In this document: positions 1 to 53,069 of the stretch, one piece after another | Position numbering within the stretch: position 1 is the first letter of the stretch | Layout: every line of letters begins with the position of its first letter | Origin: Candidatus Sungiibacteriota bacterium | Lineage (GTDB): Bacteria; Patescibacteriota; Minisyncoccia; Sungbacterales; HO2-52-23 | Reading direction: 5' to 3' | DNA: 53,069 nt | Assembly (NCBI GenBank): GCA_016206285.1 | Contig: JACQRW010000016.1 | Span: 1 to 53,069 of the forward strand | Translations under genes and position numbers: made by a program | The notes under the pieces: generated by a model | Database searches by the model: none | Seen by the model: the letters and a program-made list of their open reading frames with translations, nothing else | What the model was told of the DNA's origin: nothing

Positions 1-16
1 GTCTAATAGTATATAC

Positions 17-90
17 GGGCCCGTAGTTAAGTGGTATAACGCGGCATTCGCATTGCTGAAGCGGGAGTTCGATTCTCCCCGGGTCCACCA
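17..90 (+). tRNA. tRNA-Ala (anticodon CGC), CCA encoded
   Basis: A complete cloverleaf can be folded by eye. The 7-bp acceptor stem (17-23 with 80-86) contains G3-U70, the classic alanine identity pair. The D arm spans 26-40. The anticodon stem is 42-46/54-58, with loop TTCGCAT giving anticodon CGC at 49-51. The T arm is 63-79 with loop TTCGATT. Discriminator A is at 87 and a templated CCA at 88-90. It is the only one of the four tRNAs in this window with encoded CCA. Confidence 0.95.
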
Positions 91-107
91 CTGGTTAAAT
101 AAAAAAA

Positions 108-149
108 GAGTTCGTGCGCGTGGTGCGGAGAACTCCGGTTTTGTTTTTG
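108..149 (+). terminator. Probable terminator after tRNA-Ala
   Basis: GAGTTC (108-113) pairs with GAACTC (130-135) around a GC-rich interior, followed by a T-rich run (139-148). It lies just 3' of the tRNA and also abuts the stop of the minus-strand gene at 152. Confidence 0.5.
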
Positions 150-151
150 GA

Positions 152-538
152 TCAAAGGAATCCTTTATGTTGCGGGCAGTCTTTCATTTGTACATGCCTG
201 CCGCCGGATACGCGTGAGCCAGGCAAGATGTTGCTGCGGCTTATTGCCACAGTGCCGATGTATGCGGATGACTCGCTTTTTACCAGACTGCAAAGCGCTA
301 CCAGCTTTCCTTCTGTATATGTTGCACAGTGCAATTTCATGGAACAGATATAGAGAATATCCGTTCCCAAAGCTGTTGCTTCTTTCTTCTCCTCTTGCCA
401 TGTTGCGGGAGCAAGGGGTTTTTCAATCTTTCTTCCGGCTCTTAAGTAACCGTTATTCATGAGTACGTAGATGGTGACGATGGAAAAAATTAATACCGTT
501 ACTGTCACAGAAAATATGCGTATACCGCGTCTGCGCAT
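152..538 (-). CDS. Small single-pass membrane protein, function unknown
   Basis: A 128-aa protein that I do not recognise. A basic start (MRRRG) is followed by one hydrophobic segment (about residues 6-28), then a soluble tail of about 100 residues with several cysteines, including an LCSL and an ICSM stretch. This fits an N-in membrane anchor with an external domain. The frame is open further upstream to ATG 544 and TTG 559; I chose ATG 538 because AAAGGA lies about 7 nt upstream of it. It is downstream of the NTF2-like gene, but a strong terminator at 631-663 separates them. No conserved family motif is visible, and the ORF could be lineage-specific. Confidence 0.5.
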   Translation of the reverse strand: MRRRGIRIFSVTVTVLIFSIVTIYVLMNNGYLRAGRKIEKPLAPATWQEEKKEATALGTDILYICSMKLHCATYTEGKLVALCSLVKSESSAYIGTVAISRSNILPGSRVSGGRHVQMKDCPQHKGFL

Positions 539-630
539 CTCCATTTCCTTTATTTTCAAGAAACATAACCCAATTTATGGTATTCTCTATGGTAGCTATA
601 TCATAATCTATATCTATGTCAACTGCTCCA

Positions 631-663
631 TAAATAAAAACTCCGTTAAGGAGTTTTTATTTA
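631..663 (-). terminator. Strong bidirectional terminator
   Basis: A perfect 14-bp inverted repeat (631-644 with 650-663, loop GTTAA) has A-rich and T-rich flanks, so it can act on both strands. On the minus strand it follows the stop of the NTF2-like gene at 686. Confidence 0.85.
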
Positions 664-685
664 TTTGAAAGTTGGTTTTTTTATA

Positions 686-1096
686 TTAACCCTTGAGCTG
701 CTTGATGGCGGTTGCCCAGTCTTCAATGTGATAGATTTGCTTGATCTGTCCGCCTTCCACGGTGTGGATATCAATGGTCATAATCTTGAAAGATTTTGAT
801 CCATCCAGATTCATGCCCATGAAGTCCCCTTTTGGCGAGCCTGAAGCAATGCTCCGGACAACCACGCGGTTGCCGTCCTGCAGCATTTCCTGGGCGTCCC
901 ATTTGAGGTCCGGCACCAGCTGCCAGAAAAACTGGACCTGTCCGGTAAGCGCCGCTTTATCTTTGATTTCGACGCTGCCGATTGACTGAAAATCATCCGC
1001 AAGCAGGCGGCCCATGACCTCAGCCGCATTGGCGCGGATGTTGACGGTCAGACAGTCCGCATAGAGTTGTCTGACAATTTCTTTGATATCTTCCAT
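686..1096 (-). CDS. SnoaL-like / NTF2-superfamily protein
   Basis: A 136-aa single-domain protein. Its layout is an N-terminal helical region with ADDF (about residue 33), a mid-protein FFWQLVPDLKW stretch, and strands ending in HIEDWA near the C-terminus. This matches the ester-cyclase/SnoaL-like branch of the NTF2 fold, a cone-shaped barrel used by small enzymes and binding proteins. The substrate cannot be read from sequence, and catalytic residues differ widely in the family. The start at 1096 has no Shine-Dalgarno; a CATAAT box lies about 14 nt upstream on the minus strand. It is its own transcription unit, divergent from the ROK gene. Confidence 0.7.
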   Translation of the reverse strand: MEDIKEIVRQLYADCLTVNIRANAAEVMGRLLADDFQSIGSVEIKDKAALTGQVQFFWQLVPDLKWDAQEMLQDGNRVVVRSIASGSPKGDFMGMNLDGSKSFKIMTIDIHTVEGGQIKQIYHIEDWATAIKQLKG

Positions 1097-1247
1097 ATAT
1101 TTTGAGATAAATTATGGTATATTCGACCTTTAAACACTGCCTGGGAACATCTACTTTGGTAGTACTCGCAGGTCTTGCTTGTATTATAATTCTATCTTCT
1201 CTTTTCGTACAGTCTTTCAAAACAGATGTTCATGTAAGGATGTTCTA

Positions 1248-1256
1248 TGGTATAAT
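1248..1256 (+). promoter_or_regulatory. Extended -10 promoter of the ROK gene
   Basis: TGGTATAAT is a perfect extended -10 (TGnTATAAT). It ends 10 nt before ATG 1267, so transcription should start about 3 nt upstream of the start codon, giving an almost leaderless mRNA. Confidence 0.7.
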
Positions 1257-1266
1257 GCAAACTATT

Positions 1267-2199
1267 ATGAATCATTATGCTCTTGCGGTTGATCTTGGAG
1301 CCACAAATGTGCGGGTGGGGCTTGTCTCGCCTGCGGGAAAGATTGTTGCCAAGATAAAAGACAAAACGCCCAAAAACGGCAAAAACGGAGCGGTAGTTTC
1401 GCATAGAATCATTGGGATGATTCGCGAGATCATGACAGGATATCCGGATACTCGGATTATGGGGATTGGAATATCATCTATAGGGCCGCTGGATTACAAG
1501 GCCGGGGGGCCGCTGCACTCGCCGAATATTCCGTTTCAGTTTGTGCCATTGGAAGAGCCGCTGCGGAAAAAGTTTTCTTTGCCGGTTTTTTTGTTGAATG
1601 ATGCAAATGCGGCGGTACTTGCAGAGCAGCGCTTTGGCGCGGGAAAAAATAAAAAGAATTTGGTTTATATTACGATATCAACTGGCATTGGCGGAGGAGC
1701 CATTGTAGATGGAAAATTATTGCTTGGCAAAAGCGGCAATGCCGCTGAAGTTGGGCACATGATCGCGGATACGGCTTACTCTATCCGATGCTCGTGCAAA
1801 AAGGGACTCGGACATTGGGAAGGATATGCTTCGGGACGCAATATACCAAAATTTTTTAAGGTGTGGGCAAAAGCGCACGGAAAAAAGATCGCTGTTATGT
1901 TGCCTGCGGCAAAAGACGTTTTTGACAGTGCCCGTTCAAGCAATGCCGTAGCACGGGAATTTCTTGATGTGCTGCATCGCGTCAATGCGCGGGCGATCTC
2001 GAACATTATTGTTGCGTACGATCCGGAGATCATCACGATCGGCGGGTCGGTCATGCTCATGAACGGGCCGGTTCTGCTTGCGGGCATAAAAAAATATGTT
2101 GACCGGTACTTGAAACTACCCGAAATTCGCGTCACGCGCTTGGGAGATGATATTGCCTTGCTCGGCGCGGCTGCAGCGGTGTTTGCGCAACGTGAATAA
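1267..2199 (+). CDS. ROK-family sugar kinase / glucokinase-like
   Basis: A 310-aa ROK protein, which typically phosphorylates glucose, N-acetylglucosamine or N-acetylmannosamine with ATP. Visible motifs are the phosphate-1 loop DLGATNVRVGL (9-19), ND (111-112, Asp112 as catalytic base), STGIGGG (138-144), EVGH (161-164) and the zinc-type segment H164 / C175-x-C177. The usual third cysteine of this CxCGxxGC-type segment is replaced (GLGHWE). The frame is open to 1114, but that extension is hydrophobic, contains the TATAAT box, and is foreign to ROK proteins, so ATG 1267 is chosen. With glmS nearby, an amino-sugar role is possible but unproven. A hairpin terminator follows the stop. Confidence 0.88.
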   Translation: MNHYALAVDLGATNVRVGLVSPAGKIVAKIKDKTPKNGKNGAVVSHRIIGMIREIMTGYPDTRIMGIGISSIGPLDYKAGGPLHSPNIPFQFVPLEEPLRKKFSLPVFLLNDANAAVLAEQRFGAGKNKKNLVYITISTGIGGGAIVDGKLLLGKSGNAAEVGHMIADTAYSIRCSCKKGLGHWEGYASGRNIPKFFKVWAKAHGKKIAVMLPAAKDVFDSARSSNAVAREFLDVLHRVNARAISNIIVAYDPEIITIGGSVMLMNGPVLLAGIKKYVDRYLKLPEIRVTRLGDDIALLGAAAAVFAQRE

Positions 2200-2220
2200 A
2201 GGCAGTATGATGCTGCCTTT
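2198..2220 (+). terminator. Terminator after the ROK gene
   Basis: AAAGGCAG (2198-2205) pairs with CTGCCTTT (2213-2220) across a 7-nt loop. It sits between the ROK stop and the convergent HAD gene and can serve both. Confidence 0.7.
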
Positions 2221-2239
2221 AAGTTCCTGTCTCTTGAGT

Positions 2240-3091
2240 TTATGTTTGTTGTAAAAAGTCTGTCAGGGCAGTCAGAAATTCGTATGTTCCATCCGGACCT
2301 TCTTTTTCAACGACGAATCCGCGCTCTTTGCCATGTCTTTTGATACGTGGCGTACTGTTTGCAAGAGCAACCGGAATGATATCGGAACGCGCCATTGCTG
2401 CTTCATCCCCGGTTCCATCACCGATGTAAAAGGCAAGGTCGTGAGGTACTTCGCCTAATACGGTTCCAACTCGCCATGCTTTGTCGACATGCTGGTGTAC
2501 GACATCAATGTAGGAATAGGTCCGTTCGTGCCCGGGCAAGAGTAAAAATGGCAAGGCATGATCGCGGATAATATTCTCAAGCCATGCTTCCACTTCGTGA
2601 TGCGCTGCGGTGGGAACGACGTTTGGATAAGGCGGATACGTTTCGCCCATGATCGCAGTAAAGCTCGTATGGCGGCGGCCTTCGCATATAATTGTTTTTT
2701 CCAGTGCAGGAATATGAAGCAATCCGTCTTGTGGATCTATCTCGAGATGGGAAATCAAAGTCTGGAATTCGCCGGCCACGGTTGTTTCCGGTTTTGGCGT
2801 GCCGTCGTAAAGATGCTCCACCCCGCCTGATTCGGCAAATGCTCGGTATAACGGAAGATGCGGCCAAAGAATTTCTGGCGGAAGCTGGTGCATCGGTGCA
2901 CCGGTGATTGGAACGATTCGAACCCAATGTTGTTGTGCAAGCGTGCGGAGCGCTTTCACGATTTCCTGCGGCACTGGTCCTTTGCGGACACGCAGTACAC
3001 CATCGATATCCAGAAAAAGAATAATGCGCAGTCGTTGAAACATGGCCCTATAATGCTGGATGAAAAAGCTTTCAAATGTAGGATGAAACAT
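2240..3091 (-). CDS. HAD-superfamily hydrolase (Cof / sugar-phosphatase-like)
   Basis: A 283-aa haloacid dehalogenase-fold phosphatase. Motif I is DIDGV (28-32, nucleophile D28 and acid D30), motif II is T63 in PITGAP, motif III is probably K204, and motif IV is GDGTGDEA (224-231). The large insert between motifs II and III is a type II cap, as in Cof, sucrose-phosphatase and trehalose-6-phosphate-phosphatase relatives. The substrate is probably a small phosphorylated sugar but cannot be assigned. The start at 3091 is preceded by a G-rich AAGGGGG about 7 nt upstream; Met17 (3043) is an alternative. It lies downstream of glmS on the same strand, with a 96-nt gap and no clear terminator, so co-transcription is possible. 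Confidence 0.8.
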   Translation of the reverse strand: MFHPTFESFFIQHYRAMFQRLRIILFLDIDGVLRVRKGPVPQEIVKALRTLAQQHWVRIVPITGAPMHQLPPEILWPHLPLYRAFAESGGVEHLYDGTPKPETTVAGEFQTLISHLEIDPQDGLLHIPALEKTIICEGRRHTSFTAIMGETYPPYPNVVPTAAHHEVEAWLENIIRDHALPFLLLPGHERTYSYIDVVHQHVDKAWRVGTVLGEVPHDLAFYIGDGTGDEAAMARSDIIPVALANSTPRIKRHGKERGFVVEKEGPDGTYEFLTALTDFLQQT

Positions 3092-3187
3092 TTTCTACCC
3101 CCTTCTTTTTGTAAAGGATCGCTTGTTTATAGGACGATACTTTTACAACCTGCGGGCATCGTCACAGGTAACAGATTTCTTTGTGGG

Positions 3188-5029
3188 CTACTCTACCGTT
3201 ACGGATTTTGCGAGGTTGCGCGGTTTGTCCACATCACAGCCGGCCAGTACGCCAAAATGGTAGGCAAAAAGCTGGAGCGGCACTGCGGAGATCATGGGTG
3301 AAAGCGCTTCCAGCGTCTCAGGTATGAAGATAACATCATCGGCAATGGAAGCGACTTCGCTGTCTCCCTCGGTCGCAATCGCGATGATCGGGCCGTTACG
3401 GGCTTTAATTTCCTGGATGTTTGATATCATTTTTTCGCGCATGGAATCCCGCAGCACGATGCAGATGGACGGGAAATCTTTGTCGATCATGGCAATGGAG
3501 CCATGCTTGAGCTCTCCGGCGCCGTATCCTTCCGCGTGTACGTAAGATATTTCTTTAAGCTTGAGCGCGCCTTCGCATGCAACCGGCATCTGGTATTTTC
3601 TGCCAAGAAAAAGAAAGTTTCGATATGGCTGATATTTTTTGGCAATGTGTCTTATGTGGGTGCTCTGGAGCAATGTATGCCGCATATGTTCGGGAATTTT
3701 TTCAATTTCTTGCAGCATGCGCCGGCCGGTGTCAAAAGACATTTCGCGGCTTCTGCCCAAAAGTACGGTAAGCAGAGCCAGAATCGCGACTTGCGAGGTA
3801 AATGCTTTGGTCGAGGCAACTCCCATTTCCGGGCCGATATGCTGGTAAATCCCCGCATCGGTTTCCCGTGCGATGGTCGAGCCGACTACGTTTACAATGC
3901 CGATGACCGGAATCCCTTTTGCTTTTGCTTCGCGAAGCGCGGCAAGCGTGTCTGCGGTTTCCCCGGATTGCGAAATCACCAGGCATACATCGCCTTGTCT
4001 GAATACGGGTTTTCGATAGCGGAACTCAGAGGCAATGTCCACCTCTACGGGTATGCCCGCGTATTCCTCAATCAAATACTCCCCTACTCTGCCGGCAAAA
4101 TATGCAGTGCCGCATGCCACGATCAGAATACGTTTGGTTTCCTGCATTACTTTGCCGTGTTCGGAAAGTCCGCCAAACTTTGCCTGTCCCGTATCGGCAA
4201 TGATCCGGCCGCGGATTGAGTTTTCAATTGCAGCGGGTTCTTCAAAAATTTCTTTGAGCATGAAATGCGGATACTCTTTTTTCCCCGCGTCTTCAAGCGA
4301 CCATTCTATCGTATGCGTATCTTTTTTACTGGGAACATTTTGCAGATTGGTGATTTCGCGCGTGTTTGGCGTCAGTATGGCAAGTTCACCGTCATCCAGA
4401 TAGATCACGCGATCCGTGTATGCGAGAATTGCCGATGCGTCTGATGCGATAAAATATTCTCCGGTGCCGATGCCGAGGAGTAATGGACTGAAATTGCGCG
4501 CGGCAATGAGCATATCGGGATGGGATGCATGTATGACAGCAATGCCATAAGTGCCTTTGATGCGCAGAAGCGCACGGCGCACATGTCCGGCAAGATTTTC
4601 TTCCGGATATTTTTTTTCCATTTCCTCGATGAGATGAGGAAGTGTTTCAGTATCGGTTTCCGAGCGAAAAACATGTCCGAGCGACTGTAATTCATCTTTC
4701 AGTTCGCGCTCATTTTCAATAATGCCGTTGTGCACCACCCAAATTGCGCCGGTGCAGTCAGTGTGCGGGTGGGCATTTTCCACGGTTACTCCTCCGTGCG
4801 TGGCCCATCGGGTATGGCCGATACCTATGGTTCCGCCATGGGTATCGGCATCATGCAGTTTTTCCTGGAGCCTGCCAATCTGTCCGACCGATTTTTGAGA
4901 AAACACGCTCTCGCGTTCAAGCACGGCAATACCTGCGGAATCGTATCCGCGGTACTCCATCCGGCGCAGTCCGTCTAAAATGATCGGCAGCGCTTTTTTA
5001 TTTCCTATATATCCGATAATGCCGCACAT
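3188..5029 (-). CDS. glmS: Glutamine-fructose-6-phosphate aminotransferase (isomerizing)
   Basis: A 613-aa enzyme that makes glucosamine-6-phosphate from fructose-6-phosphate and glutamine, the first step to UDP-GlcNAc and peptidoglycan. It begins MCGIIGYIG, so Cys2 becomes the N-terminal nucleophile of the class II amidotransferase domain; GHTRWATHG and HNGIIEN are the glutamine-site motifs. Two SIS sugar-isomerase domains follow (ISQSGETADT and the region with HAEGYGAGELKHG), ending in the canonical LAKSVTVE tail. Length is normal (about 610). No glmS ribozyme-like leader was found. An extended -10 sits only 4 nt from the ATG. Confidence 0.97.
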   Translation of the reverse strand: MCGIIGYIGNKKALPIILDGLRRMEYRGYDSAGIAVLERESVFSQKSVGQIGRLQEKLHDADTHGGTIGIGHTRWATHGGVTVENAHPHTDCTGAIWVVHNGIIENERELKDELQSLGHVFRSETDTETLPHLIEEMEKKYPEENLAGHVRRALLRIKGTYGIAVIHASHPDMLIAARNFSPLLLGIGTGEYFIASDASAILAYTDRVIYLDDGELAILTPNTREITNLQNVPSKKDTHTIEWSLEDAGKKEYPHFMLKEIFEEPAAIENSIRGRIIADTGQAKFGGLSEHGKVMQETKRILIVACGTAYFAGRVGEYLIEEYAGIPVEVDIASEFRYRKPVFRQGDVCLVISQSGETADTLAALREAKAKGIPVIGIVNVVGSTIARETDAGIYQHIGPEMGVASTKAFTSQVAILALLTVLLGRSREMSFDTGRRMLQEIEKIPEHMRHTLLQSTHIRHIAKKYQPYRNFLFLGRKYQMPVACEGALKLKEISYVHAEGYGAGELKHGSIAMIDKDFPSICIVLRDSMREKMISNIQEIKARNGPIIAIATEGDSEVASIADDVIFIPETLEALSPMISAVPLQLFAYHFGVLAGCDVDKPRNLAKSVTVE

Positions 5030-5033
5030 ATTG

Positions 5034-5042
5034 GTTATAACA
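5034..5042 (-). promoter_or_regulatory. Candidate extended -10 promoter of glmS
   Basis: On the minus strand TGTTATAAC lies immediately before the start, with 4 nt between box and ATG. That spacing is short for a start at the A of ATG, so another promoter is possible. The start codon itself is fixed by the required Cys2. Confidence 0.4.
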
Positions 5043-5111
5043 CTCGGATACGTCCTTCGGTCTCAATTCGGTTTGTGCGCATCTCCCCTTTTACGATTTT
5101 CGCCAAGTGAG

Positions 5112-5117
5112 TATACT
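5112..5117 (+). promoter_or_regulatory. -10 box of the histidine kinase gene
   Basis: TATACT ends 7 nt before ATG 5125, so transcription is expected to start at the A of the start codon (leaderless). Confidence 0.55.
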
Positions 5118-5124
5118 GAAGACA

Positions 5125-7119
5125 ATGAATAAAAACAACCGAATCTCGCGCATACCGCGTGATCTGCCTCTTCTGGCAGTTCTCTTTGCCGTTTATTTTA
5201 TTTCGGCAAAATTGGGATTGCAACTGGCATTTGTGCATGCAAGCGCCACTGCGGTATGGCCGCCGACCGGCATTGCTTTGTTTGCATTTCTGATGTTCGG
5301 GTATCGCGTGTGGCCCGCTATTTTTTTGGGAGCATTTGTTGCGAACATCACCACTGCCGGAAGTTTTGCGACTACGCTTGGCATCGCAACCGGCAATATG
5401 CTTGAAGGCCTGACCGGAGCATATTTGGTCAATCGCTATGCAAACGGGCGATATGCATTTGAGCAGGCGTCGGATATCTTTAAGTTCGCGTTTTTTGGCG
5501 GTGTGCTGGCAACCATGGTGAGTGCCACAATAGGGGTATCGAGCCTGGCGCTTGGCGGGTTCGCACGCTGGTCCGACTTTGGCGCAATCTGGTGGACGTG
5601 GTGGCTCGGAGACTTAAGTGGCGCTCTGGTGGTGGCACCGTTTCTTATAGTATGGTTCACTCCCCACTCGTGGTATGGGTGGAAAAAGGCGGTTGAGGGA
5701 TCTTTGTTATGTATCGTCCTTGTCGTAGTCGGATATGTGATATATTCGGGACTGTTTCCGTATCAATATATCCTGCTTCCTGTGCTGCTGTGGGCCGCGT
5801 TTCGATTTAATGCGCGAGGCGCGACTGCCGCTACGTTGATATTGTCTTCCATCGCGCTTTGGGAAACGCTGCATGGCCGCGGCCCCTTTACGCTATATGG
5901 AGAAGCAGAAAACCAGTCGCTGCTGTTGCTCCAAACCTTTATGGCGGTTGTTTCTATGGCAGTGGTGCCGGTAGCGGCTCTTATTTCGGCGCATCGGCGG
6001 CTTGAAGGCCGCTTCCGGGCGTTAATCGAACATAGTACCGATGTGATTTCCCTGATTGACGGCTATGGCAATATTCTCTATACCAGTCCTTCGACAAAAG
6101 CGGTTTTAGGGTACCAACCGGAGGAGTTTGTGCGGACAAATGAATTTGCTTATATTCACGAAGAAGACCAGGAACGCATGCGCCAGACACTTGCCGATTT
6201 GAGAGAACAGCCCGGGAAAACAATCACGATTGATGTGCGCGTCAGACGCAGCGACGGCTCATGGATATGGATTGAAAGCACAAAAACCAATCTTTTGCTG
6301 GAGCCGAGCGTGCGGGCGATCGTACTCAATTATCGGGATGTGACGGAGCGCAAAGAGATTGATCGCGCCAAAAGCGAGTTTATTTCCCTTGCCTCGCACC
6401 AGCTTCGGACGCCGCTCTCGATTATTTCATGGGCAAGCGAGCTTTTATTCCGCAAAGAAGGAAAACGGATAAGCGATAGCGCACGCCAAAATCTTCAGGA
6501 CATTATGGATGCAAACCGGCGGATGATCAATCTGGTTGATGCGCTGCTTAATATTTCGCGCATTGAACTTGGAACTTTTTTTGTCGAACCGACCGAAGTA
6601 TTTCCCGGTACGGTTGCGGCGCACGTGCTTGATGAACTTATGCCGGCTATCGCAGAGAAAAAAATTGTGGTTACAAAAGAATTCAATATGGATACGACCA
6701 TGCGGGCGGATGAAAATCTGCTTTATATCATCTTGCAGAATCTGCTGACCAATGCGGTTAAATACACGCCCGAATACGGTACTATTACCGTCAAAATCGA
6801 AAAAAAAGCTACTGGCACGATTTTAAGCGTTGCGGACACGGGATACGGCATTCCGGACGAGGCTAAGCCCCACCTTTTTACAAAATTTTTCCGTGCGGAA
6901 AACGTGAGAACCAAAAACGAGCAAAGTGTGGGTCTTGGATTATATATGACCAAGGCGATTGTTGACCAAGTCGGCGGGCGCTTGTGGTATGAGTCGCATC
7001 TGAACAAAGGTACTGTTTTCTTCGTTGAGATTCCGCCAACGGGCATGCGAGCTTCTAAAAATCAAAAAACGGTCCGCGTGGACCGAAGTTTATCCGAGGC
7101 CGGAGATGCATCTCATTAA
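5125..7119 (+). CDS. MASE1-PAS sensor histidine kinase
   Basis: A 664-aa membrane sensor kinase. The N-terminal ~290 residues are a multi-pass MASE1-type integral membrane sensor (WPPTGIALF and repeated hydrophobic helices). A PAS domain follows (about 295-415, with SPSTKAVLGY and RYRDVTE-like features), then HisKA with phospho-acceptor His about 425 in SHQLRTPLS. The HATPase domain shows the N box NLLTNAVKYTP (about 537), DTGYGIP and GLGLYMTK. I prefer ATG 5125 over GTG 5107 because a TATACT box lies between them. No response regulator is adjacent; two lone receivers occur in the pilus locus. The 3' end overlaps the convergent hsp20 by 4 nt. The ligand is unknown. Confidence 0.9.
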   Translation: MNKNNRISRIPRDLPLLAVLFAVYFISAKLGLQLAFVHASATAVWPPTGIALFAFLMFGYRVWPAIFLGAFVANITTAGSFATTLGIATGNMLEGLTGAYLVNRYANGRYAFEQASDIFKFAFFGGVLATMVSATIGVSSLALGGFARWSDFGAIWWTWWLGDLSGALVVAPFLIVWFTPHSWYGWKKAVEGSLLCIVLVVVGYVIYSGLFPYQYILLPVLLWAAFRFNARGATAATLILSSIALWETLHGRGPFTLYGEAENQSLLLLQTFMAVVSMAVVPVAALISAHRRLEGRFRALIEHSTDVISLIDGYGNILYTSPSTKAVLGYQPEEFVRTNEFAYIHEEDQERMRQTLADLREQPGKTITIDVRVRRSDGSWIWIESTKTNLLLEPSVRAIVLNYRDVTERKEIDRAKSEFISLASHQLRTPLSIISWASELLFRKEGKRISDSARQNLQDIMDANRRMINLVDALLNISRIELGTFFVEPTEVFPGTVAAHVLDELMPAIAEKKIVVTKEFNMDTTMRADENLLYIILQNLLTNAVKYTPEYGTITVKIEKKATGTILSVADTGYGIPDEAKPHLFTKFFRAENVRTKNEQSVGLGLYMTKAIVDQVGGRLWYESHLNKGTVFFVEIPPTGMRASKNQKTVRVDRSLSEAGDASH

Positions 7120-7679
7120 ACTGTCTTGATTTTCACTTTTTGGGCGTGTGCAAGCCCCTTCTTTTTTTTAGGGAGGGTGATGGTAAGCAAGCCGTGTTTC
7201 AGGACGGCTTCGGTATGGTGTTCATCAATCTCTTCAGGCAGGATTACGGTGCGTGAGAACGTACCCCAAAAAAGCTCTTTGTAGTAATAATGGTCTTCGG
7301 ATACGTGATCAACGGATCGGCGCGTTCCCTTGATACTCACCATATCGCTGGTGATTGATACCTCCAAGTCCTCCGGCTTGACCCCCGCGACAGTCGATTG
7401 GATCACAATAGTGTCATTGTGATCATAGATGTCAACGGTAAGCTCGCCCTCTTCTTCTGTTGTATTCATATTTTCTTCCGGTACGGGAGATGGCGTTTCT
7501 TGCGCTATGCTATTGTTGTCCGGCGGCTCGGGATTGGCATTCTTTTCATGTATGGGTGCTGCCAGTTTCGGGGGCATTGCCGGAGCGTGCCGTACTACGG
7601 TGCCGAGATCCGCGGTTGCGGCATCGCCGGAAGCTTTTGGGTGCGATGCGGTTGTTAATTTTTCAAAAAATGTTGACAT
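7116..7679 (-). CDS. Hsp20 / alpha-crystallin small heat-shock protein
   Basis: A 187-aa ATP-independent holdase. The alpha-crystallin domain covers about residues 75-180 with VDIYDHNDTIVIQ, VAGVKPEDLEVSI, RTVILPEEI and GLLTITLPK, the signature strands of bacterial class A Hsp20s. It is preceded by an unusually long (~75 aa) proline-, alanine- and acid-rich N-terminal arm, probably disordered; N-terminal arms are variable in this family and govern oligomer size. The gene starts 12 nt after the prsW stop, so the two are likely co-transcribed, hinting at a membrane or protein stress function for the pair. Confidence 0.92.
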   Translation of the reverse strand: MSTFFEKLTTASHPKASGDAATADLGTVVRHAPAMPPKLAAPIHEKNANPEPPDNNSIAQETPSPVPEENMNTTEEEGELTVDIYDHNDTIVIQSTVAGVKPEDLEVSITSDMVSIKGTRRSVDHVSEDHYYYKELFWGTFSRTVILPEEIDEHHTEAVLKHGLLTITLPKKKKGLAHAQKVKIKTV

Positions 7680-7691
7680 AAGCGTGTGGAT

Positions 7692-8453
7692 TTATTGTTC
7701 GGACGATCGGGGAATTTTTTTGAGCCGCTCGAAGTCTATAAGCACCATGATCGTCATAAATGAGAGTAAAAATACGAGGTACAATGTTGCCTGGCCAAGT
7801 ACGTCTTGTTCCAGTATAAGATAGTTGAATCCGGTGTGCAAGAGGCTGGCAAGCAAAATGCCAAATGCGATGAGATGAGCGCGTCGGGGATGGAACCATG
7901 CCCGCGCCAGAAAGAATCCGACGATGCCGGATGAAAGCGCATGCAGGAGATTCGCTCCCAGAAAACGGTTGGTCGCGATCTCAAGTCCCGCAGAAACGCT
8001 CTGGTTGAAAACAGGCAGCAGGAAAAGCGCGTTTTCCATTGCCGCAAATCCGAGTGCTGCGGTCATCATATAGATCATCGCGTCAATCGGCTCGTCAAAA
8101 TCAGGCCGCCGCAGGATAAGCAGCTTCACCGGAAGATATTTTGCATATTCCTCAATCAGTCCAATGGCGAAGAACACAAACAACACGTGTCCGGTTGTCT
8201 GCGCCTGCAGGGAGAAAACCCCACCCTGATCTCCCAGAAAAAACAGTTCCGCAACGACCGCGAACAGTGCTCCGCCCATGCCCCCAAGAAATGTCAGCAG
8301 GAGAAACCGCTTTGGTTCCGGGTGCGCGTCTTCCCGCAGGTAAAAAAGAAGCCACAGAATAGGAGGAATCAGCGTAAGTCCGAGATAAGTGGCATTGGCG
8401 CTCGCGATTGTTGCAAGTTCCGCGGATGAGTAGCCAAAGAACAGTGTATGCAT
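7692..8453 (-). CDS. PrsW-family intramembrane protease
   Basis: A 253-aa polytopic membrane protein of the PrsW/CPBP-like glutamic protease group. Conserved motifs sit in membrane helices: EE (101-102) with K105, FAAMEN (136-141), HALSSG (171-176) and a later conserved His (206, LLHTGF). About eight hydrophobic segments are visible. In Bacillus, PrsW makes the first cut in an anti-sigma factor; no sigma/anti-sigma pair is in this window, so the substrate is unknown. It follows valS, separated by a hairpin repeat (8463-8535) that may terminate valS, and precedes hsp20. Confidence 0.85.
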   Translation of the reverse strand: MHTLFFGYSSAELATIASANATYLGLTLIPPILWLLFYLREDAHPEPKRFLLLTFLGGMGGALFAVVAELFFLGDQGGVFSLQAQTTGHVLFVFFAIGLIEEYAKYLPVKLLILRRPDFDEPIDAMIYMMTAALGFAAMENALFLLPVFNQSVSAGLEIATNRFLGANLLHALSSGIVGFFLARAWFHPRRAHLIAFGILLASLLHTGFNYLILEQDVLGQATLYLVFLLSFMTIMVLIDFERLKKIPRSSEQ

Positions 8454-8462
8454 GGAGGGTCA

Positions 8463-8535
8463 CATAAAACGTAAGACATAAAACGATAAAAAGGGATTTA
8501 ATTTTCGTGTTATGTTATATGTTTTACGTTTTATT
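8463..8535. repeat. Imperfect inverted repeat, ACGTTTTATG family (copy 1)
   Basis: Two arms built from ATAAAACG/ACGTTTTAT units (8463-8484 and 8506-8535) can fold into a long imperfect hairpin. The distal arm overlaps the last codons of valS and supplies its TAA stop. Related copies lie at 37307, 43113 and 48002. Confidence 0.7.
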
Positions 8536-10797
8536 GTTTTCTTGCGGCCATCGCTCGATCATAAGCAGTCTCTTTTTTTTCTTTCCGGCAGTCGGGAACT
8601 GCGCCCATATCTCTTCTGTCACAAACGGCATAAACGGATGAAGCAGTTTTATCAGAGTAGTATAGATTTCGAACAGAAATGCTGCTGCCCGTATGCGTTC
8701 TCCCCGATCGCCGCCCGTTAAGTGCGGTTTTGTTTCTTCTATGATTTTATCAGCAAAAGTATGCCATGTATAGTGGTAGAGCAGCTCGGCTGCGTGATGA
8801 AATTCAAACGCATCCATATGTTTGGTAACTTTTTTAACAAGTGCCGCAAGTTCAGCCAATTGTTTTTGCTGTTTGGACGAGAATTTTGCTTTGCCGGTGT
8901 CATTCTTTTCTTCAGCATGAAGCAAAATAAACCGTGCAATGTTCCAAAGTTTGTTGGTGAAATTTCGATATCCACGTATCTTGTCTTCGGAAAGCTTCAT
9001 GTCATTGCCCGGCGCCGCGCCAATGATAAGCGAAAGCCGGGTCGCATCAGCCCCGTATTTTCCAATCATATCCAGCGGGTCAATAATGTTGCCGAGCGAT
9101 TTTGACATTTTCCTCCCCTGTGCGTCGCGGATCAGGCCATGCAGGTATACTTTTTTAAACGGTATCTCGCCTATTAAACAGGTGCTCATGAGAATCATAC
9201 GCGCGACCCAGAAGAAAATGATGTCATAACCGGTTTCAAGCACGCTGGTCGGGTGGTATGTGGCAAGATCGCTTCCTTTTTTGGGTTTACCCCGAGCAGA
9301 GTCGAGGGGCCAACCAAGTGTTGAAAACGTCCAAAGCCCTGACGAGAACCATGTGTCAAGCGTATCGGGATCCTGCTCGACCGGTCCTTTACAGTGTGGA
9401 CAAGATTTTATGTCCGTTATGCTCACGATCGACTCCCCACATTTTCCTCTTTTGCTTCGTTCTTTGCAGTACCAAACCGGGATTCGGTGGCCGTACCAGA
9501 TTTGGCGGGAAATGCACCAGTCGCGCAGATTGTTGATCCAGCTGAAGTATACTTTATCAAAACGCCGCGGTATGATTTCGATCTGCTTGTTTTTCACCGC
9601 AGTTTGCATGAGGGTTTTGAGTGTCACCAGTTGCTCTTTTTTGACTCCCTTTATTTTCGAGTGCGGCATACGGAATTCACGGTTTACGCCGATAAACCAC
9701 TGCATCTTGATCTGCGGCTCGATTACTCCTCCGCCGCGGCTGTTGGTGGCAATGCGGTGGGTGTAGCCGGCGTCCGTGCGGACCAGCAGTCCTTTTTGCG
9801 TAAGTTTTTCCACGATCATAGGGCGCGCTTTTTTGATGTGGATGCCTGCAAATTCTCCGGCAATCGGCAAAAGCTTGCCGTCATAGTCAATCACCTGCTC
9901 TTTGTCGAGCTGGTGGCGTTCAGCAATGTCAAAATCAACCGCATCATGCCATGGCGTAATGGTCATAACTCCGGTGCCGAATTCCATATCAATCACCTTG
10001 TCTTTGATTATGGTTGCGGTTATTGGTCCGTTGATCCACTCGATCTCTATTTTTTGGCCGTGCGCGTATGTGGCATACCGTTTGTCATTTGGATGCATTA
10101 CCACATATTTATCGCCGAACTTGGTTTCCGGGCGCGCGGTAGCGATTACAAACGGGCCGTATTGCAAATAATAAAAAGGCACGGTTTCCTCCCGCCACTC
10201 GATCTCGTCATCGGAAACCGTGGTTTTAAGTTTCGGATCCCAGTTCACGATCCTGCTGCCGCGGTAGATCAGCTTTGCATCGTACATCTGTTTGAATGCG
10301 GTGCGAACGGCAAGGTTGCGTTTCTCATCGAGCGTGTATGCCTCGCGGCTCCAGTCGAGCGATGAGCCCATTTTCTTCACCTGATGCACAATCGTGTCAT
10401 GGCTTTCTTGTGCGAATTGCTCGACTCGTTTCAAAAAATCCGTCCGGCCAAGATCATGCCGCGTTTTCCCTTCTTTCTTGTAGAGCGTATCCTCAACTTT
10501 TGCCTGTGTTGCGATTGCTGCATGGTCCGTACCTGGGATCCAAAGCGTGCGTTTGCCTCTCATGCGTTCAAACCGCACCATGGCATCCTGCACCGCAAGC
10601 ATTTCTGCATGACCCAGGTGCAAGATCCCAGTCACGTTGGGAGGCGGCAGCACCATGGAAAACACCGGCGCGTTCTTTGCGGTTACTTTTTTACGTATGC
10701 AAACATCCGGATTAAAAAAACCGGATTGCTCCCACATCCGGTAGATGCGGTCTTCCACGTCTTTCGGATCGTATTGTGATGGCAATTCTTTTGACAT
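8524..10797 (-). CDS. valS: Valyl-tRNA synthetase, short form
   Basis: A 757-aa class I enzyme that charges tRNA-Val. HIGH is HLGH (60-63) after PPPNVTG; KMSKS is about residue 562 (GRKMSKSLGN). An editing (CP1) domain lies between them with a cysteine-rich CPHC segment. The protein ends at ERWPQENNKT, shortly after the anticodon-binding region, so the C-terminal coiled-coil tRNA-arm of standard ValRS (about 880-950 aa) is missing. A 23-bp dispersed repeat at 9289-9311 is read in frame as part of LDSARGKPKKGS (about residues 495-505), absent from typical ValRS. The leader is about 22 nt from a TATACAAT element shared with the divergent gene at 10863. Confidence 0.95.
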   Translation of the reverse strand: MSKELPSQYDPKDVEDRIYRMWEQSGFFNPDVCIRKKVTAKNAPVFSMVLPPPNVTGILHLGHAEMLAVQDAMVRFERMRGKRTLWIPGTDHAAIATQAKVEDTLYKKEGKTRHDLGRTDFLKRVEQFAQESHDTIVHQVKKMGSSLDWSREAYTLDEKRNLAVRTAFKQMYDAKLIYRGSRIVNWDPKLKTTVSDDEIEWREETVPFYYLQYGPFVIATARPETKFGDKYVVMHPNDKRYATYAHGQKIEIEWINGPITATIIKDKVIDMEFGTGVMTITPWHDAVDFDIAERHQLDKEQVIDYDGKLLPIAGEFAGIHIKKARPMIVEKLTQKGLLVRTDAGYTHRIATNSRGGGVIEPQIKMQWFIGVNREFRMPHSKIKGVKKEQLVTLKTLMQTAVKNKQIEIIPRRFDKVYFSWINNLRDWCISRQIWYGHRIPVWYCKERSKRGKCGESIVSITDIKSCPHCKGPVEQDPDTLDTWFSSGLWTFSTLGWPLDSARGKPKKGSDLATYHPTSVLETGYDIIFFWVARMILMSTCLIGEIPFKKVYLHGLIRDAQGRKMSKSLGNIIDPLDMIGKYGADATRLSLIIGAAPGNDMKLSEDKIRGYRNFTNKLWNIARFILLHAEEKNDTGKAKFSSKQQKQLAELAALVKKVTKHMDAFEFHHAAELLYHYTWHTFADKIIEETKPHLTGGDRGERIRAAAFLFEIYTTLIKLLHPFMPFVTEEIWAQFPTAGKKKKRLLMIERWPQENNKT
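9289..9311. repeat. Dispersed repeat unit inside valS
   Basis: The sequence has CCCC (9290-9293) and GGGG (9305-9308) around GAGCAGAGTCGA and can form a short hairpin. It resembles a repeat unit I know from many environmental bacterial genomes, here read through in frame in valS. Confidence 0.5.
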
Positions 10798-10801
10798 AGG
10801 T

Positions 10802-10830
10802 TTCAGAAACTGATATGGATATTGTATAAC
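10802..10830 (+). promoter_or_regulatory. Promoter of orphan ORF at 10863
   Basis: TTCAGA (10802-10807), 17-nt spacer, TATAAC (10825-10830). The expected start is near 10837, giving a leader of about 26 nt that contains the shared motif and a Shine-Dalgarno. Confidence 0.55.
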
Positions 10831-10839
10831 ATATTTTGA

Positions 10840-10857
10840 TCTTTGAGAAAAGGAGAG
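10840..10857 (+). promoter_or_regulatory. Shared leader motif and Shine-Dalgarno
   Basis: TCTTTGAGAAAAG is followed by GAG, forming an AAGGAG Shine-Dalgarno 8 nt from ATG 10863. The same 13-nt block precedes the orphan ORF at 20859. Confidence 0.6.
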
Positions 10858-10862
10858 CTAAC

Positions 10863-11183
10863 ATGCCAACTTCGGGAATTCATATAAGAGAAGTGACAGT
10901 GAATTATGATGACCTCGATCTTATAATTTGTGCTCACGATGGTCTTGGGCAAATGGTTGCTTTTCTTGATTTTGAAAAGATTACGGCAATTATGACAGGT
11001 GTGGAAACCAAATTAGTTTTTTCTTTGGGAAGCGAACATTATATTGCTCCCATAGATCACGACATATTTAGTACACTTTCCATCTATTATGACATGCTGG
11101 TAAAGACTGTGACATCCAGAGTGGACAAAAAGAACTCCATGTCTGTTGATATCCAAGATTTCTCCCCCGATTTTTCAAGTTAA
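10863..11183 (+). CDS. Orphan hypothetical protein, 106 aa
   Basis: I do not recognise this 106-aa soluble, acidic protein (starts MPTSGIHIRE). No membrane segment, signal peptide or metal motif is visible. It looks like a mixed alpha/beta domain with alternating strands (VTVNYDDLDLIIC, TKLVFSLGS) and a tyrosine-rich helix. The start is well supported: a strong AAGGAG lies 8 nt upstream, in contrast with most genes here. It has its own promoter, is divergent from valS, and its end overlaps the convergent tsaD by 9 nt. The transcription-unit design mirrors that of the orphan ORF at 20859, though the two proteins are not obviously similar. Confidence 0.65.
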   Translation: MPTSGIHIREVTVNYDDLDLIICAHDGLGQMVAFLDFEKITAIMTGVETKLVFSLGSEHYIAPIDHDIFSTLSIYYDMLVKTVTSRVDKKNSMSVDIQDFSPDFSS

Positions 11184-12356
11184 GTTTAGATTTGCATCGG
11201 CTTGGACTGCGGTCCAGGCTTTTTTCTTCCCGCAAAAATATGCCGCCAAAGCGATCATAAGGCCGTTGTCTCCGGTCAGGGAAAGTTCGGGGGTGATGAA
11301 CGAAACTTTTGGCAATTGCCCGGCGAGTTCTGCAGCCAGCCGTTCGCGTAATGCCGCATTGGCCGCCACTCCCCCGCCGAGCGTGACAGTTTTTACTTTG
11401 CATTCTTTTGCGGCGCGGATAGTTTTTGTCACGAGTACGTCTGTGACTGCATTCTGAAATTCTCTTGCAATCGCTGGGCACAGCTTCTTTATTGAATGTG
11501 TTTTCTCGATGCTGCGTATAAAATACAGCACGGCGGTTTTTAGTCCGGAGAAAGAGAAATCGTAGTTTTTTGAATTGATGACCGGGCGCGGGAATTTTAT
11601 TGGATCCGCCTTTGGCGGAGAAAATTCCATTTCTGCAGCGGCGGAAATGGCAGGTCCGCCAGGATAGCCGAATCCCAGCATTCTTGCCACCTTATCAAAC
11701 GCCTCTCCTGCGGCATCATCAAGAGTCGAGCCAATGATCCGAAAGTCGCCATGTTTTTTTATAAGTACCAGTTCAGTGTGCGCTCCGCTTACCAGCAGCG
11801 CCAGTACAGGGAAAGCTATTTTTTTGTATTCCGTTTTCATTTTCAGACCCCTCTTTTTTGTTTCAATAAGCGCCGAGTAAAAGTGTCCGGCCATGTGGTT
11901 TACGGGAATGAGCGGCTTGTTCCAGAGACAGCTTAATGCTTTTGCAAAATTCACTCCCACCCACAACGCTGGAGCAAGCCCGGGGCCGTAGGTGACCGCG
12001 ATCGCATCAATGTCAGGTGCCTCGATTTTTATCCCTTCCCTTTTAAACCACGTTGAGATATCGGATTCCCGCTCAAGAATTTTTTCTACTGTTTGGAATT
12101 TTGAGTTTGGGATTTGTTTAGAAATTCGCAACAACCCGCTTTCCCGCAGAGTTCTTTTTAAGATAAGCGGCAGGTTACGCTCATGCTCTCGTCGTGCCAG
12201 ATTCGGTACTACGCCTCCGAATTTAGTATGAATTTTTACCTGCGAGGATACGATATGCGAAAGCACGCGAAATTGCGGATCGCGTTTTGATCCGTTTATT
12301 TCAAGAATTGCCACCGCGGTCTCGTCGCAGCTTGTCTCAATCGCAAGGATTTTCAT
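11175..12356 (-). CDS. tsaD: tRNA N6-threonylcarbamoyladenosine transferase TsaD with two insertions
   Basis: A 393-aa ASKHA-fold enzyme that transfers threonylcarbamoyl to A37 of ANN-decoding tRNAs, working with TsaB/TsaE. Landmarks: AIETSCDETAVA (5-16), VPNLARREH (50-58), YGPGLAPAL (123-131), metal ligands in NHMAGH (153-158), VSGAHTEL and GGGVAANAALR. Usual length is about 335-345; the excess is explained by an inserted stretch at about residues 76-112 (QIPNSKFQ...) and another at about 243-253 encoded by a palindrome. Neither touches the catalytic motifs. A TAGTAT box ends 6 nt before the ATG, suggesting a leaderless mRNA. Confidence 0.95.
   Translation of the reverse strand: MKILAIETSCDETAVAILEINGSKRDPQFRVLSHIVSSQVKIHTKFGGVVPNLARREHERNLPLILKRTLRESGLLRISKQIPNSKFQTVEKILERESDISTWFKREGIKIEAPDIDAIAVTYGPGLAPALWVGVNFAKALSCLWNKPLIPVNHMAGHFYSALIETKKRGLKMKTEYKKIAFPVLALLVSGAHTELVLIKKHGDFRIIGSTLDDAAGEAFDKVARMLGFGYPGGPAISAAAEMEFSPPKADPIKFPRPVINSKNYDFSFSGLKTAVLYFIRSIEKTHSIKKLCPAIAREFQNAVTDVLVTKTIRAAKECKVKTVTLGGGVAANAALRERLAAELAGQLPKVSFITPELSLTGDNGLMIALAAYFCGKKKAWTAVQADANLNLT
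11591..11628. repeat. Palindromic element inside tsaD
   Basis: Inner arms TCCGCC (11605-11610) and GGCGGA (11614-11619) with a 3-nt loop are nested in outer arms GGAATTTT (11591-11598) and AAAATTCC (11621-11628). It is read in frame and encodes part of EFSPPKADP, extra to normal TsaD. Confidence 0.75.
12092..12126. repeat. AT-rich repeat-like insert inside tsaD
   Basis: A stretch with tandem-like units GGAATTTTG and GGGATTTG encodes the QIPNSKFQ part of a ~37-residue insertion. The sequence resembles AATTCCAAA/AAATCCCAAA dispersed repeats I know from other uncultured-bacterium genomes. Confidence 0.45.
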
Positions 12357-12405
12357 CTCGCGATACTATCACAAAGTGCTTAAGAAAAAAAGTGTCTTGC
12401 GCCGA

Positions 12406-12443
12406 AGTATACAAACTCATACGATCGTGAGTAAATGTATACT
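12406..12443. repeat. Hairpin between folA and tsaD
   Basis: AGTATAC (12406-12412) pairs with GTATACT (12437-12443), with an inner CTCA/TGAG pairing and an ACGATCGT apex. It lies at the 3' end of folA and is followed on the minus strand by a T run (about 12384-12391), so it may be the operon terminator. Confidence 0.5.
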
Positions 12444-12927
12444 ATTGTTTTTCAAGAGTAATAAAAGTATATGTATACTTGTTTTTCTCATCCGGTTCGC
12501 GGGCTTCACGGCTTATTTCATGCCATTCATTCGGATTCCATTTGGGAAAATAGACATCGCCGTCAATTTCGGTATCAATCATGGTCAGATACATTTTGTG
12601 GGCGAGGGGAAGAAATTGTGCAAAAATATTTGCCCCGCCGATGATCATAACTTCGTCGTGTCCTTGTGTTGCGGCTAATGCCGCCTCAATGGAGTGAACA
12701 ATCACGCATCCTTCAGCGCGAAACTCTTTGTCGTGCGTCATCACGATATTGATGCGATTTGGCAGTGCTTTGCCGATGGACGCATACGTCGCGCTGCCCA
12801 TAATGATCGGCTTGCCTGTGGTCAGCTCCTTAAAATGCCGCAAATCCGCAGGCAAATACCATGGAAGCGCTCCTTTCTTCCCAATAACCCTATTTTTATC
12901 CATTGCGGCGATAAGGGAGATGGTCAT
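12442..12927 (-). CDS. folA: Dihydrofolate reductase
   Basis: A 161-aa DHFR that regenerates tetrahydrofolate with NADPH, directly needed because ThyA consumes methylene-THF. Seen: MTISLIAAMDKNRVIGKKG, the LPWYLPADL segment with the catalytic acid (D28), GKPIIMGSATY (NADPH site) and MIIGGANIFAQ (the GG pair of the cofactor fold). Length is standard. It starts within the stop of the deoxyribosyltransferase-like gene (ATGA overlap), implying translational coupling, and is the last gene of the thymidylate operon. Confidence 0.96.
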   Translation of the reverse strand: MTISLIAAMDKNRVIGKKGALPWYLPADLRHFKELTTGKPIIMGSATYASIGKALPNRINIVMTHDKEFRAEGCVIVHSIEAALAATQGHDEVMIIGGANIFAQFLPLAHKMYLTMIDTEIDGDVYFPKWNPNEWHEISREAREPDEKNKYTYTFITLEKQ

Positions 12928-13292
12928 ATGTTACTATTTGCCAATGCCTCGCTTAGTTTTTTGACCATATCCGAGGCATTATCATACATGATGAACTCCG
13001 CCGAAACCGCTTTCAATGAAGAAGACGGGTGAGAATCTTTTTTATGCAGACAGATAGTCGGCTTCCCAAAAGAGTTTGCCCAGCCGAGTTCGATGCCAAC
13101 TCCGGTTGATGGAAATGAGACTTCGGCGATCACTACGTCGCACGTCCTTATTTCGTCTTTGGTGGATCTGAATGAGTTATTTTCATGAGGGAATATAAAG
13201 GTATGCAAAGAAAACAAATCAGATTTTTTGATCGGTTCATAAAGTTCTGTGCGGTATTCGAATTCACGAGAATGCGAAATAAAAATGTTCAT
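12924..13292 (-). CDS. Nucleoside 2-deoxyribosyltransferase-like protein
   Basis: A 122-aa protein starting MNIFISHS, with CDVVIAEVSFPSTGVGIELGWA (51-72). The spacing of D52, E57 and E68 and the GIELGWA segment resemble the nucleoside deoxyribosyltransferase superfamily, where the glutamate in ELGxA is the nucleophile. Such enzymes swap or hydrolyse bases of deoxynucleosides or nucleotides. Placement between thyA (7-nt gap) and folA (ATGA overlap) supports a pyrimidine-salvage or pool-cleaning role. It is shorter than many family members, and exact substrate and hydrolase-versus-transferase activity cannot be read. A TIR-like reading of FISHS is less likely given the rest. Confidence 0.7.
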   Translation of the reverse strand: MNIFISHSREFEYRTELYEPIKKSDLFSLHTFIFPHENNSFRSTKDEIRTCDVVIAEVSFPSTGVGIELGWANSFGKPTICLHKKDSHPSSSLKAVSAEFIMYDNASDMVKKLSEALANSNI

Positions 13293-13299
13293 AGTATGG

Positions 13300-14121
13300 T
13301 CAAACCGCCATCTGAGCTTTGATAGTCGGATGTGATTGGTAGTTTATAAGCTTGATGTCGTCCATGGTGAACTGTTCGATGTCTTTTATTTCGGAGTTAA
13401 GCCAGAGCTGGGGCAAGGGATACGGTGTGCGGGTAAGCTGTTCGCGGACTTGCTCAAAATGGTTTTGATAGATGTGGGTATCGCCCAGAATATGCACGAA
13501 CTCACCCGGTTTGAGTCCGGTAACCTGTGCGACCATATGCAAGAGCAGCGAATACGAGGCGATATTAAACGGTACGCCAAGAAACATATCGCAGGAGCGC
13601 TGATACATAGAGAGCGACAGTTTTCCGTCAGCAACAAAGAACTGGAAAAACATATGGCAGGGCGGAAGCGCCATCTGGTCCAATTCGCCCGGATTCCATG
13701 CGGATACGATGATGCGGCGGTCATTAGGATTCTTCTTGATTTGTGCGATTGCGTTTTTGAGCTGGTCAACAGTTTTATTATCGGGTGTCTGCCACGATCT
13801 CCACTGCACGCCGTAGACGCGGCCAAGATCGCCGTCAAATCGCGCTTTAGGCTTCCAGTAATCCGCTTCGGCGTTGGCATCCCAGATGCGGCAACCCAAT
13901 TTTTGAAGGTCTTTGACATCCGATGAGCCGCTGATAAACCAGAGAAGCTCGGCTTTGACCGCGTTGAATGCAAGTTTTTTGGTGGTCATGGCTGGAAAGC
14001 CGTCGGCCATGTTAAAGCGCATAGTCTGGCCGAATATATTACGGGTGTCTATGCCTGTGCGGTTCGGTTTATGCGTGCCGTTCTCCAGTGTATGGCGAAG
14101 AAGATTAAGATATTGCTTCAT
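13300..14121 (-). CDS. thyA: Thymidylate synthase (ThyA type)
   Basis: A 273-aa folate-dependent thymidylate synthase making dTMP from dUMP. The nucleophile is C155 in PPCHMFFQF. Also seen: RTGIDTRNIFG (21-31), GDLGRVYGVQWRSW, RRIIVSAWNP (135-144) for phosphate binding, QRSCDMFLGVPFNIASY and the C-terminal HPTIKAQMAV ending in the usual -AV. Length is close to the 264 of E. coli. It sits 4 nt after tmk and 7 nt before the deoxyribosyltransferase-like gene, so substrate formation, methylation, folate recycling and phosphorylation are encoded together. Confidence 0.97.
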   Translation of the reverse strand: MKQYLNLLRHTLENGTHKPNRTGIDTRNIFGQTMRFNMADGFPAMTTKKLAFNAVKAELLWFISGSSDVKDLQKLGCRIWDANAEADYWKPKARFDGDLGRVYGVQWRSWQTPDNKTVDQLKNAIAQIKKNPNDRRIIVSAWNPGELDQMALPPCHMFFQFFVADGKLSLSMYQRSCDMFLGVPFNIASYSLLLHMVAQVTGLKPGEFVHILGDTHIYQNHFEQVREQLTRTPYPLPQLWLNSEIKDIEQFTMDDIKLINYQSHPTIKAQMAV

Positions 14122-14125
14122 GCTC

Positions 14126-14833
14126 TTAACTTAAAATTTTTTCCAAGTTGTTCCAAATCTTTTCGTGGATTGTCTCCGGCGGGAGCAGGCGGCCGTGCTC
14201 AATGCACTCGATAATGCGGTGGTCTTTAGGATGCGTTTTGGCGAGCCAGAGATACGACTGCTCGGCATTTTTAAGATGTGTAATATCCCGTTCATGTGCG
14301 TCATGCGTACCTTTTTTCAGATATGCGCGTTTTGTTTTGCGGCCGACTAATTTTTGACTTATGGCTGCGGGGATATGCAAGATGATAACCAAATCAGGTT
14401 TTGGTATTTCCATGATATGATACTCCATATCGTAGAGCCAAGCGAGAAATTTATTCCGTTCGGACTCTTTCCGGATCTTGCCTCCCTGATGTCCGGCGTT
14501 CGAATCAACATAGCGGTCGAGCAGTACGGTCTTTCCGCGTGCAAGCCATGCGCGGATTTTTGTTGCCGCGTCAAACCGGTCAATGGCGTAGAGCAATGAG
14601 GCGGCATAGGGGCTCACATCTTCTGGTTTTGAACCATACTTTCCGTTCAGATACTCTTCAATAGGTCCTGCTGATTTTTGGCCGTATTGGGGAAACGCCA
14701 GAGTGGCAATCGGGATTTTCTCTTTAGCAAACCGCGTTGCCAACAGCTTCAGCTGCGTGCCCTTTCCGCTTCCATCCGTGCCCTCAAGGACTATGAGCTT
14801 GCCTTTCTTTGCTCTCTTCTTATGTAATACCAT
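14126..14833 (-). CDS. tmk: Thymidylate kinase
   Basis: A 235-aa P-loop kinase phosphorylating dTMP to dTDP. The P-loop is GTDGSGKGTQ (18-27), DRYVDSN (106-112) is the DRY segment, and there is a lid-like basic region (RKTKRAYLKKG). The enzyme is longer than the ~210 aa of E. coli Tmk and carries a basic N-terminal extension (MVLHKKRAKKGK). Its start overlaps the end of the upstream P-loop kinase gene by 14 nt, and thyA begins 4 nt after its stop. Confidence 0.93.
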   Translation of the reverse strand: MVLHKKRAKKGKLIVLEGTDGSGKGTQLKLLATRFAKEKIPIATLAFPQYGQKSAGPIEEYLNGKYGSKPEDVSPYAASLLYAIDRFDAATKIRAWLARGKTVLLDRYVDSNAGHQGGKIRKESERNKFLAWLYDMEYHIMEIPKPDLVIILHIPAAISQKLVGRKTKRAYLKKGTHDAHERDITHLKNAEQSYLWLAKTHPKDHRIIECIEHGRLLPPETIHEKIWNNLEKILS

Positions 14834-15392
14834 GGTCTTGTAAAAACTCCTTTATTGCCATCTCAAACTTCTCAACAGTTCCGTTGTTCTCGATCCGCGC
14901 ATCCGCCATAGTTTCGCCGATCGAGCGTATTGTCCGGTTGGATGGGAGCTCATCCTGATACACGAACTGTTCAAATGTCATATCATGTTCGTCGGTCTTC
15001 TCGGCGTGTTCTTTGCGCCGCTGAAAACGGATTTCGGGTTTTGCGGAAATAAATACGACAGTGCCTGCCATGTCTTTGATCGGCTGCACTTCTTCAGGTT
15101 TGCGCAGGCCGTCTAAAATAATCACGTCCGCATCGGCTCTTTGCAGTTCTTTTTTTAATGGAATATTCAGAATACCGTCATCATTAAATGCGCCGCGCAG
15201 CGCAGTAGCCACGATATCCATATTCTCGCGAGATTCCTCCTTGCACAGCACGTCTAATATTTGTTTCCAAAAGTCTGATGATCGGATCATCTGAACGCGT
15301 CTTGATGGCAGCAGTTTTTTCAGAATCTCTACAAAAAGACCTTTTCCTGCTCCTTTTTCCGCTACGGTTGCGATGTATATTTTCTGATCCAT
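14820..15392 (-). CDS. P-loop nucleoside/CoA-kinase-like protein
   Basis: A 190-aa P-loop protein: VAEKGAGKGLF (10-20) is an adenylate-kinase-like loop, VIILDGLRKPEEV resembles Walker B plus an R-containing switch, and the middle has an RRKEH lid-like stretch. The overall pattern fits the AAA_18 / dephospho-CoA-kinase-like group of small nucleotide kinases. As first gene of the thymidylate operon (14-nt overlap with tmk) it probably acts on a nucleotide or deoxynucleotide, but the substrate is inference. A TATAGT box ends 7 nt before the ATG. Confidence 0.65.
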   Translation of the reverse strand: MDQKIYIATVAEKGAGKGLFVEILKKLLPSRRVQMIRSSDFWKQILDVLCKEESRENMDIVATALRGAFNDDGILNIPLKKELQRADADVIILDGLRKPEEVQPIKDMAGTVVFISAKPEIRFQRRKEHAEKTDEHDMTFEQFVYQDELPSNRTIRSIGETMADARIENNGTVEKFEMAIKEFLQDHGIT

Positions 15393-15399
15393 TACTGTT

Positions 15400-15405
15400 A
15401 CTATA
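15400..15405 (-). promoter_or_regulatory. -10 box of the thymidylate operon
   Basis: TATAGT on the minus strand ends exactly 7 nt before ATG 15392, predicting transcription from the start codon. Confidence 0.6.
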
Positions 15406-15424
15406 CTCTATCAGTACAAAAAGA

Positions 15425-15448
15425 AAAGATGCCCGATTGGGCATCTTT
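15425..15448 (-). terminator. Terminator after rplK
   Basis: A perfect 10-bp stem AAAGATGCCC (15425-15434) / GGGCATCTTT (15439-15448) with loop GATT ends the secE-nusG-rplK operon and insulates the thymidylate operon. Confidence 0.85.
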
Positions 15449-15476
15449 ATGGGGTAAATTTGTACAAAAGGAGTTA

Positions 15477-15902
15477 TTACTTTTTTACCTCGATGCCCAT
15501 GGACCGGGCGGTGCCGCGGATGATCTGTTCGGCGGCATCTACGCTGTTGGCGTTGAGGTCTTCCATTTTGCGTTCGGCGATTTTACGCACGTCCTCGGCG
15601 CTGATGACCCCGACTTTCTTTTTGTTTGGCACACCCGATCCTTTTTCGGCTCCGGCTGCTTTGCGGAGCATGTCGGACGCAGGCGGGGTTTTAAGTTTGA
15701 ACTCAAAGCTCCGGTCCTCGAAGATCGTGATGAAAACGGGTACGATTTCCCCGGACATGGAGCCGGTGGCTTCATTGTAGCGCTTCACAAAATCTCCGAT
15801 GTTGATGCCGTGCGGACCGAGCGCGGTGCCGACCGGCGGGGCTGCGGTTGCCTTGCCTGCCGGAAGCTGAATGGTAAGTGTAGTTTTGATAGGTTTTGCC
15901 AT
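15477..15902 (-). CDS. rplK: Ribosomal protein uL11
   Basis: A 141-aa large-subunit stalk-base protein binding the GTPase centre of 23S rRNA. It carries the signature [20 protein letters not shown] and [15 protein letters not shown] and the C-terminal [12 protein letters not shown]. It starts 3 nt after nusG, with no Shine-Dalgarno. The usual partner rplA (uL1) does not follow; a strong terminator does. Confidence 0.98.
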
Positions 15903-15904
15903 AG

Positions 15905-16450
15905 TTATAATTTTTTAATCTGTAATGAATCAAGCTCAATGGGTGTGTCGCGGCCGAATACATTGACCAGTACTTTAAGCTTGCCTTTTTCGTGGTCAAC
16001 TTCAGAAATCTTGCCGTCAAAATCTTTGAACGGTCCGTCCGTGATCTTGACCGGATCACCCACCGCGACCTCGATCTTGAATTTGGGCTCGTCCTGGCCC
16101 ATGCGCTTGAGCAACTCGTCCATCTCTTCGTCCGAGAGCGGGGTTGGCGTGGTTCCGGCGCCCACAAATCCCGTTACGCGCGGGGTGTTGCGCACCACGT
16201 ACCACGAGTCGTCGGTCACAACCATTTCAACCAGCACATAGCCCGGATAAATTTTTTCTTCCACGGTACGGCGCTTGCCGTTTTTGATCTTGATCTTTTT
16301 TTCGATCGGCACCACCACGTTGAATATCTTGTCTTCCATGCCCATGGATTCAATGCGCTGCTTGAGATTGCGCGCCACGGCATCCTCGTATCCCGAGTAC
16401 GTATGGATCGCATACCAGTTTTTGCCGAATTCGGATGTTTGTTTTGGCAT
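15905..16450 (-). CDS. nusG: Transcription termination/antitermination factor NusG
   Basis: A 181-aa NusG. The N-terminal NGN domain ([29 protein letters not shown]) binds RNA polymerase. The C-terminal KOW domain ([21 protein letters not shown]) contacts S10/Rho. Length is typical. It lies between secE and rplK as in most bacteria. Confidence 0.97.
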
Positions 16451-16461
16451 AGTAAATATTC

Positions 16462-16653
16462 TTACAAAACAAATGTCTTCAAAATAAATTGCAGCGCGTA
16501 ATCAATTCCGCCTAAAAACAAAGCCAATGCCCCGCTCATGATAATCACGGTCAGCGTATGCCTGATGGTTTCCTCGCGCGTGGGCCAGACTACTTTCTTG
16601 AGCTCTGTGCGCGATTCTTTGATAAATTGTACGATTCGGTCGAAAAAGTTCAT
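16462..16653 (-). CDS. secE: Preprotein translocase subunit SecE
   Basis: A 63-residue or slightly shorter single-span SecE (starts MNFFDRIVQF). The amphipathic segment with ELKKVVWPTREET, the SecE signature, precedes one membrane helix (about 35-58). SecE clamps SecY in the translocon. The frame is open to 16695, but the first 14 residues are unlike SecE, so ATG 16653 is chosen. It is the first gene of the secE-nusG-rplK operon. Confidence 0.93.
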   Translation of the reverse strand: MNFFDRIVQFIKESRTELKKVVWPTREETIRHTLTVIIMSGALALFLGGIDYALQFILKTFVL

Positions 16654-16716
16654 AAAAATAGGCTTATCTAAAGGTCTTCTTCTTGTTGATCTCATCCTAC
16701 ACTTTTTTGAAGTATT

Positions 16717-16742
16717 TTAAAAGCCCCCAAGGGGACTTTTAA
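16717..16742 (-). terminator. Terminator after gyrB
   Basis: AAAAG-CCCC pairs with GGGG-CTTTT (about 16719-16740) with T-rich flanks, located between the gyrB stop and secE. Confidence 0.75.
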
Positions 16743-16776
16743 GTTTGTTAACTATACGCTTGAAAGGTATCTTTTG

Positions 16777-18882
<2,106 letters not shown>

Positions 18883-18890
18883 TTAGTAAT

Positions 18891-18917
18891 TTAAAAAGAG
18901 GGATAAATCCCTCTTAA
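18891..18917 (-). terminator. Terminator after the radical SAM gene
   Basis: AAGAGGGAT (18896-18904) pairs with ATCCCTCTT (18907-18915); on the minus strand it is followed by a T run. It separates the radical SAM gene from gyrB. Confidence 0.85.
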
Positions 18918-18942
18918 GACGAGAAAGAACGATTTTATTTTT

Positions 18943-20694
18943 TTAAATGAAACGAGGAAGATCTGATTCAGGAAGAATTTGACCCAGGGCAGTATAAAAT
19001 TCGCCAATCAGGCGGGTTGCGTCATATAAAAAATCCGGGTGGATTTTCTTGTAGTCGTTTTTTACGCTGGTGATGACCATGCGCGCATATGCTTCCATGT
19101 CTATCGGTTTTTCTGGTATCCGGCGGGTTGCTGCCGTCTGCAGATAGACCATTGAGCTTGCCAGATATTGCTTCAGATTATGTATGACAGTAATTTGCTC
19201 GGTGATTCTGCGCAAGTGATAGCCTTTTGCAGCCATAGCAAATGCTTGCCGCCATTGACCCGGATGATTTATAAGCACTTTGGCCAAAAATCGCAGATAT
19301 GCGGATCTTTGCGAAGATGCAAGTTGACGAATAGTTGCAAGCGTGAAATAAAAAGCTTGCTGCATGCGGATCGGCGTATGCATGGGTTTTGGCGCATTGT
19401 GTCGATTGACCCGTTGCAACAAGTCAAAACACCGCGCAAAATAATTTTCCAGGTCGCGATCATAAATAGTGTTGAGCACGCGCTTATACCCATTGATTAA
19501 AACTTCTTCGGGTATCTGTGGTTCGAAATTAAGGTGTACAGCAACGCTGTTTCCGGTCGTGTCGCAAAGGAGCCGCCCTTCTCGTTCCATGCGATAGTAA
19601 AGATCCGTTCCCTTAAGTACGGTAAGCAGTCCCTCCATGGCGAGTGCAATTGCCGCTTTCTCGATAAACTTGATATGGAGATCAAATGCGTCCGATGTGT
19701 CATTGTCGAGTCCGAGAATAAATCCAGCCGTGACCTCAAGTCCTTTTGATTGCAATGTTTGCACGGCGTGAAGCGGATATTCGGGATCGGTTCTGTCTAC
19801 ATTCTGCCCTTTTTTGGTCATGAGTAATGCTGCTGGAGTCGGCGTTTCAATACCCACAAAAACAGAAGTAAAACCTGCCTCAACCATACCCTCCATCAAT
19901 TTCGGGTATTCCACAAGATTCATGCTCGCTTCAGTATAGAGGTCGAAAGGATAGTTGCGTTCGGCCTGCCACGGGATGAGCTCGTTGAGAAATAGCAGGG
20001 CATCGCGTCTATTGCCGATAAAGTTATCGTCTACCAGAAATAGCGCGCCGCGCCAACCAAGATTGTACAAGAGATCAAATTCTGCGAGCATCTGCTTCGG
20101 AGTTTTGGTTCGCGGTATTCTGCCGTAGAGTTTAGTGATATCGCAAAACTCGCAATCAAACGGACACCCGCGCGAGAATTGCAGCAGCATGGAGCCGTAC
20201 GCGCGCATGTTGATGAGATCAAAGCGCGGCAAAGGCGTTCGGGTGATGGCCGGCTTTTCCTGTGGCAGATAGATATGTCTGGCAGTGCCATGCTTTAAAT
20301 CTTGGAGAAATCCCGAAAATGTTGCTTCAACCTCACCAAGGAGGAAATAGTCAACATCTTCGATTTCTTCCCAATAAGAGGTTGGATGTGGTCCGCCTGC
20401 AACTACTGGTTTACCTGCGCGTTTGGCGCGGGCAACCACGCACTCCAATGATTTTCTTTGGACGATCATCGTAGAGGTAAAAACAATATCTGCCCATGTC
20501 AGATCGGCATCTGTAAGAGTCTGGACGTTCATATCAACGAGCCGTAAATTGTAATCGTCTGGAAACATACCGGCAATCGTGAGTAATCCCAAAGACGGCA
20601 TGGAAGATTTTTTACCAAGGTATTGAAGCGCAAATTTGAAACTCCAAAATGACGGCCCGAATTCAGGGTATACCAAGAGTGCGTTTCTTTTCAT
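18943..20694 (-). CDS. B12-binding-type radical SAM protein (DUF4070-like C-terminus)
   Basis: A 583-aa enzyme. The N-terminal ~130 residues look like a cobalamin-binding-type Rossmann domain (MPSLGLLTIAGMF; VVAGGPHPT), without an obvious DxHxxG cobalamin histidine. The radical SAM core has the CxxxCxxC cluster motif C177, C181, C184 in SRGCPFDCEFC and a later FVDDNFIGN-like strand (LVDDNFIG). The long C-terminal helical part resembles DUF4070 proteins. Reaction and substrate are unknown; relatives methylate or rearrange lipids and cofactors. It is a solitary transcription unit with its own terminator and a GAGGGAG Shine-Dalgarno 8 nt upstream of the ATG, unusual in this window. Confidence 0.88.
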   Translation of the reverse strand: MKRNALLVYPEFGPSFWSFKFALQYLGKKSSMPSLGLLTIAGMFPDDYNLRLVDMNVQTLTDADLTWADIVFTSTMIVQRKSLECVVARAKRAGKPVVAGGPHPTSYWEEIEDVDYFLLGEVEATFSGFLQDLKHGTARHIYLPQEKPAITRTPLPRFDLINMRAYGSMLLQFSRGCPFDCEFCDITKLYGRIPRTKTPKQMLAEFDLLYNLGWRGALFLVDDNFIGNRRDALLFLNELIPWQAERNYPFDLYTEASMNLVEYPKLMEGMVEAGFTSVFVGIETPTPAALLMTKKGQNVDRTDPEYPLHAVQTLQSKGLEVTAGFILGLDNDTSDAFDLHIKFIEKAAIALAMEGLLTVLKGTDLYYRMEREGRLLCDTTGNSVAVHLNFEPQIPEEVLINGYKRVLNTIYDRDLENYFARCFDLLQRVNRHNAPKPMHTPIRMQQAFYFTLATIRQLASSQRSAYLRFLAKVLINHPGQWRQAFAMAAKGYHLRRITEQITVIHNLKQYLASSMVYLQTAATRRIPEKPIDMEAYARMVITSVKNDYKKIHPDFLYDATRLIGEFYTALGQILPESDLPRFI

Positions 20695-20787
20695 GGCGGT
20701 GTCTCCCTCGAGAGATAGTTATCAAGGTACGTTTTGCACTCATGGTAGCACATGTGCGATATTTTGCTACTTCATGGTTGCGGGAAT

Positions 20788-20816
20788 TTGACCTTGTTCT
20801 TTCGCTGACGTACGCT
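20788..20816 (+). promoter_or_regulatory. Promoter of orphan ORF at 20859
   Basis: TTGACC (20788-20793), 17-nt spacer, TACGCT (20811-20816). The -35 is strong and the -10 weak; expected leader about 36 nt. Confidence 0.45.
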
Positions 20817-20831
20817 CAAATCACAATTCGG

Positions 20832-20850
20832 TCTTTGAGAAAAGAAGGAG
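20832..20850 (+). promoter_or_regulatory. Shared leader motif and Shine-Dalgarno
   Basis: TCTTTGAGAAAAG followed by AAGGAG gives a consensus Shine-Dalgarno 8 nt before ATG 20859. It matches the leader of the orphan ORF at 10863. Confidence 0.6.
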
Positions 20851-20858
20851 GATATCCT

Positions 20859-21272
20859 ATGTCTGAAAGGCCCATCGAACCATATCAGGTTTTTCATGAG
20901 CCACATATCAAAGACGAAAGAGTGACGGACACCATTGAAGTGATTGTTCCTTTAAATTATCTAAACGGCTCCATGAGATTCTTGACTGAGTACACCTTTT
21001 GGCTTGCGTCGGATTATGTGCCGGCGATGCGTGGCCCCCACGTTTTTGTTCAATATGACCAATATCTTGATACTCGACGATGTGACGCGATTGATATTTG
21101 CGCCGACGGGACGATCACGCGCAATATCAAGTTTGTGCTGGACTATTTCTGTTTTGTCCGCCAACGGATTGAAATTCAACACAAAGCACCGCCAACTCTT
21201 GCTGAATTTAGTCAGATGCTTGACGCAGACGCTGACTTGAAACGAATACTGATTGATTGCGATGAAAAATAA
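20859..21272 (+). CDS. Orphan hypothetical protein, 137 aa
   Basis: An unrecognised 137-aa soluble protein (starts MSERPIEPYQ), acidic, with aromatic-rich strands (EYTFWLASDYV, VFVQYDQYLD) and a C-terminal helix (AEFSQMLDADADL). No transmembrane segment, signal or catalytic motif is evident. The start is firm: consensus AAGGAG with good spacing, and the frame upstream (to 20649) is non-conserved leader. It has its own promoter and is ended by the 21305-21342 hairpin. It shares leader design, but no clear protein similarity, with the orphan at 10863. Confidence 0.65.
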   Translation: MSERPIEPYQVFHEPHIKDERVTDTIEVIVPLNYLNGSMRFLTEYTFWLASDYVPAMRGPHVFVQYDQYLDTRRCDAIDICADGTITRNIKFVLDYFCFVRQRIEIQHKAPPTLAEFSQMLDADADLKRILIDCDEK

Positions 21273-21304
21273 TAATGTCCAATCCCATCAAGAGAATTAG
21301 AAAT

Positions 21305-21342
21305 AAAAGCTTCCATGGATGTATTGTCTATTGAAGCTTTTT
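21305..21342 (+). terminator. Bidirectional terminator between orphan ORF and pheT
   Basis: AAAAGCTTC (21305-21313) pairs with GAAGCTTTT (21333-21341), followed by T residues. It touches the pheT stop on the other strand. Confidence 0.8.
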
Positions 21343-23420
21343 CATTTTCTCACCTCCCATCCTTGCATCTCAAGTGCGGCAATGATTTTACCTATCAACT
21401 TTTCAATTTCCGTGTCCGTAAGGGTGCGATCAGGTGACTGAAATGTCAGGTGGAATGCGAGATTTTTGATGTCACCGCGGCGCATTTCCTCGTCCTGGAA
21501 GTAATCAAAGAGATCAGCGTCTATGAGCAGCTCGCCCGCGGTGCGTTCGATGATGTCCTGTATGACTTCAGTTTTGGTGTTCTCGGGCACTACCACCGCA
21601 ATGTCGCGTATTACTGCCGGGTATTTGCTGATGGGGCGGAATTCAACTTCGTCTTGCGCGTGTTTCCAAAGGAGGTCGAAATTTATTTCTGCCGCCACTA
21701 CTCTGCCACGCGACTTCATTTCATCGAGAATCGCCGGATGGATCTCGCCAATCATGCCGATCCGTTCATTTCCTATGTTGATATGTGCAACGCGGTATGG
21801 ATGGAATAATTTCGCTGCATGATGATGCTCTTCCGTAGTCAATACATCGCCATATCCGTAGTCGTCTATGCCGAGCTGTTCAAACATGCCGGCAAGCACT
21901 CCTTTGAGTTCATAAAATTCGCGTTTGCCGGCAATATCTCTGCTGCCGTATGCGAGTACGAGAGCGTTATGCTCGTCAAGGCTTTTCGACAGAGCTGTAA
22001 AATTTTTCCCAGTGCCGAAGATTTTGACCACACTGAAATTCCGCAGGTTTTCGACTGTAGAGCTTACATATTTGATCAACATGCGAGGCACCAGATACTT
22101 TGTCTCCGGACTTAAGGGATTTGCAAGTTCCGGAGCTGTTGCAGGATCAATAAAAAACTGTGCAAGTTCCCGTTCGCTGGTAAACGCATACAGCATGCTC
22201 TCGGTGAAGCCGGAGCCGATTGCGCAGTCACGTACCCGATCTTCCCAGTATCGCTTGTCATTACGTGGTGCGGGGACGGTTGCAAATTCGGGAAGTTGCG
22301 GGCTGATCTGCTCGTAGCCCAATATACGACCCGCCTCCTCAATCAGGTCTTCCGGAATTGCGAGATCGCGCCTGATTGTGGGTGGCACTACGACTAACCG
22401 GTCTTTGTTAGACACTCGGTGTTGCACAACAGTACAGCCGGTCCGGGTAAGCGCTTTTTGATAAAATGCCGGGTCAAGTTCTATGCCAAGCAAGCGGTTT
22501 GCGTCTGAAACGCTGAAGATGATTTTTTGAGCGAAAACTTTCTTTGGGTAAACGTCTATAATGCCGCTCACTATTTTTCCTTCGGAAAGTTTCTGGATCA
22601 GTGTTGCAAGTCGGTCAACCGCAGCCACGGTCTCGTTCGGATCCAAGCCATGCTCAAACCGGTATGACGCATCTGTTTTCAGGCGCAAAAGCTGCGAGGC
22701 AGCGCGCACGCGCATGGGATCGAAGTTTGCGGATTCAAGTATGATTGTATGCGTGTGCTCCGTGATGCCGCTCGCCTGCCCGCCTTTGATGCCGGCGATT
22801 GCCAGAGGAGTGTCCCCGTCAGTAATCAACGATACATCCGGAGAAAGCTCATATATTTTTTTATCGAGTGTCTCGATTTGTTCTCCTTTGCGCGGCCGCC
22901 GTACCGTGATCGTCTTTATTTTTTCCGGCTTACGATTCAATTTTTCCAAATCAAAAGCGTGCAGCGGCTGGCCAAGTTCAAGCATCACATAATTGGTTGC
23001 GTCTACGATATTGTTGATGGATTGCAATCCGCAGATATCCAGACGTTCCCGGAGCCACTTTGGCGATTGCCTTACGGTTATATCTGTCATGATGCGCGCG
23101 GTATATCTGAGGCAGTCATCGGAATTCTCGATCTTCACTTTCAAAAACTCGCTCACTTTTTGTTTTTTATTTTCCTTGATACGTGATACGCGCTTCGTGA
23201 TTCGTATCCCTTTCAGTGCCGCAATTTCGCGCGCCATGCCAAGGTGGCCGGATGCGTCTGCGACGCGGTTTGATGGCAGTTTGATATCGAGCGCCACATC
23301 ACCTCGCCTTTTTTCCATTGACTCGATCTCAAACGCCCGCATAGTCAAAAACTCCGCCAGTTGTTTCGGAGATTCCTTGAACGGGACAAGTTCTTTCAGC
23401 CAGTTGTAAGAAAATTTCAT
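21342..23420 (-). CDS. pheT: Phenylalanyl-tRNA synthetase beta subunit, short form
   Basis: A 692-aa beta subunit of the (alpha-beta)2 PheRS. After MKFSYNWLKELVPF and the FEIES segment the sequence runs straight into DIKLPSNRVADASGHLGMAREI, so the EMAP-II-like tRNA-binding domain normally inserted here is missing (typical PheT about 790-800 aa). B3/B4 editing, B5 and a C-terminal anticodon-binding FDX-ACB domain (FRPISKYPAVIRDIAVV to the end) are present. A dispersed repeat at about 23165-23210 encodes the extra RITKRVSRIKENKKQK (about residues 72-88). It starts 1 nt after pheS, so the two are coupled. Confidence 0.95.
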   Translation of the reverse strand: MKFSYNWLKELVPFKESPKQLAEFLTMRAFEIESMEKRRGDVALDIKLPSNRVADASGHLGMAREIAALKGIRITKRVSRIKENKKQKVSEFLKVKIENSDDCLRYTARIMTDITVRQSPKWLRERLDICGLQSINNIVDATNYVMLELGQPLHAFDLEKLNRKPEKIKTITVRRPRKGEQIETLDKKIYELSPDVSLITDGDTPLAIAGIKGGQASGITEHTHTIILESANFDPMRVRAASQLLRLKTDASYRFEHGLDPNETVAAVDRLATLIQKLSEGKIVSGIIDVYPKKVFAQKIIFSVSDANRLLGIELDPAFYQKALTRTGCTVVQHRVSNKDRLVVVPPTIRRDLAIPEDLIEEAGRILGYEQISPQLPEFATVPAPRNDKRYWEDRVRDCAIGSGFTESMLYAFTSERELAQFFIDPATAPELANPLSPETKYLVPRMLIKYVSSTVENLRNFSVVKIFGTGKNFTALSKSLDEHNALVLAYGSRDIAGKREFYELKGVLAGMFEQLGIDDYGYGDVLTTEEHHHAAKLFHPYRVAHINIGNERIGMIGEIHPAILDEMKSRGRVVAAEINFDLLWKHAQDEVEFRPISKYPAVIRDIAVVVPENTKTEVIQDIIERTAGELLIDADLFDYFQDEEMRRGDIKNLAFHLTFQSPDRTLTDTEIEKLIGKIIAALEMQGWEVRK
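23172..23206. repeat. Repeat-like TACGTGATACGCG stretch inside pheT
   Basis: Units of ACGTGATACG / TTCGTGATTCG lie in frame in pheT and account for a basic insertion. They resemble the ACACGAAACACG-type units at 38373, 43160 and 52630. Confidence 0.5.
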
Positions 23421-23421
23421 A

Positions 23422-24441
23422 TCAAAACTGTTTCAAAAATCGGAGGTCGCCGGAGTTGAACAGGCGCACATCCGGAATTTTGTATTTCATCATGATCATG
23501 CGGCTGAAACCCAGGCCAAACGCGAATCCGCGCGCCTGTTTGGGGTTATACCCCACCGCCTTAAACACGTTTGGATGCACCATGCCGGCACCCCCGATCT
23601 CAAGCCAGCCGGTTTGTTTGCAAACCGAGCATCCTTTGCCTTTACAGATGACGCAGGAGATAAAAATTTCAAAACCCGGCTCGACAAAAGGAAAATAGCT
23701 TGGCCGGAGCTGAATTTCAATATGATTGCCGTAAAAACGAGAAAAGAACTCCTGCATGACCGCCTTGAAATTTGCAACGGAAATATGCGTGTCCACCACC
23801 AGTCCCTCAAGCTGTTCGAACTGTATTTCGTGCGACGCATCGGTTGCCTCATACCGGTACACTCTCCCCGGCACAATAATCCTGATCGGCGGATTATGTT
23901 TTTCCATATAGCGCACTTGCACCGGGCTGGTATGCGTGCGGAGCAGTAATTTATTTTTGAGCCAAAACGTATCCCACATATCGCGCGCCGGATGGCCCGG
24001 CGGCATATTGAGGGCTTCAAAGTTATAAAAGTCGGTTTCAACCTCCGGACCATCAACGGTTTCAAATCCCATAGATCCGAAAATTCCTTCAATCTCTGCC
24101 AGCACTTTGGTAACCGGATGCTGGTGTCCGCGTTCAATGCGGCTGCCCGGCATGGTCACATCGAGCCGTTCTTTGGCCAGAATTGATTCGCGAATAACGG
24201 AGCCAAGTTCGCGTTTTCGTTCGCTGAGCAGGCGCTCAATCTCTTCAGCCAAATGATTCGCCTCTTGGCCAATCCGTTTCCGCGCGTTGATTGGCAGATC
24301 TTTTAACCCGCGCAAAATTGCGGTCAGCGCGCTCTTGCGTCCCATGTACTCCACGCGGATTTGTTCCAGAAAGCCAAGATCGGCGGCATTTCTGATCGCC
24401 TCTTTGGCATGAGCCCGGATTTTTTCGAGATCCTTTTCCAT
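23422..24441 (-). CDS. pheS: Phenylalanyl-tRNA synthetase alpha subunit
   Basis: A 339-aa catalytic subunit of PheRS. An N-terminal coiled-coil (residues 1-90) is followed by the class II core. Landmarks are TMPGSRIERGHQHPV (motif 1 region), HTSPVQVRYM, GRVYRYEATDASHEIQF (motif 2), FVEPGFEIFISC with a CxxC-containing GKGCSVCKQTGW, and LGFSRMIMMKY (motif 3). Length is normal. No Shine-Dalgarno is present. pheT follows by 1 nt. Confidence 0.97.
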   Translation of the reverse strand: MEKDLEKIRAHAKEAIRNAADLGFLEQIRVEYMGRKSALTAILRGLKDLPINARKRIGQEANHLAEEIERLLSERKRELGSVIRESILAKERLDVTMPGSRIERGHQHPVTKVLAEIEGIFGSMGFETVDGPEVETDFYNFEALNMPPGHPARDMWDTFWLKNKLLLRTHTSPVQVRYMEKHNPPIRIIVPGRVYRYEATDASHEIQFEQLEGLVVDTHISVANFKAVMQEFFSRFYGNHIEIQLRPSYFPFVEPGFEIFISCVICKGKGCSVCKQTGWLEIGGAGMVHPNVFKAVGYNPKQARGFAFGLGFSRMIMMKYKIPDVRLFNSGDLRFLKQF

Positions 24442-24519
24442 ACCAAAAGCGTAACAGAAAATCTCCCCGAAAACAAGAAAAGCGACCCGGCCCTAATTTT
24501 GACTTCCTGCACACTCCAT

Positions 24520-24557
24520 TAACAATGTTCTAAGACGATCGTCTTAGAACATTGTTA
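24520..24557. repeat. 38-nt perfect palindrome
   Basis: Two 19-nt arms meet with no loop (centre between 24538 and 24539, GATC core). It lies between the dacA stop and pheS. No U-run follows on the minus strand, and an A-run follows on the plus strand, so it is not a standard terminator for the flanking minus-strand genes. Confidence 0.9.
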
Positions 24558-24573
24558 GAAAAAAGAATACGTG

Positions 24574-25707
24574 CTATCTCAAATATTCTTTCACTGCCTC
24601 TAGGAGCGCTGCGCCGGAAAAGATAATGCCGGGTTTTGGAGCGTCATGGGTAAGCGGAGTCGTAGTACCGTACACGAATCTATTTTCGATATATCGTATG
24701 ATAGCGCGTGTATCGCTGACGCGGTGGCGCGAGCCGAGGATCGCGATGCCAATGGGCCGGTTGCCGGATTGTGACGGGTTGACCGACCAGATTCCGGCCA
24801 TAGTCTCGATTGCTTCATCGGTAAAGCCCGCCTTGCCTCCGAGAAATTTTTTATCTCCCGCCGGCCAGTTTATATTGTCCCAAATATGGCGGATTTTGCG
24901 CCCGCCCGAGACGACGCTATGCTGGCGCGTGCGGCTTGCGGCGGCGATCTCCGGATGTTTGAGATAAATGTAGCGCAAGAGTTTTACGAGATCAGCCGCG
25001 CTTGATGCGGTGTCTTGTTTGAGCCCGCTTGAATCGACATAGGAGGTTCGTGTCATGCCGAGTGAGGCTGCTTTTGCATTCATTGCGGACACAAATCCGC
25101 CATCCGCTCCGCCGGCTGGCGGATGGCGGAGCGGATCTTGGGCGAGTTCGAACATGCGGCTGGCATCGTTGCTTGATGGGAGTAACAGCCCGTAAAGCAG
25201 GTCCGATACGCGGAAACTTTCTCCGCGCACGATTCCGCCGCTGTTGCCGTAGGTTGAAACCGAATCAGAACCGGCTGTAATAATTGTCGAGCTTGCAAAT
25301 GTCTCTTGTGCGATCACTGCAGTCATCAGTTTGGCAAGGGATGCGGTCGGGTAGATATCATCTTTATTTTTTTCAAATAGAATCGCTCCGGTTTCAAGAT
25401 CAACCGCGATGGCACCGGCTCCCTCAACTACGGGAACGTTTGCGGGCAGATTGGTTTTTCTGAAATAGACAGCTGATGCGGTGCTTGTACTCAAGAGTGA
25501 AAGCGCGCTTCCGGATGGCGGGTTTTTTATTTTCGGAACCGGCGCTGCAGGCTTCCCCTTTTGTATTTTCAGCGCGCTTGCGGCGGCAAGCAGATCTTGT
25601 CCTTGCCGGCTGCCAAAATCGAATGAAATGAAAATAACGGCGATCAACGCGCCGATTTTCAGGATATCCCAGACTCCCTTTCTATCGAATGAAAATGCAT
25701 CTTGCAT
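24574..25707 (-). CDS. D-alanyl-D-alanine carboxypeptidase-like (S11 / PBP5 type)
   Basis: A 377-aa membrane-anchored penicillin-binding-type peptidase trimming peptidoglycan stems. One N-terminal membrane segment (about 12-30) and a linker precede the S11 domain: SxxK is S123-K126 (TASLAKLM), SxN is S178-S179-N180 (LLPSSNDAS). The third motif reads K292-A-G (GGKAGFTDEA) instead of KTG. A GC-rich hairpin (25102-25136) is read through in frame as an extra HPPAGGADG stretch (about 192-203), a short distance after the SxN motif. It lies 35 nt after the ABC exporter gene on the same strand. Confidence 0.88.
   Translation of the reverse strand: MQDAFSFDRKGVWDILKIGALIAVIFISFDFGSRQGQDLLAAASALKIQKGKPAAPVPKIKNPPSGSALSLLSTSTASAVYFRKTNLPANVPVVEGAGAIAVDLETGAILFEKNKDDIYPTASLAKLMTAVIAQETFASSTIITAGSDSVSTYGNSGGIVRGESFRVSDLLYGLLLPSSNDASRMFELAQDPLRHPPAGGADGGFVSAMNAKAASLGMTRTSYVDSSGLKQDTASSAADLVKLLRYIYLKHPEIAAASRTRQHSVVSGGRKIRHIWDNINWPAGDKKFLGGKAGFTDEAIETMAGIWSVNPSQSGNRPIGIAILGSRHRVSDTRAIIRYIENRFVYGTTTPLTHDAPKPGIIFSGAALLEAVKEYLR
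25102..25136. repeat. GC-rich palindrome inside the dacA-like gene
   Basis: Perfect 12-bp arms ATCCGCTCCGCC (25102-25113) and GGCGGAGCGGAT (25125-25136) around an 11-nt loop, in frame in the coding sequence. The encoded residues are absent from typical S11 peptidases. Confidence 0.85.
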
Positions 25708-25742
25708 AAGGTAATGCTACCTGATTTTTGGAGATCATTCAA

Positions 25743-27515
25743 TCAACTCAAAAATCCTCCTGCCTGGATACTCCATAGTTTTTGGTATAGTCCGCCAGCC
25801 TTGATAAGTTCGTCATGGGTGCCTTCGGAGATGATCCGCCCGTTTTCCAAAACAACAATACGGTCCATTTTCATAATGGTTGAAAGACGATGTGCGATTA
25901 CGATCACGGTTTTACCCGTCATGAGGGTTTCGAGCGCATCCTGGATCAGCGCCTCTGATTCCGAATCCAGGCTTGATGTTGCCTCGTCCAGCACCAGGAT
26001 CGGCGAGTTTTTGAGAATGGCGCGCGCGATCGCGACCCTCTGGCGCTCGCCGCCGGACAACTTGACACCGCGTTCGCCTACGAATGTTTCGTATCCTTCG
26101 GGCAGCGAAGCAATAAATTCATGGCAGTGCGCCTGCTTGGCGGCTTCGATCACTTCTTCATCTTTTGCGTCGCGCCGGCCGTAGCGGATGTTTTCCATGA
26201 GCGAACGATGGAACAGCACCGGCTCCTGCGGCACGAATGATATCATATTTCGCACGCTTGCCTGCGTGGCATGGCTGATATCCTGTCCGTCTATCTCAAT
26301 GCTGCCTTTTGGAATATCGTACAGGCGCAGCAGAAGCTTGACCACGGTTGACTTGCCTGCTCCGGAGGGACCGACCAAAGCGACTTTTTCGCTTGATCTG
26401 ATGGAGAGGTCGAGGTGTTCCAGCACGGGACGGCCTGAGTTGAAATAGAAATTAACATTTTTGAAAGCGATCTCTCCTGCGCGTATGACAAGCGGAGTTG
26501 CTCCCATGCGGTCTGGTATGCCGTGCGGCATTTCAAGCATGTCCACCATTTCATTCGCCTCGGCGAATGCGTCGTGAAATCTTCGCAGCTCGCGGTTGAT
26601 TTCAACCAATCTGCCGAATGTGGTGATCAGATATGCCTGGATCAGGACAAAATCGCCGACCGTGAGCATGCCTCGCTGCCAAAATATCATTGCGCCATAG
26701 AGCAGGCCGACGTTGATGCCGATCATAAACAGTCCAAGGCACGCCCAAATCAACTCGTCCGCGTTCCATGAGCGCAGTGTTGCTTTGCGCCACCGTTCCG
26801 CCACTTCATAGAGACGACTGTTTTCATGGCTGGTGCCGGAAAACAGCGCAATAGTCATATGGTTGGAAATGGCATCGGCAAGCGTGCCGGTCAGCGTGCT
26901 GTCAGCCTCGGCCCGCGCTCTGCGCAGGGGCTGTCGAAGCTGCGCGACAAATATCTGAAACGCGACAAAACAGATCACCCATATGCCAAGCGCTATACCA
27001 AGCGTATGGTTGCGCATGAAGAGAATAATCACCGCGCCGGTCACAAAAAGCAGCGTGGGAAGGAATTGCAGGATAACGGCATCGAGTATGGTTTCAAACG
27101 CGCGGGAAAATCTGGTCACGCGGTGGGTGAGCGAGCCTGCAAAATGAGAGATAAAGAAGTCATACGAATGTCCGATCAAATAATCGAATGCGGTCGCCGT
27201 GAGGTCCCGCATCACGCGCGAGGCAAGGTGCAGCAGGCCGGCGATCTGTATGCGGCGGCTTGCCCAGCTTGAAAATGCAAGGAGCGCGATCATACCCAAT
27301 GTCTGAAGTAACTGGTGTACGGCTGCCGCATCCGGCTTGCTGATGACCAGCAAGTTGAAAAACCGCCGCAGATAAAGCGGGTAGGCCAGCTCCGATGCCT
27401 GAAGTCCCAGCGCACCGATGCAAAGGGGTACAAGCAGCCACGGGTACTTCCGTACCGCCCGGATGTAACACCGGAAAATCGCTCCCGTGTGGTTTTTTAA
27501 TGCCGTTCTTTGCAT
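25743..27515 (-). CDS. ABC exporter (fused permease-ATPase, MsbA/MDR-like)
   Basis: A 590-aa half-transporter. About six transmembrane helices occupy residues 40-330, then a nucleotide-binding domain: Walker A GPSGAGKST, signature LSGGERQRVAIARAI, Walker B and D-loop VLDEATSSLDSES, H-loop AHRLSTI. This is the type I exporter architecture used for lipids, peptides or drugs; the cargo cannot be inferred. The homodimer is assumed. It lies between tRNA-Asp and the dacA-like gene on the same strand; a small hairpin at 27541-27558 precedes it. Confidence 0.93.
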   Translation of the reverse strand: MQRTALKNHTGAIFRCYIRAVRKYPWLLVPLCIGALGLQASELAYPLYLRRFFNLLVISKPDAAAVHQLLQTLGMIALLAFSSWASRRIQIAGLLHLASRVMRDLTATAFDYLIGHSYDFFISHFAGSLTHRVTRFSRAFETILDAVILQFLPTLLFVTGAVIILFMRNHTLGIALGIWVICFVAFQIFVAQLRQPLRRARAEADSTLTGTLADAISNHMTIALFSGTSHENSRLYEVAERWRKATLRSWNADELIWACLGLFMIGINVGLLYGAMIFWQRGMLTVGDFVLIQAYLITTFGRLVEINRELRRFHDAFAEANEMVDMLEMPHGIPDRMGATPLVIRAGEIAFKNVNFYFNSGRPVLEHLDLSIRSSEKVALVGPSGAGKSTVVKLLLRLYDIPKGSIEIDGQDISHATQASVRNMISFVPQEPVLFHRSLMENIRYGRRDAKDEEVIEAAKQAHCHEFIASLPEGYETFVGERGVKLSGGERQRVAIARAILKNSPILVLDEATSSLDSESEALIQDALETLMTGKTVIVIAHRLSTIMKMDRIVVLENGRIISEGTHDELIKAGGLYQKLWSIQAGGFLS

Positions 27516-27540
27516 AGAGTAAGATCACAAAATAGGAACA

Positions 27541-27558
27541 TGCCCTTGTGCGAGGGCA
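27541..27558 (-). terminator. Possible weak terminator after tRNA-Asp
   Basis: TGCCCT and AGGGCA (27541-27546, 27553-27558) form a short stem downstream of tRNA-Asp on the minus strand, without a good T run. Confidence 0.3.
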
Positions 27559-27574
27559 GGACAGATTATAGAAG

Positions 27575-27648
27575 CGCGGCCGATGGGATTCGAACCCACG
27601 ATCTCCACAGTGACAGTGTGGCGCTTTAACCGGCTAAGCTACGGCCGC
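27575..27648 (-). tRNA. tRNA-Asp (anticodon GTC)
   Basis: A full cloverleaf on the minus strand: acceptor GCGGCCG/CGGCCGC, D arm, anticodon stem CCACA/TGTGG with loop CTGTCAC (anticodon GTC), T loop TTCGAAT, discriminator G73, which is an aspartate identity element. CCA is not encoded (CTT follows). Confidence 0.95.
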
Positions 27649-27659
27649 ATATATGTTTC

Positions 27660-28412
27660 TTATTTTTTCTTTGAACGGATTTCGGAACCGATTTTTTGTC
27701 CGAGGATCAGGCGTTTCAAGTTTCCCTTGCGGAATACGTTGAAGACAATGATGGGGGTTTCGCTCTCGATGGAAAGGGTGGCGGCAGTCAGGTCCATCAC
27801 GCGGAGATTCTGGTTTAACATATCCTGCGGGTCAAGGGTACGAAGGAATTTTGCATTTTTATCGGTGCGGGGGTCGGATGTGTATACGCCATCTACGCTT
27901 GTTGCTTTGAGTAAAACTTCCGCCTGGATTTCCGATGTGCGAAGCGCTGCAGCCGTGTCAGTGGTAAAGTAGGGGTTTCCGGTGCCGCCGGCAAGAATCA
28001 CCACCCGCCCCTTTTCCAAGTGGTCTACGGCCTGTCTTCTGGTGTAGGGCTCGGCAACTTGTATGGACATGATGGCGCTGAGTACGCGCGTTGGTATGCC
28101 GACATGTTCAAGCGCGCTATGAAGGGCAAGTGCATTGATCATGGTGCCCAGCATGCCCATGGTATCGGCGGTCGGCCTATCAATGCCTGCGATTGCAAGC
28201 CTGCTTCCCCGGATCAGATTGCCCCCGCCGATTACGATTGCAATCTCGCAGCCAAGATCAAATATATCTCTAATCTCATTCGCGATGTATTCGACGGCAT
28301 GTACATCAATGCCGAATTTTCCCTGGCCTCCGAGCGTCTCGCCCGAAAGTTTGAGCAAGACCCGTTTCCAGCGAAGTTTTTGTTTTTTGTTTTTTCCTTG
28401 CAATACCGGCAT
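27660..28412 (-). CDS. pyrH: UMP kinase
   Basis: A 250-aa amino-acid-kinase-fold enzyme phosphorylating UMP to UDP. Seen: KRVLLKLSGETLGG near the N-terminus, AIVIGGGNLIRG (nucleotide site), DRPTADTMGMLGTMINALAL and VVILAGGTGNPYFTTDTAAALR, all PyrH signatures; hexameric in bacteria. The frame is open to 28553 but runs through the tRNA-Met gene, so ATG 28412 (MPVLQGKNK) is taken. It is flanked by tRNA-Met upstream and tRNA-Asp 12 nt downstream, probably one transcript processed at the tRNAs. Confidence 0.95.
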   Translation of the reverse strand: MPVLQGKNKKQKLRWKRVLLKLSGETLGGQGKFGIDVHAVEYIANEIRDIFDLGCEIAIVIGGGNLIRGSRLAIAGIDRPTADTMGMLGTMINALALHSALEHVGIPTRVLSAIMSIQVAEPYTRRQAVDHLEKGRVVILAGGTGNPYFTTDTAAALRTSEIQAEVLLKATSVDGVYTSDPRTDKNAKFLRTLDPQDMLNQNLRVMDLTAATLSIESETPIIVFNVFRKGNLKRLILGQKIGSEIRSKKK

Positions 28413-28462
28413 ATGGATATAGTGCGATAGTATGTATTTTCTGTCCCCCTGATTTGCCCTTA

Positions 28463-28534
28463 TGTCAGGGGTGGGGAACGATCCCACGACCTCGGCGTTA
28501 TGAGTGCCGCGCTCTACCACTGAGCTACCCTGAC
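28463..28534 (-). tRNA. tRNA-Met/Ile2 (anticodon CAT) with unusual T loop
   Basis: Acceptor GTCAGGG/CCCTGAC is fully paired, the D arm is GCTC/GAGC, the anticodon stem CGGCA/CGCCG has an A31-C39 mismatch, loop CTCATAA gives CAT, discriminator is A73, and CCA is not encoded. The T loop reads ATCGTTC, so T54 and A58 are swapped to A54 and T58. The paired 1-72 end excludes a classical initiator; elongator Met or lysidine-Ile cannot be separated by sequence alone. Confidence 0.88.
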
Positions 28535-28651
28535 ACAAAACTGTAGAGATCATACCTTATTTTTGCCTATCCGGCAAGGGATTTTTTCATTCTGAATAAA
28601 CAAGCGATGGGCACCAAGCGATTGTTGAGAACGCGAAAGAATACTCCCTTC

Positions 28652-28680
28652 TTGCAGGGTATCAGTAAAAGAGATACAAT
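28652..28680 (+). promoter_or_regulatory. Promoter of the ABC-2 transporter operon
   Basis: TTGCAG (28652-28657), 17-nt spacer, TACAAT (28675-28680), ending 7 nt before ATG 28688. This is the best promoter in the window and predicts a leaderless mRNA. Confidence 0.75.
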
Positions 28681-28687
28681 TTTTATC

Positions 28688-29392
28688 ATGATTGAGATTC
28701 GGAATCTTCGAAAAAACTATGGGAATCGTCCGGTAGTAAGCGACCTGTCGCTCACGGTACAAAATGGGCATGTATTCGGTTTTTTGGGGCCGAATGGTGC
28801 GGGTAAGACTACGACGATAAAAATGCTTGTAGGATTGGTGCGTGCCGACAGCGGTACGATCAAGATTGACGGACATGAGCCGCATGAGACTGCGTGCCGT
28901 GAACACTTTGGTTTTATGCCGGAAGACCCCTATTTTTACGATCGGCTTACCGGTATGGAATTCCTGAAATTTTGCGGGCAACTGTTTCAGAAAAGCTACC
29001 ATAAAAGTGAAAGAGAATACGGTGAAATTTTAAAGCTCGTTGGCATCTATGATGCCCGCACCCGGCGGATCGCCACATACTCAAAGGGCATGAAGCAGCG
29101 GCTTGGTTTTGCCCAAGCGATTGTGAACGACCCCAGCCATGTATTTTTGGACGAGCCGCTTGATGGTCTTGATCCGATCGGCAGGCGCGAGATCAAGGGT
29201 ATTATTAAAAAATTGCACAGCGCCGGCAAGACAATCTTTTTCAACTCCCACGTGCTTGCGGATGTGGAGGAGATTTGCCACGAGATCGGAATTATCCATG
29301 AGGGCAAGCTCGTCTATGCCGGAGACGTAAAACAATTTTGCAACGGGCGTCCGCTTGAAGAACAATTTGTCTCGACAATAGAAAAACTATGA
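28688..29392 (+). CDS. ABC transporter ATP-binding protein (ABC-2 type)
   Basis: A 234-aa ATPase starting MIEIRNLRKNYG. Walker A is GPNGAGKTTTIKML, the signature is TYSKGMKQRLGFAQA (a YSKGM variant typical of ABC-2/drug-type exporters), Walker B VFLDEPLDGLDPI, H-loop FFNSHVLAD. ATG 28688 is chosen over 28607 because a promoter lies directly upstream. It overlaps the permease gene by 4 nt (ATGA), so the two form one transporter. Confidence 0.95.
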   Translation: MIEIRNLRKNYGNRPVVSDLSLTVQNGHVFGFLGPNGAGKTTTIKMLVGLVRADSGTIKIDGHEPHETACREHFGFMPEDPYFYDRLTGMEFLKFCGQLFQKSYHKSEREYGEILKLVGIYDARTRRIATYSKGMKQRLGFAQAIVNDPSHVFLDEPLDGLDPIGRREIKGIIKKLHSAGKTIFFNSHVLADVEEICHEIGIIHEGKLVYAGDVKQFCNGRPLEEQFVSTIEKL

Positions 29393-30150
29393 AAAATATT
29401 TTTGTTATCGCAAAAAATACGTTTCGGGCCGCGATTCGCGACCGCATTTTACACGGTATTGTAGTGTTTGCGATTCTTTTTATTTTGTTTACTCTTTTCC
29501 TCGGATCTATTTCTCTCGGTGAAGATCTTATGGTGATCCGTTCAATCGGGCTTGCGGGTATCTATCTGTTTGGCATGATCATAACCATATTTCTTGCGTC
29601 CTCCCTTATCTCGCTTGAGATTGAGCGGCGCACCCTGTATCTCATTCTTTCCAAACCCGTTTCGACATCCGAATTAATAGTGGGAAAGTTTGTCGGCTTG
29701 TTCGCGGCAATTATACTCATCACGGTTTCCATGACGGCAGTTTATCTTGGCATGGTCTGGTACAAGGGCGGCGGTTTTGACTTCGGGGCTTTGATTGCGG
29801 TTGTGTTGCAGCTTTTTGAAGCAGGACTTTTTGTTGCCATTACCGCGCTTTTTTCCACGTTTGCCGCTCCGTTTGCCGCTGCAATTTACGGCATTCTCGT
29901 GTTGTATGCCGGACATTCGCTTTCCATTCTTTTGCAATACGTCCAGTATCGCGGAGCGGCGCTGAAAATAGCAGTGAATGTTGTCTATTATATTGTTCCC
30001 AACCTTGAAAAATTCAATATCCGCAATGCAATCGTGCATCATCTACTACCTACGCCAGGCATGGTTGTTATTTCCGGACTGTATGCAGTGCTTTACACGA
30101 TCGTGCTGCTCTATCTTGCCAAACACCTGCTTGGGAAAAAGGATCTCTAA
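29389..30150 (+). CDS. ABC-2 family permease
   Basis: A 253-aa integral membrane protein starting MKNIFVIAKNTFRAAIRDRIL, with a cytoplasmic amphipathic start and about six membrane spans; the LILSKPVSTSELIVGKF segment is the coupling-type region common in ABC-2 permeases. It pairs with the ATPase encoded just upstream through an ATGA overlap. The cargo is unknown. The protein is followed 10 nt later by a membrane-anchored TPR-like protein. Confidence 0.9.
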   Translation: MKNIFVIAKNTFRAAIRDRILHGIVVFAILFILFTLFLGSISLGEDLMVIRSIGLAGIYLFGMIITIFLASSLISLEIERRTLYLILSKPVSTSELIVGKFVGLFAAIILITVSMTAVYLGMVWYKGGGFDFGALIAVVLQLFEAGLFVAITALFSTFAAPFAAAIYGILVLYAGHSLSILLQYVQYRGAALKIAVNVVYYIVPNLEKFNIRNAIVHHLLPTPGMVVISGLYAVLYTIVLLYLAKHLLGKKDL

Positions 30151-30160
30151 ACTGAGTCAA

Positions 30161-30973
30161 ATGTCATACTATAAAAATATTGCGAGAATAGGGTTTAGTA
30201 TTCTTGTTTTCGCAGGGATCGTCGGATCCCAATTTTATTTTGATGCGATCAAGAGCAGGCAGCCGCGGGTGCCTTTGCTTTTGATTCCCGCACCGGTGAT
30301 GCGCTCCGCCGATTTGGGCCTTCACTCGGCAACGGCCGCATTTTTCTGGGTGGGCGTGATCCAGCGTTTTGTTACGCTTTCGGCGGATCGGCTCAACGGG
30401 CTTGCTGCGCATATCCGGATTGTAAACGGCCTTGATCCGAAGTTCAGTTATCCCTATGCGTTTGCGGCACTCGTGCTGCCTGCGGGCGACCATGCGGATG
30501 AGGCTGTTCAGATCGCCAAAGCAGGCCTGGAACATGCCGATCCGGACTGGCAGATTCCCTATTACCTGGCGGTGGATTATCACATCTATCTTAAAGACCG
30601 CAAAAATGCCGCAATCTACATGAACATTGCGGCATCCACCCCGGGTGCTCCGGCAAACGTAAAGTATGTTGCCGCCACTTACGGCAACCGCCAGGATTTG
30701 CGCGAGCAGACCCGTGCTATCTGGGTTTCTATTTATGAAAATTCAAAAGACGAGATTGCGCAGCAGCAGGCGGAAGCGCATATCAAGCATATTGATATAC
30801 TTGATTTTCTTGAAAAGGCTGCAAAGCTATTTAAGGAACGCACCGGCCAGTATCCAAAAACGCTCGATGAACTGGTAACGCAAAAAATTCTCAAAGCCAT
30901 CCCGTCCGACCCGCTTGGACTTCCCTACGACACCAAAGGCGACGGCAAAGTGTTTTCAAAATTTGAGCAATAG
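30161..30973 (+). CDS. Membrane-anchored TPR-like protein of the ABC-2 operon
   Basis: A 270-aa protein with one N-terminal membrane segment (about 7-25) and a helical, probably extracytoplasmic body. Helix-turn-helix pairs such as YPYAFAALVLPAGDHADEA and DWQIPYYLAVDYHIYLK look like tetratricopeptide-type repeats, ending with a KTLDELV...IPSDPLG segment reminiscent of the C-terminal regions of pilin-like or secreted proteins. ATG 30161 is the first codon after the permease stop with a matching protein character; the frame extends upstream inside the permease gene. A role in substrate delivery or complex assembly for the ABC-2 transporter is inferred from position only. Confidence 0.72.
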   Translation: MSYYKNIARIGFSILVFAGIVGSQFYFDAIKSRQPRVPLLLIPAPVMRSADLGLHSATAAFFWVGVIQRFVTLSADRLNGLAAHIRIVNGLDPKFSYPYAFAALVLPAGDHADEAVQIAKAGLEHADPDWQIPYYLAVDYHIYLKDRKNAAIYMNIAASTPGAPANVKYVAATYGNRQDLREQTRAIWVSIYENSKDEIAQQQAEAHIKHIDILDFLEKAAKLFKERTGQYPKTLDELVTQKILKAIPSDPLGLPYDTKGDGKVFSKFEQ

Positions 30974-30994
30974 AATACGTTCATAGAAATAAAC

Positions 30995-31024
30995 GAGCCA
31001 CAAAGAATTGTGGCTCTAGTTTTT
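30995..31024 (+). terminator. Terminator of the ABC-2 operon
   Basis: GAGCCACAA (30995-31003) pairs with TTGTGGCTC (31008-31016), loop AGAA, followed by TAGTTTTT. It also overlaps the stop of the convergent DUF218 gene. Confidence 0.9.
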
Positions 31025-31618
31025 AATTTTATGGTGCGGCGCGTGGCGCGCGATCCAGAATCCAAAAGGCATCTGAAAAACAAATTCACGGATAAGGGCG
31101 CTCCTTGCCCACTTGCCGGCGGTGGTCTGGTCTGTAATCAGATGATCCGGCTGAAATTCGAACTCGAAAGGAATGCAATCAACAAATATTTTTGCCTGAG
31201 GAAACAACTTTGCATACAAGTTATAAAAACTTCGTGAGTGTGTGTCCCCTGTTATTCCAAGAATACCCTTTACTGCCCATACTATACTGGCCAGTACCTT
31301 GTCTCCTTCGTCAATGGTGCTGTCTATGCTGCGGACCCATATGACTTTTTGTTCGGGAAATTTCAGATCATCCAAGAGATATCGCTTCAATTGCCACTCA
31401 AGCGCTTCGCCTGTGTAGCTGCACGTAGTTACAATAAGAGAAGCATTTGGAAAGTGTGTAGTTTGCCACCAGATGCCGAGCCTGATGCTGTGTTGTGACA
31501 TCTCCGGAAGGCGATCTTTACACATTCCATACGAGGGAACAATAATTGCATCAACGGGTCCCCTGCTGATTTCATATGTTGAACTTTGTATTCTCCAGAT
31601 TTGCCGGAATGGCCGCAT
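31016..31618 (-). CDS. DUF218 / YdcF-SanA-like protein
   Basis: A 200-aa protein whose core VDAIIVPSYG (22-31), a middle LIVTTCSYTGEA segment and the GITGDTHSRSFYNLYAKLFP stretch resemble the DUF218 (ElyC/SanA/YdcF) Rossmann-like fold linked to envelope functions. The usual GG after the first strand is replaced by SYG, so the match is moderate. There is no membrane segment. A G-rich GAGGGG lies 6 nt before the ATG. It forms its own minus-strand unit, insulated by terminators on both sides. Confidence 0.55.
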   Translation of the reverse strand: MRPFRQIWRIQSSTYEISRGPVDAIIVPSYGMCKDRLPEMSQHSIRLGIWWQTTHFPNASLIVTTCSYTGEALEWQLKRYLLDDLKFPEQKVIWVRSIDSTIDEGDKVLASIVWAVKGILGITGDTHSRSFYNLYAKLFPQAKIFVDCIPFEFEFQPDHLITDQTTAGKWARSALIREFVFQMPFGFWIARHAPHHKIKN

Positions 31619-31647
31619 ATGTTACCCCTCTATACTATTTGAATGTT

Positions 31648-31673
31648 AAAAAACAGTAGTAAAAAAGTACTAC
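31648..31673 (-). terminator. Terminator after the cupredoxin-like gene
   Basis: GTAGTA/TACTAC stem (31656-31661, 31668-31673) followed on the minus strand by TGTTTTTT. Confidence 0.75.
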
Positions 31674-31704
31674 CTTTTAGTGGATGTGTCAATTTTCATG
31701 AATA

Positions 31705-32214
31705 CTACAAATCGCTCCGGCATGAGTTGCCGATGCGCACGTGAAATTCTTCGCTTGGGATAGCGTGATTGTGGAATGATTCGTATCCCATGTCGAATCT
31801 CGGATCAATGATAATAAATTTGCCGGGCGGAATCGGATCATACTGTCCGCCGTAGTTTCCTTTCAATGCTTTTTCATGCGGGCTTAAGCGGATCACGAGC
31901 GGATCCGCGCTTTCGTTTTTGATCTGAATAACGCATCCGGTATTTTTTTCATTTTGTTCAAGTGTAACGGTTATCGGGTCAAAATGATGGTCGCGATACA
32001 GTATAGTCGGAAGTGTAAGATTCTCCGGCGGCATGGCCTGTGTTTCGGTACCTTGAACATCCACTGTGGGTTTTGCCGGAGAAGCCGGAAGCTCTGGTTT
32101 TTGCTTTCCTTCGCGTATCAAGGTAAAAAAGCGCAATCCAAGGAAAATAAGAATGGCAAAACATGCCAAAAGCATGATGGCTCGCATTATATTATGGCGG
32201 AAAATCGTGTTCAT
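31705..32214 (-). CDS. Membrane-anchored cupredoxin-like protein
   Basis: A 169-aa protein: one N-terminal membrane helix (about 12-32), a proline/threonine linker, then a beta-rich domain with HHFDPITVTLEQN, CVIQIKNESADPLVIRLSPH and PPGKFIIIDPRF. The alternating-strand pattern and the F.P..ITV...N..N start resemble cupredoxin folds. The histidines (SPHE, FHNH) could bind metal, but the classical type 1 copper set (His-Cys-His-Met) is not complete, so binding is uncertain. A TATACT box ends 8 nt before the ATG. Confidence 0.55.
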   Translation of the reverse strand: MNTIFRHNIMRAIMLLACFAILIFLGLRFFTLIREGKQKPELPASPAKPTVDVQGTETQAMPPENLTLPTILYRDHHFDPITVTLEQNEKNTGCVIQIKNESADPLVIRLSPHEKALKGNYGGQYDPIPPGKFIIIDPRFDMGYESFHNHAIPSEEFHVRIGNSCRSDL

Positions 32215-32222
32215 ATAGAATC

Positions 32223-32228
32223 AGTATA
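32223..32228 (-). promoter_or_regulatory. -10 box of the cupredoxin-like gene
   Basis: TATACT on the minus strand ends 8 nt upstream of ATG 32214, predicting a leader of 1-2 nt. Confidence 0.55.
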
Positions 32229-32246
32229 TCAGATTCTAGATAAACC

Positions 32247-32277
32247 AAAAACCGTCCCTATATGTCGGACGGTTTTT
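32247..32277 (-). terminator. Terminator after tRNA-fMet
   Basis: AAAAACCGTCC (32247-32257) pairs with GGACGGTTTTT (32267-32277); on the minus strand it follows the tRNA and ends in a T run. Confidence 0.9.
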
Positions 32278-32290
32278 GATGCGGTATGCA

Positions 32291-32632
32291 TTGCGGGGGC
32301 CGGAATTGCACCGGCGTCTCAAGGTTCTTCTTGTACCTTTTCTTTCAAAAAGGAATGGACTATACCATCTTCCATCTTATTGTGGGTAGATAATGGAAGC
32401 TCCCATTGTAGTCTCTGAACCTTCCTTAACAAAATTCATTGTTAGGGCTTGGATGCTGATTGCCAAATCTCCTCTTTTTTTGCGCGTTCGCGGCCATCCT
32501 TTCGGATCACGCTGTAGCAAGAGAAGCTCTTATGGGTTTCCAGCAGTTTCGGGAGTTTTTCCGCGGCATGTTGCCATACCGGGTCACAGAATACTCTATG
32601 AGCCTCGCGAGGTACTTCTCCTCTACCCCGCC
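32291..32632 (-). tRNA. Initiator tRNA-fMet (CAT) split by a group I intron
   Basis: The 5' exon (32632-32598) gives G1-G7 GGCGGGG, D arm GAGG/CCTC, anticodon 5' strand CGAGG and loop CTCAT. The 3' exon (32326-32291) gives AA, CCTTG, variable AGAC, T arm GCCGG/CCGGC with loop TGCAATT, and acceptor CCCCGCA with A73. The 3' end CCGGCCCCCGCA matches bacterial initiators. Pairs 2-71 to 7-66 are Watson-Crick while 1-72 is a G-A mismatch, the expected unpaired end of an initiator. The anticodon stem joins perfectly only after removing 32327-32597. CCA is not encoded. Confidence 0.92.
32327..32597 (-). ncRNA. Group I intron (271 nt) in the tRNA-fMet anticodon loop
   Basis: It is inserted between positions 36 and 37 (CAT^AA), the site known for cyanobacterial tRNA-fMet introns. 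P1 is exon GGCTCAT with guide GTGACCC, including the U-G wobble at the splice site. A Q-like block GGCAATCAGCATCCAAG (32465-32449), an R-like block GAGACTACA (32415-32407) and an S-like block GGTATAGTCC (32366-32357) pair as P4 and P7. The last intron base is G. It has no open reading frame for a homing endonuclease, so it probably relies on self-splicing. The subgroup looks like the small tRNA-type introns (IC3-like). Confidence 0.9.
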
Positions 32633-32694
32633 CAGAAAATCTTGTCGTGGAATTCTCTGGGCGAGAGACGAGCATACCATCGCTAACTCAGCTT

Positions 32695-32723
32695 ACCCTA
32701 CACCTTGTTTATAAAAATAGCAA
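32695..32723 (-). promoter_or_regulatory. Candidate promoter of tRNA-fMet
   Basis: On the minus strand TTGCTA (32723-32718), 17-nt spacer, TAGGGT (32700-32695); expected start about 56 nt before the mature tRNA. The leader can form a GCCCAGA/TCTGGGC hairpin just before G1. Confidence 0.4.
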
Positions 32724-32787
32724 CGCCATGCCTAATACTAGTTCACGATCGTGGATAAAGTATTGAATGCAAAAACAGTGTTTTACT

Positions 32788-33465
32788 TTATTGAAATTGC
32801 AGATTATCCGGGGCGTCTCCGGGGATTGGGGTATCCGGGGACAGATCGGTGATAAAGCCCAGATCGCGGAAGGCAGCGCGATAGCTGTTGACGGCGCTTA
32901 TGATGGTTTCGCGGTTGTGCTGGTCCGTGGGGTCGTGCGCGATGGCATTGCGGAGCCGATGGCTGGACCACACGCGATCAAGCGAGGGGAGCTGGTTCGG
33001 ATCAGCCACTTTCAGACGGTCCGCCATGGTAGCGCCGGCATAGCCGACATTTTTGAGCGTGTTATCGAGCAGGGCGTCCGCCTGAAGAATCGCCATATTC
33101 CAGTCCGATTGGCTCTGGCTTTCAATAAGCCGTTCGATATTTTTCCAGCTTAACTGTATTTCAGCTGCCGGGTTTACTGGCGCTACGGGGGCAGCCGTGT
33201 GCGGCTTGCTGCTTACCAGTTCAGAATAGCGGCGTATGGTAAATGCGATAAACCCGACGAGCAGGGCATCAAGCAAAATAAAAAGAATCATCAGCAATAA
33301 TGGGAATGCTCCAAGGTGCCATGATTGCAGCCATCCCAGAAACTGGCCGTAGAGGTTCGGGACAAAGCGCAAGAGAGAAGACAGAAGCGCAAGAAAAATG
33401 AGAAGCCCCATGACGGCGGTCATGATTTCTACGGCATGGTGTTCAAGCGGTTTTGTCTCTCCCAT
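32788..33465 (-). CDS. Two-span membrane protein with HEPN-like C-terminal domain
   Basis: A 225-aa protein with two hydrophobic segments (about 14-36 and 50-80) and a soluble helical C-terminal domain (105-225). The domain holds RLRNAIAHD (R-x4-H type, as in HEPN-fold proteins and the DUF4145-like group) after a W...AILQADALLD helix. HEPN R-x4-6-H motifs are RNase active sites in many toxins and defence proteins, but inactive membrane relatives are common, so activity is unproven. It is the last gene of the gatC-gatA run (18 nt after gatA) and is not adjacent to an antitoxin-like gene. Confidence 0.6.
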   Translation of the reverse strand: MGETKPLEHHAVEIMTAVMGLLIFLALLSSLLRFVPNLYGQFLGWLQSWHLGAFPLLLMILFILLDALLVGFIAFTIRRYSELVSSKPHTAAPVAPVNPAAEIQLSWKNIERLIESQSQSDWNMAILQADALLDNTLKNVGYAGATMADRLKVADPNQLPSLDRVWSSHRLRNAIAHDPTDQHNRETIISAVNSYRAAFRDLGFITDLSPDTPIPGDAPDNLQFQ

Positions 33466-33483
33466 ATTTGTCTATAAAAAAAA

Positions 33484-34917
33484 TTAAGGCTGAAGTGTTT
33501 CGATCATCTTTCCCACGGTAAAAAGTTGGTTTTCATGGAAACGGGGCGCAATCAGCTGAAGCCCTACGGGAAGTTTGGCATTGCCCCGCATGACAAATCC
33601 GGCCGGGATGGAAATGCCGGGAAGGCCGGCGAGATTGACCGCAACCGTATAGATATCGGCCAGATACATTTTGAGCGGATCATCTTTTTTCTCTCCGCAC
33701 ATGAACGCAGGAGTCGGGGTGGTCGGTCCTATGAGCACGTCCACTTTCGCGAATGCGTCTGAAAAATCTTTGCTGATGAGCCGGCGTACCTGTTGCGCTT
33801 TAGTGTAGTATGCATCGTAATAACCGGCGGAAAGCGCATACGTGCCGAGCATAATGCGCCGTTTGATCTCGGGGCCAAATCCTCTTGCGCGGGATTGAGC
33901 GTATACGTCAAATAACGTCATGCTTTGTTCATGATGATATCCGTAGCGGATGCCGTCGAGACGCGCGAGGTTTGAAGATACTTCGGATGGTACGATGATA
34001 TAATACGCGGGAAGAGCATATGATGAGTGCGGCAAACTTACTTCATGCAGCTCCGCGCCCTGTTGTTCGCATGCGGCAAGAATTTTTGTAATGGCATCTT
34101 TTATATCCTGATCAAGGCCGTCCGAGAAATACTCTTTTGGCACGCCAATGCGGAGCTTTGTCGGAATTGGTTCGTCCGAAAAACTATCTTGGCCGGCAAC
34201 GGTGGCATCAAACCCGTCCTGCCCTTTGATCGCATGAAAAAGAAGTTCGGCATCGGCAACGGTTTTGGCCATAGGTCCGATTTGGTCGAGCGAGGATGCC
34301 ATGGCAATAAGGCCATGGCGGCTGACTGCGCCGTATGTCGGCTTCATGCCGACAATGCCGCAAAATGATGCGGGCTGCCTGATTGAGCCGCCTGTGTCTG
34401 ATCCGAGTGCGCCAAGGCACATATGTGCGGCAACCGCAGCCGCGGATCCGCCGGATGATCCGCCGGGAACGCGCGTAAGGTCATGAGGATTTTTTGTGGG
34501 GCCAAATGCCGAGCTTTCCGTTGATGATCCCATTGCTGAGTCGTCCATATTGGTTTTGCCGAGCAGAATCGCGTTTTGATTTTTTAATTTTCTGATTACC
34601 GTTGCGTCATATGATGCAATGTAATTTTCAAGCATGCGCGATCCCGCGGTGCAGTACTCCCCCTCGACAAGGATGTTATCTTTCATGGCAAGTGGAATGC
34701 CAGTGAGCGGTGATGCCGCATCGGGATTATCTTTAAATAACCTGTCAGCTTCTTTTGCCGCATCAGCCGCGCGGTCAGAAATTTTCAGAAAAGCGTGGAT
34801 ATCGTGATCCTGTTCTTGGATAGCAGCAAGACATGCATTCGTAAGTTCCTCGCTGGAAAATTCTCCTGTGCGAAGTCCTTTTGCTGCATCAGTGATGGTA
34901 AGTTGATTGAGTTGCAT
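33484..34917 (-). CDS. gatA: Asp/Glu-tRNA(Asn/Gln) amidotransferase subunit A
   Basis: A 477-aa amidase-signature enzyme generating ammonia from glutamine so that misacylated Glu-tRNA-Gln or Asp-tRNA-Asn can be amidated by GatB. The catalytic triad is visible as K79 (AMKDNI), cis-Ser S154 in GGSSGGS and nucleophile S178 in SDTGGSIR, the same numbering as in Staphylococcus GatA. Length is typical. It starts 9 nt after gatC. gatB is not in this window. Confidence 0.97.
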   Translation of the reverse strand: MQLNQLTITDAAKGLRTGEFSSEELTNACLAAIQEQDHDIHAFLKISDRAADAAKEADRLFKDNPDAASPLTGIPLAMKDNILVEGEYCTAGSRMLENYIASYDATVIRKLKNQNAILLGKTNMDDSAMGSSTESSAFGPTKNPHDLTRVPGGSSGGSAAAVAAHMCLGALGSDTGGSIRQPASFCGIVGMKPTYGAVSRHGLIAMASSLDQIGPMAKTVADAELLFHAIKGQDGFDATVAGQDSFSDEPIPTKLRIGVPKEYFSDGLDQDIKDAITKILAACEQQGAELHEVSLPHSSYALPAYYIIVPSEVSSNLARLDGIRYGYHHEQSMTLFDVYAQSRARGFGPEIKRRIMLGTYALSAGYYDAYYTKAQQVRRLISKDFSDAFAKVDVLIGPTTPTPAFMCGEKKDDPLKMYLADIYTVAVNLAGLPGISIPAGFVMRGNAKLPVGLQLIAPRFHENQLFTVGKMIETLQP

Positions 34918-34926
34918 GAAAAGTAT

Positions 34927-35220
34927 TTATTCAAAAACCGATTTGACACTGACCATCTGTCCCCTTTTTTCTGATGTTGCTTCAATAAGGCCGGCTGAAC
35001 GGTGTTCGAGATCGGTATTGATCTGCGCGTCCATCCGCGTGATCTGCTCCAGATGCGTGCCTCCGGTCATGGGTTCGATCCCGGTTGTATCAACCTGATT
35101 AAGTTGCTCGACAAATTGCAGAATTGCCGAAAGGTCATGTTGAAAACGCTCCTCTTCTTCAGGAGTAAGTTCAATCCGCGCCAGATGTGCTATATGCTGT
35201 ACGTCCTCTTTGGTGATCAT
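34927..35220 (-). CDS. gatC: Asp/Glu-tRNA(Asn/Gln) amidotransferase subunit C
   Basis: A 97-aa GatC, the strap-like subunit holding GatA and GatB together. The pattern HIAHLARIELTPEEEERF followed by ILQFVEQLNQVDTTGIEPM is characteristic. Length is normal. It sits between ligA and gatA in the same orientation with short gaps. Confidence 0.95.
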   Translation of the reverse strand: MITKEDVQHIAHLARIELTPEEEERFQHDLSAILQFVEQLNQVDTTGIEPMTGGTHLEQITRMDAQINTDLEHRSAGLIEATSEKRGQMVSVKSVFE

Positions 35221-35235
35221 GAATTGCTTTCAAAA

Positions 35236-37381
<2,146 letters not shown>

Positions 37382-37386
37382 TTATT

Positions 37387-37806
37387 TCAATACGTGGTCA
37401 AGAATGCGCGCGCGACCGTGCGCTCGGTAACGGTTCCACAGAGGGTGTTTAATCCTCTGACGCTGATCTGGGTTATCATCGGGGGTGGCGGCACTGGATT
37501 TGCGATCTTGGTAATCGTGGAGATGCTCATGCATCCTCCAGATGCGGTCGATTGCTGCGGTATGGTGGTGGTGCATGGAAAACTTGCGCAGGGAAAATCA
37601 TTTTCCTGGCGATCCCGGTACAGAGTGCGCTCTATGCTTTGGTCTGCGGCATAGAACGCAATGTTTGAACTTTCAAATGTTTCCGAAATGGCGACTTGCC
37701 GTATAATCACGCTGAATACGCCAATACTGATGGAAAAAATTGCAGTGAGTATAATCACGACAAGCAGCAGGATGACCCCTTCTTTTTTGTTTTGTATTTT
37801 TCGCAT
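37387..37806 (-). CDS. PilX-like pilus assembly protein
   Basis: A 139-aa protein with a hydrophobic N-terminal segment (about 9-32) and then SNIAFYAADQSIERTLY, the pattern of PilX N-terminal domains (A..AAE..LE). It lacks a GF(T)xxE prepilin site, as is common for this group in Patescibacteria. Cysteines suggest one or two disulfides. It is the last of four consecutive minor-pilin genes and probably sits near the pilus tip or primes assembly. Confidence 0.7.
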   Translation of the reverse strand: MRKIQNKKEGVILLLVVIILTAIFSISIGVFSVIIRQVAISETFESSNIAFYAADQSIERTLYRDRQENDFPCASFPCTTTIPQQSTASGGCMSISTITKIANPVPPPPMITQISVRGLNTLCGTVTERTVARAFLTTY

Positions 37807-37837
37807 CGTATTATGTGTATATGCTTTATTATGCCGG

Positions 37838-38404
37838 TTACAGCGCGTCGCGTACGCGTTGTACGATAGTTGTCTGCAGGTCGAGATTGGGTCTGACGCG
37901 CATCGTGATAGTTGCCATAGCTTGTCCGTCGGTTATGGCCGGGTTTTGTCCATGGAGAATAAATGCAAGACGTTCTATAAATACCTGATCTCCGGTGAAT
38001 TCGTTGAACTGATTGTTTGCGCCATTTATGCATTGGTCTGCAGCCGTGACATTGCTGGTCGCACGGTAGATTTTTCCCGAACCATTCGGATCAAGATAAT
38101 ACACCCGCTGTCCGGACGTGCTTAAAAAGTGGATTTCCGACCCGTTGTTGGTACAGATGGTGCTTGCGGGCGTATTGGCGTCATAGTTGATTCCGGTGCG
38201 CATTTCTTTGGTAATCAGCTCAAGTGAAAAACGGGCATTATCCTGGATCGCCTGAATGCGGGTGATCGTTTCTTGGGTACGCATAACAATGAGCATAATT
38301 TGCACGGTTGCAAGCGTAATAAGCGCAAAAATGCTCACCGCGACAATAATCTCAATCAAGGTGAATCCATTTTCGTGTTTCGTGTTTCGTGTTTCGTGTT
38401 CCAT
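37838..38404 (-). CDS. PilW/GspJ-like minor pilin
   Basis: A 188-aa prepilin with motif NGFTLIEIIVAVSIFAL; predicted cut after G leaves Phe1 and Glu5. Its leader peptide is encoded by tandem AACACGAA units (38373-38402) that read EHETRNTKHE. The beta-rich body (IHFLSTSGQRVYYLDPNGSGKIY) resembles PilW/GspJ. ATG 38404 is preferred over TTG 38419 because it follows the PilV stop by 5 nt. Confidence 0.85.
   Translation of the reverse strand: MEHETRNTKHENGFTLIEIIVAVSIFALITLATVQIMLIVMRTQETITRIQAIQDNARFSLELITKEMRTGINYDANTPASTICTNNGSEIHFLSTSGQRVYYLDPNGSGKIYRATSNVTAADQCINGANNQFNEFTGDQVFIERLAFILHGQNPAITDGQAMATITMRVRPNLDLQTTIVQRVRDAL
38373..38402. repeat. Tandem CGTGTTT units in a prepilin leader
   Basis: About four copies of a 7-nt unit (TTTCGTG) encode most of the leader peptide of the PilW-like pilin. 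The unit recurs in the repeats at 43160-43186 and 52640-52665. Confidence 0.8.
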
Positions 38405-38409
38405 ATTTT

Positions 38410-39123
38410 TTATCTCCAATTATACAGTCGTTCCTGGAACTGAAGGCTGCGTTCGCGCCCCTGTTCTGTCCAAAAGACTTTTGAAATGATTCCCATTTGA
38501 TCATTCGCATTGCTTACATCACCATCCGCTGTTCCATTGCACGGAGGCGATGAAGACGGGACGCAAATGGTAGTACACCGGCGAAATGCAGTAGGCGTAC
38601 CCGGACCGTAGGTATATCTGCGGTTTGCGTCGAGGTTAAGTAATCTGGCGCTGCATGCGCTGTCTGTTGTCGCTGTCGGTCTGGGGGTGGAAAACGAAAC
38701 GGCATCGCAGGCAAGAGTAACCATGTCGTTCACGTCTACGGTAAAGTAGTTGTTGCTGCCTTGTCCGAGTCTCTGGCCCCCGGCCGGATTGTCGTTCCAG
38801 ACAACTGGCGGCGGATTGGAAAGAATATCGCAAACCACGTTGTTTTCACGGATGGCACGGACCAGCTCTATGCCTTCCTGGCTAAGATTTGTCGCAATCA
38901 GTTTATTTTGCGATGACTGTGCACGGCTAAAACTGAACGCGACAAGCGCTACCGGCCCGATAATTGCCGCGGTCAGCACGCCAAAAGCAATGATCGTCTC
39001 GATCATAGTAAACCCCGTTAGAGAACTCGCTCGGGACATTGAATCCCGTGCTCGTGTTTCCGTGGCAAGTCGCGGGGCATTCTCTAACGGGGTAAACCCC
39101 TTGTTTTTGTGTTGGTACTTCAT
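38410..39123 (-). CDS. PilV-like minor pilin with duplicated prepilin motif
   Basis: A 237-aa protein with the functional-looking prepilin segment LTGFTMIETIIAFGVL (from about residue 36) and an extra upstream motif NKGFTPLENA (about 7-16). The extra motif and the 29 residues between are encoded by a structured inverted-repeat element (39012-39093). The body is a type IV pilin-like domain with several cysteines and a C-terminal ERSLQFQERLYNWR. The gene begins 1 nt after the FimT-like gene stop. Either motif could be cut by PilD; only the second is followed by the long hydrophobic helix. Confidence 0.85.
   Translation of the reverse strand: MKYQHKNKGFTPLENAPRLATETRARDSMSRASSLTGFTMIETIIAFGVLTAAIIGPVALVAFSFSRAQSSQNKLIATNLSQEGIELVRAIRENNVVCDILSNPPPVVWNDNPAGGQRLGQGSNNYFTVDVNDMVTLACDAVSFSTPRPTATTDSACSARLLNLDANRRYTYGPGTPTAFRRCTTICVPSSSPPCNGTADGDVSNANDQMGIISKVFWTEQGRERSLQFQERLYNWR
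39012..39093. repeat. Structured inverted-repeat element in the PilV-like gene
   Basis: Outer arms ACCCCGTTAGAGAA (39012-39025) and TTCTCTAACGGGGT (39080-39093) are perfect 14-bp complements. Inside, CGGGA/TCCCG forms a second hairpin. The whole element is open in the pilin frame. Confidence 0.85.
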
Positions 39124-39124
39124 T

Positions 39125-39718
39125 CTAATTTGCGTTGATCTGTCCGGTTACGCGCACCGTAATGATTTTTTTTACTCCGCTTGTGCTGGCAAGTTCGATA
39201 TCAACCCGATTTCCGGGAAATGCAGTACCATCATCCTTTGCGAGAAATACTGTGGCCTCCGGAACCTGAAATAAAATATGCATAGTGCTATAGGTGTTGC
39301 CTTGGTCGTCAAGCAGCCGGTTGATTTTCATATTTGCCGGAAGCGCGTACTCGCCGATTTTTTCGTTTTGGGCCGCATCATATGTATTGTTTTGAACACA
39401 ACCTGCGCAATCGTTGCGGTCTATAAAGCGGAGTACCTGCGGCGTTGGGCCGACAACGGTGCTTATGCGCATGCCTACCGAAGGAGATGGCGGCAGGCCG
39501 AAGTTGGGCGCGTAAATTACTGCAATGGCGGCGTATTGGGCCTTTCTGATCTCGTCTATTATTTCCTGTACAGTTCGGTTGATCGTTACTCCCTGTCCGA
39601 TGCCTGAAAAGCTGACAAAAATCTGTGCGCTGACAAGTATAATGATGGCAAGAGACACGACCAGCTCTATAGCAGTAAACCCACTCATTCTTTGCTGTTT
39701 TGATTGCTGGCGATTCAT
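39125..39718 (-). CDS. FimT/GspH-like minor pilin
   Basis: A 197-aa prepilin with SGFTAIELVVSLAIIILVS: cut after G13 gives Phe1 and Glu5. A globular beta-rich domain with a C-xx-C-type pair (DCAGCVQ) follows. It is first of the four-gene minor pilin set with its own TATACT box near the start codon. Minor pilins of this kind prime the pilus and may contact DNA. Confidence 0.85.
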   Translation of the reverse strand: MNRQQSKQQRMSGFTAIELVVSLAIIILVSAQIFVSFSGIGQGVTINRTVQEIIDEIRKAQYAAIAVIYAPNFGLPPSPSVGMRISTVVGPTPQVLRFIDRNDCAGCVQNNTYDAAQNEKIGEYALPANMKINRLLDDQGNTYSTMHILFQVPEATVFLAKDDGTAFPGNRVDIELASTSGVKKIITVRVTGQINAN

Positions 39719-39727
39719 GATATGAAC

Positions 39728-39733
39728 AGTATA
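39728..39733 (-). promoter_or_regulatory. -10 box of the minor pilin operon
   Basis: TATACT on the minus strand ends 9 nt before ATG 39718; predicted leader about 2 nt. Confidence 0.55.
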
Positions 39734-39751
39734 TCATATTTTGAAGAACTA

Positions 39752-39786
39752 AAAAACCCCTCCGCACACGAAGCAAAGGGGTTTTT
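39752..39786 (-). terminator. Terminator after the major pilin gene
   Basis: AAAAACCCC (39752-39760) pairs with GGGGTTTTT (39778-39786); on the minus strand it follows the pilA-like stop and ends in a T run. Confidence 0.85.
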
Positions 39787-39805
39787 GCAGTTCAGAAGAA
39801 TCAGT

Positions 39806-40390
<585 letters not shown>

Positions 40391-40510
40391 TGTATGTTGG
40401 TAAAATATGTTCTTTCAGAATTCGACCTTTCAAAATTATGTAAAGCGAATGCTTTCATGATATCCGGTTTTCAAAATGAGCGCAAGGCAAAGATATGCAC
40501 AGGCTGCGCC

Positions 40511-40975
40511 TTATGGTTCCAGCTTGATGCGGTAGTAGTCATTGCCGGAAACGGTTATCTGGTCAATCGGCTGATTGATTCGGGTATCATAACGGTATAC
40601 GCGCCACGAGCGAGTTTCCCCTGCAGATATACCTGCAAGCTCCTCTATCTCTCCTTGTTTCATTTTGAATGAAAAATGCGCGGTTTTTGCTATTTGGGCC
40701 AGCACAGCAGCAAGTTCGTAGTGATATGATCCAAGATTGCTCTCAAAAAGCCGCTTTTGTTTGCCGTCAAAATCTATTTCAACCCATGCGCGGCCTGTTT
40801 TTTCGCTTATGAGCAGCTGGTTCTTGGGATTGATATAGCCGTCAATCTCTTTGGAAAATGCATTGGTCAGGATAACCGTATTTGCCACGCATATGAGGGA
40901 TACTAATCCAAGCGCGACCCATGGGAGAGAGATGCCGATATCGATATGATAAAATTTCTTCTTTGTTTTTGCCAT
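40511..40975 (-). CDS. Single-pass membrane protein of the pilus locus, unknown
   Basis: A 154-aa protein with basic MAKTKKKFYH, one membrane helix (about 18-38) and an external domain ending in QITVSGNDYYRIKLEP. The domain has a beta-rich look reminiscent of DUF4430-like modules, but I cannot confirm a family. It lies between pilD and the major pilin. A TATAAA box (40988-40983) ends 7 nt before the ATG, suggesting a leaderless unit. Confidence 0.6.
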   Translation of the reverse strand: MAKTKKKFYHIDIGISLPWVALGLVSLICVANTVILTNAFSKEIDGYINPKNQLLISEKTGRAWVEIDFDGKQKRLFESNLGSYHYELAAVLAQIAKTAHFSFKMKQGEIEELAGISAGETRSWRVYRYDTRINQPIDQITVSGNDYYRIKLEP

Positions 40976-40982
40976 AAGTTTT

Positions 40983-40988
40983 TTTATA
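40983..40988 (-). promoter_or_regulatory. -10 box upstream of the 40975 gene
   Basis: TATAAA on the minus strand, 7 nt before the ATG. Confidence 0.4.
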
Positions 40989-41020
40989 TCTATTTATTGA
41001 GTATATCACGTCCGGTTCGG

Positions 41021-41818
41021 TTAAAAAAGAAGGGAAAAAAAGATTAGTCTTGACTGTGGTATGCATGCCAGCCCGGCCCCAAAAATGATAAATGGTCCGA
41101 ATGGGATTCGTTGATGCATCTGTTTCTTGCCTGCAAGGATCAGCAGTATGCCTGCTATGCTGCCGCTCCAGAATGCAAAGAGAAATGCGGCAATTGCAGC
41201 GGGAAATCCCACGATAAGCGAAGTGGCAAGAATAAGCTTTACGTCGCCGAAGCCCATCCATTGTCCTCGTGAGAAATACCATAGGCTGCACAGTGTTGCT
41301 GCAGCAAGCAGTGCGATACCCAGATCATAGAGCGCGATTCTGATTGTTTCGCCAGGCACGGCAGCACTTCTTTGCAAAACTGCGCCAAAGCCGATGAGGC
41401 CGAGGATAAGAGTGGCGCCGTCGGGAATGGTTTGAAAACGAAAGTCAGATACTATAATCACTAACATTGCGGGTATGCCGATGGCTATTCCGGCAAGCGC
41501 AAGCGGGAATGAAGTTATCGAAAGATTGCCATAGAATAATGCCCAAAATCCGCTTACATAACCGATAGCGCATGCAAGTTCTACCAGCGGATATTGCCAA
41601 GAAATTTTTTTGGCGCACCGGCGGCAGCGGCCGCGTTGGACAATGAAACTTGCCAGCGGCACAAGTTCTAGCCATGAGAGAAACGTATTGCAATTGACGC
41701 AATGAGATCGGCCGCCAAGCGTTTCCCCCTTATTTCCGCGTATGATTACAACATTCAAAAAGCTGCCTATGGCAAGTCCGAGACAGAAAATAATAAGAGA
41801 TAGAGCTAACTCAACCAT
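41021..41818 (-). CDS. pilD: Prepilin peptidase
   Basis: A 265-aa polytopic aspartyl protease that trims prepilin leaders and, in bifunctional forms, N-methylates the new Phe1. The cytoplasmic zinc-type cysteines are C40, C43, C65, C68 (CVNC, CRRC). The catalytic aspartates are D125 (SDFRFQTIPD) and D192 (GFGDVKL). About seven membrane spans are visible. Length matches full-length PilD. It serves the pilin genes around it. Confidence 0.95.
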   Translation of the reverse strand: MVELALSLIIFCLGLAIGSFLNVVIIRGNKGETLGGRSHCVNCNTFLSWLELVPLASFIVQRGRCRRCAKKISWQYPLVELACAIGYVSGFWALFYGNLSITSFPLALAGIAIGIPAMLVIIVSDFRFQTIPDGATLILGLIGFGAVLQRSAAVPGETIRIALYDLGIALLAAATLCSLWYFSRGQWMGFGDVKLILATSLIVGFPAAIAAFLFAFWSGSIAGILLILAGKKQMHQRIPFGPFIIFGAGLACIPQSRLIFFSLLF

Positions 41819-41826
41819 ACTCTTGT

Positions 41827-41893
41827 CATTCTGAGCGGAGCGAAGAATCTTTTACTCGCAATGTATGAGATCCTTCACTTCGTTCAGGATGAT
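41827..41893. repeat. Dispersed TCATTCTGAGCG-type inverted repeat
   Basis: TCATTCTGAGCGGAGCGAAG (from 41827) faces a near-complementary arm ending CTTCGTTCAGGATGA (41879-41893). I recognise this as a repeat common across many environmental bacterial genomes. It fills the pilC-pilD gap. Confidence 0.8.
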
Positions 41894-41897
41894 GTTT

Positions 41898-43100
41898 TTA
41901 AAACGACCCGATCAGATTATAGATCGGTACCAGCACCGAAGCGACTAAAACGCCGACGCCAAGACCCAAAAGCACGATCATAATCGGCTCGATCAAGGCA
42001 ACGAGGTTTTCAACCAACGAATCCACCTCCTTTTGATAGAAGCGGGCAATGCTTCCGAGAATAAAGTCAAGGCGGCCGGAAGATTCCCCGATTCGGATCA
42101 TCTGTGTGACCAGAATAGGCACCTCCGGACTTCGTTCAAGCGCAGCCGAGATAGTATTGCCTCCCTTGACCGACTCTACGGCTTTTTGAATGATTTCCTG
42201 AAAAATAACATTGCCGACTACATCGCTGGTAATGGTGAGTGCGCGGATAATGGGGATGCCGCCGACAATAAGCGTACGAAGGTTGTCGGCAAACCGCGTC
42301 ATATAGAGTTTTTGGTACAACTCGCCGAACACGGGGACTTTAAGCTGAAGTTTGTGCGCGATTCTCTTGCCTTTGGGTGTTCCCACCCACCGCCAGAGCG
42401 CCACGGCTCCTCCGATGAGCGCAATAAGCAGGACAATGCCCCACTGCCGCAGCAGAAGGGATAAGGCAATGATTGCTTTGGTGTAAAGCGGAATAGGCAC
42501 GTTGCTTTGCTCAAAAATAACCGTGAGCCGCGGCATGATGATGGTAAGCATCAGAATCATCACGATAATAAACGTGCTGAAGACGAATATCGGATAGATC
42601 ATGGCGTTGCGTGCTTTGGTGGTCAGATAGTATGAGCGCTCAAGATAATCGGCAAGATATAAGAATACCTCCTGCAGTTTGCCGGATTCTTCTGCCGCAC
42701 GAATCAGATTTACGTAAAATAGGGAAAATATATGGGGATGTTTGGCAAGAGCCTGGGAAAGCGCGAGACCTCCGTTCACATCATCAATCATGGCGGTGAG
42801 CGCCAGACGCATTTTTGGCTTTGCCGCATCGCTTGCAAGAGTGCGCAATGACTGTATGACCGGAATCTGGGCTTCAAACAACGTGGCAAGCTGGCGCGAA
42901 AGAATAACCACGTCTTTTTGTTTGACGCGTCCTCCGAAGCTCATCTCAAAGAGTGATTTTTCTGCCTGGGCGTGGATTGCAATGACTGTGAGCTCATTGC
43001 GGTGCAGTGCGTCAAGAGCCGCATCCTGGGAGGATGTCTCAATGATTCCTGAACGTATTTCGCCCGTTTTGGTGCGGGCTTTATATTCAAATGACGGCAT
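41898..43100 (-). CDS. pilC: Type IV pilus inner-membrane platform protein
   Basis: A 400-aa PilC/GspF. Two homologous cytoplasmic helical domains flank membrane helices: FEYKARTKTGEIRSG at the N-terminus, LSRQLATLFEAQIPVIQSL, RFADNLRTLIVGGIPIIRAL, and the closing membrane helix with IMIVLLGLGVGVLVASVL. PilC couples the ATPases to pilin addition. ATG 43100 (MPSFEYK) is chosen; the upstream open frame lies in a repeat. Confidence 0.94.
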   Translation of the reverse strand: MPSFEYKARTKTGEIRSGIIETSSQDAALDALHRNELTVIAIHAQAEKSLFEMSFGGRVKQKDVVILSRQLATLFEAQIPVIQSLRTLASDAAKPKMRLALTAMIDDVNGGLALSQALAKHPHIFSLFYVNLIRAAEESGKLQEVFLYLADYLERSYYLTTKARNAMIYPIFVFSTFIIVMILMLTIIMPRLTVIFEQSNVPIPLYTKAIIALSLLLRQWGIVLLIALIGGAVALWRWVGTPKGKRIAHKLQLKVPVFGELYQKLYMTRFADNLRTLIVGGIPIIRALTITSDVVGNVIFQEIIQKAVESVKGGNTISAALERSPEVPILVTQMIRIGESSGRLDFILGSIARFYQKEVDSLVENLVALIEPIMIVLLGLGVGVLVASVLVPIYNLIGSF

Positions 43101-43112
43101 GGAGTAACGACT

Positions 43113-43186
43113 CACATATAACATAAAACGTAAAACGACAGAAAATTCTTTTGTGTGTCGTGCTACGTGCTATGTGTTTCGTGTTT
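43113..43186. repeat. Imperfect inverted repeat, ACGTTTTATG family (copy 3)
   Basis: ATAACATAAAACGTAAAACGACA faces TGTCGTGCTACGTGC plus TTTCGTG units, with ACGACA/TGTCGT closing the loop. It sits between the pilT stop and the pilC start. Confidence 0.65.
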
Positions 43187-43188
43187 TT

Positions 43189-44271
43189 TCATCCTTCCCG
43201 CATGATAGACTGGATCTCGCTGGGGTTGGTGGAGTAAAGCATCGCGTTCTCAATTGAAATTTCGCCGCGTCTGATCAAGTCTATGAGAGAATGGTTTAAA
43301 CTGATCATACCCTGTTCCGAGCTGGTTTCAATGACCATATTCAGCTCATGACTCTTATTTTCCCGGATCAGATTGCGTACTGCGGTGTTTGCCATCATGA
43401 CTTCTACTGCCGGTACCAGGCCCCCGCTCACGCGCGGAATAAGGCGTTGCGAGATGATGCCGATCAGGGTGGAGGCAAGCTGTGCGCGGATCTGGTTTTG
43501 CTGGTTCGGTTCGAAAATATCTATGATGCGATCTATGGTTTGCGAGGCATTGTTGGTGTGCAGGGTTGAGACAATAAAGTGTCCTGTCTCGGCTGCGGTC
43601 ACTGCGGTGCCAATGGTTTCTACGTCGCGCATCTCGCCTACCATGGCGACATCCACATCTTCGCGAAACATGGATTTAAGCGCACGGTGGAAATCGAGCG
43701 TATCTGATCCGACTTCGCGCTGGTCTATGGTTGCGCGGTCGGACGTAAAAAGATATTCGATCGGATCTTCGATGGTGATGATGTGATCGGCGCGGGTGTG
43801 ATTGATATAATCAATGAGAGCCGCAAGCGTGGTGGATTTGCCGTGTCCGGTCGGTCCGGTCACCAGCAGAAATCCCTGAGTGAAAGAGGCAAACGATTCA
43901 ATAATCGGGGGCAGTTGAAGCTCTTCGAATGTGCGTATTTTGGTGGGAATAAGCCGTAGTGCAGCGCCGATAAATCCGCGCTGGAAAAAGGCATTGACGC
44001 GAAACCGCGCCCGGTCGCGGAAATCGTACGAGAGGTCGATTTCCTTTTCTTTCAGAAATTTTGCTTGTTGTTCTTCATTGAGGATTGTGAATACAAATGC
44101 TTTTGCCAAGTCAGGCGTGATGATATCATGCTGCAGAATCGGCATGAGTGCGCCGTCAATGCGCATAGCCGGATGTCTGCCTACTGAAATATGCAGGTCG
44201 GAAGCATTTTGCTTGATGACCGTGGAAAGCAGGTCTTCGAAAAGTTGTTCTGCGTTGTGGGGGTTTGTCAT
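43189..44271 (-). CDS. pilT: Pilus retraction ATPase
   Basis: A 360-aa secretion-type hexameric ATPase. Walker A is GPTGHGKST, Asp-box and Walker B regions are seen in VAMVGEMRDVETI and the His box in VSTLHTNNASQTIDRII. The N-terminal DLHISVGRHPAMRIDGAL and the retraction-type AIRNLIRENK segment (AVRNLIRENK) assign it to PilT, not PilB. It drives pilus withdrawal needed for twitching or DNA uptake. It starts 6 nt after a lone receiver gene. Confidence 0.96.
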   Translation of the reverse strand: MTNPHNAEQLFEDLLSTVIKQNASDLHISVGRHPAMRIDGALMPILQHDIITPDLAKAFVFTILNEEQQAKFLKEKEIDLSYDFRDRARFRVNAFFQRGFIGAALRLIPTKIRTFEELQLPPIIESFASFTQGFLLVTGPTGHGKSTTLAALIDYINHTRADHIITIEDPIEYLFTSDRATIDQREVGSDTLDFHRALKSMFREDVDVAMVGEMRDVETIGTAVTAAETGHFIVSTLHTNNASQTIDRIIDIFEPNQQNQIRAQLASTLIGIISQRLIPRVSGGLVPAVEVMMANTAVRNLIRENKSHELNMVIETSSEQGMISLNHSLIDLIRRGEISIENAMLYSTNPSEIQSIMREG

Positions 44272-44276
44272 AAAAA

Positions 44277-44660
44277 TTATTGAGCGAGTACTTCTTTTAC
44301 TTTTGTGGAAACTTCACTTGGGGTGAAATGCGCTTTAATAATGTATCCGTTGGCGCCAAGCTGCATGCCGCGCTCAATATCTTCGCGCTGCCCGAAATTG
44401 GTCAGAAAAATAATTTTTGTGTGGCCTAAGGATTTATCGGCTCGCAATTTTTGCAGCACGTCAAAGCCATCCATGGTTGGCATAACTACATCAAGCAGAA
44501 TAACATCTGGTTTCATTTTGGCGGCCTGCTCTATTCCCACCTTGCCGTCATTGGCTGCTTCAACTTCAAAGCCTTCGCCTTTAAACTTGATCACGTACAT
44601 ATCGGCAATGAACGGGTCGTCGTCTATGATCAGGATTTTCTTCGGCGTTGATTTCTCCAT
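44277..44660 (-). CDS. Lone receiver-domain response regulator
   Basis: A 127-aa stand-alone REC domain: acidic cluster D13-D15, phospho-acceptor D57 in ILLDVVMP, switch Thr in FLTNFGQ and Lys in IIKAHF. It lacks an output domain and so probably acts by protein contact, as PilG/PilH or CheY do. Between pilB and pilT it could set the extension/retraction balance; the kinase is not adjacent. Confidence 0.9.
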   Translation of the reverse strand: MEKSTPKKILIIDDDPFIADMYVIKFKGEGFEVEAANDGKVGIEQAAKMKPDVILLDVVMPTMDGFDVLQKLRADKSLGHTKIIFLTNFGQREDIERGMQLGANGYIIKAHFTPSEVSTKVKEVLAQ

Positions 44661-44666
44661 AACAGT

Positions 44667-44694
44667 AGTGTATCACGATATACGAAACACGCAA
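44667..44694 (-). promoter_or_regulatory. Promoter of the receiver-pilT-pilC unit
   Basis: TTGCGT (44694-44689), 16-nt spacer, TACACT (44672-44667), ending 6 nt before ATG 44660. Predicted leaderless start. Confidence 0.55.
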
Positions 44695-44704
44695 AATAAT
44701 GTTT

Positions 44705-46420
44705 TTAAATCACTTCAAGCAGGTCGTCGTAGCCGATGCTGCCTTCCAGCACTTTCAAAATGCCGTCCTGGCGCAGGGTGAGCATTTCCTGACGCTGCGC
44801 TTCATTAAGAATATTCGCTTCGGATGCTTCGGAAAGGATGATCTGCTCGAGTTGCGGGGTCATGGAAAGCATTTCAAAAATTCCGACTCTGCCGCGCCTG
44901 CCTTTGGGGCATGTCGGGCTGACCTCGCTTTGGTAGATAAACTCCGGGAGGCTGGCAAGAGTCTGTTGTTTGACCTGCTCCGGCATTGTTTCTATCTCGC
45001 GCAAGATCGCATCGCGGATTGATCCGGTCAGTGGTACTTTCTTTCGCGAATCCGGACATAATCTGCGAACTAAGCGTTGTCCGATTGCCAAGATCAGCGT
45101 CGGAGTGATCAAAAACGGGTCAACGCCCATGTCAATCAAACGGGGAATAACACCGATTGCGTTGTTGGTATGCAGGGTCGAAAGCACCAGGTGGCCGGTA
45201 AGCGCGGCATGAATCGCCAGCTGAGCAGTTTCTTTGTCGCGGATCTCCCCCACCATGATGACATCCGGGTCCTGGCGCAGGATATGGCGCAATCCCATGG
45301 CAAAATCATAGCCGATTTCAGGGCGCACCTGGGACTGGTTTACTCCCTGGATATAATATTCGATCGGGTCTTCCAAGCTGACGATGTTGATGCGCTCTTC
45401 GTTAAGGATTTGCAGCAGTGAATAGAGCGTGGTTGATTTCCCCGATCCGGTGGGGCCGGTAATGAGAATCAACCCATACGGATGTTTGATTGAGTCTTCC
45501 GTGAGCGTAAGATTTCTGCGGTTCAATCCGAGTCCTTTCAAATCGGTTATTCCAGCCGCAGGATCAAGGATCCGGATCACCACCTTTTCTTTGAAAGCGG
45601 TTGGGAATGTGGAGACGCGAAAGTCAACCTCGCGTCCTTTGATTTCAGCATGAAACCTGCCGTCTTGAGGAACACGCGTCTCGTCAATTTTCAGGTTGGT
45701 CATGACTTTGATGCGGCTTGCCAGCGCCGCATGTACTTCGGGCGGGAGAATAATGCTGGTATGAAGAACGCCGTCTACGCGGAAGCGGACCCGCACATTG
45801 TCTCTGCCGGGTTCAATATGGATGTCTGATGCGCCGCCTTCAACCGCATGGCGGATAATGACTGTCACAATTTTGGTAATGGGCGCGTCTTCAATGGTGA
45901 TATTGGAATCAACGTGTTCTTCCGAGCTTACTACCTGCTGCTCCGGTGATTCTTTTTGGAGTTCTCCGAGCGCGCGCGTGACTTCTCCGGAGAGCCCCCT
46001 GTATTCCTGCATGACAGTGCGAAAATCCGTGGGTGTGATAACAAATATCCTGCTTGGAAGCCCGACTCGCGAAGCAATAAATTTGATCGCATCCTGAGAG
46101 GACGCATCTTCGGGGTGCAGCATGCCGATGTTAATATAGCCGTCGCTTCTGCCCATCGGAATCATCTTGTAAAAGTTCGCGGAATCTTCAAGAACATCGC
46201 GCAATGCGTCTTCGGGTATTTCCTGGCCCTGGAGGTATTTGACGGGAAATCCGGTCAGTTCGCTTTTTGCTTCGGCAATTTCCGTCTCCGAAATGCCATG
46301 CTGATACAGTATGTCCTCGAGGGGCATATTTTTTTCGCCGGCTTCTTTCCGGAGGGAAACCGCATCAGCCAGATTGAGCAGGCCTTTGGTGACGAGAATA
46401 TCGAGAAGATTTTTTGGCAT
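44705..46420 (-). CDS. pilB: Pilus extension ATPase PilB (copy 1)
   Basis: A 571-aa GspE/PilB ATPase. N-terminal MshEN-like domains (residues 1-150) precede the motor: SDIHIEPGRDNVRVRFRVDG, Walker A GPTGSGKSTTLY, Asp box and Walker B VIMVGEIRDKETAQ, His box LSTLHTNNAIG. The C-terminal zinc-type cysteines are reduced: LCPDS and CPKG only. It lies after the PilP-position gene and before the receiver. Confidence 0.95.
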   Translation of the reverse strand: MPKNLLDILVTKGLLNLADAVSLRKEAGEKNMPLEDILYQHGISETEIAEAKSELTGFPVKYLQGQEIPEDALRDVLEDSANFYKMIPMGRSDGYINIGMLHPEDASSQDAIKFIASRVGLPSRIFVITPTDFRTVMQEYRGLSGEVTRALGELQKESPEQQVVSSEEHVDSNITIEDAPITKIVTVIIRHAVEGGASDIHIEPGRDNVRVRFRVDGVLHTSIILPPEVHAALASRIKVMTNLKIDETRVPQDGRFHAEIKGREVDFRVSTFPTAFKEKVVIRILDPAAGITDLKGLGLNRRNLTLTEDSIKHPYGLILITGPTGSGKSTTLYSLLQILNEERINIVSLEDPIEYYIQGVNQSQVRPEIGYDFAMGLRHILRQDPDVIMVGEIRDKETAQLAIHAALTGHLVLSTLHTNNAIGVIPRLIDMGVDPFLITPTLILAIGQRLVRRLCPDSRKKVPLTGSIRDAILREIETMPEQVKQQTLASLPEFIYQSEVSPTCPKGRRGRVGIFEMLSMTPQLEQIILSEASEANILNEAQRQEMLTLRQDGILKVLEGSIGYDDLLEVI

Positions 46421-46425
46421 ACATG

Positions 46426-46740
46426 TTAAAACGGCAGGAACGGGTTGGGTCTGCCCCGGGTTGTGGCCGTTGACGTACCGGTGGTTGCGGAGGGTATGCG
46501 CGGCGGCTCAAGCGACTGAAGAAAAGGATTTTTGAGGATGCTGGTGTCGATGTGCAGGTCTTTCAAGCGCCGGAGATCGGAGAGTTCCTGCTCAATGCGC
46601 TGCACGTCCGGGTTTGAAGAAACAAAAACCTGCTCTTCGCCGGTGCCGGCTTCATCGGGAGAAGACTGAAAGAAGAAAAACCAAAGACCGGCTGCTCCTA
46701 ATACTATAATAATAACAATAATCAATGTTTGACGGCTCAT
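46426..46740 (-). CDS. Small membrane-anchored protein in the PilP position
   Basis: A 104-aa protein: one N-terminal helix (5-24), a negatively charged helical linker and a C-terminal KNPFLQSLEPP / GRPNPFLPF tail. The NPF-type motifs and the place after pilO recall PilP, but it lacks the lipobox and the folded HR domain, as expected without an outer membrane and secretin. It overlaps pilO by 4 nt (ATGA). Confidence 0.6.
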   Translation of the reverse strand: MSRQTLIIVIIIVLGAAGLWFFFFQSSPDEAGTGEEQVFVSSNPDVQRIEQELSDLRRLKDLHIDTSILKNPFLQSLEPPRIPSATTGTSTATTRGRPNPFLPF

Positions 46741-47429
46741 TGGTAGTGGGTAATTAAACTCATGGAAAATGTAAACGTATCGCTTGATTGCGATTGATCT
46801 CCGCTGCTTGATTTTGCTGAAAAGTTCAAAGAGGAAATATCGGTCAGGCGCCCGAAGCGTTCAAGCCGTCCGAGGAATTTTTTTACGGTTTCATAGGATC
46901 CGCTAATATCAATACCAACAGGCAGGTCTTTAATAGTAATGGCCTGAATTGCGGGCTGCTCGCTCGGGTTCAACATTTGGGGGGATCCGGGTCTTGGTGT
47001 TGCGCCTGCAGTGGCTGCTCCCGGCATGCCTGATGTTTCCGGCTGTGTTCCTGCTGAAGTTGTTCGCGGAGATTTCAGACTCGCACTCGAGGCAGATGAT
47101 GCCGGAGGAGCGATATCCGCTTTGGTAAAAGTGAGCCCTATTCCGCTTTCCTGGCTTGCCTGCTGCAGGGCGATCAGGAATTCAAGCGATTGGGGACTTT
47201 GCGGAATCAGCGCTTCCAATTTTCGCAAGTCCTCTTTGGAGACTAAGTTTAATTTTGCAATAAGCGCATCCCGGTTTTGAATGAGGTCGTCAAATTCAGC
47301 GGAAAGTGCCCGCACATGGTCGGTCTCGGCTTTGATTTGCCGAAACTCGTCCCACGCGGGTTTGAGGTAGAAAATACCTGCAAGCAGGCTGCCGAGAAGA
47401 AGTAATGATGGAATACCGTAGCGAAACAT
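46737..47429 (-). CDS. pilO: Pilus alignment protein PilO
   Basis: A 230-aa bitopic protein with one N-terminal membrane helix, a coiled-coil stretch (about 25-65) and a C-terminal ferredoxin-like domain (LEFLIALQQASQESGIGLTF; VGIDISGSYETVKKFLGRLE). A low-complexity Ala/Ser/Pro/Thr linker (about 108-150) is longer than in most PilO proteins. It pairs with PilN to form the alignment complex between PilM and the pilus. Confidence 0.85.
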   Translation of the reverse strand: MFRYGIPSLLLLGSLLAGIFYLKPAWDEFRQIKAETDHVRALSAEFDDLIQNRDALIAKLNLVSKEDLRKLEALIPQSPQSLEFLIALQQASQESGIGLTFTKADIAPPASSASSASLKSPRTTSAGTQPETSGMPGAATAGATPRPGSPQMLNPSEQPAIQAITIKDLPVGIDISGSYETVKKFLGRLERFGRLTDISSLNFSAKSSSGDQSQSSDTFTFSMSLITHYQ

Positions 47430-47431
47430 AG

Positions 47432-47995
47432 TTATGGAGTTACCTGTAGAAAGGCCGGCTTAAAAATAACCGTGGCATTAAAGCCGGCGCCCTCCGCCTC
47501 TTTTTTGAGTGAGAGTCCGTTGAATTCGAATTTTTCGATGTCCGGATCCTGCTGGAAAATTGCTATCTGCTGGTTAAGGGAAACCAGTGAATCTGCCGTT
47601 CCGGTCAGCGCAAGTTTGCGGCTGGTGCTGTCAAATGCGAATGTCGCAAATGCAACACGGGGGTGTGTATGTTGTTCAAGCCATGCAAGTGTCCGGGATG
47701 GAAACATATGTTTTTGGATGAGAGACTTCATGGCATTGAAGCGATTCTCTAAAGAAAATATCTGCTGTACCAGCTCGGGGCGCAATTCCTGCCTTTTTTG
47801 ATCTATCTGGGCAAGAACTTCCTGTTGTGCGGTTTGTTGTGCGCGGTTCAAGAAAATAAGGCCGCCATAAGCGGCGATTACAAGTAAAAATGCAAGCAAA
47901 CTGATATAAAAGAAAATACCGCTCGAATGGCTTTTTCGAATCTCTTCAAGCGAAGGCGCGGGCGTAGGATTTGCGTATGGAACTTGGTCAGGCAT
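47432..47995 (-). CDS. pilN: Pilus alignment protein PilN
   Basis: A 187-aa bitopic protein. The N-terminal cytoplasmic tail (MPDQVPYANPTPAPSLEEI) docks on PilM in this family, then a membrane helix (about 30-50), a coiled coil, and a C-terminal domain with LALTGTADSLVSLNQQI. ATG 47995 is chosen; the earlier in-frame start at 48028 lies in a repeat. It is followed 2 nt later by pilO. Confidence 0.82.
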   Translation of the reverse strand: MPDQVPYANPTPAPSLEEIRKSHSSGIFFYISLLAFLLVIAAYGGLIFLNRAQQTAQQEVLAQIDQKRQELRPELVQQIFSLENRFNAMKSLIQKHMFPSRTLAWLEQHTHPRVAFATFAFDSTSRKLALTGTADSLVSLNQQIAIFQQDPDIEKFEFNGLSLKKEAEGAGFNATVIFKPAFLQVTP

Positions 47996-48001
47996 AATGG
48001 C

Positions 48002-48079
48002 TACGTGTGACGTAAAACTATAGAACAATAGAACAAGAAATGAGTGTTATTCTGTCTTACGTTTTATCGTTTTACGTTA
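48002..48079. repeat. Imperfect inverted repeat, ACGTTTTATG family (copy 4)
   Basis: ACGTAAAACTATAGAAC faces CTTACGTTTTATCGTTTTACG; the second arm supplies the TAA stop of pilM. It fills the pilM-pilN gap. Confidence 0.65.
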
Positions 48080-49183
48080 TCTTGAAGTTAGCTCGTATAG
48101 TGCCAGGCCGATGGCAACCGAGAACGACGGGCTGATTTCCTGAAGCATAGGCTGTATAAAAGGAGGCGTGACTATGCGGCTAAACGGATTGCCCCGCGTT
48201 ACTTCCGTGCCAAGGTGGGATGCGGCCAGCTCGATTAAGCCTTTCAGCTGCGATCCCCCGCCGGTGAAATCAACCTTTTGAATCTTGCGGGTGGTCTTGT
48301 GGTTGTACGTCTGTATGATATGGCGTATTTCCATAAGCAGCGAGGTAATAAGGGGCAGCATAACCGAGGTGATCTCACGCTCTTCGATACGGTCGCTCAA
48401 ACCCATTTCTCGTTTCATTGCCTCGGCGCGCTCTTCGTTGACATTCAGTCCCCGTTCGATGGCGCGAGTCAGCTCCTGCGAGCCGTGATTGAAGCTATGG
48501 GAGAGCCGGACAACACCGCGATCCACCACAGTAAGGTTTGTCGAATGATGCCCCATATTGATTATAGCCGTAGTTGTGGGGTCGCGTCCGATAAGCGAGC
48601 GGACAACGCTGAATGTCTCTATCTCGATTGCACGCGGGCGGATGCCCGTGAGTTCCGCAATACGCCTGAACTTCTCTATCATTTCTTTTGGAACTGCGAT
48701 AAGAAGTACTTGTATTGTATCACTTGGAGCTTCATTGTCCAAGATCATCCAGGCAAGCGTTACTTCCGAAAGCGGAATCGGCACATATTTGCGGGCCTCC
48801 AGCGGCACGGCCTCATTGATTTCCTGTATGGATATTTTCGGAAACGGGATAGTGACGGTAAATCCGGATGCTGCCGGAACCGCGAGCACCGCATCTTGCG
48901 CCGTTACTTTGGATTCCCGCAGCACATCCTGTAAAAGCGTTGCAATGTCCTTGTCAAGAAACCGTAAAAAACCGGTACCTACTCCCGCACTGCTTTTCAG
49001 ATACCCTGCGTTCAAAAGTTCGCCGTATGTCTCAAGGATCGCGCGTTCGGATTCGTATCGTAATTGTACCACTTTGGTCGAGTAAGTGCCAATATCAATT
49101 CCCACCACCCGCGATGGTTTTCCGCTCAAAAATCCGAAATTAAGTCCGGGCGGTATTATTTTTTTCAAAAAAGGGATAGCCAT
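48077..49183 (-). CDS. pilM: Pilus assembly ATPase-fold protein PilM
   Basis: A 368-aa actin-like protein (FtsA/PilM fold). It shows VVGIDIGTYSTKVVQLRYE (phosphate-1 loop, 27-45), VPLEARKYVPIPLSEV, NMGHHSTNLTVVDRG (phosphate-2), and VDFTGGGSQLKGLIE (adenosine site). It forms the cytoplasmic ring that binds PilN. A TACAAT box ends 6 nt before the ATG. Confidence 0.95.
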   Translation of the reverse strand: MAIPFLKKIIPPGLNFGFLSGKPSRVVGIDIGTYSTKVVQLRYESERAILETYGELLNAGYLKSSAGVGTGFLRFLDKDIATLLQDVLRESKVTAQDAVLAVPAASGFTVTIPFPKISIQEINEAVPLEARKYVPIPLSEVTLAWMILDNEAPSDTIQVLLIAVPKEMIEKFRRIAELTGIRPRAIEIETFSVVRSLIGRDPTTTAIINMGHHSTNLTVVDRGVVRLSHSFNHGSQELTRAIERGLNVNEERAEAMKREMGLSDRIEEREITSVMLPLITSLLMEIRHIIQTYNHKTTRKIQKVDFTGGGSQLKGLIELAASHLGTEVTRGNPFSRIVTPPFIQPMLQEISPSFSVAIGLALYELTSR

Positions 49184-49189
49184 ATCTCA

Positions 49190-49195
49190 ATTGTA
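49190..49195 (-). promoter_or_regulatory. -10 box of the pilM operon
   Basis: TACAAT on the minus strand, 6 nt from ATG 49183. The -35 region is weak (TGGATA-like at 17 nt). Confidence 0.55.
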
Positions 49196-49232
49196 CCGCA
49201 CTTCCCAATACTTATCCATACTCTACTTCTCC

Positions 49233-49262
49233 TTGCGCAATCAAGCTCGGAGGCTTTATACT
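49233..49262 (+). promoter_or_regulatory. Promoter of the small-protein/pilin/comF operon
   Basis: TTGCGC (49233-49238), 18-nt spacer, TATACT (49257-49262), ending 9 nt before ATG 49272. It is back to back with the pilM promoter. Confidence 0.6.
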
Positions 49263-49271
49263 GGACATAGT

Positions 49272-49571
49272 ATGGATTTGCTCCAAGAGTACGAAAAAAA
49301 TCAGCCAAAAGCGCAGCTACAAAGAGCGTTGCCGACAGAGGGACAGCTGCTTGCACAGCGCTATGCTCCCGATGCAGGTTTTTTCATCCGATTGGTAATG
49401 AAATTATCCGGCGGGAGAATTGAAAATACAAGACAGGCAAGTATGGTGTTGCTGGGAGTGGCGGGGATTATTTTGGCGATTTCCGTTACAATCTTTGTTT
49501 GGCCTACAAGTTTCAAAAACTCGTTGCCGGAAAATTTTTTAAAAATTGATCAGTCTCAATATAAGGATTGA
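49272..49571 (+). CDS. Small single-pass membrane protein, unknown
   Basis: A 99-aa protein: a charged, glutamine-rich N-terminal half (MDLLQEYEKNQPKAQ) with an FFIRLVMKLSGGRIENT segment, one membrane helix (about 57-79) and a short external tail. I know no family for it. It starts a short operon with a pilin (10 nt later) and comF, divergent from pilM, so an accessory pilus role is plausible but unproven. Start choice rests on the promoter directly upstream. Confidence 0.65.
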   Translation: MDLLQEYEKNQPKAQLQRALPTEGQLLAQRYAPDAGFFIRLVMKLSGGRIENTRQASMVLLGVAGIILAISVTIFVWPTSFKNSLPENFLKIDQSQYKD

Positions 49572-49581
49572 AGATAAACCG

Positions 49582-50097
49582 ATGAAGCATGTCATAAGCA
49601 AATTAAATCGTCTGAAAACAAGTGGTTTTACTCTGATTGAACTCTTGGTCGTGATCTCTATCATTTCACTTCTGGCGAGCGTTGTGCTTGCTTCACTCAA
49701 CTCGGCTCGCGCGAAAGCCCGGGATGCGCGCAAGCAGGCGGATTTCCGTTCAATCAGCACTGCGCTTCAGCTTATGTTTGATAAAACAGGCGCTATGCCG
49801 GGCAATGGTCTTGGTTGTTGCGGTGCGACCGAAGGCGGCGGGCACTATGAAAACAGCATGCAGGAGATTGTGAATAACGGATTTCTTTCCGTTATTCCAA
49901 AAAGTCCTGGAGGCGGTCTCTATTCCTGGTATAATTACGGTGGGGGTAATTCAATCGGTGGTTTGATGGTTACTGATCTGGAAACGGTTCCGAATACCAC
50001 AATGGGCATACCTCCTTCATGTCGTCCTTGGGCGCCAAATCAAAATTGGTGCAGCCAAGTGAGCAATAAGGCATATTGCATTTGTAATACCTACTAA
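49582..50097 (+). CDS. Type IV pilin-like protein (second pilin)
   Basis: A 171-aa prepilin with leader MKHVISKLNRLKTSG and FTLIELLVVISIISLLASVVLASLNSARAKARDARK. Cut after G15 leaves Phe1 and Glu5. The body has RSISTALQLMFDKTGAMPG, a glycine-rich central section and six cysteines (CC, then four near the C-terminus), suggesting disulfide cross-links. It is close to the 39806 pilin in helix sequence, so one may be major and one specialised (for instance DNA uptake), given comF next door. Confidence 0.88.
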   Translation: MKHVISKLNRLKTSGFTLIELLVVISIISLLASVVLASLNSARAKARDARKQADFRSISTALQLMFDKTGAMPGNGLGCCGATEGGGHYENSMQEIVNNGFLSVIPKSPGGGLYSWYNYGGGNSIGGLMVTDLETVPNTTMGIPPSCRPWAPNQNWCSQVSNKAYCICNTY

Positions 50098-50122
50098 AAA
50101 TGGTGCGTTTCGGTCTGCATAC

Positions 50123-50836
50123 ATGCAATGGCTCTCTGTACTGAAAGTGCAAGCGCTTGATCTGCTGTTTCCTCCGCAATGCTGCGGGTGCGGCAAGACC
50201 GGGATGATTCTCTGTGCATCTTGCGCGGACGCACTTATGCGAATTCCGCCGCAATGTTTTGTCTGCCATGCATGGGTGCCGCCTGTGAAAGATGCTCCTC
50301 CGGGGCGTACCTGCCCGAGATGCCGTTCGCATTCGGCAGTGTATGCGTTTCTCTCGCCTTTTGCCTATCAACATGCCATGCGCGAGCTGGTCCACAGCCT
50401 TAAGTATCGGCGAAATCGCCAAATTGCGGTTTTGTTTGCGGATATGCTCGCATCGCACCTTGCGGCAATGCAAGTTGTATTTCCCAAAGACGCAATACTC
50501 ATTCCCGTGCCGTTACACAAAGCCCGCGAGCGGGAGCGCGGATTCAATCAATCGTTTTTGATCGCAAAAATACTTGGGGAAAAGCTTGGAATTGAAGTCA
50601 GACGGGACGTATTAAAAAAAATAAAGAAGACTGCACCGCAAATGGAATTAACCCGCGAACAGCGGCTGAAAAATCTGCACGGCACATTTGCAATTCATAA
50701 TCCCCTGCCAATACAGGGGGAAAATGTGATCTTGATTGATGATGTCAAAACAACCGGCGCGACTTTGGAAGAAGCCGCCCGCATACTCAAAAAAGCCGGA
50801 GCCAAACACATATGGGCGACCACGGTCGCGCATTAG
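50123..50836 (+). CDS. comF: ComF-family phosphoribosyltransferase-like protein
   Basis: A 237-aa ComF/GntX-like protein needed for natural transformation in several bacteria. Two N-terminal zinc-type cysteine pairs are seen (CCGCGKTG with CASC; CFVCHAW with CPRC). The C-terminal phosphoribosyltransferase fold carries PVPLHKARERERGFNQS and the PRPP loop LIDDVKTTGAT. It follows the pilin in the same operon and supports a DNA-uptake function for this locus. Confidence 0.92.
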   Translation: MQWLSVLKVQALDLLFPPQCCGCGKTGMILCASCADALMRIPPQCFVCHAWVPPVKDAPPGRTCPRCRSHSAVYAFLSPFAYQHAMRELVHSLKYRRNRQIAVLFADMLASHLAAMQVVFPKDAILIPVPLHKARERERGFNQSFLIAKILGEKLGIEVRRDVLKKIKKTAPQMELTREQRLKNLHGTFAIHNPLPIQGENVILIDDVKTTGATLEEAARILKKAGAKHIWATTVAH

Positions 50837-50846
50837 ACAAGCATCA

Positions 50847-50875
50847 AGAGGGGGTGGCAATTTGCCACTCCCTCT
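50847..50875. terminator. Hairpin between comF and pilB2
   Basis: A 14-bp near-perfect stem (50847-50860 with 50862-50875) between convergent genes, one G-T wobble. It has no T run, so termination is likely but not certain. Confidence 0.6.
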
Positions 50876-52626
50876 CACTCATTGGTCACCCGCATGATTT
50901 CTTCGAGGGTGGTAACGTGCTGGGCCGCACGGATAAAGCCTTCTTCGAGCATAGTAATCATGCCCTCCTCGCGGGCTTGTTTTTCGATGTCGTCGGATGT
51001 GGCGTTTTTGATCATAAGTTCGCGGATTGTTTCGCTCATCACCAGCACTTCGTGGATGCCGATTCTGCCTTTGTAGCCGTCCGGCGATTCCGGAGAGGGT
51101 TTGGGCCGCGCCCACTCGATTTCGCCGATAGTCGTGCCTGCAGGGATAACTTTTTCGGCGATCAGCATGGTTACCATGCGGTCAAGGTCCATATTTTTTT
51201 TGAGTTCCGTGATTTCTGCTTTCGTGAGCTTATACATCTCCGGGTCGCCGGCAATGCGGCGCACCAAGCGCTGGGAAATAATGGCGGTTACGGTGGATGC
51301 AATCAGAAACGGCTCGATCTTCATGTCAAAAAGCCTTGGAAGCGCGCCAGCCGCGGAATTGGTATGCAGCGTGGAGAGCACCAGGTGGCCGGTCAGGGCT
51401 GCGTTGATTGCAAGCGCTGCGGTCTCGTTGTCCCGGATCTCGCCTACCATGATCACATTTGGGTCCTGGCGCAGAAGTGAGCGCAATCCTGATGCGAATG
51501 TCAGGCCGATATCCGGACGCACCTGTGTCTGGTTGACCCGCGGCATGCGGTATTCGATCGGGTCCTCGACAGTTGAAATATTGACCTGCGGGTTGTTGAG
51601 CATCTCAAGCACGGTGTAGAGCGTGGTGGTCTTGCCGGATCCGGTGGGTCCGGTTGCAAGGATAATGCCGGTCGGCCGGCGGATTGCGTGTTCGACTCGT
51701 TCCAGATTGGTGTTCCAGAAGCCTAGTTCTTCAAGAGAAAATGTCTTGGTGTTTTCCGGCAAAAGACGCATAACGATCTTTTCTCCGTCAAAAACCGGCA
51801 ATACGGACACGCGAAATGAGATGCGGTATTCCTCGTTTTCAATTTTAAATCTTCCATCTTGCGGAAGCCGGTGTTCGTCGAGTTTGAGATTCGCCATGAC
51901 TTTGATGCGCGCAACAAGTCCTTGCGAGATTCGTTTGGGCAAGGTCATAGTATCGTGAAGGATGCCGTCAATACGGTAGCGCACGATCACTTCTTTCTCA
52001 ATGGGTTCGATATGGATGTCCGATGCGCTTTGCAAGATCGCATGCCGCAGCAGCGTATCCACGATCCGGATAACAGGCAAGTCCTCGGCAAGCTTTTTCA
52101 GATCTTCGGCTTCAGCGATCTCCGCGCTTCCTTCCTGGGTGACGGACAGAGTTTCGGAGTCATGCTTGATAAGCTCACCAAATTCCGCTTCCAGTGATTT
52201 CTGATACTGCCGGAGCACATGTTGGATGGATTCCGCAGTGGTGAGACGCGGCAAAATCCGCAGACCTTCTTTTTTCCTGATGAATTCAATGGTTTGCAAA
52301 TCGTCCGGGTCGAGCATCGCAACTTCCAGGTCTTTGCCGTTTTTTTGAAATGCGACAATATTGTGTTTTTTTGCGATCGGCTCCGGAATTAAATGAAGAA
52401 TGTCGGGTTCGATTGTCTCGTGCGTGAGGTCAACAAACGGAATCCCGAGAATATATGCTTCAAGCCTATGCAGCTGGTCTTCTTTAATCCGGCCGCTATT
52501 GAGCAGGATATCCCGCAGCGGCTTGCCTGCTGTTGCAGCTTCTTTTTCGGCTTTAGTAAGCTCCTCCGGACTGATCAGTCCGGAGTCGGCTATAAATGCT
52601 TTGAGTTGTGGCTCTTCTACGCGCAT
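50875..52626 (-). CDS. PilB-type ATPase (copy 2)
   Basis: A 583-aa GspE/PilB ATPase. Two MshEN-like N-terminal regions (about 10-150) are followed by SDIHIEPIEKEVIVRYRIDG, Walker A GPTGSGKTTTLYT, VIMVGEIRDNETAAL and LSTLHTNSAAGALPRLF. The usual C-terminal zinc-binding cysteines are absent (RRIAGDPEMYKL), which sets it apart from copy 1. Likely a second extension motor, or specific for one of the two pilins. It follows a lone receiver, as copy 1 precedes one. Confidence 0.93.
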   Translation of the reverse strand: MRVEEPQLKAFIADSGLISPEELTKAEKEAATAGKPLRDILLNSGRIKEDQLHRLEAYILGIPFVDLTHETIEPDILHLIPEPIAKKHNIVAFQKNGKDLEVAMLDPDDLQTIEFIRKKEGLRILPRLTTAESIQHVLRQYQKSLEAEFGELIKHDSETLSVTQEGSAEIAEAEDLKKLAEDLPVIRIVDTLLRHAILQSASDIHIEPIEKEVIVRYRIDGILHDTMTLPKRISQGLVARIKVMANLKLDEHRLPQDGRFKIENEEYRISFRVSVLPVFDGEKIVMRLLPENTKTFSLEELGFWNTNLERVEHAIRRPTGIILATGPTGSGKTTTLYTVLEMLNNPQVNISTVEDPIEYRMPRVNQTQVRPDIGLTFASGLRSLLRQDPNVIMVGEIRDNETAALAINAALTGHLVLSTLHTNSAAGALPRLFDMKIEPFLIASTVTAIISQRLVRRIAGDPEMYKLTKAEITELKKNMDLDRMVTMLIAEKVIPAGTTIGEIEWARPKPSPESPDGYKGRIGIHEVLVMSETIRELMIKNATSDDIEKQAREEGMITMLEEGFIRAAQHVTTLEEIMRVTNE

Positions 52627-52639
52627 AAGAAGAAACGTG

Positions 52640-53023
52640 TTACGCGTTATGTGTTTCGTGCAGCGTCTGTGTTATCTTCTCGGCAATCTCTTCAAGTTGA
52701 TAGTCCGTTTTGACAAGAAATATCTGAGCGCCGAGACCAAGGGCTCGCTCAATGTCGGCGCTGTCTTCGAGATTGGTCAGTACGATCACCGGTATGGACG
52801 CGATATTCGGGTTTTGCTTCATCTCCTGCAAAAACGCGAACCCGTCTTTTTTTGGCAGGATGATATCGAGCAAAATCAAATCCGGTTTCTCTTTTTCCGC
52901 CGCAGCCAGCCCGGCCTCTCCGTCAAACGCGGAAACCGCGGCATACTGGTGTTTTTCAAGCATTTCCGTGAGAGCGCTTTGCAGGGATCGGTCATCCTCG
53001 ACTATTAAAATTTTTTTTGGCAT
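52640..53023 (-). CDS. Lone receiver-domain response regulator (copy 2)
   Basis: A 127-aa REC domain: E9-D10-D11 acidic cluster, phospho-acceptor D53 in LLDIILPKKDG, Thr in VLTNLEDS, Lys in LVKTDY. It has no output domain. The last residues (LHETHNA) are encoded by a CACGAAACACATAACGCG repeat unit, suggesting the natural C-terminus was extended or replaced. Located 13 nt before pilB copy 2. Confidence 0.88.
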   Translation of the reverse strand: MPKKILIVEDDRSLQSALTEMLEKHQYAAVSAFDGEAGLAAAEKEKPDLILLDIILPKKDGFAFLQEMKQNPNIASIPVIVLTNLEDSADIERALGLGAQIFLVKTDYQLEEIAEKITQTLHETHNA

Positions 53024-53030
53024 ACGGATT

Positions 53031-53060
53031 TGTCATTCCCGACTTGATCGGGAATCCAGA
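53031..53060. repeat. Dispersed GTCATTCCCG-type hairpin
   Basis: ATTCCCGA (53035-53042) pairs with TCGGGAAT (53048-53055), loop CTTGA, followed by CC. I recognise this unit as common in many bacterial genomes. It is cut by the window end. Confidence 0.75.
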
Positions 53061-53069
53061 CATATCAAC

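Follow-up and report, generated by a model that had tools for sequence, protein, structure and literature searches.

The window, the whole 53,069-nt stretch of Candidatus Sungiibacteriota DNA that we analysed, carries on its minus strand a tRNA-fMet gene (32291-32632) interrupted by a 271-nt group I intron. When run in intron mode, ARAGORN called a tRNA-Met(CAT) of 71 nt after splicing, with an intron of 271 nt (ctcat-Intron-aacct); without the intron option, it returned no tRNA at 32291-32632. The 5' exon called in this way (35 nt, 32598-32632, minus strand, GGCGGGGTAGAGGAGAAGTACCTCGCGAGGCTCAT) is identical to the same part of the intact gene of a same-genus relative, G001. The intron (32327-32597, minus strand), delimited by its Rfam match, by ARAGORN and by the empty site in G001, starts with AGAG, ends with a G at 32327, and lies between positions 36 and 37 in standard tRNA numbering (36/37). 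The ARAGORN-called 3' exon (36 nt, 32291-32326, minus strand, AACCTTGAGACGCCGGTGCAATTCCGGCCCCCGCAA) includes the discriminator base, does not encode CCA, and differs from the G001 gene at three positions, two of which form a compensated T-stem pair. The spliced tRNA reads GGCGGGGTAGAGGAGAAGTACCTCGCGAGGCTCAT-AACCTTGAGACGCCGGTGCAATTCCGGCCCCCGCAA, with the splice junction GAGGCTCAT-AACCTTGAG.

We found that G001 holds an intron-less gene at the same locus, with blastn matches extending across the sequence on either side (the gatA side and that of the downstream gene), and the intron boundaries are therefore fixed: the window tRNA aligns to G001 in two segments that abut where the intron starts and stops. 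A one-base overlap (A) at this junction permits two registers, only one of which, CAT/A...G/AACC, has the terminal G. The first-pass annotation had proposed that the minus strand reads as tRNA-fMet only once 271 nt following CAT are removed, and both the intron-mode call and the empty site in G001 bear this out.

The same annotation had named the insertion a group I intron without an endonuclease gene, and both points held. Scanning Rfam with cmscan, we obtained a match to Intron_gpI (RF00028) at 32336-32607 on the minus strand that covers the full model (1-253) and scores 70.2 bits (E 7.5e-16) against a gathering cut-off of 50 bits; the 754-kb assembly yields no other group I match. The intron contains no ORF large enough for an endonuclease, the longest overlapping sense-strand ORF being one of 77 aa that starts upstream of the tRNA. 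The predicted fold of the 342-nt transcript was better than that of 100 of 100 shuffled sequences (z -4.75). Directly 3' of the tRNA, a hairpin followed by a run of T (32246-32278, minus strand, CAAAAACCGTCC-GACATATA-GGGACGGTTTTTG) reads as a probable intrinsic terminator, and a comparable hairpin lies downstream of the initiator gene in G001, G004 and G020. The automated terminator scan did not include this hairpin among its calls, and a promoter scan gave no usable call for the locus. The split gene is probably transcribed alone, in a unit that would end at the hairpin (32278-32246).

The interrupted gene as an initiator

A mismatch at 1-72 and an A11-U24 pair are marks of bacterial initiator tRNAs. 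The spliced tRNA has both, with G1.A72 in place of a Watson-Crick pair and A11-U24, together with the CAT anticodon, and it is thus an initiator; its anticodon stem carries A29-U41 where the first of three G-C pairs would be expected. The elongator tRNA-Met is a separate gene at 28462-28535. The tRNA also has a short D loop (AGAAGTA) that lacks GG and a TGCAATT T loop, and the initiators of its family (G001, G003, G009 and G012) likewise have a short D loop without GG and a TGCAATT T loop.

We listed the tRNAs of the assembly (24 contigs, 754 kb, 91.4% complete) with RF00005 and with ARAGORN on single stretches. None of the 37 further ARAGORN tRNAs of this 91.4%-complete assembly is an initiator, and a genome search with the initiator 5' half returned no locus besides 32291-32632. 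A second, intact tRNA-fMet gene, which the first-pass annotation had counted, together with the lack of a covariance-model match, as evidence against its reading, was therefore not found in the assembly. The same 5'-half search detected no intact initiator in four other genomes with a split gene (G004, G007, G011 and G020), and its single match in G001 was the intact, syntenic gene. We conclude that the genome likely lacks a second initiator gene; because the assembly is 91.4% complete, this absence is likely rather than proven.

Three extra tRNA-like genes were noted in the same genome: L036 (C23:14104-14175, minus), L037 (C14:22932-23003, minus) and L038 (C24:21275-21346, plus). They have the G3.U70 acceptor of a tRNA-Ala but the Ser anticodons CGA, CGA and TGA, respectively, a pyrimidine at position 37, a mismatch at 31-39, an odd T loop and weak Rfam scores (33-41 bits). 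Among 93 genomes searched, no other has this pattern. Their TGCAA T loop is common to them and to the initiator tRNAs of the family.

Group I fold of the intron

We aligned the window intron with nine relatives at the same tRNA position and drew the structure on the window sequence. P1 (32584-32601) pairs UCAUAG (32601-32596) with CUGUGA (32589-32584) and is paired in 10/10 introns; at the 5' splice site, it sets U36 (32598) opposite a G (32587). The exon segment UCAU base-pairs to the guide GTGACC, its U.G falling at the splice site, and the contiguous guide-exon pairing is short because a C.C mismatch follows the fourth exon pair. P2 (32564-32581) is a 7-bp hairpin with a GCAA loop, in which all seven pairs show changes on both sides. 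The 5' strand of P3 (CTCCC, 32551-32555) pairs with GGGAG (32404-32400), with 100% of cells paired and both-side changes in four of five pairs. In the P4-P5 domain (32454-32545), where P4 pairs TGCTG (32545-32541) with CAGCA (32458-32454), 96% of cells are paired and the positions are mostly invariant. P7, the guanosine-binding helix (32358-32413), pairs GACTA (32413-32409) with TAGTC (32362-32358), is 100% paired with one compensated change, and encloses both the 3' strand of P3 (32404-32400) and P8 (32398-32370). P8 is likewise 100% paired across the ten sequences, with both-side changes in 4/5 pairs, and P9 (32336-32353), a hairpin with a GAAA loop, has them in 5/7. All of these elements lie on the minus strand. 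The P3-P7 pseudoknot, together with P4 and P8, makes up a predicted group I core.

Over P1-P5 and P7-P9, the ten-intron alignment contains 42 pairs with 97.6% of cells paired, a count that is favoured by drawing the structure on the window sequence; compensatory changes are not favoured in this way. Such both-side changes occur at 23 of the 42 pairs (13.8 in shuffled alignments) and in 71 cells (21.8 in shuffled alignments), values that none of 500 shuffles reached, and slid alignments likewise fell far below the observed covariation. These data demonstrate that P1, P2, P3, P7, P8 and P9 are supported by covariation.

The splice sites behave similarly. The U.G pair at the 5' splice site is present in 10/10 introns, and a terminal G before AACC was found in the window intron, in eight aligned homologues and in the intron of G082. 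G082 carries a C at exon position 33 and a G facing it in the guide, where the other introns have U33-A; this change from U33-A to C33-G indicates covariation of exon with intron over the splice site. The P1 wobble, the P4 and P7 core blocks and the terminal G had all been pointed out from the window alone, and each recurs across the alignment. Two of the aligned genes have features of their own. The split initiator of G082 (L057, 1483-1702, minus) has C33 in place of the anticodon-loop U33, compensated by the guide change, and the 36/37 intron of G011 (L133, 381-689) has about 40 additional bases separating its splice site from its guide, in which an extra hairpin is possible.

Distribution and relatives

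Of 384 genomes of the class, a pattern search picked out seven with the intron (reversed controls, 0), a lower bound since the census pattern misses the known members G011 and G082. These two and one UBA3527 contig provide three additional 36/37 introns, giving ten in all; the named records among the carriers are Candidatus Sungbacteria, Giovannonibacteria and Yanofskybacteria. In the window's own family, the initiator gene is split in four genomes (G000, G004, G007 and G011) and intact in seven (G001, G003, G005, G006, G008, G009 and G012), and the initiator search returned no match in two further genomes. Similarly, in another family, G073 has a split gene and the same-genus G093 an intact one. 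From these results, we conclude that the 36/37 intron is patchily present and absent between genera. Since intact and split alleles coexist within one genus and one family, it becomes possible to trace how an essential gene gains and loses an intron. The ORF-less intron may have spread by reverse splicing, by endonuclease homing in trans, or by inheritance with repeated loss.

When the split-fMet pattern was run over genome contigs, it gave 14 matches, eight of which lay outside Patescibacteria, contained no tRNA and were taken as chance (Nitrospira, Ignavibacteriae, Rhizobiales, Microvirga, Prosthecobacter, Synechococcus and Actinomadura).

We examined 90 intron loci of the class, many of which are in tRNA-Phe, -Asn, -Thr and -Leu by isotype calls that may hold some errors, given that ARAGORN miscalled L051, L057 and L087 as tRNA-Leu through a boundary shift and exon comparison identified them as fMet. 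By ARAGORN, loci L040-L068 and L129-L188 include introns at 34/35 of tRNA-Phe, 35/36 of tRNA-Asn, 33/34 of tRNA-Thr and 36/37 of tRNA-Leu(CAA), and the tRNA introns of the class use almost every anticodon position.

Of 367 genomes of the cyanobacterial phylum, 16 contained a match to the intron ORF of one same-class Patescibacterium, G025. At 12 of those loci we recognised a split tRNA-fMet, in every case with CAT on the 3' exon, that is, with the intron at 33/34 (..GGGCT/...GTAAG/CATAACCC); in contrast, the window intron has CAT on the 5' exon. The cyanobacterial introns lie inside or beside a locus with an I-Ssp6803I-like endonuclease ORF, and this ORF is present in L067 of G025 and in several cyanobacterial copies but absent from the window intron. 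L067 (1434-2171, minus) is itself a 33/34 tRNA-fMet intron with an I-Ssp6803I-like PD-(D/E)XK ORF, which matched PDB 2OST (I-Ssp6803I; E 8e-60) and PF11645 (4e-48). The G025 intron likely reflects a transfer between Patescibacteria and cyanobacteria, in either direction.

A further search of the cyanobacterial phylum, for the 5' half without the following AACC, returned integrative elements in tRNA-fMet, not introns. At these loci (L090-L103), in small genomes of the phylum, DNA is integrated in the anticodon loop (GGGCTCATAAGACTC...) next to apparent integrase genes, and the initiator gene looks like their attachment site.

The intron tree (59 introns, 167 columns) has some long branches, and its deeper branches are weak, so that their order should be read loosely. 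All ten 36/37 introns fell on one side of a branch with support of 100/99. Their lineage is nested with patescibacterial Asn, His, Thr and Phe introns (the consecutive branches have bootstrap values of 96, 78 and 82), and the 33/34 fMet introns fall with those of tRNA-Leu(CAA) and tRNA-Ser. A joint clade of both kinds of fMet intron was rejected (p-AU 0.0147). The window intron thus appears, from its position in the tree, to belong to an ORF-less 36/37 lineage within the patescibacterial tRNA-intron pool, and introns have entered the initiator tRNA on at least two occasions, each time at another position, with both kinds held by Patescibacteria. These findings go against two parts of the first-pass annotation, which had placed the intron at the same site as that of cyanobacterial tRNA-fMet and had taken it for either an old homologue at that site or a copy moved from cyanobacteria; the site differs from that of the cyanobacterial introns recovered here, and a joint clade is rejected.

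A probably functional intron and its known counterparts

Our results very probably reflect a functional ORF-less group I intron at 36/37 of the organism's only detected initiator gene, from a lineage of the patescibacterial tRNA-intron pool. The precursor RNA would adopt the group I core structure; a guanosine held by P7 would attack at the U.G pair that follows CAU in P1; and the released 5' exon would in turn attack just behind the intron's terminal G, so that CAU is ligated to AACC. This ligation would restore the standard initiator anticodon loop, CUCAUAA. The 36/37 lineage itself would have arisen inside the patescibacterial pool and become specific to that site. Because no other initiator gene was found, it is a fair inference that every translation start in the organism depends on the intron splicing itself out.

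An intron of the cyanobacterial I-Ssp6803I family, inherited or transferred and since stripped of its endonuclease, would share the same gene and the same anticodon loop, and the 33/34 intron of G025 indicates that such transfers do involve the window's class. However, the 12 cyanobacterial sequences and L067 all carry CAT on the 3' exon, the AU test rejects the joint clade, and the window lineage groups with patescibacterial Phe, Asn, Thr and His introns, which together make a cyanobacterial origin very improbable. We give scarcely any credence to a dead or poorly spliced intron whose work is done by a second, intact initiator in an unassembled part of the genome. The assembly, at 24 contigs and 91.4% completeness, does leave room for such a copy, and several other tRNA species were also not found. 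Against this, the helices are maintained through compensatory changes and the exons are intact, only split copies were detected in G004, G007, G011 and G020 as well, and the one match in G001 is intact and syntenic. We infer that a non-splicing insertion in the sole initiator gene would not persist with a maintained fold. An archaeal- or eukaryal-type tRNA splicing endonuclease is not known from bacteria. Enzymatic splicing of that type has in its favour that 36/37 is close to the canonical 37/38 position of such introns (PMC4033280), but the 271-nt length, the complete group I core and an RF00028 match above the cut-off leave it next to no chance.

The favoured reading, a functional group I intron, contributes an intron lineage that is specific to one site of an essential, single-copy tRNA and is set apart from the classic cyanobacterial case. 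A bolder version, in which this lineage is specialised for 36/37, lacks an ORF and is independent of the cyanobacterial one, and in which splicing could make translation initiation subject to a guanosine-dependent check, is a long shot, and a regulatory role of splicing in initiation is speculation; if this version is true, introns have settled in the initiator gene two or more times, at different sites.

Azoarcus tRNA-Ile(CAU) and similar proteobacterial tRNA genes contain small, ORF-less group I introns in a CAU anticodon loop. The window intron resembles the Azoarcus intron in each of these respects, a likeness by description; the Azoarcus intron resides in another tRNA and another phylum. 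Proteobacterial tRNA introns of this kind have been outlined (PMC4033280). In CPR bacteria, rRNA genes carry group I introns, often with LAGLIDADG endonucleases (PMC11270868); group I introns are widespread in these same bacteria, and the window intron differs in its tRNA host and in lacking an ORF. Group I introns in patescibacterial tRNAs have already been reported, according to the title of a 2025 preprint (bioRxiv 2025.07.03.662931) in the reference list of PMC12641178, and the kind of element itself is therefore known. Those introns share the phylum and the kind of element with ours, whose sisters in the same class lie in tRNA-Phe, -Asn, -Thr, -Leu and further tRNAs; as far as the title of the preprint indicates, the difference here is the initiator tRNA as host, at 36/37. 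The tRNA-fMet intron of Synechocystis PCC 6803 is a group I intron of 655 nt that encodes I-Ssp6803I, a PD-(D/E)XK endonuclease (PMC1995217). Both it and the window intron are group I introns in the initiator anticodon loop, but the cyanobacterial intron sits at 33/34, has its endonuclease ORF inside or nearby and belongs to a separate lineage, whereas the window intron sits at 36/37 and is ORF-less.
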